Shown here: in pieces, positions 1 to 46,182 of the stretch
How the letters are laid out: each line of letters starts with the position of its first letter
Position numbering within the stretch: position 1 is the first letter of the stretch
Assembly (NCBI GenBank): GCA_021732845.1
Contig: JAKFUF010000087.1
Location: 1-46,182 of the forward strand
DNA: 46,182 nt
Direction: 5' to 3'
Source of the DNA: Planctomycetaceae bacterium
GTDB taxonomy: Bacteria > Planctomycetota > Planctomycetia > Planctomycetales > Planctomycetaceae
Made by a program: the position numbers and the translations under genes
The notes under the pieces: model-generated
Seen by the model: the letters and a program-made list of their open reading frames with translations, nothing else
The model's database searches: none
Told to the model about the DNA's origin: nothing

Positions 1-2072
1 GCAGGGACGGCAGGGACGGCAGGGGCGGCGGGGACGACCGCTGCGACAGGCACAGGACGAGCAACAGCGATCTCTGGTGTTGCCGCTTCGGCAGTGGCCG
101 CAGGGGGCGGCGCGGCGACGGGTGCTGTGGTTGGATTTGCCGGCACCTTGGCGGTTGGCTTCGGCGTTCCCGCATTCAGGCCTGAAAAAAACGCGGTCAG
201 GTTATCGTCTGGTTCGCCTATGGCCTCCGCCGGGCTGGCCACGGCGGCTTTCGCCGCCGGTGCCGCAGGTTCCGGCTGGCGGATCACCGGTTCTGATTTG
301 GCGACCTTGGCCGCTGCTGTCACGGGGGCGGCGACCGGAACGATCGGTGTGGCAGCAACTGGAGCAGCGGTCGGGGGGACGGCGGCAGTCACGGGGCTGG
401 CCGCGACTGGTTTGACAACATCCGACTTGGCCGCACTTCGCTCGGGGGCTGTGGCGGCGATCTTTCCCGAACCCGGCTTCGCGGCCACGGTTCCATTGAC
501 CTTGGCTGAATCTGAAGGCTCGGCCGCGATGGGAACCTTGGCAGGCTGGGGTGCCGAAGTAGGCTTGGTGCCAACCGAAGTTTCGGCCAGACTGCTGAAA
601 AAACTGGCGAGTTCCGCGTCTCCGTGCGCGGCGACCTGGCCAGCAGGCTTAATGGCCGATTTTGGTTTGGCCGGCGGTGCAGAGGCAACAGGAGTGACGG
701 GAGGGGCTGCCGGAGCTTTCGGTGGAGGTTGGACAGGCTGCGGTGCCGGTTGCATGCCCGATTTCGAAGCTTTCGAGACTCCCGAGGCCGGCGGAGTCGC
801 TGCCATGTTGCTAAAAAACGCCGCCAAGGCCGGGTCAATCTCCGCAGCAGCCGGTTTCGTCGCAGCGGCGGGTGTTGGAGCCGGCGTGTCCGATTTCGCA
901 CCGGGAGTGATCGTTGAGGGCTTTTGTGCGCTGCCACTTTGGGACAGCCGAGTATTGGACCCCGAAGCAGGCGTGTCGCCACCCGACATTGTCCCGGCCG
1001 CGATGACGGGATTCATGTCGCTCCACTCGGTCCCGCCGTTCTCGGTGAGCCACTGTTGCAGGGCGAGGGCCGTTTCACGCGCGGTCTGGTAACGGACTTC
1101 CACCTCCTTGGCCATCATCTTGTCACAGATGGCGATGATGCTGTCGGGAACATCCGGCCGGTCCTTGCGAAGCGACGCGGGCTCTTTCTGCTGATGCGCG
1201 AGCAGCCGCATGGCCATCGTGCCGTCCGGAAACGGCGGGTGCCCCGTGAGCAGGAAATACAGTGTGCAGCCAAGACTGTAGATGTCCGAACGGATGTCGA
1301 CATTGTGGCTGTCGCGGGCCTGTTCGGGCGAGAGGTAGTCGGCGGTGCCGAGTACTTTCTCGTCGTGCTGGATGGTGAGCGAGTTCTCTTCACCCTCGTT
1401 AAAAAAACGGGCCAGCCCCAGATCCAGCAGCTTGATCGTTCCCTTGTCGTCCAGCAGCAGGTTGCCCGGCTTGATGTCGCGGTGCACCATGCTGGCCTTA
1501 TGAGCGGCCGAGAGGCCGTCGGCGGCCTGCCGCATGTACTCGCACGCCTTCACATACGAAAGCACCCCGTTTTGCTGCACCAGCTCCATCAGGTTCTTGC
1601 CGGCGACGTATTCCATCACCAGAAAGTGGTTCTTGCCGTCGACATCGACATCATACGCCCGGACGATGTTTCGATGGTCGAGCGCCGCGACCGCCTGGGC
1701 CTCGCGGTGGAACCGCTGCAGATAAGAACTGTCTTCGACGCGCTGCTGCGGCAGGATTTTGATGGCCACCCGCCGCCGCATCAGCACATGCTCGGCAAGG
1801 TAGACCGAGCTCATGCCACCGGTTCCCAGCAGCGACAGGAGCCGGTATTTTCCGAGGAAAAACCCCTTGTGCTTCCCGGCCAGCAGCTTTTCCGCCTGCC
1901 AGCGGGTCAGGGAGTTCTTGGCGATCAACTGCTCCGCCAGCACCACTGGGTCTTCAATGTTTTGTCCGGCTTCCTGGAACCCCTTGCAGAGTTTTCGCAC
2001 CTGCTCCAGATCGATCAAGCCGCTTTGCTTGACGAGGTTGAGAAACGACTCGGCGGAGAGTTTCGTCGACAT
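1..2072 (-). CDS. Serine/threonine protein kinase with long Ala/Pro-rich tail (3' end cut by window edge)
   Basis: This is a Hanks-type kinase that should phosphorylate Ser/Thr on unknown partners. 690 residues are visible and the frame is open to the window edge, so the C-terminus is missing. Residues 1-75 form a helical pre-kinase region ending in FFLGKYRLL, a form I know from other planctomycete kinases. The kinase domain spans about 75-345: glycine loop GTGGMSSV (83-90), Lys105, Glu124, HRDIKPGN with catalytic Asp199, DLG with Asp217, and the APE-like SPE near 248. From about 350 the protein is an Ala/Pro/Lys-rich, low-complexity tail with no hydrophobic membrane segment in the visible part. 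A DxxLxxFFSxL/M motif recurs in the tail at 413-423, 485-495 and 622-632. The ATG at 2072 is chosen because the planctomycete N-terminal region begins there. The kinase call is firm; substrate and full length are unknown. Confidence 0.93.
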   Translation of the reverse strand, partial: MSTKLSAESFLNLVKQSGLIDLEQVRKLCKGFQEAGQNIEDPVVLAEQLIAKNSLTRWQAEKLLAGKHKGFFLGKYRLLSLLGTGGMSSVYLAEHVLMRRRVAIKILPQQRVEDSSYLQRFHREAQAVAALDHRNIVRAYDVDVDGKNHFLVMEYVAGKNLMELVQQNGVLSYVKACEYMRQAADGLSAAHKASMVHRDIKPGNLLLDDKGTIKLLDLGLARFFNEGEENSLTIQHDEKVLGTADYLSPEQARDSHNVDIRSDIYSLGCTLYFLLTGHPPFPDGTMAMRLLAHQQKEPASLRKDRPDVPDSIIAICDKMMAKEVEVRYQTARETALALQQWLTENGGTEWSDMNPVIAAGTMSGGDTPASGSNTRLSQSGSAQKPSTITPGAKSDTPAPTPAAATKPAAAEIDPALAAFFSNMAATPPASGVSKASKSGMQPAPQPVQPPPKAPAAPPVTPVASAPPAKPKSAIKPAGQVAAHGDAELASFFSSLAETSVGTKPTSAPQPAKVPIAAEPSDSAKVNGTVAAKPGSGKIAATAPERSAAKSDVVKPVAASPVTAAVPPTAAPVAATPIVPVAAPVTAAAKVAKSEPVIRQPEPAAPAAKAAVASPAEAIGEPDDNLTAFFSGLNAGTPKPTAKVPANPTTAPVAAPPPAATAEAATPEIAVARPVPVAAVVPAAPAVPAVP

Positions 2073-2292
2073 GAAAAACAACCTGGTCGGGTGGCAACGC
2101 CAGAACGGGTCTGACCGACTTTTCGGTTCCTGGGCGACGTGCGGAACCGTCCCGGTGCTTCACTGGAATGAGGGTATCACCCGCGGAAGCGGGTTTCCAG
2201 CCTGTTCCCGGCGATCCGGGCGGTTCCATTTCAAGAGATGCTGTCTTTAACCCCTGCCCCCTGCCCGAACTGCGCTCTGCCGGGGTCAAGGC

Positions 2293-2985
2293 TCACTCCA
2301 CCACCAGGACAAAGACATTTCCCGGTCCGTGGACCCCCGTCGTCAGCTTGAGTTCGATGTCGCCCGTCTTGCTCGGTCCGGTCACCAGGGCAATGTTCGA
2401 CGGCAGGTCGGCCTTGCGGGTTTCCAGCGCCCTGAACAGGTCAAACAAGTCGGGCACGAGCTGGCTGGGTTCGAGAATTGCCAGATAGCGCGGCGGCAGC
2501 AGGCTGACCACGCGGCCCTGGCCGCGCTGTGAACACAGTGCCAGCGTGCCGGTCTCCGCCACCGCATAATCGGCGCTGGTGATCCCCAAGTCGGCAGCGA
2601 AGGCGGTCGTCCACCGCGATTCTTCCGACTCGGCGGCGAGCGTATCCCATGTTGTCGTTGTGACGCCCGCAGCCGCATAAACCGTTGACAGTTCCAGCCG
2701 CTCCAGCAGCGGGTGTCGCCATTGAATCACCCGCTGAATTGGCGCTCCACCGCCAGTATCGGCCAGGAACTGTGCCAGGAATTTACGTGCTGCCGCCGCT
2801 CCCGTGACCCGCGTGCCGCGACCGCCCACGGCAGTCCATTCCGCGAGGAATGAAGCCACGAGGTCTGTGCCCCCTCCCACGTAGGCCGTCTCGGCGGTCG
2901 CCAGCGGATTGACCGCCACGCGGTAGGCCCGGCCTTTGGCAGTCGCTTCACGAATCCGATTCAGGAAGGTGGCGCGGTCGGACAT
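2293..2985 (-). CDS. LUD domain protein (LutC/YkgG family)
   Basis: This 230-residue protein belongs to the LUD family, whose LutC members work with the iron-sulfur proteins LutA and LutB in L-lactate oxidation. The fold is recognisable from the N-terminal MSDRATFLNRIREA, the central AVAETGTLAL segment typical of LutC, the LLPPRYLAIL strand, and the closing NIALVTGPSKTGDIE followed by GVHGPG. No lutA or lutB is visible nearby, and the neighbours are a kinase and carA, so the lactate role is inferred from the family only. The ATG at 2985 gives the normal LutC N-terminus. In-frame ATGs at 3036 and 3066 would add up to 27 residues that do not resemble the family. No Shine-Dalgarno site precedes any of them. 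Confidence 0.87.
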   Translation of the reverse strand: MSDRATFLNRIREATAKGRAYRVAVNPLATAETAYVGGGTDLVASFLAEWTAVGGRGTRVTGAAAARKFLAQFLADTGGGAPIQRVIQWRHPLLERLELSTVYAAAGVTTTTWDTLAAESEESRWTTAFAADLGITSADYAVAETGTLALCSQRGQGRVVSLLPPRYLAILEPSQLVPDLFDLFRALETRKADLPSNIALVTGPSKTGDIELKLTTGVHGPGNVFVLVVE

Positions 2986-3115
2986 GGAGGGGAATGACTC
3001 AATGACCAATGAAGCAATGACCAAACCTGCCGCCATGCGTCTCTTAAGCGTCAAAACCGGAGTCATGTCCCGAGACTGGCAGGAATTGAGTGGCAGTCTT
3101 GAGAGAGGGGGTTAT

Positions 3116-3434
3116 GACAGGATTGGAAGGATGAAACAGGATACGAGAGGATCTTGTGATTGACGGTTCCGACAAAAGTCCCGTCTCTGAATTTGATGCA
3201 ATTTCAAATTTCAGATTTCAAATTTCACAGTAAAACGCTATTTCGCAATATTCGCTCTGCGGGGGAGAAATTGCGTTCGGACCATGGAGTCTCAGCCGAC
3301 AGTTCGATGTGGCCGCACAGACTGTGAAATTTGAAATTTGAGATTTGAAATCATCTTTTGTCGGACACCTCATGTTTGAGATTGGATTCAAACATATCCT
3401 TCTTTCATCCTCTCCCATCCTTTTTCATCCTGTC
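3116..3434. repeat. Outer inverted repeat of AGGATGAAA-type units around repeat locus A
   Basis: The left arm (3116-3153) and right arm (3396-3434) are imperfect reverse complements built from degenerate units such as GACAGGATGAAAAAGGAT. They enclose the palindromic element at 3168-3365. A second pair of similar arms is at 21918-21946 and 21992-22020. The stretch between the LUD gene and carA holds these repeats and no credible gene. Confidence 0.75.
3168..3365. repeat. Palindromic element A with 11-bp terminal inverted repeats
   Basis: The element begins TCCGACAAAAG (3168-3178) and ends with its exact reverse complement CTTTTGTCGGA (3355-3365). Inside, an AAATTTC-rich arm (about 3201-3230) is matched in inverted orientation by 3321-3350. 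Bases 3160-3213 match 15233-15286 with about 5 differences in 54, and the right end resembles the right half of that second copy. AAATTTCACAGTAAAACGCT (3220-3239) recurs with one change at 21873-21892. No coding capacity is visible. It looks like a non-autonomous MITE- or REP-like element; that class is inferred. Confidence 0.75.
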
Positions 3435-3494
3435 CCATGTCCCATGTCCTGGCTATCTCCCATCAACCCGATGCTCCCGCCCCCGCTGCGTGAA

Positions 3495-4622
3495 TCACCG
3501 CAGCATCTGCAGAAACTCACCGAACAGGTACTGGCTGTCGTGGGGACCGGCGGCGGCCTCGGGGTGATACTGGACCGCAAAGGCCGGGACATCCTTCAAC
3601 CGGATCCCTTCAGGAGTCTGGTCGTTCAGGTTTTGGTGTGTGACTTCCACATTGCTCGGCAGTGTCTTCGCATCCAGTGAAAAACCGTGGTTCTGCGTGG
3701 TGATCTCCACCCGCCCGGTTTTGTGATTCACGACCGGCTGATTCGCGCCGCGATGGCCGAACTTCAGTTTGTAGATCTCCGCGCCGGCTGCCAGTCCCAG
3801 CAGTTGCTGGCCGAGGCAGATGCCAAACACCGGCTTCTTGCCCAGCAACCCCTTGATCGTGTCGATCGCGTAGTCCAGAGGGCGGGGGTCGCCGGGGCCA
3901 TTCGACAGGAACACGCCATCCGGTTGATGCTCCAGCACTTCTTCTGCGGTGGAGGTGCCGGGAACCACAGTCACGCGGCAGCCCTGGCTGCACAGGTGCC
4001 GCGCGATGTTCCACTTCATCCCATAGTCAATCGCCACCACATGCGGTGGCTTGGCGAAGCCTGGGGCCGCATTGACCGGGTACAGAGTCGCCAGTGTCCC
4101 CAGCCGTTCACCCCAGTTGTACGCCGCGTCCGGCATGACCTCACGAATCAGGTCGCGACCGACAAGCCCCGGACTGGCCTGAGCCTTGGCGATCAGCGAG
4201 GCGTCGTCCAGATCCGTCGTCGAGAGCACACCGCGCATCGCACCACGGATGCGGATATGCCGCACCAGGGCCCGGGTGTCGACGCCTTCGATCCCGATCA
4301 CCCCGGCGTCGCGCAGGTAGCCATCCAAGTCCTGCTCCGAGCGGTAGTTGCTCGGCTTGCGGCACAGTTCGCGGATCACGAACCCCTGAAGAAACACCTT
4401 GCCGCTTTCGGCGTCGACGGCGTTCACACCGTAATTGCCGATCTGCGGGTAGGTCATCGTCACAATCTGGCCACAGTACGAGGGATCGGTCAGGATCTCC
4501 TGATACCCGGTCATGCTGGTGTTGAACACCACCTCGCCGTCGACTTCGCCGCTGGCTCCAAACGCCAGTCCAGAAAAGACTTTGCCATCTTCCAACGCCA
4601 GCTTCGCGGTTTGTTCGCTCAC
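3495..4622 (-). CDS. carA: Carbamoyl-phosphate synthase small (glutaminase) subunit
   Basis: CarA hydrolyses glutamine and channels ammonia to CarB to make carbamoyl phosphate for arginine and pyrimidine synthesis. The 375-residue length is normal. The N-terminal CPSase small-chain domain covers about 1-150, with FNTSMTGYQEILTDPSY and TYPQIGNYG. The class I glutamine amidotransferase domain covers about 190-375, with SNGPGDP, the nucleophile Cys269 in GICLGQQLLG, and His353 and Glu355 in QYHPEAAAGPHD. The catalytic triad is complete. carB is not in the window. The gene diverges from the pseudouridine synthase gene, and the 119-bp gap between them should hold both promoters. Confidence 0.97.
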   Translation of the reverse strand: MSEQTAKLALEDGKVFSGLAFGASGEVDGEVVFNTSMTGYQEILTDPSYCGQIVTMTYPQIGNYGVNAVDAESGKVFLQGFVIRELCRKPSNYRSEQDLDGYLRDAGVIGIEGVDTRALVRHIRIRGAMRGVLSTTDLDDASLIAKAQASPGLVGRDLIREVMPDAAYNWGERLGTLATLYPVNAAPGFAKPPHVVAIDYGMKWNIARHLCSQGCRVTVVPGTSTAEEVLEHQPDGVFLSNGPGDPRPLDYAIDTIKGLLGKKPVFGICLGQQLLGLAAGAEIYKLKFGHRGANQPVVNHKTGRVEITTQNHGFSLDAKTLPSNVEVTHQNLNDQTPEGIRLKDVPAFAVQYHPEAAAGPHDSQYLFGEFLQMLR

Positions 4623-4741
4623 GGTAATTTGTCAGACCTCTGAAAAGGGATGAGACCTGAAGATATCTGGACCGGTGGGAGATGACAAATCACATACCCG
4701 TGACTTACGATTCTTTAAAACTCGTCTCTCGCTGCAAAACC

Positions 4742-5476
4742 ATGTCTGAAGAACCGTTGAGATTGTCCAAACTGATGGCCCAGCGCGGCTTGTGTTCGCG
4801 CCGCGAGGCTGACGCCTTCATTGAACGCGGATTAGTGTTCGTCGATGGAGTGCGTGTCTCGACGCTTGGGGTCAAGGTCCTGCCCACGCAGATTGTGACG
4901 CTGGATCCGCAAGCCACGCGCGAGCAGCAGGGGCTGGCAACGATTCTGCTGAACAAGCCCATTGCCTACGTCTCGGGCCAGCCGGAAGAAGGCTATCTGC
5001 CAGCGGCCTCGCTGATCACCGCCGAATCCCAATCGCCCGAGTGGCCTTCGCAACCGCTGAAGCAGGACCACTTCCGCGGGCTTGCCCCTGCTGGCCGGCT
5101 CGACATCGATTCCCGTGGCCTACTCGTCTTTACGCAGGACGGGCGGCTGGCGAAGCAACTGACCGGCGAAGACTCCGAGCTGGACAAGGAGTATCTGGTC
5201 CGCGTTTCGGGCACGCTCGACAGCACGGGGCTCAGCCGCCTGCGGCACGGCTTGGAACTCGACGGCCGCCCCCTCAAACCCGCGCACGTCGAGTGGCTTA
5301 ACGCCGACCAGCTCCGCTTCATTCTCCATGAGGGCAAAAAACGCCAAGTCCGCCGCATGTGTGAGGCCGTCGGCCTCACCGTCACGGGTTTGAAACGGGT
5401 CCGCATCGGCAGGGTGATGCTGGGAAAACTGGCCGAAGGCCAGTGGCGGTTTTTACAGCCAGGTGAGGTGTTTTAA
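4742..5476 (+). CDS. RsuA/RluB/RluE/RluF-family rRNA pseudouridine synthase
   Basis: This enzyme isomerises a uridine in rRNA to pseudouridine. An N-terminal S4 RNA-binding domain ([20 protein letters not shown] and onward to about residue 65) is followed by the synthase domain. The catalytic-Asp motif is [18 protein letters not shown], and the C-terminal signature is [23 protein letters not shown] followed by RIG. The order and motifs match the RsuA-type family, closest by eye to RluF. Which uridine is modified cannot be told. The ATG at 4742 starts 244 residues just ahead of the S4 domain. An upstream in-frame ATG at 4682 would add 20 residues without similarity to the family. Confidence 0.93.
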
Positions 5477-5510
5477 GCGTTTTCGCGAGCAACCGTGACA
5501 TCAGGATACG

Positions 5511-6008
5511 TCACTGAGCTTCCGGTGCCGGCTCCTGGCTGGCTGCGGCAGGGTCTGACGCGGCGGGTTCAGGCGCGGTCGCCTCTGGCACCTCAGCTTC
5601 AGCGGCAACCGCTTCAGGTTTGCCAACCGTGATGAAGAACGTGGGGTGGATCCCGACCTCGATCGCCTGTTTTAACAGGGCGCTGGTGAAGGTTAGCGGT
5701 GTGCAACCCAAGTCGGGATCGATCCGGACCGGAAGGGAAAGCACAAATTCCTGAACCCCTGCCGTTTGCCCCAGTTCCCGCAGCGCGTCAGTGTTTGCCT
5801 TCAAAAACTCGGTGGCAATCTGGAACTGCTCTTCGAGAGTGTGGCTCTCGCCCTGCCCAAGTTCGACGCTCAGCCCGCTCGTTGTGATCTCGCCGCCTTC
5901 GGTGACATCGCCAGTCCGCCACACACTCGTCGGCTGCAGGGTCGTGGACAGGAGACAGGCGTCGACATCAAGTTCAGGCCCTTGTGCGAGGATCGCAAAT
6001 TCATTCAT
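5511..6008 (-). CDS. DUF4279-like protein of unknown function
   Basis: This is a 165-residue protein with no signal peptide or membrane segment. Residues 20-40 contain TTLQPTSVWRTGDV, which resembles the LGLxPTxxWRxGD signature of DUF4279 proteins, and the ending HPTFFITVG of the domain also fits. After about residue 130 it becomes a Glu/Ala/Pro-rich tail that is probably disordered. DUF4279 has no established biochemical role; some members occur near polymorphic toxin loci, but nothing of that kind is visible here. The family assignment is by motif only. The gene ends just after the convergent pseudouridine synthase gene and diverges from the glycosyltransferase gene. Confidence 0.6.
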   Translation of the reverse strand: MNEFAILAQGPELDVDACLLSTTLQPTSVWRTGDVTEGGEITTSGLSVELGQGESHTLEEQFQIATEFLKANTDALRELGQTAGVQEFVLSLPVRIDPDLGCTPLTFTSALLKQAIEVGIHPTFFITVGKPEAVAAEAEVPEATAPEPAASDPAAASQEPAPEAQ

Positions 6009-6227
6009 GGCGTGACTCGTGACAGTCCAATAAATGTCTGTTTAGCAGGATTGTAGCGAAATCCGGGCGCAGGTGGCGTGTCACCGTCAAAATTGGCAGC
6101 GAAATGCCTTGGATCATCGCGGTTGCCCGTCCTTGGCAAAAAATTCGTCTCGTGTCGGTCGGAACAGCATGGTAAATTCCCCGCCCTTCAGGTTTTGGCG
6201 TGATTTTCGTACCTGCAGTGATGTTCA

Positions 6228-7877
6228 ATGGGCCATTGCGAACTGGCAGCCCCCACGCGTAAACGGCGTCCAGCCGCCGCTTCGCTACCGCTGGACGTAA
6301 AGCCCATCGCACGTGCCGTGGGCGTGTTCGATCTGGCCACTCCCGCAACGCTCAAATCCGTATGTTTCGCCTTCCTTACGCTGGGAGTCTTCTGGCGGTT
6401 GGTGCGGTACACGCTGCAGTTTCCCATCTGGGGAGACGAGGCGTTTGTCTGTTTGAATTTTCTCGACCAGAACTACGCCGCCCTGATGGGACCGCTCAAG
6501 TGCGGACAGGTGGCTCCCCTGTTGTTTCTGTGGGGAGAACTGGCGGCCTACCAGTGGCTCGGCGGCTCTGAACTGGCGGTGCGATTGATTCCGCTGCTGG
6601 CAGGCCTGGGTTCGATGTTTCTGTTTTACCGACTGGCCTGGCGCACCCTGCAGCCCTTGGCCGCGACAATTGCGGTGGGCATTCTCGCCGTGGCCTACTG
6701 GCCCGTGGCGATGAGCAATACCGTCAAACCGTACTCCCTCGATCTGCTGATGGCGCTGGCCCTGCTGGTCCCCGCCGTCGAGTGGCTTAGGCAGCCAAGC
6801 CAATCCCGCTGGTTGACACTGCTCACCGGCCTGTGCCCGCTGGCGATTTTCAGTTCCTATCCGGCGGTATTCGTCGCCGGTGCCGTGAGCCTGGCGATCC
6901 TCCCCGAGTTGTTGCGCAACGCGCGGCGGCTCGACTGGGCACGCTACGCTGTGCTGAACCTGGTGCTGGTGGGAGCTTTTCTGCTGCATTTCGGCCTGGT
7001 GGCGACACGGCAGTTGAGTCCCGAGTCGGGAAGGCTGGAGTCTTATCTGCAGAATTACTGGTCGGATGGTTTTCCATCGGCGAACATCGGCGAATTCGGT
7101 CCGTGGCTAGTGCGAATTCACACGGGCCGGATGTGCGCCTACCCGATCGGTTCGTCCAACGGCGGCAGCGTGATTACAACGCTGCTGTTCGTCGTGGGGT
7201 TGGTCCGGCTCGTCCGCCAGCGGCACGCGAATACCGGATTGCTGGTGCTGTTGACCGCACCGTTCATTCTGAATTTCGTGGCGGCTGTCATGGGAAAATA
7301 CCCTTACGGCGGATGCTGCCGGTTGTCGCAGCATCTGGCTCCGGCCATCTGCCTGCTCGCCGGTTGGGGACTGTCGACCGTGATCGAGCAATGCTCCCGC
7401 ACCAGCCAGGACCAAAGGCGCTGGGTCGTGGCTTTGTGCATCGCCCTGGCTCTGGTTCCAGCCGTCGGCATGGCCCGCGATTTCTACAAGCCCTATAAAG
7501 ATCTGCGGGTCCTGCACGCCCGCGAGCGGTTCCAACAACTGCTCGCCCGCGTTGCGCCCCATGACCGAATCGTCGTCTTGTGTCCGCCCGATCAGGTGGA
7601 CCCGGTCCACCGGTGGCTCCTGTCCCAGTACGGCAACCGGATTGCATGGGACAGCCAGCCGGCCGCGGAATCCAACAAACCCGAACAAACAGTGTGGGGG
7701 ATCGATTTCCACGGCGCCGCCTCACCCGACCTGCAAGCGATGCACTTCGGGCAATACAGCCTGCAACATGCCGAGGTTGAGTGCCGCGTGTATCAGCGCG
7801 GCCGGTTGCAAAGATCATCGCGATTTGACCTGTCACAAGTCTCTAGCACGAACCACGCCGGCGGGGCAGTTCCATGA
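6228..7877 (+). CDS. GT39/ArnT-like multi-pass membrane glycosyltransferase (GT-C fold)
   Basis: The 549-residue protein has about ten hydrophobic segments from residue 45 to 440, then a soluble C-terminal region. The loop after the first membrane segment contains FPIWGDEAF with Asp70-Glu71, the acidic pair typical of the PMT/ArnT class (PMT_2), where the first-loop Asp is catalytic. Such enzymes move sugars from polyprenyl-phosphate donors to lipids, proteins or glycans outside the membrane; the acceptor here is unknown. The next gene overlaps by 4 nt (ATGA), which suggests coupled translation. The first 40 residues before membrane segment 1 are long and basic, so a later start is possible. 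Confidence 0.85.
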   Translation: MGHCELAAPTRKRRPAAASLPLDVKPIARAVGVFDLATPATLKSVCFAFLTLGVFWRLVRYTLQFPIWGDEAFVCLNFLDQNYAALMGPLKCGQVAPLLFLWGELAAYQWLGGSELAVRLIPLLAGLGSMFLFYRLAWRTLQPLAATIAVGILAVAYWPVAMSNTVKPYSLDLLMALALLVPAVEWLRQPSQSRWLTLLTGLCPLAIFSSYPAVFVAGAVSLAILPELLRNARRLDWARYAVLNLVLVGAFLLHFGLVATRQLSPESGRLESYLQNYWSDGFPSANIGEFGPWLVRIHTGRMCAYPIGSSNGGSVITTLLFVVGLVRLVRQRHANTGLLVLLTAPFILNFVAAVMGKYPYGGCCRLSQHLAPAICLLAGWGLSTVIEQCSRTSQDQRRWVVALCIALALVPAVGMARDFYKPYKDLRVLHARERFQQLLARVAPHDRIVVLCPPDQVDPVHRWLLSQYGNRIAWDSQPAAESNKPEQTVWGIDFHGAASPDLQAMHFGQYSLQHAEVECRVYQRGRLQRSSRFDLSQVSSTNHAGGAVP

Positions 7878-8344
7878 AACTGACAGGTCTGACGCCGATC
7901 TTGAACGTCGCTGATGTGGGCGCAAGCCTTGCGTGGTTTGAAAAGCTCGGCTGGACGCGCTGCTGGACCTACAACGATGGCGGTCCCATCGCCGCAGCCG
8001 CCGCGGCGAATGAACACGGGCCGGCTAATTTTGCGGCTGTTGGTTCAGGGGAATGCGAGATCTTTCTGTGCCACAACGGTCAGGGTTCGCGCGGCAGCAT
8101 GGCGCCGCGGCATGGCGATCATGATGACACTGGCGGCGTCTGGATGAGCTGGTGGCTGGCTGAACCCAGCGAGGTCGACGCCGTGCATCGTCTCGCCCAA
8201 CAGCATGGCGTTTTCGTCGCCTGGCCTCCCACCGACGAGCCGTGGGGCGTACGGGAGTGCCGGATCGTGCATCCCGATGGCCACACCTTTCGCATCAGCG
8301 CGCCGCTTCCCTGGACCGGTTCAGGCTCCAATGCCGATCAGTAA
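7874..8344 (+). CDS. VOC superfamily (glyoxalase/bleomycin-resistance-like) protein
   Basis: The 156-residue protein has the vicinal-oxygen-chelate fold. It opens with LTGLTPILNVADVGASLAWFEKLGW, the first beta-alpha unit of the fold. The second half has WWLAEPSEVDAVHRLAQQHG and WGVRECRIVHPDGHTFRIS, the usual C-terminal unit with a likely metal-ligand position near the end. VOC proteins range from metalloenzymes to drug-binding proteins, and the substrate cannot be told. Its start overlaps the stop of the glycosyltransferase gene by 4 nt, and its stop lies 2 bp from the stop of the convergent exbD-like gene. Confidence 0.9.
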   Translation: MKLTGLTPILNVADVGASLAWFEKLGWTRCWTYNDGGPIAAAAAANEHGPANFAAVGSGECEIFLCHNGQGSRGSMAPRHGDHDDTGGVWMSWWLAEPSEVDAVHRLAQQHGVFVAWPPTDEPWGVRECRIVHPDGHTFRISAPLPWTGSGSNADQ

Positions 8345-8346
8345 CG

Positions 8347-8766
8347 TCACTCCGGCATGACGGCGAACTGAAATTGGGTGATGCCAAGATGGGCACACTG
8401 AACCAGCAACTGTTCGATCACCCGGTAGGGAGCGCGGCGATCGGTGCGGACGCGAACCTCCAAGCCGGCAGCTCCCGCCTGGGCGATCTTGGCCTGAAGC
8501 ATCGCCCGCACGTCCTCGGCGTTCACGCTGTTGCCCCCGACCATAAACTCCCCGGCGGAATTCACCGTCACTACAAACCGCCGCGTGGCTTCCGCCTCTT
8601 CCTGCTCGCCAGTCGACGCTACAGGAAGTTTGACACCATCACCCGCGTCCGTCCGCGCCAGGTGGCTCGCAGCCAGGAAGAATATGATCAACTGAAACAC
8701 AATGTCGATCAGCGGCGTGATGTTAAACTTGAGCCCGCCGCTCCGTGCCCGCCGTGGAATTTTCAT
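8347..8766 (-). CDS. ExbD/TolR-family biopolymer transport protein
   Basis: ExbD-type proteins form the proton channel of energy-transducing complexes with ExbB/TolQ. This 139-residue protein has a short basic N-terminus, one transmembrane helix at about 14-34 containing the key channel Asp21 in FNITPLIDIVFQLIIFF, and a periplasmic domain ending in YRVIEQLLVQCAHLGITQFQFAV. Length and motifs are normal. No exbB/tolQ or TonB gene lies beside it; the upstream genes on the same strand are an unknown protein and an NfeD-like membrane protein. Its partner must be encoded elsewhere or outside the window. Confidence 0.92.
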   Translation of the reverse strand: MKIPRRARSGGLKFNITPLIDIVFQLIIFFLAASHLARTDAGDGVKLPVASTGEQEEAEATRRFVVTVNSAGEFMVGGNSVNAEDVRAMLQAKIAQAGAAGLEVRVRTDRRAPYRVIEQLLVQCAHLGITQFQFAVMPE

Positions 8767-8806
8767 GACGCCGTTCCATGTCTAAAGCTCATGGCAATCC
8801 CGCGAT

Positions 8807-9412
8807 CTAAAGGTGCTCCGCCTGCCACTTTCGCATCCAATCGCGGAAGTTGCCATGCCGTTCTCGCGCGGCTTGGGCAATCTCATGTCCGGTTACCGGA
8901 AAGTCCATCGACAATTTCTCCGTCAACCAGGCTCGAAGCGGCGCGGTCTCCGCCCATTCTGCGGGTGGCTTGGCGAGATCGTCGAACTCAACCTCGTTGT
9001 ATCCCGACCCCAGCAACCTGCAAAACTCAAACGCGTTGCGGGCGAGAACGATAAACTCGCCTTCCGAACCAAACAGCACCACCGGTGCCTCGTCGGGGTT
9101 GGCATTCGGCACAAGCCAGAGTGCAAAGGATGAGCCTGTGGAACCTCTGCCGAAGATTGCCACTTGATTTCGTGTCGTCTCGTCGCCAGGGAACCAGCCT
9201 TCCGCGTCCTCCCTCCCCCAGTCGCAAATCTTGAAACAACCACTGAGCGGGTACCCGTGGGCGTCAAGAAAGTCACACACGACGCGCAGGCACTTGGGGA
9301 GCTGGACACCATCAGGGAAGTTTGACTGGACGACATCAGCAAGCATGGAACACTCTCGCATGATCCACGAACGTGGGACACTCAATGAACGCTTGTTTGG
9401 ACCGTTGTTCAA
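8807..9412 (-). CDS. Unrecognised protein, SMI1/KNR4 (SUKH)-like in appearance
   Basis: I do not firmly recognise this 201-residue protein. It has no signal peptide or membrane segment. Features that recall SUKH/SMI1-type proteins are VVLFGSEGEFIVLARNAFEF, which reads like the 'gSEGE..vvA.s..dFl.LL' core, followed by an acidic LLGSGYNEVEFDD. The C-terminus is charged and helical. The upstream NfeD-like gene stops with TGA at 9411-9409. A TTG at 9412 overlaps it (TTGA), suggesting translational coupling and a non-ATG start. ATGs at 9361 and 9346 are the alternatives and would give proteins 17 or 22 residues shorter. Confidence 0.6.
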   Translation of the reverse strand: MNNGPNKRSLSVPRSWIMRECSMLADVVQSNFPDGVQLPKCLRVVCDFLDAHGYPLSGCFKICDWGREDAEGWFPGDETTRNQVAIFGRGSTGSSFALWLVPNANPDEAPVVLFGSEGEFIVLARNAFEFCRLLGSGYNEVEFDDLAKPPAEWAETAPLRAWLTEKLSMDFPVTGHEIAQAARERHGNFRDWMRKWQAEHL

Positions 9413-10011
9413 GTGCAGTCGGGAGTGCTGGCCTCGACAACCAAGAACGAATCACGACTGCCCGTAACTCGGATGGGTGTGCCGGCTTTGAGATATCTCC
9501 CATCGAAGGTCGTCGCCGGATAAACCGATCCATCGATTCGGACTGTGCCGCACGGTCTCATGGTCGCGTCGACCGTACCCAAAGCCGCGCTGAGCCTCGC
9601 AAAATCCTCAGAGGGAGGAAAGACATCTGGTGGTGCAAGTACGACGTTGTCGATGATTTCGCCGTAATCCGGAAATCCAAGCACAAATTGCTTCAGCACA
9701 TAGACGGGGAGCACGATGGTGCTGAATGCGGCGAATCCAATCGCGTTGTCAGCAGGATCCCCTTCAAGTGTCACAACGGACGAGAGTACGGTTGTGATCA
9801 ATGCCGTGATCAAGAACGCATCGACTGAAAGCCCAAGCCACGCGCAGAAAACGGCATAGCTGAGCGCGACTATACCGAGCAGGCGGAGCGCGATGACTGC
9901 GGAATTGCGGTGGGATCGCGGCACTTTGGACTGGGACGACAGATGCACCCAGCCCAGGCTCATGCCCGTGGCGGCCAGCCAAAGGAGTGCGACCTTGACG
10001 ATGTCAGCCAC
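9409..10011 (-). CDS. NfeD-like membrane protein with C-terminal OB-fold domain
   Basis: The 200-residue protein has about four hydrophobic helices between residues 1 and 115. A soluble end at about 148-195 contains MRPCGTVRIDGSVYPATT and RYLKAGTPIRVTGSRDSFLVVEA, which matches the OB-fold C-terminal domain of NfeD proteins (usual form GxVRIDGxxYxA...G..I..GTxVxVv...g..LxV). NfeD proteins act in membranes, often beside stomatin/flotillin-like proteins or a ClpP-like protease domain; neither is visible here. It sits in a minus-strand run after the EboD-like gene (39-nt gap) and overlaps the following unknown gene by 4 nt. Confidence 0.72.
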   Translation of the reverse strand: MADIVKVALLWLAATGMSLGWVHLSSQSKVPRSHRNSAVIALRLLGIVALSYAVFCAWLGLSVDAFLITALITTVLSSVVTLEGDPADNAIGFAAFSTIVLPVYVLKQFVLGFPDYGEIIDNVVLAPPDVFPPSEDFARLSAALGTVDATMRPCGTVRIDGSVYPATTFDGRYLKAGTPIRVTGSRDSFLVVEASTPDCT

Positions 10012-10050
10012 GGGAGCAAACTCTCCTGATTCACGCGGCGGTTCACGTGG

Positions 10051-11220
10051 TTAGACGGTCAGCCGTTCCGCCACATGTTCGATGGCCGCCAGCATTTGAT
10101 GGCGGTCGATCTCGTGGACTTCCATCGGATTTCCCACGCCGCGCAGCATCGTCAGGGTCAGCCGTCCGCCGAGGTGCTGGCGGAACTCCTCCAAGCCGGC
10201 AAACAGGGCGTCGGTGTCGTGCAGGGCCGGGTGTTCCAGCGGCAATCCCAGTTCTTCCAGGCAGTTCAACACGCGCTCGGCATCGCGCCAGGGCAGGCCG
10301 TGCATATAGGAAGAATAGACGGTATCCACCGCCACGCCGATCGCCACCGCTTCGCCATGCCGCAGTTGAAACTCGCTCAAGACTTCGAGTTTGTGGGCGG
10401 ACCAGTGGCCGTAATCCAACGGCCGGGCTTCCAGCGCTTCGAACGGGTCGCCGCCACGGGTGATGTGCTGCAGGTGCAGTTCAGCCGATGCGCGGATGAT
10501 GGGGTGAGCCACGTCCATCTGCCGCTCGCGAATCCGCGTCGCATTGCGGCACAGGGAATCAAACAGGGCCGGGTCCTTGAGCAGCGAAACCTTCACTGCT
10601 TCGGAAAAGCCGTTCAGAAAATCGCGGTCGGGCAAAGTCTCCAGCAGGGCCGCGTCATTCACCACGCCCCAGGGCACGGCGAATGTTCCCACCCAGTTCT
10701 TCTTGCCGAACAGGTTGACGCTGTTCTTGACGCCGACTCCGGAATCGGCCTGGGAGAGCGTCGTTGTTGGCAGACGGATCAGGCGGATGCCGCGGTGCGC
10801 GATGGCGGCCGCAAAGCCGACGGCGTCCAGTACCGCGCCGCCGCCGATAACGACGACGTAGCTCCGGCGGTCGAGGTTGGCCGCATTAAAGCACTTCAGC
10901 ATCCGCTCCAGGATGTGAATGTCATTCTTGATAGTCTCGCCGCCGGGAACGATCTGAACATTGCCGGCAAGCTGCACGCGTTCGGCATGTTCAGCCGCGA
11001 AGGCTTCCAGCTTCTCCACCAGCGCGGGCTGAGCCTGGGCCACGAACTCGTCGACCCAGAACTGCACGCGGGCGGGCTGCGTGCCCGACTGTTCCAACAG
11101 GTTCAACAGGACCGTCTGATCGCTGCCCAGCACGTCCTGAGTGAACCGCAGGCGGTGGACACATGGAACTTGAAACGCGATGTCGTGTCCCGCAAACTCT
11201 GCCGCTGCCATTCTCAACAC
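10051..11220 (-). CDS. 3-dehydroquinate-synthase-like sugar-phosphate cyclase (EboD type)
   Basis: The enzyme belongs to the NAD- and Zn-dependent DHQS-like sugar-phosphate cyclase superfamily. NAD contacts are in [15 protein letters not shown] (122-136) and [20 protein letters not shown] (150-169). Probable metal ligands are Glu207 in [11 protein letters not shown], the His residues in [12 protein letters not shown], and the His in [13 protein letters not shown]. The segment [21 protein letters not shown] and the N-terminus RFTQDVLG resemble EboD of the Ebo cluster more than housekeeping AroB. EboD proteins are linked to membrane or secondary-metabolite export clusters, but no other ebo gene is visible here. 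The product is unknown. The start could be the ATG at 11220 or 11211. Confidence 0.82.
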
Positions 11221-11508
11221 CCCGCTATTCGCGGACGAATTTCTTCGCCCGAAGAGTCTTCAAACATAGGGATCGGATAACGTTGATTAGAACATGGCCA
11301 CGGCTCCACAGCAACCGGCAGGCAGCGCGAGAAATGCGGTTGAAACACCGGTTTCTGCTGAATTTTTCGTGAGCTTCGTCACGAGTTGCCCAACCGCTGC
11401 AATCTCTTCCGGATGGCGGATATTTGCCCGGCGTCCATCCCCCGCATCATCCCGTCTGTATAGAATTCGCCTTGACGGTGTTGTTTCCCAGTTGTTCCCG
11501 AGGCATCC

Positions 11509-12741
11509 ATGCCTTTTGACGTTGAAGCGATTCGTTCCCAGTTTCCTATTCTGTCACGGCCATTGCCGGATGGCCGGCCGTTGATTTACCTCGACAATGC
11601 CGCCACGGCCCAGAAGCCACGCCGGGTGATCGACAAGCTGGTCGAAGTGCTGGAACAGTACAACGCCAACGTCCACCGGGGGATCCACACGCTCGGCAGC
11701 CGGGTGACGGAAGAACTGGAGAATTCCCGCGAGAGGCTGCAACGGTTTATTGGAGCCACGGCCCCTGAAGAGGTGATTTTCACCTCCGGCACCACCGCCT
11801 CCATCAACCTCGTGGCTCAAGCCTGGGGGCGCAAGTTCATCAAGCCTGGCGATGAATTGCTGCTCAACGAGATGGAGCATCACGCCAATCTCGTGCCCTG
11901 GCAGCAACTGGCGCAGGAACGCGGCGCGACACTGAAATTCATCCCGCTGACGGCCGACGGCCGGCTCGACATGGAGCGACTGGATGGCGTGCTGACGGCG
12001 AAGACCAAACTTGTTGCCGTCACGGCGATGTCCAATGTGCTGGGGACCATCAATCCGATCGGGGAACTCGCGGAACGCGCCCACGCCAAAGGGGCCGTGA
12101 TTCTGGTCGACGGGGCACAGATTGTGCCGCAGCGACCGATTGATGTTCACAATCCGGTAATCGACTTCCTGGCCTTCTCCGGACACAAGATGTTCGGTCC
12201 CACGGGCGTGGGTGTGCTGTGGGGCCGCAAGGAACTGCTCCAGGAGATGGACCCATTCCTCGCCGGCGGCAACATGATCCGCCGCGTTTGGAAAACGCAC
12301 TCCGATTTCGGCGACGCGCCGGCCAAGTTCGAAGCCGGGACCGCCCCCATCGCCGAGGCGATTGCTTTGGGGGCCGCCGTGGACTTTATTGAATCCATTG
12401 GCTGGGAGGCGTTTCACACCCACGAGCAGGCGCTGATGACACGCGCCTGGAATCAACTTCGTGAGATTCCCGGCCTCAAAATCTTTGGCCCTGGACTGAA
12501 ACATCGCGGCGCGATACTGAGCTTCACCGCCGACGGGATGCACGCCAACGATCTGGCGGAAATTCTCGACCAGCAGGGGGTCGCCGTCCGTCCCGGCCAC
12601 CATTGCACAATGCCGCTGCACGACTGGCTGCAGGTGCCAGCCACGGCCCGCGCCAGTTTTACAATCTACAACACCGTGGGCGAGGTCGACGCCCTCTGCG
12701 CGGCGGTCCAAAAGGCTCGCAAGATTTTTCGGCTGGAGTAA
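11509..12741 (+). CDS. sufS: Cysteine desulfurase, SufS type
   Basis: SufS removes sulfur from cysteine using PLP and supplies it for iron-sulfur cluster assembly. The 410-residue length is usual. Visible signatures are YLDNAATAQKP (27-37), FTSGTTASINLVA, EHHANLVPWQ, VDGAQ (PLP-binding Asp201), the PLP-forming Lys227 in FSGHKMFGPTGVGVLWG, and the persulfide Cys366 in RPGHHCTMPLHDWL. The long active-site-Cys region and overall pattern are group II (SufS/CsdA). No suf operon is visible on either side: the gene is alone, divergent from the EboD-like gene and convergent with the RsmH gene, the two stops being 1 bp apart. Confidence 0.95.
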   Translation: MPFDVEAIRSQFPILSRPLPDGRPLIYLDNAATAQKPRRVIDKLVEVLEQYNANVHRGIHTLGSRVTEELENSRERLQRFIGATAPEEVIFTSGTTASINLVAQAWGRKFIKPGDELLLNEMEHHANLVPWQQLAQERGATLKFIPLTADGRLDMERLDGVLTAKTKLVAVTAMSNVLGTINPIGELAERAHAKGAVILVDGAQIVPQRPIDVHNPVIDFLAFSGHKMFGPTGVGVLWGRKELLQEMDPFLAGGNMIRRVWKTHSDFGDAPAKFEAGTAPIAEAIALGAAVDFIESIGWEAFHTHEQALMTRAWNQLREIPGLKIFGPGLKHRGAILSFTADGMHANDLAEILDQQGVAVRPGHHCTMPLHDWLQVPATARASFTIYNTVGEVDALCAAVQKARKIFRLE

Positions 12742-12742
12742 T

Positions 12743-13849
12743 TCAAGCCCCGCCTGCAGATTCCTGCTCGGCAGTTGCGGCGCGAACGGCGAACCGCAGT
12801 TTTGCCGAAGCCGAGCGGGGGTTGAACCGTTGCTCGGTGGGGGTGGCCCGCGTCACGTCCTGCGAAATCGATGAATAAACACCGCTCCGCAGGCCCTCCT
12901 TGAACGCCTGCTTCACGCGACGATCTTCCCCCGAATGAAACGTGAGAATCGCCGCGCGGCCACCTGGCTTGAGACAGGCCGGAAGCTGCCGCAGAAACGA
13001 CTCGAGCGCTCCAAATTCGTCGTTGACGGCAATCCGCAGCGCCTGAAAGACACGGCGGACCGTGTCATCCCCCGTCTCCGGACCGCGTGACCAGCGGCGA
13101 ACTGCTCCACGCACCACTTCCGCCAGGTCCTCGGTTGTGGTCAGTGGCTCGCGGCCATGCATCTGCAAAATCGCGGAGGCGAGTGCTTCGGCATGTGGCT
13201 CATCGGCATTCTCGGTCAGAATGGCCGCCAGCTTCGACTTGTCGAGCTTTGTCAGCAGGTCCGCGGCGGACAGCCCGCGGCCGGGGTTCATCCGCATGTC
13301 GAGCGGCCCGCTGAACTTGAAGGTGAACCCCCGCCGCGGGTCGTCGATCTGCATGGACGACAGCCCCAGGTCGGCCAGCAGCACATCCGCGCCGCCGGGC
13401 GATTCGGCCGCGATGAGCTGAGCCACGCCGGCGTAGTTCATCCGTTGCACGACCAACGATTCAGGCGGGAAGCCCAGACCTCGCAACCGGGCTTCGGCCT
13501 TGGGCAACTCCAGCGGATCCGCATCGACGGCCAGCAGACGGCCCCCCGGCTGAACCTTGGTCAACAACTCGGTCGCATGCCCGCCATAGCCCAGAGTGCA
13601 GTCCACCGCCACATCGCCCGGCTTGGGGGCCAGCACCTGCAGGATCTCGCGCACCATGATCGGCCGGTGCGTCCCCGCCGGTGTTTTTCCGCTGTCGAGC
13701 ACTTTTGCCACATCGTCAGGATACAACTGTGGCTGCAGTTCCTTGTACTTCTCATGAAACTGCCGCGGGTTCTTCCCCGCGTAGCGCGGCCTCCGCGGCG
13801 GCTTGTCTGGTCGGGAATCGGAATCGGGACTGGGCATCATCGCTCGCAA
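12743..13849 (-). CDS. rsmH: 16S rRNA (cytosine-1402-N4)-methyltransferase family, RsmH (MraW) with N-terminal extension
   Basis: RsmH methylates C1402 N4 in 16S rRNA using SAM. SAM-binding motif I is VDCTLGYGGHATELL, followed by LLAVDADPLEL; further signatures are LLADLGLSSMQIDDPRRGFTFKFSGPLDMRMN, NADEPHAEALASAI and ILTFHSGEDRRVK, all typical of the family. Normal RsmH starts close to HxPVLLxEVL; here the equivalent HRPIMVREIL begins at residue 61, after a basic extension with NPRQFHEKYKEL. That extension is known from a subfamily of RsmH-like proteins. The gene is not beside mraZ, ftsL or ftsI, so a second housekeeping copy in a division cluster is possible. Start ATGs at 13849, 13840 and 13837 cannot be separated. 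Confidence 0.9.
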   Translation of the reverse strand: MRAMMPSPDSDSRPDKPPRRPRYAGKNPRQFHEKYKELQPQLYPDDVAKVLDSGKTPAGTHRPIMVREILQVLAPKPGDVAVDCTLGYGGHATELLTKVQPGGRLLAVDADPLELPKAEARLRGLGFPPESLVVQRMNYAGVAQLIAAESPGGADVLLADLGLSSMQIDDPRRGFTFKFSGPLDMRMNPGRGLSAADLLTKLDKSKLAAILTENADEPHAEALASAILQMHGREPLTTTEDLAEVVRGAVRRWSRGPETGDDTVRRVFQALRIAVNDEFGALESFLRQLPACLKPGGRAAILTFHSGEDRRVKQAFKEGLRSGVYSSISQDVTRATPTEQRFNPRSASAKLRFAVRAATAEQESAGGA

Positions 13850-14096
13850 ATTCGTTCATCCAGTTGAAGCACTGGCTAAGCGGATCATATCAGAGTGATT
13901 CGTACGAAGGGGACCACGTCGGCAATAGTGTGCTTTCACGGGGCTTCACGAAACCTGCTAGAATGCAGCCGCTCACATAAAAAGCTTAATCAATCACCTC
14001 AAAGACGATTTAATCCTGTCTCTCTCCCTCGAACTCCCCCCTGAATTTGACACGGACGAATGCCGCCTGCTGGCGGAGCTTCGTCGTGAGCCACGG

Positions 14097-15203
14097 TTGC
14101 TGCAGTTGGTGGCGGAATCTGACGGCAGCGAGCTGGCGGTGCAGCGTCGCCTCCGCGCGGAGTTTCCCGATAACCTCGTCCGCACGGCGTTGCTGATCGT
14201 CGAACTGCGCCGCAAAGCGCAGGTCAAATTTGCGCGGGCCGCCGAGATGTGGTTCGACCGGCAGGGGCTGGAGCAATCAACGGGAGAACTGGTCGCGCGG
14301 CACAAGGCCCAGCGGTTTTCCGGCGAAATCTGGGATCTCTGTTGTGGCGTCGGCGGGGATGCCTTGGCCCTCGCGACCCGGGGCTCGGTGACCGCCGTGG
14401 ACCGCAACCCGGCGGCCTGCCTGCGGGCACAATGGAACGCTGCGGTCCATGGGCAACATATTGCGGTCTGCTGTGCGGATGTGACGCAGATCGAGCCACG
14501 GGCGGGGCTGGTGCATCTAGACCCCGACCGGCGCGCCGGCGGGCGGGGGAAGCAGGTGCGTCTCGAAGATTCGGTGCCGGGACTGGAGTTCATGGAAGAC
14601 CTGACGCGGCAATGGACCGGCGGGGCGATCAAGCTGAGTCCGGCCTCCAACTTTGGCGGCAAGTTTCCCGAGGCCGAAGTCGAGCTGGTCAGCGTCCAGG
14701 GGGAATGCAAGGAGGCCACCATCTGGTTTGGCTCGCTGGCCAAGCCGGAATCGTTTCGAGCCACGGTGCTGCCAGCCGGAGCCACACTGTCCGGCCATCC
14801 GATGGATGCCTTGGCACCGCTTGGTCCGCCGGCACGGTTTGTTTACGACCCCGATCCGGCCGTCGTCCGTGCCGGGCTCATCGATCTGGCTGCCTGCCAA
14901 CTGGGTCTCACCCGGCTCGACAGCAGCGAGGAATATCTCACTTCGGAGACATTGGTCGCGTCACCCTTTGTGCGGGCCTTCGAGATTTTGGCTGAACTGG
15001 GCAGCAACGACCGGGAGCTGCGGGCCTATTTTCGCGCGGGGAACTTTGGCGAAGCCGAGATCAAGTGTCGTCACATCCCGATTGATGCCGCGGGGGTGCG
15101 TCGAAAACTGCAGCTTGAGGGCAGCGAAACGGCAACCGTCATTTTCGCCCGGGTCAACGGGCGCACACGAGTGTTGGTGTGCCGCCGCTGCCCATCGTCC
15201 TGA
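14097..15203 (+). CDS. Class I SAM-dependent methyltransferase with THUMP-like C-terminal domain; true start probably upstream
   Basis: This is a Rossmann-fold methyltransferase. Motif I is IWDLCCGVGGDALALA, the acidic strand is VTAVDRNPAACLRAQWNA, and the catalytic-type LVHLDPDRRAGG follows. The end, from about residue 295, resembles the THUMP-like domain found with this family. The substrate is unknown; RNA is likely from the family. The first canonical in-frame start is a TTG at 14097. However, the reading frame is open upstream to 13962, and bases 14016-14096 encode LSLSLELPPEFDTDECRLL, which fits the N-terminus of relatives. That stretch has no ATG, GTG or TTG in frame; CTG at 14016 or ATA/ATC codons are the only options. 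The printed start is therefore a lower bound. Confidence 0.8.
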   Translation: MLQLVAESDGSELAVQRRLRAEFPDNLVRTALLIVELRRKAQVKFARAAEMWFDRQGLEQSTGELVARHKAQRFSGEIWDLCCGVGGDALALATRGSVTAVDRNPAACLRAQWNAAVHGQHIAVCCADVTQIEPRAGLVHLDPDRRAGGRGKQVRLEDSVPGLEFMEDLTRQWTGGAIKLSPASNFGGKFPEAEVELVSVQGECKEATIWFGSLAKPESFRATVLPAGATLSGHPMDALAPLGPPARFVYDPDPAVVRAGLIDLAACQLGLTRLDSSEEYLTSETLVASPFVRAFEILAELGSNDRELRAYFRAGNFGEAEIKCRHIPIDAAGVRRKLQLEGSETATVIFARVNGRTRVLVCRRCPSS

Positions 15204-15240
15204 GGCGGCGAGACGAATGTGTTCACCTGATTTTGACGAT

Positions 15241-15317
15241 TCCGACAAACGTCCCGCCTCTGAATTCGATGTAATTTCAAATTTCAAATTTGAGCTTTGA
15301 AATTGACCTTTCTCGGC
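15241..15317. repeat. Palindromic element C, short version of the 3168-3365 element
   Basis: Bases 15233-15286 match 3160-3213 with about 5 differences in 54, and the right end (AATTTGAG, CTTTGAAATT, then CCTTTCTCGGC at 15307-15317) resembles the right half of element A. The 11-bp ends here (TCCGACAAACG and CCTTTCTCGGC) are decayed. The copy lacks the roughly 110-bp interior of element A. It fills the gap between the methyltransferase and pilin genes. Confidence 0.7.
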
Positions 15318-15480
15318 TGCGCCTATTTTGGGAGTTTGCGAACTTTTCCGGCTCAGGAATTTGCCCGGCTGGAAACACTGACCTACGTTTGAGTTTAGGA
15401 CCGAGTCATATTCACAGTGCCATTGGCACCGTGTTTCCCAGATCCCTTTCGTCGGCGTTGCGCGTCGCTCGGAGTTTTCC

Positions 15481-15660
15481 ATGCAGTGGATCGCCCGTTT
15501 ACTCTGGGACGAGCAGGCCGCAACCGCTGTCGAATATGCCGTCATGCTGGCCCTGATTCTGGTCGCTGTGGTCGGTGCCATCTCGCAGGTCGGATCTTCC
15601 TCCGGTGGGCTGTGGGGTGATTCCAGCTCCAAGATCAGCAATGCCGTCCACGGATCGTGA
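15481..15660 (+). CDS. Flp-type pilin (Flp/Fap family), 59 residues
   Basis: This small gene encodes a Flp pilin, the subunit of tight-adherence pili or of related pseudopili. The N-terminus MQWIARLLWDEQAATAVEYA carries the DExxATAVEYA signature, followed by a hydrophobic helix (MLALILVAVVGAI, about 22-34) and a short Gly/Ser-rich end. Size and order are normal for the family. The residue before the expected prepilin-peptidase cut is Ala instead of the conserved Gly (QAA|TAVEY against the usual QGA or AG|xTAIEY). GGAG at 15471-15474 is a good ribosome-binding site, 6 nt before the ATG. The folK start overlaps the stop (GTGA). No tad genes (ATPase, secretin, peptidase) are present in the window. 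Confidence 0.85.
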   Translation: MQWIARLLWDEQAATAVEYAVMLALILVAVVGAISQVGSSSGGLWGDSSSKISNAVHGS

Positions 15661-16400
15661 ACCGGTCTCAATTTTCCGCGTTTGTGGGGCTGGGCGGAAA
15701 CTCCGGCCCGGTGGCTGAGACTTTCGTTCGGGCATGTGCGGCACTGGACGCGATGCCCGGAATCCACGTCACCCAGATGAGCGGCGTGCTGGAGACCCGT
15801 CCGGTCTCCGTGGATCATGACTGTACTTCTCTCCAGCCTGCCTACGTCAATGCCGTGGCTCGGCTGGAGACGACACTCGCTCCGCTGGAACTCCTTGACG
15901 CCCTCCAGGCCGTTGAGCTGCAGTTCGGACGCATTCGACGAGAACGCTGGGGAGCCCGCACGCTCGACCTGGATCTGCTGTTCTTTGGAGGACAGATCCT
16001 CGATCTGCCGAGGCTCACGTTGCCGCATCCCGCAGCGTGGTACCGACGCTTCGTGCTCGATCCACTCGTGGAAATCGCGCCGAATGCGATCCACCCCGTC
16101 AAACTGGTGACCATTCGCGAACTGCAGAGCCGGCTGTTGCACCAACCCGCGAAAATCTGCTTCGCTGGCGGCGACCCCGCCCTCACCCAAAGCGCCATCC
16201 ACGCGCTGCGGTTGGAGTTTCCCGCAATCCTGTTTGAACCTTGGGCACCCGGCGGCGAGGCGACCTTCATCGTCTGGCTGGGCGAGGCCAGCGATCCAGA
16301 ATTCTCACGACTTCCGCTTGTGCCACGGGTGCAACCGTACGGTCCAGCCAGCGACCCCGTGGGGTTTGCACGTGTGCTTGTCGCCTCCGCCGCGCTGTGA
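15657..16400 (+). CDS. folK: 2-amino-4-hydroxy-6-hydroxymethyldihydropteridine diphosphokinase with C-terminal extension
   Basis: HPPK transfers pyrophosphate from ATP to the pterin precursor in folate synthesis. Family signatures are present in order: FVGLGGNSG near the N-terminus (GSN type), ERWGARTLDLDLLFFGG in the middle (ATP and metal contacts, the DLDLL aspartates intact), and LPHPAAWYRRFVLDPLVEIAP. Normal HPPK ends soon after this, at about 160 residues. Here about 90 more residues follow (roughly 155-247), including ICFAGGDPALTQSA and TFIVWLGEAS, of no recognised family. Translation starts at GTG 15657, overlapping the pilin stop by 4 nt, which argues for coupled expression of two functionally unrelated genes. 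Confidence 0.9.
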   Translation: MNRSQFSAFVGLGGNSGPVAETFVRACAALDAMPGIHVTQMSGVLETRPVSVDHDCTSLQPAYVNAVARLETTLAPLELLDALQAVELQFGRIRRERWGARTLDLDLLFFGGQILDLPRLTLPHPAAWYRRFVLDPLVEIAPNAIHPVKLVTIRELQSRLLHQPAKICFAGGDPALTQSAIHALRLEFPAILFEPWAPGGEATFIVWLGEASDPEFSRLPLVPRVQPYGPASDPVGFARVLVASAAL

Positions 16401-16460
16401 CGTTGGCGGATTCGGGGGCTTGTGGTGTCCAGAACGCCGAAGTCGATTTACAATCCCCAC

Positions 16461-16496
16461 ATCACCGCGAAGGTGATCTGTTGGGCCGTGGATCAC
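16461..16496 (+). promoter_or_regulatory. Two mutually exclusive hairpins in the leader of the Hsp70 gene
   Basis: ATCACC (16461-16466) can pair with GGTGAT (16472-16477) across a GCGAA loop. The same GTGATC bases (16473-16478) can instead pair with GATCAC (16491-16496). Only one stem can form at a time. The element lies 25-60 nt before the ATG at 16521. A regulatory role (attenuator or thermosensor) is inferred from the geometry only. Confidence 0.35.
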
Positions 16497-16520
16497 TTCT
16501 TTTGGCGATGACACCTTCCC

Positions 16521-18305
16521 ATGACAGAGATTGTTGGGATTGACCTGGGAACGACAAATTCCCTCTGCGCCGTTTTTCGGGACGGGCAGCCACAGCTCAT
16601 CCCCAATCCTCACGGTGAATTTCTGACGCCTTCGGTCGTTGGCATCCTGGAGAATGGGCAGGTCGTGGTGGGAGCCCCGGCGCGGGAGCTGCGCATCACC
16701 CGCCCGGAGCGGTGCCGGGCAACGTTCAAGCGTGACATGGGCTCGGGCCGCCAGGTGTTGATTGGCCGCCAGACGTTTTCGGCGGTGGAATTGTCGAGCC
16801 TCGTTCTGCGGTCGCTCAAGGAGGACGCAGAATCCTTTCTGAAACAGCCCGTCCATGAGGCCGTGATCACGGTCCCCGCGTATTTCAACGACCTGCAGCG
16901 CAAGGCAACTCGCCAAGCCGGGGAGATGGCTGGGTTGCGGGTCCGGCGGATTATCAATGAACCGACGGCCGCGGCCCTGACCTATGGATTCCACGACCGC
17001 ACCAGCGACAAGAAACTGCTGGTCATCGACCTGGGCGGGGGGACGTTTGATGTCACATTGATGGAAGTGTTCGACGGGACGCTCGAGATCATTTCGACAG
17101 CCGGCGAGAGCCACCTGGGCGGCGAAGACTTCACGGACGCGCTGGCGGCCTCCGTGCTGCGGGGGCGAAATCTGGACCTGGAAGTCGTGGAGGACGAGTC
17201 GCCCCTGCTGGTGTCGCGGCTGCGTCAGGAGTGCGAGCAGGCGAAACGCCGGCTGCAGACCAAGGAGGAGGTGTGGATCCGCATTCCGGACCGCAAAGGG
17301 CATGTGGGTGACAACGATCCGCACAGCGCGGTGCGGGTGACACGGGAGGGGTTCATTCAGGCGACGAAGTCACTGATGGAACGTCTCAAGGAACCGATTC
17401 GCCGGGTCCTGCGGGACGGCCAGAGCGGGCCGGGCGATCTCGACGAGGTGATCCTGGTCGGCGGCGCCACGCGGATGCTCGTGCTGCGGCAATTTGTCAC
17501 GGATTTTTTCCAGCGTGAGCCACAATGCCGCCACAACCCGGATGAGGTTGTCGCGCTGGGGGCGGCCGTTCAAGCCGCGCTGATGGCCGATGATCCGGCG
17601 CTGGGCGACATGGTGATGACCGATGTCTGCCCCTTCACGCTCGGCGTGGAGATTTGCCGGAGGTTTGGCGACCGCCACAACGACGGTTATTTTTCGCCGA
17701 TCATTCACCGCAACACGACGATCCCCGTTTCCCGCGAGGAGGCCTACTTCACGATCGAGCCGAACCAGGACGAGGTGATGTTCAACATCTATCAGGGTGA
17801 AGGGCGGAAGGTGAAGGACAATCTCAAACTTGGCGAGCTGCGGGTCAAGGGAGTTCCGCCGGGACCGGCGGGTCAGCAGGTGAATGTCCGCTTCACCTAT
17901 GACCTCAACGGTCTGCTGGAGGTGGAGGCCCGCGTGCCACAGACCGGGAAGATGTTCAAAACGCTGTTGGTGAACAATGTGAGTCTGACCGGGGCCGAAC
18001 TGCAGGCGGCGATCGCCAGAATGCAGGCGCTGAAGTCCTGCCCGCGGGACGAGGTGGCCAACAGGCAACTGCTGCTGTTTGCGGAAAAACTCGTGGGTGA
18101 AGTCAACAAGGAGGAACGGAGAGGCCTGGAGCAGGCGCTGGACCAGTTTGAACAGGCCCTGGATGAACGGGACCGGGGCCAGTTTCAACACACCCGCCAG
18201 GGCCTGCTGCTGGTGTTGGAAAGCCTCGGTTTCCGCTACGAAGAAAACCGTGGCTACGAAGACCATGACGCAGGAGATCATGGTGACAAAAAAACAGACA
18301 AATGA
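16521..18305 (+). CDS. HscC/DnaK-like Hsp70 chaperone
   Basis: The 594-residue protein is an Hsp70 ATPase, shorter than DnaK (about 640) and without the acidic DnaK C-terminus. The nucleotide-binding domain has GIDLGTTNS (6-14), the [19 protein letters not shown] segment near 116-134, [13 protein letters not shown] (168-180) and ILVGGATRM (311-319). The substrate-binding region starts near 370 with [11 protein letters not shown] and has [15 protein letters not shown]. The C-terminal helical part is charged. The form is closest by eye to HscC-type Hsp70s, which in E. coli pair with membrane J proteins (DjlB/DjlC). The two following genes overlap in series, and the third encodes a membrane J-like protein, which supports a dedicated chaperone set. 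Confidence 0.93.
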
Positions 18306-18996
18306 CGCCGAGCGGGGCGACTATCTGGCCGCCGTGCTGCAATTGGATCCCCTGCGGCAAGCGGACCAGATCCTGAGGCGCAGGCGCGAGTATTTTGGCA
18401 CTCCGGTGCCGGTGGACGAGCAACCCGCTGCCGACCATGCAGAGGCCGGCCAGCGACTCCAGGCCACCACGGCTCTCGACGCCGTTCGCACCAGCTTCTG
18501 GACATTGGATCAGGAGCATCTGGTTCAGGCACTCAACTCACTGAATGTCGCGCCCTTCCCCGACCTGCAGGTTGCCGCGGCGCGACTCCATGTTGTCGCC
18601 CGTCATCGATCGGACATCGCGGAAAACCTTGTGGTCGCCTCGAAGTGTACGGCAGCAGACCGAGAAGTCATTGACCGGCTGCGCAGGCTGTGGGTGAGTT
18701 CAGCACGGGATGCCCTGCTCATCAAACAGGAATTCTTGAACAGGTTGAGTCACCCCGAAGTCTTACTTGCGGCGCGCCGGGTGGTCAGCGTCTTGCGACG
18801 GCAGTTTCCAGACTTGCACCGGCTTGAGGCAGACTGGATCGACCTTTTTCTCCCACCCAGCCGGCGGGATATCGTCCGGCTGGCATCCAAGAGTGAATCA
18901 ACCACCTCCTCAAGTCCCCACTGGGTCTGGCTGCTTGTCGCCGCGTCGATCGTTTCACAACTGGCACGGCTTCTCCGCCTCTTCGAACAGCGATGA
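18280..18996 (+). CDS. Unknown protein with C-terminal transmembrane segment, between the Hsp70 and J-like genes
   Basis: I do not recognise this roughly 238-residue protein. It begins basic, is mostly helical and charged, and contains [19 protein letters not shown] near its start. The last 25 residues hold one hydrophobic helix ([19 protein letters not shown]) ending in FEQR, the layout of a tail-anchored membrane protein with a cytoplasmic body. The start overlaps the Hsp70 3' end; ATG 18280 has AGGAG 3 nt upstream and ATG 18265 is an alternative adding 5 residues. Its stop overlaps the next start (ATGA). Position suggests a membrane tether, adaptor or regulator for the Hsp70; this is inferred. 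Confidence 0.75.
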
Positions 18997-20645
18997 TGGA
19001 AACCAACTCCGCAGAACCTGACTGGTCGAAGTTGCCTTTCGACCCGGCCGCCTTCTTTGGCCTGGCCGGGGGTTTCACCCGGGACGATCTCAAGCGCCGC
19101 TACTCCCGGTTGCTCAAGCAGTTCAAGCCGGACCGGCACCCAGAGCAGTTCCGCATGATTCGGTCGGCCTACGAGGAACTACTGGAAGAACTCGAATACG
19201 ATCCTGTTCAAGGCGGCACAATCGACTTGTCGGACCTGCGGGAGGTCCTGAGCAAGCGGACGTTCGAGGAAAACAAAAACTCCGTCCAACCACACCACCC
19301 CGTTGCGCCACGCCGACCGTGGCATGAGCGTGTCCGTCTTGAGCCACTCGGCCAGTTGATCGACGAACTTCGCCGGCTGCCGCACAAGACGGCCTTTGAT
19401 TTCTACCTGCTGGCAATCCTCACAGACGCCGCGCCGCTGCGCGACAATATGACATTCCTGCATGGTTTGCTGGACGGGCTGGAAAAGTATCCCGACGACG
19501 TGGGGTTGCGGAACACACTGCGTCAGCTTTTCCGCGAACCCGTGCTTGGGCAAGACCTGCCGGGCCTTTTGCTCGCCGTGGCGAAACGTGTGTCCGATGG
19601 CCGCTTCTACCGGTTGACGGAGCCACTGTGGCACCAACTGCTGTCCACCGCCAGCTTCGGGGTTTTCTCGGCCGCGCTGAAGGCCTGTGAATCGCACCTG
19701 AAAGACTGCGAAAACTACGGCAAAACAGCGTTTTGGCTGAAACTCATCAAGCGCGCGGTTTGGAAGGCCGAACAGTGGTGGCTCACGGAGGCCATCCAGC
19801 GCCTCGAAGCGGATGATGATTCCGGCACGCGGCATTTCGACCTGGGGCTGGAGATCGTGAAGAGCCTGCAGGCCTACGCCAAGAGCCGCGCCGACTTTCT
19901 GGATGGCGACCCCGTGCGCCGCGATCTGGACCGAGTTTTTCAGGACTATTGCATGTTGGAGGAGGCTGCCGCGGAGCAGTCATTTGTGACGTTTCAAATC
20001 CGCGTGGCGAGCGGCAACTACGACTTGGCGGCAACGCTGACCCATGCCGACGAAAACTGCGGGGCGGCATTCCTCGCCTGGGATTGGATCAGCGTGGACA
20101 TGAGCGAACGTCTGGGCAAGACTGCGCGCGAACTTCCGGCGATTCAACTGCGCCGGCTCATTCTTGCCACCAAGGAGCGGCTGCAACTGCGCCTGTCCCA
20201 AAGCCGCGCCAGCCTGGAAGGTCGCCTGGGGTTCCTTCAGAAATTGAAGGTCAGGTCCGGCACGCTGATCAATTTTTCGCTCATCGCAGGAGGGCTGGCC
20301 ATCCTGGCGATTCAGGTTGTGGGCACTTCAATCGCGTCGGAATATTGGTTTCAGGTGGCCACCTTTGCCTGTGTTTTGGCCGGCATCGCCGCGTATCAGA
20401 TTGACCTGGCCTGGATCAATCCGAAAGTTGAGTCGATCGACCAAAAATTCGTGGAACGCCGCTACGAAATGATCTTCCGAAAAGAGTTGCAGCTCATCGT
20501 CCGTGAATGGTTCCTGGGGCACCGAGACCTCAAGGCGATTCTGCAGGCACTGGTCGAAACGCCATCGCTGGAGGCGATTGGTCAGATCGCCCAGCGCGAC
20601 CTTTCGCTGCGGGTCGTTGCCAATGCCATGACGTTTTTGCCCTGA
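18993..20645 (+). CDS. J-domain-like membrane protein with KPD instead of HPD
   Basis: Residues about 14-70 form a J-like domain: helix II TRDDLKRRYSRLLKQF, a loop, then helix III RMIRSAYEELLEELEY. The loop that should read HPD reads KPD (FKPDRHPEQF), so the His needed to stimulate Hsp70 ATPase in classic J proteins is replaced by Lys. Residues 110-415 are a long helical region of unknown fold. Two transmembrane helices follow at about 425-443 and 451-473, then a cytoplasmic-looking C-terminal domain to 550. The gene overlaps the previous one by 4 nt and is third in the Hsp70 set. It may be a true but altered co-chaperone, or a J-like binding module without stimulation. Confidence 0.82.
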   Translation: MMETNSAEPDWSKLPFDPAAFFGLAGGFTRDDLKRRYSRLLKQFKPDRHPEQFRMIRSAYEELLEELEYDPVQGGTIDLSDLREVLSKRTFEENKNSVQPHHPVAPRRPWHERVRLEPLGQLIDELRRLPHKTAFDFYLLAILTDAAPLRDNMTFLHGLLDGLEKYPDDVGLRNTLRQLFREPVLGQDLPGLLLAVAKRVSDGRFYRLTEPLWHQLLSTASFGVFSAALKACESHLKDCENYGKTAFWLKLIKRAVWKAEQWWLTEAIQRLEADDDSGTRHFDLGLEIVKSLQAYAKSRADFLDGDPVRRDLDRVFQDYCMLEEAAAEQSFVTFQIRVASGNYDLAATLTHADENCGAAFLAWDWISVDMSERLGKTARELPAIQLRRLILATKERLQLRLSQSRASLEGRLGFLQKLKVRSGTLINFSLIAGGLAILAIQVVGTSIASEYWFQVATFACVLAGIAAYQIDLAWINPKVESIDQKFVERRYEMIFRKELQLIVREWFLGHRDLKAILQALVETPSLEAIGQIAQRDLSLRVVANAMTFLP

Positions 20646-20717
20646 AGGCATTCACCCCCCTTTCCGACATTGCAAATCTGGTGATCCGTAGAACGTTCAG
20701 CCAGGCCCCGACGGGCT

Positions 20718-21719
20718 TCACGTTCCCTGACTCTTCTCGACGGCCGCGCGCATTTTCTCAAGCCCGGTTTTTGCCACTTCCAACGGGTCCATTTTCCAGT
20801 ATTCGCGGTTGAAGAGTTCGAGCGACAGGAAGCCACGGAAACCGGTGGCGTGCAGCGTCCGCAGGATGGTGGACAGCGGAGCCACACCTTCGCCGGCATG
20901 GACGCGGTGTTCATCTTTGATCTCGGCGCGGCCGGGTGTGGCGGGGTAGTCATTCATGTGGAACACGTGCATCGCCGCACCGTTGAGCAGCGCCAGGCTG
21001 GCGAAGTCTGAGCCACCCTTGTGGAGGTGGTAGACGTCGAGCAGCATGCAGGCCTGAGGATGGCCGGTGTCGACAGCCACATAAACAGTCTCGGCGAGAC
21101 GGCTGAGGGTCTGCGAAAAACCCCAGACCTCAAGCTGTGGTACGACACCGATTTCCCGGCCGAGTTCGAGCAGTGCGTGGTATCTTTGCGCGGTCGTCTT
21201 CAAGTCGGGGCCGGGCTTGTCATGGGCTCCCACAGGTGGTGCGGCGATCCGCTTGCCGCCAATTTTGGCGAGCGTGTCCATGTCCCGCCGGGCCTGTTCC
21301 AGGCCGGCCTTGCGGGCCATCGGATCCTCCACGATCCACTGGGCAAACCCGATGGCACTCTCCACGGTCAGCCCGGCGTCCAGGATCCGTTTCCCCAGAT
21401 CGGACAGTGAACCGCCGCCCTTCACATAGTCGTCCAGCGTCCCCATCCAAGGTTCGATGGCGTTGAATCCGGCGGCCGCGGCAATCTCGACCTCTTTGAC
21501 AATCCCCACGTTCTGCCCGCGGATCGTGCTGGTGTTCAGCGAGTACCGAAAGGCGGGAGTTTCACTGACAGGCGGGTTCGCGTTTTCGTCCGCCTTCAGC
21601 TCGGGCGCTCCCACCTGCGGAAGCCCCATGGAACAGAGCGCACCACCCGCCACGGCAGTCAGAACCGAACGGCGCGACAGGGACGAGTTCGGCGCAGGGG
21701 TAGTCATAAATTCAGGCAT
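20718..21719 (-). CDS. Tat-exported sugar phosphate isomerase/epimerase-type TIM-barrel protein
   Basis: The protein carries a twin-arginine signal (SLSRRSVLTAVAGGALCSMG) and then a xylose-isomerase-like TIM barrel. Signs of the barrel are SLNTSTIRGQNVGIVKEVEIAAAAGFNAIEPW cut at usual strand-helix points, PQLEVWGFSQTLSRL, MLLDVYHLHKGG, MHVFHMNDYPATPGRAEIKDEHRVHAGEG and FLSLELFNREYW. The Glu, Asp/His, His and Glu positions expected for a divalent metal site are present. Such exported isomerase/epimerase proteins are abundant in planctomycetes; the substrate is unknown. Starts at 21719 or 21707 both precede the Tat motif properly; the ATG at 21836 would leave an unusual 55-residue leader. Confidence 0.88.
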   Translation of the reverse strand: MPEFMTTPAPNSSLSRRSVLTAVAGGALCSMGLPQVGAPELKADENANPPVSETPAFRYSLNTSTIRGQNVGIVKEVEIAAAAGFNAIEPWMGTLDDYVKGGGSLSDLGKRILDAGLTVESAIGFAQWIVEDPMARKAGLEQARRDMDTLAKIGGKRIAAPPVGAHDKPGPDLKTTAQRYHALLELGREIGVVPQLEVWGFSQTLSRLAETVYVAVDTGHPQACMLLDVYHLHKGGSDFASLALLNGAAMHVFHMNDYPATPGRAEIKDEHRVHAGEGVAPLSTILRTLHATGFRGFLSLELFNREYWKMDPLEVAKTGLEKMRAAVEKSQGT

Positions 21720-21872
21720 CAGAGAGTCGCTGGGCGGGAGGAGAAACCGTGCTGCACTGTCGATCACGAATGTTGTCAGAGAGTTTACATTGAGGGCGGG
21801 CAAAGCCCAATGAAGGGGACGTTTCCCGAAAAGCATGCGTTGCTGTTCATTCCGCGCAGAATTTCAATTGTT

Positions 21873-22020
21873 AAATTTCACAGTAAAATGCTTTCGGCGA
21901 CGGTGTCAGCAAGTCTGGACAGGATGAGAAAGGATGAAAGAGGATCAGAAAGGATCTGTTTGGAGCAGCCTTCAATGACAGTATCCCTTTTAATCCTCTC
22001 TCATCCTTTTCAATCCTGTC
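21873..22020. repeat. Repeat locus B: AAATTTCACAG unit plus AGGATGA-type inverted repeat
   Basis: AAATTTCACAGTAAAATGCT (21873-21892) matches 3220-3239 with one change. Next, 21918-21946 and 21992-22020 form an imperfect inverted repeat (24 of 29 bases) of AGGATGAAA units like the outer arms at 3116-3434. The order of the two repeat families side by side is shared with locus A. The gap between the TIM-barrel gene and the small gene at 22076 is made of these repeats. Confidence 0.7.
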
Positions 22021-22075
22021 TTGATGACCCGTGTGTTGCTGACATTTGGCGCGATCTGGTCGCGGAACTCCAACA

Positions 22076-22330
22076 ATGACGACTCGCATGAAGTCACTCC
22101 GTGAAGTCAATCATCAGGCCATTCGCCTGCTTTCTGAGCAGATCGGAATCGTCGATACGGTTCGGTTTGTGAATCAGTTCACAACTGGTCAAGGGAATTA
22201 CACGGAAGAGCGCGATGCCTTGTTTGGGCATCTCGCGCTCGAAGACATCGTGACTGCCATCGGCAACAAACGCGACACGCCAGCGGCGGAGAGGGCAGTC
22301 GGCCTGCCGCCGACACTTCCGGCGAATTAA
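22076..22330 (+). CDS. Small conserved-looking helical protein (84 residues), function unknown
   Basis: The protein reads MTTRMKSLREVNHQAIRLLS and onward through EQIGIVDTVRFVNQFTTG, QGNYTEERDALFGHLALEDI, then a low-complexity end. The pattern of two helices, a GxGNYTEER turn and LxLEDIVxxI resembles small unnamed proteins common in cyanobacteria and planctomycetes. Some of these lie near toxin-antitoxin genes, so an antitoxin role is possible, but no toxin gene is visible next to it. ATG 22076 is used; ATG 22088 (MKSLREV) is equally plausible. It follows repeat locus B directly and stands alone. Confidence 0.6.
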   Translation: MTTRMKSLREVNHQAIRLLSEQIGIVDTVRFVNQFTTGQGNYTEERDALFGHLALEDIVTAIGNKRDTPAAERAVGLPPTLPAN

Positions 22331-22394
22331 TAAGCTCTCGGCGCTTCCGACTTAGCTTGCTGGCTTCTCGAAAGGGCCACTGGCAAAATGGAAA

Positions 22395-22420
22395 CACCGT
22401 GCGAATCGATTCGCACGGTG
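22395..22420. other. Perfect 26-bp palindrome in the gap 22331-22615
   Basis: CACCGTGCGAATC is followed at once by its exact reverse complement, GATTCGCACGGTG. A second short palindrome, GTTGAATTCAAC, follows a few bases later. There is no T-run, so a rho-independent terminator is unlikely. It could be a dimeric regulator site or a cruciform between the small gene and the end of the S41 protease gene. The rest of this gap holds only short direct repeats (CATATGTCATATGTC, CATTTGTCATTTGG near 22520-22548). Confidence 0.55.
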
Positions 22421-22615
22421 CAAAGTTGAATTCAACCCCTGGAAGAAACGCGGCCAGGGCGATCCTTCGGGATGGAAGTACGATCTCCCCTGCACAAAAC
22501 CCCGAAGACCAGTTGCCCATATGTCATATGTCATTTGTCATTTGGATTTTCCCCCCATTGACGGGTGCTGTTGTCCTCGACCGCATCCTGCGGGCGGGAA
22601 CCTCAGCACACATCC

Positions 22616-24823
22616 TTAGCGGCTTCCAGCAAGCTGGCGTTGCAGGGCGTTGACACCGGCGACGATGTCCAGTTCGCGGCCATTGGCGTCTGTGCCACCG
22701 GCGGACTGGATGTCGGGTTCGACACCTGCTCCGGCCATTTCACGGCCTTGCGGAGAGTAGAACTTGGCGGTGGTCAGCCGCACGCTGGCGGCGACCGACT
22801 TCAGCGGAAACAGCGTCTGCACGGTGCCTTTGCCGTAGCTGTGGCGGCCCACGATCAGGCCCCGGCCGTTCTCTTGAATGGCAGCGGCAAAGATCTCGCT
22901 GGCAGAAGCACTGTCTTCGTCCATCAGCACAACCATTGGTGTCTTCCACGTACGGGGTTGCTTGGCAACGGCGTTGCTGTCGTCGCTGGCGGTCCGGCCA
23001 CGGGTGGAGACGATTGTTCCCTGCGGCAGGAACATGTCGGCCACTTCAATCGAGGTCGTCAGCAGTCCACCCGGGTCTCCACGCAGGTCCAGAACGAGCC
23101 CCCGCATTCCCTGCTGGTGGAGAGCCTGCATTGCAGCTTCCATTTCCCGGGCCGACGAGGCAGCGAAGGATTCGAGCTTCATGTAGCCAATCCGATTGGC
23201 GGGATCGATCATCTGCACTTCGGTCACGCTCCTCAGTTCCATCCGACGACGGGTGATCGACATGGACGCCGTCTGCCCGGCCCGTTCAATCTGCAGCACA
23301 GCCACCGAACCTTCTGGTCCCGAGATCATCTGCGTCGCGGCGTCGAGCACCCGGTCGCGGAGATTCTGACCATCCACCGCCACCAGGATGTCATCCTTCT
23401 TCAAGCCGGCTTCCGCGGCGGGGCTGCCGGGAACCGTCTTGAGAATTCGAATCCCCGCGTCGGCTTTTTCAATCGTGATGCCGATGCCCACCATGCTGTC
23501 GCCAAGTTGCTGGTTGCTGGCACGGGCGGCTTCTTCGGGGAGGAAGGCCGAGTACTTGTCCAGAGATTCAACCGCACCTTCCACAAATTCGAGAGCCACG
23601 ACCGACGGCGAAATTCCAAACCGCTGGGCGTACTGCATCGTCTGCCGCATCTGGGTCACGGCTTCCTGGGGTGTCGTACCTGGCTGCTGCGACATCTGCA
23701 GCAGCACCTGCTGCCAGGCCTGCGACTGCTGAGAATTCATCGCCAACCGGTTCGCCTGCACGAAGGTGTTGTTCACACCGGCTTGCGACAGGTTGTACAA
23801 CCCGCGCTGCACGAGCACTTGGACAGGCTGTGGCTGCAAATGTCGGTTCGTCACGTAGTCCATCACTTCCGCATACAGCGCGACTCCCTGTTCAGGAGTC
23901 AGCGTCGCCGCGAACCGCAGCAGCGTCGGATCCTGGTAGCGACGCGTCAGCACCTCCTGGGCGTCAGGACGGTCATTGTTCGCCCTCGGCCGAGAGCTGG
24001 GAGGAGTCTGAGGAGGCAGTGGCTGCTGTTGTTCGCGATAGCTCGGCTCTGGGAAGGACGGTTGCGGATACGACCGTTCTGGGTATGACGGCTGTGGAGC
24101 AGACTGCCGCGGAAAGGCCCGTGGCTGACTTGGCGCGGAAAGGTACTCGACTTCAGAGTCGGAATACGGCTGCTGGCGGCTGTACGGCTGGGGCTGATCG
24201 AAGCCGGCATCCGGACCATAGTTCCTCTGGTCATAGTTGGGACGCGACACCGGGCGGGAACGGCCAGCAGGAGCGGCCAGTGGACGCTGGTACGACGGCG
24301 GCACGGCGTCGAAGACATCCTCCAGTTCCGGCGTTGGGCGCTGGTCAATCCAGTTTTCGTCGTTGCCTCCATTCCGACCATCGTGCCGGTAATTGCTCCG
24401 CCGTTCGATCGGTTGGTATGACTCTGGCAGTCGACGGCCATCCCAAGTCTCGGTGCGGTACGCAGGGGTGACACGGCGGGAGGGAAGCTGCTGAACTTCA
24501 TAACCGTCATACGCGTCGTACGGGAGGGAACGATCCTGTTCGTACTGTTGCCGATCGGGATACCGCTGGCCGGACAGGTCTTCGCCGGACTTGGGCAGAC
24601 CATAGTCTGAGCCACGGCTGCGGGCCGGAGCGTACTGGGGGCGTTCGCCACGATCTTCATAGCGGGAACGCGGGGCGTACTGGCCAGCAGAATAACCGGA
24701 CGGAACCGGCCGGTAACCAGGGGCGGCTTCGGTGTTGACTGGTGCGACCAGTGAGCCACCGACGGTGAGGAGTGCCACGAGTGGCAGGGCTTGGCGACGA
24801 ACAGCGGAGAACAGAGCGATCAT
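22616..24823 (-). CDS. S41-family C-terminal processing peptidase (CtpA/Tsp-like) with long disordered N-terminus
   Basis: The 735-residue protein starts with a signal peptide (1-33), followed by about 250 residues rich in Arg, Tyr, Pro, Gln and Ser with SYPERSYPQPSFPEPSYREQ, probably disordered. A helical region leads to a PDZ domain (about 440-520: VGIGITIE, VPGSPAAEAGLKKDDILVAVDG) and then the S41 protease core. The catalytic Ser640 lies in DSASASEIFAAA and Lys665 in SYGKGTVQTL, 25 residues apart as in Tsp. LDLRGDPGGLL is also present. It should cut proteins outside the cytoplasm by their C-termini. The N-terminal extension is unlike standard CtpA. csrA lies 85 bp upstream on the same strand, and a CsrA-like site overlaps the ribosome-binding site. 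Confidence 0.93.
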   Translation of the reverse strand: MIALFSAVRRQALPLVALLTVGGSLVAPVNTEAAPGYRPVPSGYSAGQYAPRSRYEDRGERPQYAPARSRGSDYGLPKSGEDLSGQRYPDRQQYEQDRSLPYDAYDGYEVQQLPSRRVTPAYRTETWDGRRLPESYQPIERRSNYRHDGRNGGNDENWIDQRPTPELEDVFDAVPPSYQRPLAAPAGRSRPVSRPNYDQRNYGPDAGFDQPQPYSRQQPYSDSEVEYLSAPSQPRAFPRQSAPQPSYPERSYPQPSFPEPSYREQQQPLPPQTPPSSRPRANNDRPDAQEVLTRRYQDPTLLRFAATLTPEQGVALYAEVMDYVTNRHLQPQPVQVLVQRGLYNLSQAGVNNTFVQANRLAMNSQQSQAWQQVLLQMSQQPGTTPQEAVTQMRQTMQYAQRFGISPSVVALEFVEGAVESLDKYSAFLPEEAARASNQQLGDSMVGIGITIEKADAGIRILKTVPGSPAAEAGLKKDDILVAVDGQNLRDRVLDAATQMISGPEGSVAVLQIERAGQTASMSITRRRMELRSVTEVQMIDPANRIGYMKLESFAASSAREMEAAMQALHQQGMRGLVLDLRGDPGGLLTTSIEVADMFLPQGTIVSTRGRTASDDSNAVAKQPRTWKTPMVVLMDEDSASASEIFAAAIQENGRGLIVGRHSYGKGTVQTLFPLKSVAASVRLTTAKFYSPQGREMAGAGVEPDIQSAGGTDANGRELDIVAGVNALQRQLAGSR

Positions 24824-24842
24824 CGTGATGTCCTTGTCCTGG
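24824..24842 (-). promoter_or_regulatory. Possible CsrA-binding sites over the S41 protease ribosome-binding site
   Basis: On the minus strand the 19 nt before the ATG read CCAGGACAAGGACATCACG. ACAAGGACAT is close to the CsrA consensus ACARGGAUGU, and a second GGA lies 6 nt upstream. AAGGA (24835-24831), 7 nt before the ATG, is also the Shine-Dalgarno site, so bound CsrA would block translation. A further AAGGGATGT spans the csrA stop codon at about 24909-24917. Regulation by the adjacent csrA is inferred. Confidence 0.5.
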
Positions 24843-24908
24843 ACGACTTAGATTGAGGCTGAAAAAGAGTAAAGTAGAAGAGTGAAACTGTGGCTTCGAT
24901 TGCGTGGC

Positions 24909-25154
24909 CTACATCCCTTGGCCCGCAGTCGCGGGCACCGCGGCATTCGCTGCCATCCGCTGGCGGCGGGCATCAAGCATGGAGGTCAACGTGGCGCTGG
25001 GAGCTTCGGTGCAGAGTTCAGCCCGCATCACGCGGACATCGGCCGGGGCTTGGATGCCGATCTTGACCGCGTTCTTACCAGTGCGGATTATTTTGATGAC
25101 AATCCCATCGCCGATCTGAATCATTTCTTCGCATTTGCGGGTGAGGACCAACAT
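24909..25154 (-). CDS. csrA: Carbon storage regulator CsrA (RNA-binding translational regulator)
   Basis: CsrA is a dimeric RNA-binding protein that binds GGA motifs in leaders and usually blocks translation. The core MLVLTRKCEEMIQIGDGIVI is textbook. VKIGIQAPADVRVMRAEL carries the second RNA-binding strand, with Arg44 (in VRVMR) equivalent to the key C-terminal Arg. The core is about 55 residues; the 26 extra C-terminal residues are Ala/Arg-rich. AAAGGA sits 7 nt before the ATG and makes a clear Shine-Dalgarno site, unusual for this window. The gene lies 85 bp upstream of the S41 protease gene, same strand. It faces away from the secreted Gly/Tyr-rich protein across an AT-rich spacer. Confidence 0.97.
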   Translation of the reverse strand: MLVLTRKCEEMIQIGDGIVIKIIRTGKNAVKIGIQAPADVRVMRAELCTEAPSATLTSMLDARRQRMAANAAVPATAGQGM

Positions 25155-25727
25155 GATTGTTTCCTTTCAAAGACACCGGCTGCCTATCCCGCAGCCGTGA
25201 TCGAATTGTTTTTCTTGAGTGGTTTTCTGGTGATGTACCAGTTTGACAACGGAAAATGTGTATTGCAGTTGCTGTGCCGATTCTTTCAGGAATAATTTTG
25301 AATCAACATAAAACGATGGTAAAAATCGAGTTGTGTAAAATTGAGAATCGCTGGGCGAGACTTTGCGGTTTGCCAAATTCGTCTTGACATGAAGTTTTGG
25401 AATCGGACCTTACAAATGAAGTCAGACTGATCTGAAATCTTGAAGGAAATGCGCAGTTTTACAAAATTTTGTAACAACGCCTTACCAAATGCACCGCGCC
25501 TGGCCCGGCTCAGCTGCGGCGAAAGACCAGTTGAAAGAAAACTTTCTCTAATCCTTACGCGCGACGCGCTATCGCTTTGATCTGAGCGATTGGCATGAGT
25601 GATGCAATTAGGAAACAGCATCTGCCGCAGGTCGCGACAGAGATTGCCTCAGGTGGAACAGGCCAGTGATTGGCAACAGGCAATCGCAACGACAGTCATG
25701 CATGCATCACACACTGGAGTAGAAGTC
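25155..25727. other. AT-rich divergent spacer between csrA and the Gly/Tyr-rich protein gene
   Basis: About 570 bp without a credible gene. It is distinctly richer in A and T than the surrounding DNA from about 25200 to 25490. It holds a perfect 16-bp palindrome, TTACAAAATTTTGTAA (25459-25474), a TTGACA at 25384-25389 without a convincing -10 partner, and the sigma-54-like site at 25590-25605. It most likely contains the promoters of both flanking genes. Confidence 0.6.
25590..25605 (+). promoter_or_regulatory. Near-consensus sigma-54 promoter
   Basis: TTGGCATGAGTGATGC has the invariant GG and GC pairs of sigma-54 promoters at exact spacing (TGGCAT, 5 nt, ATGC against TGGCAC, 5 nt, TTGC). 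It lies about 120 nt before the ATG of the Gly/Tyr-rich exported protein. Two consensus positions deviate, so it could be chance. Confidence 0.4.
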
Positions 25728-26519
25728 ATGAAAGCGACAAAACTTTGGTCATTGGCGGTGGTCGCGGGCTCGCTGCTCGCCCCGCAGGCCCAGGCGGGTG
25801 AGACGAACCGCTATCGGCCGACCGCTCAGCCACAGGTGGCTCAGGTCCGACCGGTCTCCAACCAGTCCGCAGGCCAAGCGCGGGTGACGACCAGCGCGGC
25901 TGGAGACCTCTCCAAGGCTCCCAGGCAGACGGCTGGCGGAGACGAGAAAACCGCCTGCTGCTCGCCCTGCTACCGCCCGTTCTACAACTCATGCAGTCCG
26001 TGCTACAGCACGTACTACTCCAGCCCGATCTACTCGGCACCGATCGTCAGCCCCTGTGCCCAGCCCTACTATGGCGGGCAGTCGTACTACGGCGGGCAGT
26101 CCTATTACGGATCGCCGTACGGATATGGCGGGCAGTCTTACTACGGTGCCTCGTATGGTGGCGGCGGGTCGCTGTATGGCCAGCAGCCTTACGGGCTTCC
26201 TGCGTACGGCGGTGCTCCCTATGGGCTGGGGATCGGACAGCCGATTGGCCAGCCGATCGGAACCGGCCTTGGACAACCGTTTGCGCCGGGGCTCGGCCAG
26301 CCGATTGTGCAGCCCTATGGCGGCGGCGGTGGCTACTACGGCGCACAGCCAGTTGTGAACCCACAGCCATTTCCCGGTCCTTTCGGAGTTCAGCCCGGAT
26401 TTGGCGCGGCCACACCCAACAGACAACAGGCGGTCGCCCCGGCGGTCGAGGATCCACTGCGCCAAACGATTCCTGTTTCGGGCAGCTACGGCCCGGATGC
26501 CAGCCCGTACTACCCGTAA
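25728..26519 (+). CDS. Secreted Gly/Tyr/Pro-rich protein with Cys cluster, function unknown
   Basis: The 263-residue protein begins with a clear Sec signal ([20 protein letters not shown], then AQAGE). After a Gln/Ser/Ala region, six Cys fall in about 33 residues ([20 protein letters not shown] and a later Cys). Next come YGGQSYYGG-type repeats (about 105-150), a QPIGQPIG and GLGQP region, and a proline-rich end. Such composition suggests an extracellular structural or adhesive protein, or a coat component; nothing in it indicates an enzyme. The upstream in-frame ATG at 25599 would put the signal peptide inside the protein, so 25728 is chosen. The hairpin terminator at 26556 follows 37 nt after the stop. 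Confidence 0.82.
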
Positions 26520-26552
26520 GCCTCAGCGACTGTTTCCGGTAGCAGCACTCGA

Positions 26553-27392
26553 TCAGGCCGCCAGGCGCACCTGGCGGCCCTTTTTCTTTGGCCTGCTCTG
26601 AGCTGATGAGCGGCGCATGTCTGACGGGCGGCGCTCGTCTGATAGGCGGCGCTCGTCTGATAGGCGGCGCTCGTCTGATAGGCGGCGCTCGTCTGATAGG
26701 CGGCGCTCGTCTGATAGGCGGCGCTCGTCTGATAGGCGGCGCTCGTCCGATGGGCGGCGCTCGTCTGATAGGCGGCGCTCGTCCGATGGGCGGCGCTCGT
26801 CCGATGGGCGGCGCTCGTCCGATAGGAGGCGCTCGTCTGATAGGCGGCGCTCGTCTGATAGGCGGCGCTCGTCCGATGGGTGGCGCACGTCTGATAGGCG
26901 GCGCACGTCTGATGGGCGGCGCATGTCTGATGGGTGGCGCACGATCGCGGTTTCCGCTGCCGACCTGCGCGTTGAAGGATCGAATTCAAGCCGCCATCGA
27001 GTCCTCCCCAGTGCGGCGATGCGACGGGTAAACTGCAGTTCCTGCTGATCGGCGGCGAACAGGTTGCGCTGATTCCCTGGATCGTTCTCCCAACCATCGA
27101 CGCGCAGTTCGCGCCAAATCACTGAGTCTTCAGTCCCTCGGGGCTCGGAAGAGGATTCGCACTCCCGCCACGTTGATCGCCCAATGGAAATCGGACTCTT
27201 TCCAACGCCACCCAAATCGGACGACGAGCCACGAGCCGGAGTGCCGACCTGAAGCGGGCGCGGGCAGGCCTCGATCCACTGGGGCATCGTCAATTGCGGC
27301 GGCGGCATTTGTGGCATCGTCAACTGTGGAATCGTCAATTGACTGATCCCCAGCGCCAAGGCGACACAAATCAGAATTCGGCTGTAAGTCAC
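26553..27392 (-). CDS. Predicted exported protein with C-terminal RRLSDE hexapeptide repeats
   Basis: The 279-residue frame starts with a convincing signal peptide ([17 protein letters not shown]), then short [20 protein letters not shown] repeats, a region of mixed composition to residue 150, and about 19 copies of a six-residue repeat ([12 protein letters not shown]) at about 151-264. It ends with a basic [11 protein letters not shown] tail. No family is recognised. All frames on both strands are open through the repeats because the unit is 18 bp. The frame choice therefore rests on the signal peptide and the upstream region. The last codons overlap the hairpin of the convergent gene's terminator. 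The repeat part may be a recent expansion that changed the original C-terminus. Confidence 0.55.
26556..26588 (+). terminator. Rho-independent terminator of the Gly/Tyr-rich protein gene
   Basis: GGCCGCCAGG (26556-26565) pairs perfectly with CCTGGCGGCC (26570-26579) across a CGCA loop, followed by CTTTTTCTTT. The T-run is on the plus strand, so it ends transcripts from 25728-26519. The hairpin also lies inside the last codons of the minus-strand frame. Confidence 0.85.
26601..26942. repeat. Tandem array of nineteen 18-bp units
   Basis: Eighteen units of GTCTGATAGGCGGCGCTC type run without gaps from 26619 to 26942, preceded by a degenerate unit at 26601-26618. Two main variants exist (CTGATAGG and CCGATGGG), mixed along the array, and units near 26871-26942 end in CAC or CAT instead of CTC. 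There are no spacers, so this is a minisatellite and not a CRISPR array. Confidence 0.95.
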
Positions 27393-27860
27393 AATTTCAC
27401 TGTCAATCCGTCAGCTTGTCATCGCGGATGCGACTGTTCTTCGCCGCAAAGGTCGATCAATTCGCGTGAAGCAGGAACGATACACACGTATAGATCTCAT
27501 TTTTATAATGCGACCAACAAGACGTCAATAGAAAAACTCTACTGTGTTCAAAAAAAGAAAAACTGTCTGCCCTTTCCAGCGGGTCCGCTCGCACTTGCCA
27601 TTGGCCGAGTGCTTTCAGCTTTCAATGGATGAACAGGGTTGCCGCCTATTGGAACTGGAATGCCAGATCTGCGCGTCGCTCGTGGCCGCCACAAGCAGCC
27701 ACGCCCATTGTGCCAGCATTTCCCTGCGAACTCGTGTTCGCCGTTCCCTCTCTCTATTCTATGTGTCAGTCTGACGCGAACCATTTCGCGTCGTGCGCCT
27801 GTTGAAGAAATGCCGCCCTGCGCTCGTTTGGCTCTGGTCTCCCATCGTTCTGGTCGCTCA
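27393..27860. other. Spacer between the repeat protein and MBL genes; no gene seen
   Basis: About 470 bp between divergent genes. The stretch 27480-27560 is AT-rich and has TATAAT at 27504-27509 but no matching -35 box. Longer frames here (plus strand from 27639) lack family features and only extend the MBL gene upstream. Promoters for both flanks are expected. Confidence 0.5.
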
Positions 27861-28700
27861 ATGTTGAAGAATCTGCCGGTGAAATCGGTCGTCCACAAGG
27901 GGCTGACCATTGAGGGGTATTCGCGGGCAGCGGTGCAGTCGTACTGGCGCATCCCGGAACTGAAGCTGGGGTTCGACCTGGGCGGCAGCCCGTGGGCCTT
28001 CACCGGCACCCCCACGATTTTCGTGACGCATGCGCATCTCGACCATTTGGCCGCGATCCCCGTGTTTGTCGCCCGCCGCCGCATGATGCGGATGGAGCCG
28101 CCCAAGATCTACATGCCGGAAGAGAATGTGGAGAATGTCCAGCGTCTGCTGCAAGTGTGGCAGCGGCTCGACCGGGGACGGATGCTGTGCGAACTGGTGG
28201 GGGTCAAGCCGGGCGATGAAATTGAGCACTCCCGCGAGCATGTGGTGACGGTGTTTGCCACGAAGCACACCGTCCCGTCCGTCGGCTATGTCGTCTGGGA
28301 CCGCCGCCGGAAACTGAAATCGGAGTTTCATGGGCTGGAAGGCAGCCAGATTCGTGACCTCAAGCTGGCGGGAACCGATGTGACCGCCGAAGTACGCAGC
28401 CCGCTGGTCTGCTATGTGGGCGACTCCGCCCCCGCCGGGCTGGATGGATACCCGCCGGTGTTCGAAGCCCAGATTCTGATCACGGAGTTGACGTTTTTCC
28501 GGCCGGAACACCGGAAGGAAAAGATTCACAAGTTCGGGCACACCCACCTGGACGACCTGATCGAACGGGCTGACCGCTTCAAGAACGAACTGATCATCGC
28601 CGCACATTTCAGCACCCGCTACGAAGACCGGCAGGTCAAGGCCGCCGTCGACCAGCGGATGCCCGAATCGCTGCGGTCCCGCGTCCATTTGTGGATGTGA
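27861..28700 (+). CDS. MBL-fold (RNase Z-like) metal-dependent hydrolase
   Basis: The 279-residue protein has the metallo-beta-lactamase fold. The metal motif is [12 protein letters not shown] (His57, His59, Asp61, His62); further ligands are probably His in [12 protein letters not shown], Asp in CYVGDSAP and the late His in [11 protein letters not shown]. The arrangement, including [12 protein letters not shown], resembles RNase Z-like MBL proteins found in plants and bacteria. A role in RNA processing is possible but not shown. The ATG at 27861 is chosen because the fold begins with [11 protein letters not shown]; an upstream in-frame ATG at 27639 would add 74 residues unlike the family. 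The amidase gene begins at the very next base after the stop. Confidence 0.87.
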
Positions 28701-29639
28701 ATGGAACCAAACATGCAAACCGCCACCACAGACCTGCTGTACTTCGAAACCGGACCGGCAAACGCCCCCACGCTGCATGTGGCTCCCGGCGAAATGTACC
28801 AGGTGCAGACGCAGCTCAACCGCGGACCCTGGCTCGACACCCACCCGCAGGGCGAAGAGCTGCGCAAGAAGCTTCGCGGCGGCAATCCTTCCAGTGGGTG
28901 CGCCTACATCACTGGTGCCCAACCCGGGCAGATGCTGTCCGTGGAGATCGGCTCGATCCAGCTCGATCCGATCGGGTTCACGAACTACCGCGGCAGCAAT
29001 GGCGCGATGCCCGGCTGGATGGGACCCAGCGGCATCGGGCCGCAGCACAAGGTGGTCGACATCCGCAACAACCGCTTTCGCTGGGATGACCGGTTGGAGC
29101 TGGAATGCCGCCCGATGATCGGGTTCGTCGGCGTTTCTTCGGAGTATGAGACGTTCAACAATACCTGGGCCACGCGGTTCGGCGGCAATTTTGATATCCA
29201 GGAGATCACCACCGGCGCAACGGTGCACCTGCCCGTGGCTGTACCGGGTGCGCTGCTGCACATTGGCGACATGCATGCCATCCAGGGCGACGGCGAGATT
29301 TGCGGGGCCGGCGGCATTGAGGCCAGCGGACTCGTGCAGGTGACGGCACATCTCAGCCCGGCCCCCGAGTCGATGTCGTGGCCGCGGATCACGAATGCCA
29401 CGCACATTGCCGTCGCCACCCAGGCCCGCCCCGCCGAAGACGCCTTCCGCCTCGGCCTGGAACAAATGGTCCTGTGGCTCGCCGAAGACTACGGCTTCGA
29501 GCCGGGCGACGCCTACCTCTATCTGGGTCAGGTGCTGGAAGCCCGCGTCACACAGTTTGTGAACCCCACGTTTACCTATCTGCTGAAGGTCTCGCGCAAG
29601 CATCTGCCCGCCGTGACCAAGGAACGGATTTGGAACTGA
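28701..29639 (+). CDS. Acetamidase/formamidase family protein (FmdA/AmdA)
   Basis: The 312-residue enzyme belongs to the FmdA_AmdA family that hydrolyses short amides such as formamide or acetamide to the acid and ammonia. Signatures are GCAYITGAQPGQMLSVEI near residue 75, MIGFVGVS, DIQEITTGATVHLPVAVPGALLHIGDMHAIQGDGEICGAG read across strands, and a C-terminal LAEDYGFEPGDAYLYLG. HIGDMHAxQGDGE is the family's hallmark and the likely metal-binding site. The gene starts right after the MBL stop codon and is very likely cotranscribed with it. A second ATG at 28713 is possible. The true substrate is unknown. Confidence 0.92.
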   Translation: MEPNMQTATTDLLYFETGPANAPTLHVAPGEMYQVQTQLNRGPWLDTHPQGEELRKKLRGGNPSSGCAYITGAQPGQMLSVEIGSIQLDPIGFTNYRGSNGAMPGWMGPSGIGPQHKVVDIRNNRFRWDDRLELECRPMIGFVGVSSEYETFNNTWATRFGGNFDIQEITTGATVHLPVAVPGALLHIGDMHAIQGDGEICGAGGIEASGLVQVTAHLSPAPESMSWPRITNATHIAVATQARPAEDAFRLGLEQMVLWLAEDYGFEPGDAYLYLGQVLEARVTQFVNPTFTYLLKVSRKHLPAVTKERIWN

Positions 29640-30137
29640 TTGAATTGCCGATGAGTCGGTCCGGAACGGAACTGGCCGAGCCGGTTCGATTCAGGCCGGC
29701 CGTCTCAACGTCCCGATCGGCGGCAGCAACGATTTCGTCCGTCGCAATCGCGGTGCGGACAAATCCTGCTCACGGGTCGCTGCACCTCCCCGCAAAGTTG
29801 GGTGACGGTCATCGGATTCCCCTCGTCGTACGCCACGTTCCGCGCCGAAGCGGAAGGCACCGAGACACTTGCGGGTTTCACTCACTTGGCCCTGCCAGGT
29901 CGAGGTCCAGACTCTGTCCGCCTGGCATCACGCTTCTCCGAGGAATATCGGGAACTTTCCCCTTTCTTCGTAAGACATCCCGGTGGGCTGGCATCCAAGG
30001 TGTGGTAACCGACGAAGACAGAGCCACGCGGGCTCAAACGCGATGGCTTGAATCAATTCCGTCACTGCGGTGACGCAGCGCCTGCTGGCGGTCGGTGCCA
30101 GTCCGTTTCCACACTCCAATTCCAAGAAGGTGCCGCC
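29640..30137. other. Spacer before the DUF417 gene; no gene seen
   Basis: About 500 bp without a supported gene. A plus-strand frame at 29802-30008 encodes 68 residues with no recognisable pattern. Two small perfect hairpins lie in the leader of the next gene: CGTCAC/GTGACG (30060-30075) and CGCC/GGCG (30079-30090). A tRNA-like GGTTCGATTC at 29683 has no matching T-stem. Confidence 0.5.
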
Positions 30138-30665
30138 ATGTCCACAGCCACACACAAAAGCACACACGACTCACAAGTTGCCCTCCGTCACTTCGCGTCC
30201 GCCGCCCGGGCAGACCTGATTGAAGCGCTGGGACGCCACGGTGTCCGCTACGGCCTGGTCCTGGTTCTGCTGTGGATTGGCGGCATGAAGTTCACCGCCT
30301 ATGAAGCCGAGGGCATCTCGGGCTTCGTCTCGAACAGCCCCCTGATGTTTTGGGCCTACCACCTGTTCAGCAAGGGACAGCTCTCTGCGATCTTGGGAGC
30401 CGTGGAACTGCTGACCGCCTTACTGATTGCCCTCCGGCCATTTTCGGCAAGACTCTCGGCCGTCGGCAGCGCGCTGGCCGTGGGCATGTTCCTGACCACC
30501 CTGACATTTCTGTTTAGCACCCCGGGCGTGATCGAGACTTCGCTCGGTTTTCCGGCCCTGTCCGTCGTGCCGGGACAGTTTCTCATCAAGGATGTGGTCC
30601 TGCTCGGTGCCGCCCTGTGGACCGCCGGCGAGGCACTTCAGGCCGTTCGATCTGAGGTGGCGTGA
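30138..30665 (+). CDS. DUF417 family membrane protein (YkgB/RclC-like)
   Basis: The 175-residue protein has about four transmembrane helices. The family signature is RYGLVLVLLWIGGMKFTAYEAEGISGFVSNSPLM read in pieces (VLLWIGGMKFTAYEA, GFVSNSPLM), followed by SAILGAVELLTALLI and FLFSTPGV. RclC, the best-known member, is part of the reactive-chlorine response in E. coli. AGAAGG (30125-30130) lies 7 nt before the ATG at 30138 and makes a good Shine-Dalgarno site; the earlier in-frame ATG at 30048 is therefore not used. A flavin oxidoreductase gene follows 104 bp later on the same strand, and a joint redox-related role is plausible. Confidence 0.9.
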   Translation: MSTATHKSTHDSQVALRHFASAARADLIEALGRHGVRYGLVLVLLWIGGMKFTAYEAEGISGFVSNSPLMFWAYHLFSKGQLSAILGAVELLTALLIALRPFSARLSAVGSALAVGMFLTTLTFLFSTPGVIETSLGFPALSVVPGQFLIKDVVLLGAALWTAGEALQAVRSEVA

Positions 30666-30769
30666 CGGAAGCGTGATGGGGTCTGCGTACAACACGGGCA
30701 GCCGCACCTGACACGATGCAATCAGCGATCAATTCAGCGGCAAAATGCCGCTACCTGGAGACACCCGTC

Positions 30770-32155
30770 ATGAAGAATCCAACGCGCATCGTGATCATCG
30801 GCGGAGGCTTTGCCGGGACAGCCACCGCCCTGGGCCTGGAGAAACGGTACCGGCGTGATCCGTCGGTGGAAATCACGCTGATCGATTCGGAGAACTACTT
30901 CACCTTCACGCCGCTGCTTGCCGGAGTTCCGTCAGGTTCGGTCCAACCCAACCACATCGTGTTTCCGTTGAGGGCACTGCTGACCCGGACCAGGGTGAAG
31001 CAGGCCGACGTGAAGCGCGTTGATCTCCAGCAGCGGATAGTCATCGCCGCGCATTGCGGGGCCTGCGGGGACGAATCGCTGCCTTTCGACCAGTTGGTCC
31101 TGGCGTCGGGATCCGTGCCGAACTCTTTCGGACTGCCCGGCGTCGCGGAACACGCCCTGACCATCAAAAGCCTGGGAGATGCGACGGCGCTCCATGCCCA
31201 GGTGATCGACAAACTGGAGCACGCCGATCTGCAGGGCGATCCGGCCGCGCGGCGGCAACTGCTGACCTTCGTCGTTGCCGGCGGAGGCTTTGCCGGGGTC
31301 GAGACGCTGGCGGAATTGAATGATTTCGTCCGCGACGCCAGGAGGTACTACCCCAATGTGTCGCAGGATGATGTGCGGATGGTCCTGATTCACTCCGGCG
31401 ACCGCATCCTGCCGGAAGTCAGCGAATCCCTGTCGGCTTATGCCCTCAAGAAACTGCGCGCCCGGGGTGTCGAAGTCTTGTTGGAAACCCGCGTGCTCGG
31501 CAGTTCAAGCAGTTCCGTGCGACTCTCCAGCGGCGAGGAACTGCCTGCCGGCACGTTCGTCTGGGCTGCAGGAACCGCGCCCAATCCGCTCCTGAATCGC
31601 ATGGACCTGCCGCGAACCAAGTCTGGCAAGATCGAAGTGGACGCCACGATGGCGGTGAGCGGCCATCCAGGATTGTGGGCGGTCGGTGATGGCGCGGCGA
31701 TTCCTGATCTGGTCACGGGTGGATTCTGTCCTCCCACGGCGCAATACGCGCTCCGGCAGGGTAAGCGGCTGGCGCAGAACATCGCGGCCTCCCTGGAGGG
31801 CCGGGAAACAGTGCCCTTCAAGTTTAAGTCCCTCGGACTTCTCGCCGGTCTGGGCCGGCGTTCCGCCGTGGCGGAGATTTTCGGTTTCAAGTTCTCCGGC
31901 TTCTTCGCCTGGTGGCTCTGGCGGACCATTTATCTGATGAAGCTGCCCGGATTCGAACGCAAGCTGAGAGTGGCGATCGACTGGACCCTCGATCTGGTGT
32001 TCCCGCGCGACACCGTTTACCTGAGACCTCTGCACGCCGCACACGGGCCGAATGGAGTTGGCCAGTTCGAAGCCGATGCAGATTCCGGTTCAGTCAAGCC
32101 GCATGTGTCAGAGCATCAAGCGGCCACGCCAATGTCGTCAGCCCTCCACCCATGA
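30770..32155 (+). CDS. Type II NADH dehydrogenase-like FAD/NAD(P) oxidoreductase
   Basis: The 461-residue flavoprotein has the FAD site RIVIIGGGFAGTATALGL (6-23), the NAD site FVVAGGGFAGVETLAEL at about 168-184, and LWAVGDGAAIPD near 302, the second FAD contact. The C-terminus has FFAWWLWRTIYLMKLPGFERK, the amphipathic membrane-binding region of NDH-2 enzymes. It should pass electrons from NADH to quinone at the inner face of the membrane without pumping protons. The ATG at 30770 sits just before the first strand; one at 30716 adds 18 unrelated residues. It follows the DUF417 gene on the same strand. The electron acceptor is inferred. Confidence 0.9.
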   Translation: MKNPTRIVIIGGGFAGTATALGLEKRYRRDPSVEITLIDSENYFTFTPLLAGVPSGSVQPNHIVFPLRALLTRTRVKQADVKRVDLQQRIVIAAHCGACGDESLPFDQLVLASGSVPNSFGLPGVAEHALTIKSLGDATALHAQVIDKLEHADLQGDPAARRQLLTFVVAGGGFAGVETLAELNDFVRDARRYYPNVSQDDVRMVLIHSGDRILPEVSESLSAYALKKLRARGVEVLLETRVLGSSSSSVRLSSGEELPAGTFVWAAGTAPNPLLNRMDLPRTKSGKIEVDATMAVSGHPGLWAVGDGAAIPDLVTGGFCPPTAQYALRQGKRLAQNIAASLEGRETVPFKFKSLGLLAGLGRRSAVAEIFGFKFSGFFAWWLWRTIYLMKLPGFERKLRVAIDWTLDLVFPRDTVYLRPLHAAHGPNGVGQFEADADSGSVKPHVSEHQAATPMSSALHP

Positions 32156-32272
32156 ACGAGCACTTGCTGTCCCCGACAAAAACGCCTGGTGGGTTGCCAG
32201 AGGGAATTGGCAGGCGAGACAATCGGCACGCCTTCGGAGATTGAATCTGGAGATCTCGAAATCCACGTTTGA

Positions 32273-34816
32273 ATGCGAGTCGACGCAATGGCTGATGCAA
32301 GTTGCCGGGGACTGAAGTCCTGGGGCGTGTTTCTTCTTGGCTTGGCCGCCATGCTCCAATGGCCGGGTGCAATGGCCGTTGGAGCACAGCCGGCGGAGCT
32401 CTCGCTCACTTCCCCCAAGCCCCACCAGGTCCATCAGCGCACTGGAGTTGCCCCTGGCAAGGGCTTCGCCGATGTCGGAGTCGTTGGTGAAGTGCCAGCC
32501 GGGACCGAAGGCGGGACGTGGGAGTACCGCGTCAGCCCCAGTGGCTCAGAACCAGATGGCAGCAAGAGTTGGTCGCCTCTCGCGTCAACGAGGAACGGTT
32601 CGAGCCTCGAAGCCACGGCGCGCGTGCCCGCCGGTGGCTGGCACCGCCTGGAGATTCGATGCCGCGTGAAGGACGAAGTGGCCGCAGCCGGGAAGGTCGA
32701 GCCGATCGGCGTGGGCGAAGTGTTCATCGTGGCCGGCCAGTCGTACGCCACCAACTGCAACGACGAGCAGTTCAAGGTGACCGACCCGCAGGCGCGGGTC
32801 GTTGCGTTTGATTCCAAGAACAACACGTGGGCGGTGGCGAACGACCCACAGCCGGCCCCCGATGGCAGTAATGGCGGTTCCATCTGGCCACCGCTGGGGG
32901 ATGCGCTGGCGAAGGAACTGCAGGTGCCGATCGCCTTCGCCAATGTGGCTGTCGGCGCGACCTCATCCACGCAGTGGCTGCCCGAAGGCAATCTGCATCC
33001 GCGCCTGGCCCAGGCGGGACAGACGCTCGGACGTTTCCGGGCCGTGCTCTGGCAGCAGGGGGAGTCCGATGTCATCGCCAAGACTCCTACGACCCAATAC
33101 ATCGCGAACCTGCAGACGATTCGGACCGCGGCCGCCAAGGCCTGGGGGTTTGAAGCGCCGTGGCTGCTGGCAAAATCGACGCTCCACCCCACTGTTTACA
33201 ACGATCCCGAGGGCGAAGCACGCATCCGCACAGCGATTGATGAGCTGACAAAGCTGCCCGGTTTCCGTCCCGGTCCTGACACGGACTCGCTGTCTGGCGA
33301 GAACCGGGGCGACGCCAAATCTCGCCGGCACTTCTCCGCGATTGGCCAGCGCCGCGCGGCAGACATGTGGCTCGCGGTGATCCAGCGGGAACTTGCCGTA
33401 GACGCCAAGGCCGCCAGCCTGCTGCAGGTCGGCGTGGCCGAAGTCGACATCACGCCGCCGGACGGATTCCCCATGGCTGGCTACTACCACGAGCGTCTGG
33501 CCGCGGGAACGATCGACCCGCTCAAGGCGAAGGCGATCGTGTTCCGCGGACCGAACGCCCAGGCCGCACTGGTCGTCTGCGACTTGATTGGCATCGCCAC
33601 GGACCTCTCGCGGGCAGTCCGCCAACGAGCCTCCGAGAAGACAGGCATTCCCGCGTCGAACATCGTCATCTCTGCCACGCACTCGCATACCGCGCCAGAC
33701 TACATGAAGGAGCTGTACCTCAAACTTGGCGGTGAAACGCAGGAGCCACTGCGGGCCGCGTACATCGAGAAGCTGATTGAGGGCCCGGTCGGGGCGATCG
33801 TCAAGGCCCATGCCGCCGCCAAGCCCGCCGTAGTCGATTCGGGCTATGCCCGGCAGGAAACTCCGGTGTCCTTCAATCGCCGCTTCGTGATGCGGGATGG
33901 CAGCGTGCGGACTTGGATGAACCATGAAAACCCCGAGGTCGTTCGTGCCGCCGGTCCGATCGACCCCGAGATCGGCCTGCTGACTGTTCGCGGCGAAGAC
34001 GGTGAACTGCAGGGGATTCTCAGCAACTTTGCCCTGCATCTCGACACCGTCGGCGGCATGAAATGGAGCGCGGACTATCCATACTTCATCGAACAGACGC
34101 TCCGCAAGGCGGCGGGCAAGGACCTGGTTTCCATCTTCGGCACCGGCTGCTGCGGCGACATCAACCATTCCGACCCGAACCGCCGCGAACGCAACAAGGC
34201 CGACTTCATCGGTGGCTCCATCGGCGAAACGATTCAGGGCGGACTTGGCAAACTTCGGCACTTGGAACAGGGCGACCTCGTCGTCAAATCACGCGTTGTG
34301 AATCTGCCGTTGCAGGACGCCACGAAAGAGGAGGTGACCCGCTCGATCCAGGTCCTGGAGGCCGCCCGGCGGATGGAGAAGATCGACTTCTTCGACCACG
34401 TCACTGCCTACAAGAAGCTGATGCTGGATCAGATGCTGCGCCGCGAACCACTGGCAAACGCGCCAACGCTGATCACGTGGGGGCTGAGCCGCTCGCTGGC
34501 GGGGATTGGAGAGGCACTGCCGGTGGACGTCACCGTGATGACGCTCGGCCGCGATGTGGCGATTGTCTTCCTGCCCGGTGAAGTGTTCGTCGAACTGGGG
34601 ATGGCGATCAAGCAGGGCTCCCCCTTCCGGACCACGATGGTGATCGAACTGTCGAACTGCGTCGAGACAATTTACATTCCCAACCGCGCCGCCTATGCCG
34701 GCGGCAGCTACGAGGTCACCAACTCCACGACGCGGCCAGGTGCGGGGGAAATGCTCGTCGAATCGGCCCTCAGCCTGCTGCGAGAAGCGTCCACGGATTC
34801 TGCCCCGGCCCCGTGA
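32273..34816 (+). CDS. Exported fusion: SGNH/sialate O-acetylesterase-like domain plus neutral ceramidase-like domain
   Basis: The 847-residue protein has a hydrophobic signal at about 15-38. A beta-sandwich-like region is followed by an SGNH (SASA) esterase domain at about 145-370: FIVAGQSYATN with the likely nucleophile Ser, the block LWQQGESDV near 259, and HFSAIGQRRAADMW with the likely His. From about 385 it is a neutral/alkaline ceramidase N-terminal domain: VGVAEVDITPPDGFPMAGYY, the Zn-type SATHSHTAPDYM near 468, NFALHLDTVGG and GTGCCGDINH. These two domains are usually in separate proteins. It probably removes acyl or acetyl groups from complex lipids or glycans outside the cytoplasm. 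The start could be 32273 or 32288. Confidence 0.85.
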   Translation: MRVDAMADASCRGLKSWGVFLLGLAAMLQWPGAMAVGAQPAELSLTSPKPHQVHQRTGVAPGKGFADVGVVGEVPAGTEGGTWEYRVSPSGSEPDGSKSWSPLASTRNGSSLEATARVPAGGWHRLEIRCRVKDEVAAAGKVEPIGVGEVFIVAGQSYATNCNDEQFKVTDPQARVVAFDSKNNTWAVANDPQPAPDGSNGGSIWPPLGDALAKELQVPIAFANVAVGATSSTQWLPEGNLHPRLAQAGQTLGRFRAVLWQQGESDVIAKTPTTQYIANLQTIRTAAAKAWGFEAPWLLAKSTLHPTVYNDPEGEARIRTAIDELTKLPGFRPGPDTDSLSGENRGDAKSRRHFSAIGQRRAADMWLAVIQRELAVDAKAASLLQVGVAEVDITPPDGFPMAGYYHERLAAGTIDPLKAKAIVFRGPNAQAALVVCDLIGIATDLSRAVRQRASEKTGIPASNIVISATHSHTAPDYMKELYLKLGGETQEPLRAAYIEKLIEGPVGAIVKAHAAAKPAVVDSGYARQETPVSFNRRFVMRDGSVRTWMNHENPEVVRAAGPIDPEIGLLTVRGEDGELQGILSNFALHLDTVGGMKWSADYPYFIEQTLRKAAGKDLVSIFGTGCCGDINHSDPNRRERNKADFIGGSIGETIQGGLGKLRHLEQGDLVVKSRVVNLPLQDATKEEVTRSIQVLEAARRMEKIDFFDHVTAYKKLMLDQMLRREPLANAPTLITWGLSRSLAGIGEALPVDVTVMTLGRDVAIVFLPGEVFVELGMAIKQGSPFRTTMVIELSNCVETIYIPNRAAYAGGSYEVTNSTTRPGAGEMLVESALSLLREASTDSAPAP

Positions 34817-35068
34817 GCCCTTTCACATGTTCCACGCGGCACTTCGGGCTTAAGTGCCGTTGTGCCGGCTCATTGGTCTCGCACCCGGCATCGCCACGCA
34901 TTGTGCATCGGTGGCCCGCGCACCGTTCAATTTGGTGTGCGATGTTCACCGACTATTCACAATCGCTTCATCAGCGATTCACAAACTTCGACACAATGCG
35001 TCCATCACCCAATCGCACGCTGAGGTTCGGGGCTCACCATCTTCCCCATCCTTCGGAACCGCTTTCCC

Positions 35069-36337
35069 ATGCTCACTCTGCCTCGACGTTCCTTTCTCGG
35101 TTCGGCATTCACGGGATTGGCGGCCCTTTCTCTCGCACCGGCGCTGCTGGCCGAGGAAGCTGCAGCCAACGCGGCCGTTCAACCGGGAATGGGATACGAC
35201 CCGGATACGCTGTTTCTGACATGGCAGAAAGATCCCACCACCACGATGACGGTCCAGTGGGTCGGGCCGCAAGTTGCGCTCGATGCCTCCATCCAATATG
35301 CCACGGTGGAAAATTCCATGTGGCAGATGGCTCCGACGATCACCAAGCCGTATCCGAACACGGACCTGCGGGTCCATCGGTGCGAACTTTCGGGTCTCAA
35401 GCCGGGGACCGAGTACCAGTTTCGGATTGGCATGTCGTCGCCGGCCTACCGGTTTCGCACGATGCCAGAGCGGGCCACGAACACGATCCAGTTTGTGTCG
35501 GGTGGAGACAGCGGCATTGATGCGCACGCCATCGGCACGAACATTCTCGCCGCCAAACAGGAGCCGTGGTTCGCCTTGATCGCCGGCGACCTGGCCTATG
35601 ACAACGGCACCTCGCCCGACACGTTCACGAAGTTTCTGCAAAACTACCGCAAACATATGGTGGATCCCAGGGGGCGGCTGATTCCGATGCTGTCCTGTCC
35701 GGGCAACCACGAGGTGAAGGGCGGCTACGGAGCCAAGCGTGAAGAGTCGCCGCAGTACCTCAGTGTGTTTGACGGCTTCTTCGCCGACACAACGTATGGC
35801 GTGCTGGACATTGGCGACTATTTGAGCCTCGTGCTGCTGGACACCGCGCACATCACGCCGATTGCCGGGGAGCAGACCGCGTGGCTCAGCAAGACACTCG
35901 CCGAACGGCAGGACCGTCCGCACCTGATTGTGGCCAACCATGTTCCGGCATACCCGTCCTACCGGGCTCCCGAAGGCAAAGAGGGGAAGCTCGGCACCGG
36001 GGAAGATCAGCGGAAACATTGGTGCCCGCTGTTTGAACAATACAAAGTGGACGTTGTGCTTGAGCACCATGACCACACCTTCAAGCGGACGCATCCGCTG
36101 ACGAACGGCCTGAAGGACAAGTACGGTGTGACCTACCTCGGCGACGGTTCGTGGGGCAAGCTGCGGGCTCCCAAGTCACCTGAAGAACGACCCTATCTCG
36201 CGGCGGTCAGCCAGGCGTACCACATGACGGTGCATCGACTGGAGGGCGAGCAGCGGTTCCATGTGGCCTTGGAGGAAACGGGACGTGTCGCCGATGTGTC
36301 GATGACGACCAGCAAGCGCCCCGCGAAGCGTGGCTGA
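35069..36337 (+). CDS. Tat-exported purple-acid-phosphatase-like metallophosphoesterase
   Basis: The 422-residue protein has a Tat signal (PRRSFLGSAFTGLAALSLAP). A fibronectin-like PAP N-terminal domain follows (about 40-135: LTWQKDPTTTMTVQWVG, LSGLKPGTEYQFRIG). The metallophosphoesterase core has VSGGDSG, IAGDLAYDNG near 172, CPGNHEVKGGYG near 211, VANHVPAYPSY and EHHDHTFKRTHP near 332. The Asp, Asn, His and Tyr metal-ligand positions of purple acid phosphatases are in place. It should cleave phosphate esters outside the cytoplasm. It stands 250 bp after the ceramidase fusion with no obvious terminator between; the gap itself shows nothing notable. Confidence 0.92.
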   Translation: MLTLPRRSFLGSAFTGLAALSLAPALLAEEAAANAAVQPGMGYDPDTLFLTWQKDPTTTMTVQWVGPQVALDASIQYATVENSMWQMAPTITKPYPNTDLRVHRCELSGLKPGTEYQFRIGMSSPAYRFRTMPERATNTIQFVSGGDSGIDAHAIGTNILAAKQEPWFALIAGDLAYDNGTSPDTFTKFLQNYRKHMVDPRGRLIPMLSCPGNHEVKGGYGAKREESPQYLSVFDGFFADTTYGVLDIGDYLSLVLLDTAHITPIAGEQTAWLSKTLAERQDRPHLIVANHVPAYPSYRAPEGKEGKLGTGEDQRKHWCPLFEQYKVDVVLEHHDHTFKRTHPLTNGLKDKYGVTYLGDGSWGKLRAPKSPEERPYLAAVSQAYHMTVHRLEGEQRFHVALEETGRVADVSMTTSKRPAKRG

Positions 36338-36460
36338 GCAAGTCTCCGCGGAATTCGTCGCGTGATCCCCTGAAGCAACCGGCTGAATAATCCGGCAAGG
36401 ATCGGGGTGCGCACGTCACCGGCTGTTCGCAGCTTTTGCAATCATCAACGCGAGTCAAAT

Positions 36461-37144
36461 ATGAACAGGCAACTTGCTCTCACCCTCAGCATTCTTGGTC
36501 TCGCGCTGGCGCTGCCAACCGCCACGCAGAGTGCCCCGCCCGCCGCGAAAACCGTGACCTTCCGTCAGGGGGTGGAGGGCTACAAGGGCACCGTCGACAC
36601 CGAGATCTGGGCTTTGGCGACCACGACGATTCTGGATGGCAATCCGAATGCGTCCTCCGACGCCAACAACGATGGCGGCGAGAGCCAGGTGTTGATGCGG
36701 TTTGACGACATCATTGCCAGCGGCGAGCCGAAAGCGGGCGCTGCGAAGACACCGCGCGTGCCGAAGAGGGCGACAGTGCATTCGGCCAGGTTGCTGGTGA
36801 GCGCGTTCGACCAGGGCGACACCGTCAACCTGCATCGTCTGCTGGTGCCGTTCGACCGTGGTTCCACCTGGAACAGCATGGTCTCGGGGCTGTCGGCGGA
36901 CGGGCTGGAAGCCTCGCGGCACAAGGACAGCTTCACATTCGGCAAGATTGCCGCCAATTCGTCCGAAATTGTGTTCGATGTCACCGACACGGTTCAGGCG
37001 TGGGTCAACGGCACACCCAATCATGGTTGGGTGTTCATCAACACCGGCGGCAACGGGTGGGATTTCTATGCCTCGGAATTCGACAACCCCGCCCAGCGTC
37101 CCACCCTGGTGATCGAGTATTCCGAGAGGCCGTCCAAGCGCTGA
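36461..37144 (+). CDS. Exported DNRLRE domain-containing protein
   Basis: The 227-residue protein has a Sec signal (MNRQLALTLSILGLALALPT) and then a single beta-rich domain of the DNRLRE type. That domain is marked by TVFRQG-like FRQGVEGYKGTVDTEIW, ESQVLMRFDDI, ATVHSARLLVSA, STWNSM, FDVTDTVQAWVNGTPNHGWVF and ASEFDNPAQRPTLVIEY. DNRLRE domains occur in planctomycete and actinobacterial surface proteins and are thought to bind carbohydrate or mediate contact. The stand-alone form without a catalytic domain suggests a binding or structural role. The ATG at 36461 directly precedes the signal peptide. Confidence 0.87.
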   Translation: MNRQLALTLSILGLALALPTATQSAPPAAKTVTFRQGVEGYKGTVDTEIWALATTTILDGNPNASSDANNDGGESQVLMRFDDIIASGEPKAGAAKTPRVPKRATVHSARLLVSAFDQGDTVNLHRLLVPFDRGSTWNSMVSGLSADGLEASRHKDSFTFGKIAANSSEIVFDVTDTVQAWVNGTPNHGWVFINTGGNGWDFYASEFDNPAQRPTLVIEYSERPSKR

Positions 37145-37247
37145 GCCGTGCATTGCTAGACGCTCCAGTGCCATCGTCCAAACCAAACCAGTCCAAACCA
37201 GTCCAGTCCAACCTCACACTTCTTCATTTGGCAGGAGCCGCACCACA

Positions 37248-38606
37248 ATGTCCCAACCGCTTCCTGGAACCTGGCTGGCCGACCCATCACATTTTCAGCG
37301 TCCGACCCGCCGCGATGTGCTGCGCGTCGGCTGGCTCGGCGGACTCGGGTTGTCTCTCGGCGGCTTGCTAAAGGCGGAAGCCGCTGACCGGCCGGCTGCG
37401 GACAAACAGGCCGCGAAGGCGAAGTCGGTCATCCATATCTACCTGCAGGGCGGCTTCGCCCACATGGACAGTTTCGACCCCAAGCCGGATGCACCGGTTG
37501 AATATCGCGGCATTCTGGGAACGGTCGAGACCAGCGTGCCCGGCGTGCTGTTCAGTTCGCACATGCAGGAGTCCGCCAAGGTCGCTGACAAACTGACGGT
37601 GGTCCGGGGGATGACCCACACGGAGGTTGACCACAGCCGCGGCGAGCACAGCATGTTCACCGGTTACCGCCCCAGCCCCGCGCTCGTGTATCCGAGCGTG
37701 GGCAGCGTGGTGGCTCAGGAGCTGGGGCCGCGGAGCGCGACGCCGCCGTATGTCTGTATTCCCACCCAAGGCAGCCAGTTTCTCGGCAGTGGCTACCTCA
37801 GCAACGCCTTTGGTCCATTCGCTCTTGGAACCGACCCGGCTCGCCCAGGTTTCACCGTGCGAGACCTGAGCCTTCCCAAGGGGATCGATGAACAGCGCTT
37901 CGGCAGCCGCAAGGAGTGGAAGGATCTGGTCGACGACCATTTCCATCAGAAGGAGAAAGACGATGCCATCACCACGATGGATTCCTTCTACCAACGCGCC
38001 TACGACCTCCTTGCCTCGCCGCAGGCCCGTGAAGCGTTCAGTCTGAAGGGGGAAACGGATACGACGAAGGAACTCTACGGCATGAATGCCTGGGGACCAA
38101 TCCTCCGTCCATCCGCCGGCGCACGGTTCCTGGTGGCCCGCCGACTGATTGAAGCCGGAACCCGGATGGTCAATATCACCTACGGTGCGTGGGATACGCA
38201 CTCCTATCACTACCGGGGCATCGAAACGCAACTGCCTGATTTCGACAAGGCCTTCGCCGGACTGATTGTCGACCTGGAGCAGCGCGGACTGCTGGACTCG
38301 ACCCTCGTGATGGTCACCAGCGAATTCGGACGCACTCCGAAGGTCAACGCTGGCGGCGGACGGGATCACTGGCCGCGGGTGTTCAGCATTGTGCTGGCCG
38401 GCGGCGGGATCAAGCGCGGGCAGACTTATGGTGCGTCGGACGGCCTGGCTGCCGAGCCCGCCGACAACCCGCTCTCGGTCGAAGACTATGCGACCACCGT
38501 CTACAAGCTGATGGGGATCGACGCCCGCAAAGACCTGATGTCGCCCGGCAACCGGCCGCAGCAGATCGTGATGAACGGCAAGGTCGTGCCTGGCCTGCTG
38601 GCTTGA
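37248..38606 (+). CDS. DUF1501 Tat-exported protein
   Basis: The 452-residue protein has a twin-arginine signal (TRRDVLRVGWLGGLGLSLGG, Arg21-Arg22). It then has the full DUF1501 core: IHIYLQGGFAHMDSFDPKPD, VRGMTHTEVDHSRGEHSMFTG, GPFALGTDPA, RRLIEAGTRMVNITYGAWDTH, LVMVTSEFGRTPKVNAGGGRDHW and a C-terminal DYATTVYKLMGID. The fold is sulfatase/alkaline-phosphatase-like, with metal-site residues in the WDTH and RDHW motifs. The function in planctomycetes is not established; DUF1501 genes nearly always lie beside DUF1549/1553 genes, as here. A short direct-repeat run of CCAAACCAGT units lies just upstream (37177-37212). Confidence 0.94.
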   Translation: MSQPLPGTWLADPSHFQRPTRRDVLRVGWLGGLGLSLGGLLKAEAADRPAADKQAAKAKSVIHIYLQGGFAHMDSFDPKPDAPVEYRGILGTVETSVPGVLFSSHMQESAKVADKLTVVRGMTHTEVDHSRGEHSMFTGYRPSPALVYPSVGSVVAQELGPRSATPPYVCIPTQGSQFLGSGYLSNAFGPFALGTDPARPGFTVRDLSLPKGIDEQRFGSRKEWKDLVDDHFHQKEKDDAITTMDSFYQRAYDLLASPQAREAFSLKGETDTTKELYGMNAWGPILRPSAGARFLVARRLIEAGTRMVNITYGAWDTHSYHYRGIETQLPDFDKAFAGLIVDLEQRGLLDSTLVMVTSEFGRTPKVNAGGGRDHWPRVFSIVLAGGGIKRGQTYGASDGLAAEPADNPLSVEDYATTVYKLMGIDARKDLMSPGNRPQQIVMNGKVVPGLLA

Positions 38607-38662
38607 AAGTCACCCGCAGAGATTTCGATTTCCACCCCGCCCAGAACCTCCTGAAAAGCACC

Positions 38663-41104
38663 ATGAGACTTCTACGACTTTTGATGTTCATTCTGGGCGG
38701 GGTTGCCTGTTCCAATGTGGCTCTCGCTGCGCCCGCCGTTGAATCGGTGATTCCCGGCATCGGGCAGTGTGGCACTGAATTCACCCTGGACCTTGTCGGC
38801 GCGGGCTTCAGTGACCAGGCCGAAGTCATGCTCTACTCCACGGGCGTGGCCTGCGTGAAGGTCAAAGCGGCCGATGAGAATCATCTGGCTGTCACGCTCA
38901 AGGCGGAAGCCGACTGCCGCCGTGGCAGCCACGCGTTTCGCATTCGCACGCCGCAGGGACTCTCTGAACTGCGCATTTTCCGGGTGACCCCCTTTCGAGT
39001 CGTGACCGCCACCGAACCCAACCAGACACCGGCCGAAGCGACTCCGGTCGAGAAGAACGTGACGATCAGCGGTGTGTTGGAGACGGCAGATCTCGACTGC
39101 TTCGCCGTGTCTCTGCGAAAGGGTGAGGTTCTGGCTGCCGAGGTCGAGGCGGTGCGGCTGGGGGAAAACCTGCTGGATACCGTGCTGTCGGTCCATGGTC
39201 CCGATGGCAAGTTGATCCAGGAGACAGACGACACCGCACTGTTTGGACAAGATCCGTTTTTGAGCATTGTGGCTCCGACGGACGGCACGTATGTGGTTCA
39301 GCTGCGTGAGGCGGCCATGGAGGGGGACGAGAACAGCCGCTATGCCCTGCATCTCGGTACTTTTCTGCGTCCAAAGTTCGTCTTCCCTGCGGGGGGCAGG
39401 TCCGGAGAAACTCTGCAGGTTCGCTACTACGGCGACGCCCGCGGTGTCGTGGAGCAAACGCTGAACCTGCCGCCACAGTCGACCGGGAACACGTTCGAAC
39501 TGCATGCGGCATTGGAGGGTGTCGTGGCTCCAACGGCGCTTCCGTTCCGCGTCTCGTCGTTCGCCAACGTGGTTGAGCCAGAATCGACTGGCGGTGCCAC
39601 GGCGGGTACGGCAGAGGCGGCCGAACTCCCGGTGGCGTTCAACGGGATTCTGCAGAAGCCAGGCGAACTCGACCGTTTCAAATTCAAGATGGCCGCGGGA
39701 GAAACCTTTCAATTCGAAGCGCTGGCTCAACGCCTCGGCTCACGGGCAGACACTGTGATCTCCATCTTTGACGGCGAAGAGAATCTGCTGGTCCGGAACG
39801 ACGATGATGGATCGCACGACAGCCGGCTGGTGTTCCAAGCACCCGCGGCCGGTGAGTATCAACTCCAGGTGATGGACAAACGGGGCTCGGGCGGCGAGGA
39901 CTACTTCTATCGGGTGGAAGCGACTGAGCCACGGCCCGACTTGACGGCGTTCCTGCCCCGTCCCAACCGCGTTTCGCAGGAACGGCAGACGATCTCGGTG
40001 CCCCGCGGCAACCGCGTGATGACCTTCATGGCGGCACGCCGGCAGGGCGTCGATTCAGCGGTCAGAGTCGAGCCACAATCGCTGCCAACGGGTGTGGGGA
40101 ATTTCACGGCGACGATCGCGGCCGATCAGTTCATGGTGCCGGTGGTACTGGAAGCCGCCGCGGATGCACCGTTCGGTGGCTCACTCACCAAGCTCCACGT
40201 GACCGGCAGTTCACAGGGATCTACGGTGGCTGGTGACTTTCAGCAGGTCGTCGATCTCGTGGCCGGAACAGCAGACACGCTGTATCAGTCGGCCGCCGTG
40301 AACGCCCTGGCGGTCGCGGTTGTCGAGGCGGCTCCGTTCAAGATCCGCATGGAAGAGCCCAAAGCCGATCTGGCACAAGACGGAACGCTTGGCCTGATCA
40401 TCCACGTCGAACGGTCTGCGGACTATGCCGGACCCGTGGACATCACATTCCCGTATCTGCCGCCGTGGGTGGATGGCCCGGTCAAATTGTCCATCCCTGC
40501 CGACAAAACAAGCGGCGTGTATGTTGTGCATGCCTTCCCTGAAGCGCAGCCACGGGCCTGGCCAATCTGTGCCGAAGGTCGGCCAGGGCTGGAGACGAGC
40601 CCCGATGGCGAACGTGCCGAAGGTCCGGTGATGCCCGCCTTCCGCGATCGCCGACGCAACCGGACCAGGTCGGACGCGATCGTCTCCACACAATTGGTGA
40701 CTCTGAACATCGTGGGGTCGCCAGTGGCGGGCAACATCGGCCGGGTCTCGGCCGAGCAGGGTGCGAAGATGAAGCTGGTGGGCACGATCGAACGTGGAGA
40801 CTCCCTGCCGGAGGATCTGGTGGCCACGCTGGAAGGGCTGCCCAACCGTGTTGCCGCCAGTCCCGTCAAGGTTTCACCACGGGACGGAAAGGTGGAATTC
40901 GAAGTCCATTTTGAACCCACTGCCCCACTCGGTACGTTCGAAAGTCTCGTCTGCCGACTGAGTGGTGTGATCGAAGGCCAGCAGGTCTCCTACTGCATCG
41001 GGCGCGGCGGAGTGCTCAAGATCGAGCCGAAAGGCGGAGTCGTCACCGATGCCTCGGGGCGTCCGCTCAGCCCGCTGGAAGTGCTGCGAAGCTCCCAAAA
41101 ATAG
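38663..41104 (+). CDS. Exported protein with PPC (pre-peptidase C-terminal) domains
   Basis: The protein has about 813 residues with a signal peptide (MRLLRLLMFILGGVACSNVA). An IPT/TIG-like beta domain comes first (VESVIPGIGQCGTEFTLDLV). Two PPC domains follow: one with TATEPNQTPAEATPVEKNVT, DLDCFAVSLRKGEVL and GTYVVQLRE, and a second with FNGILQKPGELDRFKFKMAAGE, DTVISIFDGEENLLVRNDDD and GEYQLQVMD. The rest is beta-rich. PPC domains act as export or binding modules. It lies between the DUF1501 and DUF1549/1553 genes, the usual planctomycete order. A TTG at 38603 would overlap the DUF1501 stop (TTGA), but the ATG at 38663 begins exactly at the signal peptide and is preferred. Confidence 0.88.
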   Translation: MRLLRLLMFILGGVACSNVALAAPAVESVIPGIGQCGTEFTLDLVGAGFSDQAEVMLYSTGVACVKVKAADENHLAVTLKAEADCRRGSHAFRIRTPQGLSELRIFRVTPFRVVTATEPNQTPAEATPVEKNVTISGVLETADLDCFAVSLRKGEVLAAEVEAVRLGENLLDTVLSVHGPDGKLIQETDDTALFGQDPFLSIVAPTDGTYVVQLREAAMEGDENSRYALHLGTFLRPKFVFPAGGRSGETLQVRYYGDARGVVEQTLNLPPQSTGNTFELHAALEGVVAPTALPFRVSSFANVVEPESTGGATAGTAEAAELPVAFNGILQKPGELDRFKFKMAAGETFQFEALAQRLGSRADTVISIFDGEENLLVRNDDDGSHDSRLVFQAPAAGEYQLQVMDKRGSGGEDYFYRVEATEPRPDLTAFLPRPNRVSQERQTISVPRGNRVMTFMAARRQGVDSAVRVEPQSLPTGVGNFTATIAADQFMVPVVLEAAADAPFGGSLTKLHVTGSSQGSTVAGDFQQVVDLVAGTADTLYQSAAVNALAVAVVEAAPFKIRMEEPKADLAQDGTLGLIIHVERSADYAGPVDITFPYLPPWVDGPVKLSIPADKTSGVYVVHAFPEAQPRAWPICAEGRPGLETSPDGERAEGPVMPAFRDRRRNRTRSDAIVSTQLVTLNIVGSPVAGNIGRVSAEQGAKMKLVGTIERGDSLPEDLVATLEGLPNRVAASPVKVSPRDGKVEFEVHFEPTAPLGTFESLVCRLSGVIEGQQVSYCIGRGGVLKIEPKGGVVTDASGRPLSPLEVLRSSQK

Positions 41105-41208
41105 ACGGCATGTCCGACCGCGAGCTTGAAGCAGCACACAGCCCACGTTGCGCCGACAATCTTCTGTTGACCTTTTTGCTGCGGCCTGTCGCCGAAGGAG
41201 TGTCTCCG

Positions 41209-43641
41209 ATGCGTTTCCGTACTCTTCTCTCGTCCCTGGCCCTCGCCTCCGTGCTCGCGCAGGCCTGCACGATGGCTGCCGACGAGGCTGCCGCCAGGCT
41301 GGTGGCGTATCCCGAACGCGTGGTGCTGAACACTGCCCGCGAAACACAGGATCTCGTCGTTCAACTGCAACTGCCCGACGGCAGTTCGCAGGATGTCTCG
41401 GCACGGGCCAAGCTGGAGCTGACCGATCCCAAGATTGCCCGGTTGACGGACGGCATCCTGGAACCGCTGAGCGATGGCAAGGCGGAACTCAAGGTCACAT
41501 TCGACAAGCTGACTTGCTCAATCCCGCTGGAGGTGGCTCAGCCCACGGCCCCCGCGGCATTGCGGTTCCGCAACGACATTCTGCCAATCCTGACCCGGGC
41601 CGGCTGTAATACCGGCAAGTGCCACGGGTCCGCTTCGGGCAAGGACGGCTTCCGGCTGAGCCTGTTCGGCTACGACCCCGCAGGCGATCATTATCGGCTG
41701 ACACGGGAACAGAGCGGCCGCCGCATCAACCTCGCCGACCCCGAGCACTGCCTGCTGATCAACAAGGCCACGGGCGAGGTGCCGCACACCGGCGGACAGC
41801 GGATCGACCGCGAGAGCGGGCACTATCAAACCCTGATCACGTGGCTCAATGCCGGCGCGGTCGCCGACCCTGCCGACACTCCGCATCCGGTCGGCATCTC
41901 TGTCTATCCGCCACGGGCGGTCTTCAGCCAGCCAGAGGCGGCGCAGAAGCTGCTCGTGATGGCGACCTACAGCGATGGATCCGACCGGGATGTGACGGAT
42001 CTGGCCGTGTTCTTCAGCAACAACGAAGGTGCCGCCAAGGTGTCTGATGACGGAGTCGTGACCAGCACCGGTTCCGGTGCCGCGTTCATCATGGCGCGCT
42101 TCGACCAGTTCACCCAGGGCACGTCGGTCATCGTGCGACCCGCGGCGAACTACGAGTTTCCAGACATCCCTGCCAACAACTACATCGACGAACTCGTGTA
42201 CGCCCACTGGCGTGACATGCACCTGCTCCCTTCGGACTTGTGTAGTGACGAAGTGTTCCTGAGACGCGTCTACAACGACCTGCTGGGCCTGCTCCCCACC
42301 ACCGCCGAACGCCGTGCGTTTCTGGCGGACACGACCACCGACAAGCGGGCGCGGCTGGTCGACACGCTGCTGGAGCGGGACGAATTTCTGGACATCTGGG
42401 TGATGAAGTGGGCCGAAGCCCTGCAAATCCGCACGATCAATGGAGTGAGCCCCAAGGGGCTGCAGGTCTACGACCGGTGGCTGCGCGACCGGATCCGCTC
42501 GGGAGCCACAATCGACCAGATTGTGAAAGAGCTGATCCCGGCCACGGGCGGCACGTTCGACAATCCTGCCACCAACTACTATCAGACGGAAACCACGCCG
42601 CAGTTGCTGGCCGAGAACGTGGCTCAGGCCTTCCTTGGCACCCGCATTCAGTGTGCCCAATGCCACAACCATCCCTTCGACCGTTGGACGATGGATGACT
42701 ACTACGGGTTCGCCGCGTTCTTCAGCCAGGTTGGCTACAAGCAGGCCCAGGACCCACGTGAACTGACCGTGTTCAACGCCGCCACCGGCGGCCTGAAACA
42801 TCCGCTGGGCGGCGGCGCGGTGGCTCCAAAATTTCTCGGTGACGAAGCCCCGGCCATGGCCCCTGGTGAAGACTACCGGCAGGCTCTGGCTGGCTGGCTG
42901 AGTTCGCAGAAAAACACCGCTTTTGCCCGCAACACCGCGAACGTGGTCTGGGCGCAGTTCTTCGGGATTGGCATTGTCGAACCGGTGGATGACATGCGGA
43001 TCAGCAACCCGCCGTCGAATCCCCAGTTGTTCGCCGCCCTCGGAGCCAGGCTGGCCGGATACAAGTTCGAAATCAAGTCCCTCTGTCGCGACATCTGCAC
43101 GTCGCGCACCTACCAGCTCACCACGCAGCGGAATGAGAGCAACGCCTGGGACGAACGGCACTTCTCCCATGGCCGGGTCCGCCGGATGCGGGCTGAAATT
43201 CTCCTGGATTGCGTCAACCAGGTGACCGGTGCCGAGGAGCGGTTCCCTGGCCTGCCCGCCGGCGGCCGCGCGGTTCAACTGGCTGACGGTCGGACGAACA
43301 ACTACTTCCTGACCACGTTTGGACGCTCAACCCGAGCGACCGCCTGCACCTGCGAAGTCAAAACCTCGCCGACATTGTCGCAGGCCCTGCATCTCCTCAA
43401 TGGCGAAACCACCTCGGGAAAGATCGCCGAGGGTCAGTTGATCGACATCCTGTTGAAGGAAAAGGGGAGCCCGGATGCCGTCGCCAGCGAACTCTACGAA
43501 CGCTGCCTGTCGCGGTTGCCCACGGACAAGGAGATGGCGGCGATCAAGGCGAAGCTGGCCGAAAGCCGTGATGTGGCGGGATCGCTCACCGATCTGTTTT
43601 GGGCCCTGCTCAACTCGAACGAATTCATCTTCAACCACTGA
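41209..43641 (+). CDS. DUF1549/DUF1553 exported protein with heme-type CxxCH motif
   Basis: The 810-residue protein has a signal peptide (MRFRTLLSSLALASVLAQAC). Bacterial Ig-like regions follow, with GCNTGKCHGSASGKDGFRLS near 133 (the usual CNxGxCHG element), and then DUF1549 (about 320-525), which contains QCAQCHNHPFDRW near 482. DUF1553 fills the C-terminal half (NTANVVWAQFFGIGIVEPVDDMR, RTYQLTTQRN, YERCLSRLPTDKE, LLNSNEFIFNH). CAQCH fits heme c attachment. AAGGAG (41195-41200), 8 nt before the ATG, supports the start at 41209 over 41110. Function is not established; with DUF1501 and PSCyt1 proteins it is thought to act in planctomycete extracellular polymer breakdown. Confidence 0.93.
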   Translation: MRFRTLLSSLALASVLAQACTMAADEAAARLVAYPERVVLNTARETQDLVVQLQLPDGSSQDVSARAKLELTDPKIARLTDGILEPLSDGKAELKVTFDKLTCSIPLEVAQPTAPAALRFRNDILPILTRAGCNTGKCHGSASGKDGFRLSLFGYDPAGDHYRLTREQSGRRINLADPEHCLLINKATGEVPHTGGQRIDRESGHYQTLITWLNAGAVADPADTPHPVGISVYPPRAVFSQPEAAQKLLVMATYSDGSDRDVTDLAVFFSNNEGAAKVSDDGVVTSTGSGAAFIMARFDQFTQGTSVIVRPAANYEFPDIPANNYIDELVYAHWRDMHLLPSDLCSDEVFLRRVYNDLLGLLPTTAERRAFLADTTTDKRARLVDTLLERDEFLDIWVMKWAEALQIRTINGVSPKGLQVYDRWLRDRIRSGATIDQIVKELIPATGGTFDNPATNYYQTETTPQLLAENVAQAFLGTRIQCAQCHNHPFDRWTMDDYYGFAAFFSQVGYKQAQDPRELTVFNAATGGLKHPLGGGAVAPKFLGDEAPAMAPGEDYRQALAGWLSSQKNTAFARNTANVVWAQFFGIGIVEPVDDMRISNPPSNPQLFAALGARLAGYKFEIKSLCRDICTSRTYQLTTQRNESNAWDERHFSHGRVRRMRAEILLDCVNQVTGAEERFPGLPAGGRAVQLADGRTNNYFLTTFGRSTRATACTCEVKTSPTLSQALHLLNGETTSGKIAEGQLIDILLKEKGSPDAVASELYERCLSRLPTDKEMAAIKAKLAESRDVAGSLTDLFWALLNSNEFIFNH

Positions 43642-43763
43642 GGCGGCCACCGCCGCGACCTGATGCGGGTTGAGTTCGGTTCTTCACGGCCAAAGACCCA
43701 ATGACCAATAACTGTTTCCGGAGGCTGCGCCATCACCTCGACGAAGCACCGCAGACCGTCAGC

Positions 43764-43848
43764 CACCAGGTCGCCGAGAACCAACTGCACACGGAGACAA
43801 CTTGGGGAAGTTGCCTTCGGGTTAACGAGGTTCTCGGTGTCCCTGGTG
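43764..43848 (+). other. Branched inverted repeat, possible structured RNA leader
   Basis: CACCAGG and CCGAGAACC (43764-43782) pair with GGTTCTCGG and CCTGGTG (43829-43848), giving 16 base pairs with a small internal loop. Inside sits a perfect hairpin, CAACTT-GGGG-AAGTTG (43798-43813). It lies 83 nt before the next start, in a 290-bp gap without a gene. No T-run follows. The shape resembles a cis-acting RNA; no known family is recognised. Confidence 0.5.
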
Positions 43849-43931
43849 ACTGAAGCCTTCCGGGACGACGTCGCGGATTCAGCACGATCCAATCCTTCTT
43901 CCACGGCCTGATTCATTTTCTTGAGAGTACC

Positions 43932-45512
43932 GTGACAGCTATTCAGCTCAGAAACTTTGCCCTCGCGACGGTGGCTTCACTCCTGCTAGCGACTCCACTG
44001 ACCGCGGACGAGAAAGCGGCGGTCACCTACGACCAGGTCCGACCCGTGCTCAAAAAGCACTGTGTCTCCTGCCACGGGCAGGAGCGTGCCCGCGGTGATC
44101 TCAATTTGTCGACGACGGACGGGATCAAGGCGGGAGCCGCTTCGGGACCAGTGGCCGTTGCTGGCAAGCCGGACGAAAGCTTGTTGTACACGCTCGCGGC
44201 GCATCTGGAGGGACCCAAGATGCCCCCCGGCGCGCCGAAGATCCCCCAGCGCGAACTGGATCTGATTCGGCGCTGGATTGAGGATGGCCTCAAGGAACCA
44301 GCAACCACGGCGACTCCAAAAGACAAAATGCCGGCGGCAAAGCCGCTGGTCGGAGTCGTTCCGGTGACTCCACTCGCACGCCCCACAGCGGTGACGGCCC
44401 TTGCCGTCAGCCCCAGCAATGGATCAATCGCGGTGTCCGGTCAGCAACAGGTCGTTGTCTTCGATGCTGGCGGCAAGGTGCCCTCCAAGGCATTTCCGTT
44501 TCCCGAAGGCGAAGTCTGTTCGCTGCGGTACTCCCGCGACGGAGAGTTGCTGGTGGCAGGAGGTGGCATCGGCGGGGAGTCGGGGAAGGTGGTGGCCATC
44601 GAAGTGGCCACCGGTCGCCGGGTGTTTGAAGTTGGGGCGGAGATGGACGCTGTTCTGGCCTTCGACCTGTCTCCGGACCGCAGTCTGGTGGCCCTGGGTG
44701 GACCCGGCAAATCTGTCAAAGTTCATCGCACTGCCGATGGCAAACTCATCAGCACGCTGACCAAGCACACCGACTGGATTCTGTCGGTCGCCTTCAGCCC
44801 GGATGGTCTGCTGCTGGCCAGCGCCGACCGCTTCGGGGGATTGCAGGTCTGGGAAGCGAAGACTGGCAAATCGTTCCACGCGCTGCGGGGCCACATGGGA
44901 GCTGTCAACGCCCTCAGTTGGGCAGCCGACTCCGAGAGCCTGCTCTCCGCCGGGCAGGATGGCACGCTGCGTCTATGGGAGATGCATCAGGGGACGCAAC
45001 TGAAGGTCTGGGACGCGAAGATTGGCGGCATCCTTTCCGCGGAATGGACAGCGGCGAACCAGATCGTGGCCGGCGGTCGCGGGCGCAAGGTGGCCGTGTT
45101 TGATGGCGCAGGCCAGGCATTGCGTGACTGGTCGATGCCCGATGAAGTCACCCGTCTGGCGGCGTCTCGGACCGGCGACCGGCTCATTGCCGCCGACGCC
45201 GCGGGCCACATGCTGGCTTGGAATGTTTCCACGGGAATGTCTGAAGGCGAATTCTCCCTGCCGCTTGCCACGACAGTCGCCCAGACCAGCTTTGTGCCAC
45301 CGCCCCGCCGCCAACGGGCGGCAGCGACACTGCCACCACAGCCCGCGGCGGGCGCGACAGTCGGCAATGATCTTGCGGCAACACGTGAAGCGCTCGCCGC
45401 AGCCGAAGCCGCAGTGACGTCCGCCGAAGAGTCGCTGGCAAGGCTCAAAGCGTCGGCGGCGAAGCTCAAGCAGATTGTGAAGGCACAAGAAGCCGCGGGC
45501 AGAAACCGCTAA
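43932..45512 (+). CDS. PSCyt1-type cytochrome domain fused to WD40 repeats
   Basis: The 526-residue exported protein starts at GTG 43932 with a signal peptide (IQLRNFALATVASLLLATPL). The planctomycete cytochrome C domain follows at about 30-120: VRPVLKKHCVSCHGQERARG with the heme motif Cys44-x-x-Cys47-His48, then MPPGAPKIPQRELDLIRRWI. From about 150 to 430 there are WD40 repeats (LTKHTDWILSVAFSPDGLLLASADRFG, LRGHMGAVNALSWAADSESLLSAGQ read in pieces). The end is an Ala/Lys coiled-coil (about 485-522). PSCyt1-WD40 fusions accompany DUF1501/DUF1549 genes in planctomycetes. The redox partner and substrate are unknown. Confidence 0.94.
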   Translation: MTAIQLRNFALATVASLLLATPLTADEKAAVTYDQVRPVLKKHCVSCHGQERARGDLNLSTTDGIKAGAASGPVAVAGKPDESLLYTLAAHLEGPKMPPGAPKIPQRELDLIRRWIEDGLKEPATTATPKDKMPAAKPLVGVVPVTPLARPTAVTALAVSPSNGSIAVSGQQQVVVFDAGGKVPSKAFPFPEGEVCSLRYSRDGELLVAGGGIGGESGKVVAIEVATGRRVFEVGAEMDAVLAFDLSPDRSLVALGGPGKSVKVHRTADGKLISTLTKHTDWILSVAFSPDGLLLASADRFGGLQVWEAKTGKSFHALRGHMGAVNALSWAADSESLLSAGQDGTLRLWEMHQGTQLKVWDAKIGGILSAEWTAANQIVAGGRGRKVAVFDGAGQALRDWSMPDEVTRLAASRTGDRLIAADAAGHMLAWNVSTGMSEGEFSLPLATTVAQTSFVPPPRRQRAAATLPPQPAAGATVGNDLAATREALAAAEAAVTSAEESLARLKASAAKLKQIVKAQEAAGRNR

Positions 45513-45594
45513 ACCCTGTCGTCAGGACTACCTCGTAACTCCGGCAGTTGATTCAGGAACTCAAGTCGTCGACCAATTCGAGACGGAAGTTTGA

Positions 45595-45618
45595 AACCAC
45601 GAATCTCACGAATAAGGA
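45595..45618. repeat. Partial copy of the AACCACGAAT repeat
   Basis: The stretch begins AACCACGAATCTCACGAATA and matches the left arm of the repeat at 45766 with few changes. It is a single arm without a partner, probably a remnant. Confidence 0.6.
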
Positions 45619-45765
45619 TCGCGGCAGCAATAACATGGTGAAGTTGCTTGGGATGGACGCCGACTGAGGGCAGATTCATCAGCCGGCACGCGTTAGGACC
45701 GGACAAAGAATAAAGCACGCTTCAAGATGCTAACCGAAGGCCGGTCTTAGGCAACGAAAAGGGGA

Positions 45766-45887
45766 AACCACGAATTTTCACGAATAAGACGAATGTCACG
45801 AATGACAACGCGCAGGATTCCATCACCCGCGAAGCCATGCCGGTTGATCATTCGTGATATTCGTAAGATTCGTGAAAATTCGTGGTT
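45766..45887. repeat. Inverted repeat of the AACCACGAATTTTCACGAAT type
   Basis: The left arm (45766-45806) and right arm (45847-45887) are reverse complements at about 36 of 41 positions, with a 40-bp loop. Both arms are built from a CACGAAT unit. Similar repeats are scattered through many environmental bacterial genomes; function and mobility are not established. No gene lies inside. Confidence 0.85.
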
Positions 45888-46109
45888 AATTTATGACCGT
45901 ACGATTCCCGCACCGTTTTGCCAGCCCTGTCGACTTCACCACCAACTTCATCCGCTGTCCTTGATGGCGTTCGCTGCTGGATAGGGAGACAAATGTCACA
46001 GTTATTTTTGCTGCGACCCTTAGCGTCCGGTTCGTGGCGCTGGCGTCTTCCGATGATCCTCCAACCGGGGGCTAAGGCCCAATGGCACTTACTTTACTTT
46101 TGTTTATGA

Positions 46110-46125
46110 TTGGCACGAATCTTGC
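46110..46125 (+). promoter_or_regulatory. Sigma-54 (RpoN) promoter
   Basis: TTGGCACGAATCTTGC matches the -24/-12 consensus TGGCAC-N5-TTGC at every conserved base with exact spacing. Transcription should start about 12 nt after the GC, near 46137, and read into the gene starting at 46164. Sigma-54 promoters need an AAA+ activator; its binding site would lie upstream and is not recognised. Confidence 0.8.
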
Positions 46126-46132
46126 GCCTTAT

Positions 46133-46158
46133 AATGACTCCTCGATTTGGGAGTCATT
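46133..46158 (+). other. Hairpin in the leader of the edge gene
   Basis: AATGACTCC (46133-46141) pairs perfectly with GGAGTCATT (46150-46158). The hairpin sits at the predicted 5' end of the sigma-54 transcript, 5 nt before the ATG, and would cover the place where a ribosome-binding site is expected. GGAG, the only such motif in the leader, lies inside the right stem. Confidence 0.55.
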
Positions 46159-46163
46159 TTGGC

Positions 46164-46182
46164 ATGTCGAAAACAATCAACG
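46164..46182 (+). CDS. Start of a gene cut by the right edge
   Basis: ATG at 46164 opens a frame reading MSKTIN before the window ends. The support is positional: a sigma-54 promoter and a short leader lie directly upstream. Nothing can be said of the product. Confidence 0.5.

Follow-up and report, generated by a model that had tools for sequence, protein, structure and literature searches.

A csrA gene and a gene for a putatively exported S41 protease adjoin each other in a 46,182-nt stretch of DNA from a Planctomycetaceae bacterium (assembly GCA_021732845.1, contig JAKFUF010000087.1; the whole stretch is called the window below). The question raised by this locus is whether CsrA controls the translation of its neighbour. 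Such control may exist, because the well-kept Shine-Dalgarno (SD) site of the protease gene resembles a CsrA site and csrA itself adjoins it. In the reading preferred here, to which a probability of about one half is given, the protease SD most likely doubles as a single predicted CsrA-binding site, and CsrA control of the protease is regarded as plausible.

The csrA-protease gene pair and its promoter-like element

The csrA gene (25154..24909, minus strand) encodes a protein of 81 amino acids that matches PF02599 with an E-value of 4e-20. The protease gene (24823..22616, minus strand) encodes 735 amino acids with an S41 domain (PF03572, E 1e-52) and a PDZ domain matched by PF17820/PF13180; its N-terminus is signal-peptide-like, as judged by hydrophobicity without a signal-peptide program. 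The two genes are co-oriented, and 85 nt separate the csrA stop from the protease ATG. The naming of csrA as the upstream gene in a preliminary description of this DNA is correct.

Of 170 genomes searched in the family, 113 have an S41 ortholog with an E-value of 1e-98 or better, and 97 such loci (17 + 80) were read. In 94 of these 97 loci, from 40 genera, csrA lies directly upstream of the protease gene, and all 94 upstream genes were verified as CsrA by phmmer. Two of the remaining loci (L289 and L304) show no csrA and one (L259) stops at a contig edge; a further locus without csrA within 1.5 kb (L056, genome G002) was kept outside the 97. Protease starts were assigned by a rule blind to the SD, which lowers the figures relative to starts chosen by eye (17/17 with GGA) and which probably set wrong starts in a few cases (e.g. 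L257, L294, L306, L308 and L313). Two loci with csrA (L046 and L332) received no start by this rule, leaving 92 loci from 39 genera for the counts on protease leaders.

The csrA-protease gap has a median length of 90 nt and ranges from 29 to 324 nt among the paired loci. This bears on a possible translational coupling, in which ribosomes that finish csrA would reinitiate at the protease gene and the SD would serve that purpose. The shared strand, the kept gene order and a probable single transcript would all suit such coupling, but gaps of this size are long for ordinary reinitiation, and the explanation is considered very improbable.

A promoter-like element precedes the pair. When scored against the sigma-54 consensus TGGCAC-N5-TTGC, the sequence CGGCACAGCAACTGC (25279-25265, minus strand; GG-N10-GC), 110 nt before the csrA ATG, matches at 8 of 10 positions. 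Of the 94 paired loci, 89 (37.5 of 40 genera) have an element scoring at least 8/10 before csrA, and 76 have one scoring at least 9. The corresponding background was 23 and 3 of 489 genes, which is conservative, as is the A.GGA background used below, because the own S41 gene and the csrA-S41 regions of five relatives are included. On the other strand, only 3/94 loci scored at least 8 and 1/94 at least 9. No such element was found inside the csrA-S41 gap in any of 82 loci, 12 of the 94 paired loci being left out because their gap was shorter than 60 nt or no start was available; a sigma-70 scan of the coding strand gave no match.

Since the promoter-like element stands before csrA and none is found in the gap, csrA and the protease gene are probably co-transcribed from it. 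This result supports co-transcription and not binding, and thus leaves the odds of CsrA binding unchanged. Sigma-54 promoters have been reported for csrA of Planctomycetia (PMC12316311), and the promoter type found here is the same. The new points are that it stands so regularly before the two genes and that the gap lacks it; the passages of that report on sigma-54-dependent csrA make no mention of a protease gene or of a CsrA target. In relatives, a sigma-54-type element scoring at least 8/10 also precedes 12 of 16 unlinked csrA genes (L015, L016, L023, L024, L027, L028, L033 and others), while in the own genome it precedes just one of the eight csrA genes outside the pair.

The Shine-Dalgarno site of the protease gene

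The protease leader runs into the start codon as ...GUCC-AGGACAAGGACAUCACG-AUG. Within it, ACAAGGACAU (24837-24828, minus strand), at -14 to -5 relative to the ATG, is at once the SD site and a CsrA-like motif that agrees at 8 of 10 positions with the CsrA consensus ACARGGAUGU, in which a location of the GGA in a hairpin loop is preferred but not required (PMC7652899). Its GGA (24833-24831, minus strand), at -10 to -8, is the conserved element. A CsrA-like motif over the SD had been proposed in the preliminary description, and this holds, although the distance of 8-17 nt before the ATG given there was off by about 3 nt.

Sites of this quality are not common in the genome. The window and a further 373 kb of this genome were scanned for motifs at -20 to -5 of an ATG: AAGGA precedes 8/193 genes (this gene included), A.GGA 15/193 and ACARGGA 2/193, one of the two being the own S41 gene. 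About 398 kb from relatives gave AAGGA in 12/191 and A.GGA in 28/191 genes, and genes with signal-peptide-like starts gave 13/117 and 26/117, respectively. A clean AAGGA SD is thus uncommon in these genomes. A strong SD stands out all the more because few genes of Planctomycetes have an SD at all (PMC5397173).

Across the 39 genera, each weighted equally, the S41 leaders contain GGA in 36.0, AGGA in 30.6, A.GGA in 28.2, AAGGA in 24.8 and ACARGGA in 6.5; by locus, GGA is found in 80, A.GGA in 57 and AAGGA in 52 of 92. If the GGA nearest to -11 is taken, 77 of the 80 loci with GGA have its first G between -14 and -10. By comparison, A.GGA was found in 43/384 ordinary genes (11%; every ATG within the first 90 nt being allowed as a start) and in 11/58 genes for ribosomal proteins S12 and L27 (19%), of which 4/58 have AAGGA. 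Among 20 unlinked S41 paralogs, none has AGGA, two have A.GGA and ten have GGA. Each of these paralogs is from a different genome of the family, and 15 of the 20 genomes also belong to the pair set; in the control set of S12, L27 and csrA genes, no start was obtained for 2/30 S12 loci and 1/29 csrA loci. Fisher tests on rounded genus counts gave p values of 5e-16 for A.GGA against background, 2e-7 for A.GGA against S12 and L27, and 4e-9 for AGGA against the unlinked S41 paralogs, with an overall range of 2e-7 to 2e-18 for the A.GGA, AGGA and AAGGA cores; these values, like the z values given for the folds below, are too optimistic because the genera share ancestry. By these comparisons, genera with the gene pair have kept the protease SD unusually well. 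The unlinked S41 paralogs (L333-L352) often carry a G-run (GAGGGGGAA) before the start in place of AAGGA.

A well-kept SD has another possible explanation, namely that it is a strong site securing translation of the protease in organisms whose SDs are mostly weak, and that the likeness to a CsrA site comes from the shared GGA without any role for CsrA. This is a serious contender, with a chance that falls somewhat short of even. The GGA stands at normal SD spacing, and a strong SD would by itself yield the AAGGA core. In addition, the SDs of the paired csrA genes are equally strong and contain A.GGA in about 28/40 genera. However, most S41 sites lack the GGAG extension, which is found in 9.5/39 genera against 24.4/40 for the csrA leaders and is thus rarer before the protease (p 0.001). 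In the samples read, AAGGA is also seldom found before S12 and L27 genes and never before the unlinked S41 paralogs, which argues against a strong SD as the whole explanation.

Hairpin loops, second sites and the csrA leader

The folding of the leaders gives a further means of weighing a CsrA site against a plain SD. The SD GGA of S41 leaders was placed in a hairpin loop with a mean probability of 0.306, compared with 0.113 after motif-preserving shuffling (z 5.3). In a longer-flank loop profile, S41 leaders were hardly separable from csrA leaders, and the test was then rerun at five flank lengths with shuffles. At flanks of 12, 16, 22, 30 and 40 nt (at most three loci folded per genus), the S41 excess had z values of 3.4-5.3, against -1.3 to 1.8 for the csrA leaders, and loop placement across genera was two to four times the shuffle frequency. 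Shuffles of local composition gave z values of 6.2 (S41) and 2.0 (csrA), and a stem-counting method gave 2.1 to 3.9 and -1.8 to -3.5, respectively. The effect has limits. A loop probability above 0.5 is reached in just 5-17 of 39 genera, depending on flank length. At flanks of 30 and 40 nt, the observed S41 values (0.201 and 0.146) are hardly higher than those of csrA (0.171 and 0.138), so that the contrast at long flanks resides in the shuffle expectation. Nor is the effect unique to the SD, since a weak loop excess is seen in background AGGA leaders (z 2.1) and another excess for upstream GGAs in S41 leaders (z 3.9); in this background comparison, at most four loci were folded per genus and the background GGA class was drawn from the first 120 genes only.

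The stems that present the GGA differ among loci, as in AUCGAA[AAGGACAGA]UUCGAU of L051, GGAA[UAGGA]UUCC of L292, CAACA[AGGAU]UGUUG of L329 and CGG[AAGGAA]CCG of L309; among these four, the hairpin of L051 alone is individually significant. In one genus (L267-L274), a hairpin lies just before the S41 SD (GGAGGGG), and by eye both sides of its stem change between species (AGUCGC..GCGACU and AACCGC..GCGGUU).

The SD GGA of the own species almost never occupies a hairpin loop (probability 0.008 or less) and lies instead in the stem of a predicted hairpin, GUCC[AGGACAA]GGAC (24830..24844, minus strand; -4.9 kcal/mol in short context). The fold of the own protease leader is no better than that of shuffles, and a longer context gives another fold. 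This hairpin may be compared with that of RsmA-controlled psl in P. aeruginosa (PMC7652899): a hairpin with the SD in the stem and a GGA in the loop is common to both, but the hairpin of the own species is weak and does no better than shuffles, and its conservation was not found. The unremarkable fold fits a strong SD and nothing more, as does the finding that csrA genes with equally strong SDs show little or no loop excess. The loop excess of the SD GGA across the family points the other way, since selection to keep the SD open should act against loops. Loop placement in the family as a whole thus favours a CsrA site, while the own leader alone does not decide.

A second GGA (24839-24837, minus strand) lies 6 nt upstream of the SD GGA, as stated in the preliminary description, and a further motif, AAGGGATGT (RNA: AAGGGAUGU; 24919-24911, minus strand), runs into the TAG stop of csrA. 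A CsrA dimer might accordingly be imagined on the two GGAs, aided by the motif at the csrA stop. Both motifs are present, and two GGAs are found in the S41 leaders of 17.8/39 genera, slightly above genes already having one (p 0.03). The second GGA occupies the 7-nt loop of the weak 4-bp hairpin, with a loop probability of 0.20-0.60 by flank length, and the upstream GGAs of S41 leaders are loop-biased, as noted above. However, one CsrA dimer bridges sites 10-63 nt apart (PMC7652899), and spacings of 6 nt and 83 nt both fall outside this range; with 6 nt being less than 10 nt, the two GGAs of the S41 leader cannot be bridged by one dimer. Neither GGA nor A.GGA is enriched over shuffles at -90 to -22 of the S41 leaders (z -1.25 and 0.31, respectively). 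The motif at the csrA stop recurs in none of the other species (1/94 pairs), GGA occurs near the csrA stop in 15/94 pairs, less often than in control windows within the gene (0.49), and the stop motif is probably there by chance. The letters of both motifs are thus as described earlier, but their standing as additional CsrA sites is not: of the conservation anticipated wherever the gene pair is kept, only that of the SD GGA is found (36/39 genera, with A.GGA in 28). A dual-site protease leader was rejected for its spacing and poor conservation, even though existing upstream GGAs favour loops, and the stop motif was rejected as a CsrA site for its single occurrence; binding of a dimer to these sites is most unlikely.

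The best two-site layout at this locus is, by sequence, that of the csrA leader rather than that of the protease leader. A hairpin, CGGCUGC[GGGAUAG]GCAGCCG (25197-25177, minus strand), has a 7-bp stem and a 7-nt loop with a GGA at 25189-25187, and the SD GGA of csrA (25164-25162, minus strand) follows the loop GGA by 25 nt. This spacing is within 10-63 nt, so that the two may form a candidate two-site operator. The hairpin is more stable than shuffles (z -2.76, with 2/200 equally stable), less distinctly so with wider flanks (z -1.70, 10/200), and its GGA is in the loop with a probability of 1.0 (0.16 for shuffles). Loop GGAs upstream of csrA show a mild enrichment across 40 genera (z 2.8). 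This arrangement is like that of two-site repression of glgC (PMC7652899), a likeness that belongs to the csrA leader as a candidate and not to the protease leader. The glgC-like layout suggests autoregulation of csrA through the GGA of the leader hairpin and that of the SD. The hairpin may instead be read as a terminator, as it was flagged terminator-like by a simple scan.

CsrA paralogs, FliW and known systems

The CsrA protein of the window keeps L4, R6, V42 and R44 in an ungapped alignment to residues 1-51 of RsmE (2jpp); R6 and V42 are presumably RNA-binding residues. In the paired CsrA proteins, L4 is kept in 92/94 and R44 in 93/94, the sole exception for R44 being L314, the start of which was drawn too far upstream. 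Both L4 and R44 have been named as CsrA RNA-binding residues (PMC7652899). Nine CsrA-family genes are present in the own genome, and 2-12 matches per genome were found in 40 genomes (own included), whereas most genomes inspected elsewhere carry one CsrA gene (PMC7366521). Planctomycetes have been named among the phyla that may use FliW (PMC4682653). A FliW match was obtained in 9 of 15 genomes from other families and in none of 25 from this one.

If the protease SD is indeed a CsrA site, the sigma-54-type promoter before csrA would give one csrA-protease transcript, and free CsrA, either the paired one or any of the eight others in the genome, would occupy the SD of the protease gene and reduce translation of the protease. 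CsrA would also limit csrA, through the loop GGA that precedes the csrA SD. The scheme also supposes some release of CsrA; FliW matched 0/25 genomes of this family. More broadly, though this is a tentative picture and rather unlikely as a whole, the family may possess a self-contained module without FliW, in which a sigma-54 promoter yields a single transcript for a CsrA paralog and its target; this CsrA would limit its own translation via an operator of hairpin and SD, and that of an exported protease via an SD that is often displayed in a loop, and the many paralogs of these genomes may each serve local targets.

The single-site CsrA target of Baker 2007 is reportedly E. coli hfq. The locus described here is like single-site repression in having a single GGA-type site, which here overlaps the SD, and differs in that the site is predicted and belongs to an exported protease adjoining csrA in planctomycetes. 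Baker 2007 is cited for a single-site target in PMC7652899. The CsrA-FliW-Hag system of Bacillus is similar in that CsrA covers the SD of the mRNA of an exported protein, as is predicted here, but the protein is a flagellin there and a protease here, and FliW was not matched in the genomes of this family. Among 17 publications that mention both CsrA and planctomycetes, none deals with CsrA targets in that phylum, judging by title. With its marked promoter and SD, a gene pair that persists in about 40 genera would offer a small direct test of planctomycete CsrA function, in genomes where several CsrA genes are present and, for this family, FliW was not found.

Several other features were seen in the window and in related genomes. 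An Rfam scan of the window matched no family; hence no known CsrB-like RNA is present in it, and a CsrB-like sponge was set aside. An 18-nt tandem repeat of 18 copies (26610-26940) was likewise set aside as a sponge, because an open reading frame on the minus strand (27392..26553) passes through it and reads as a repeat protein, with SDERRL repeats after a signal-peptide-like start and no Pfam match. Near the C-terminus of the paired CsrA proteins, a short S-D/E-Q-F/Y-P motif is found in 19/94 (12/40 genera) and in 0/17 unlinked csrA loci examined; the CsrA of the window itself lacks it. Elsewhere in the own genome, a csrA paralog (L070, G000:C21) lies, by eye, about 260 nt before a flagellin-like gene. 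A gene at 9677-10429 of L075 (plus strand; G000:C4) encodes a CsrA domain (PF02599, residues 1-51) fused to a response-regulator receiver domain (PF00072, residues 130-241), a fusion that might couple RNA binding to phosphorylation.
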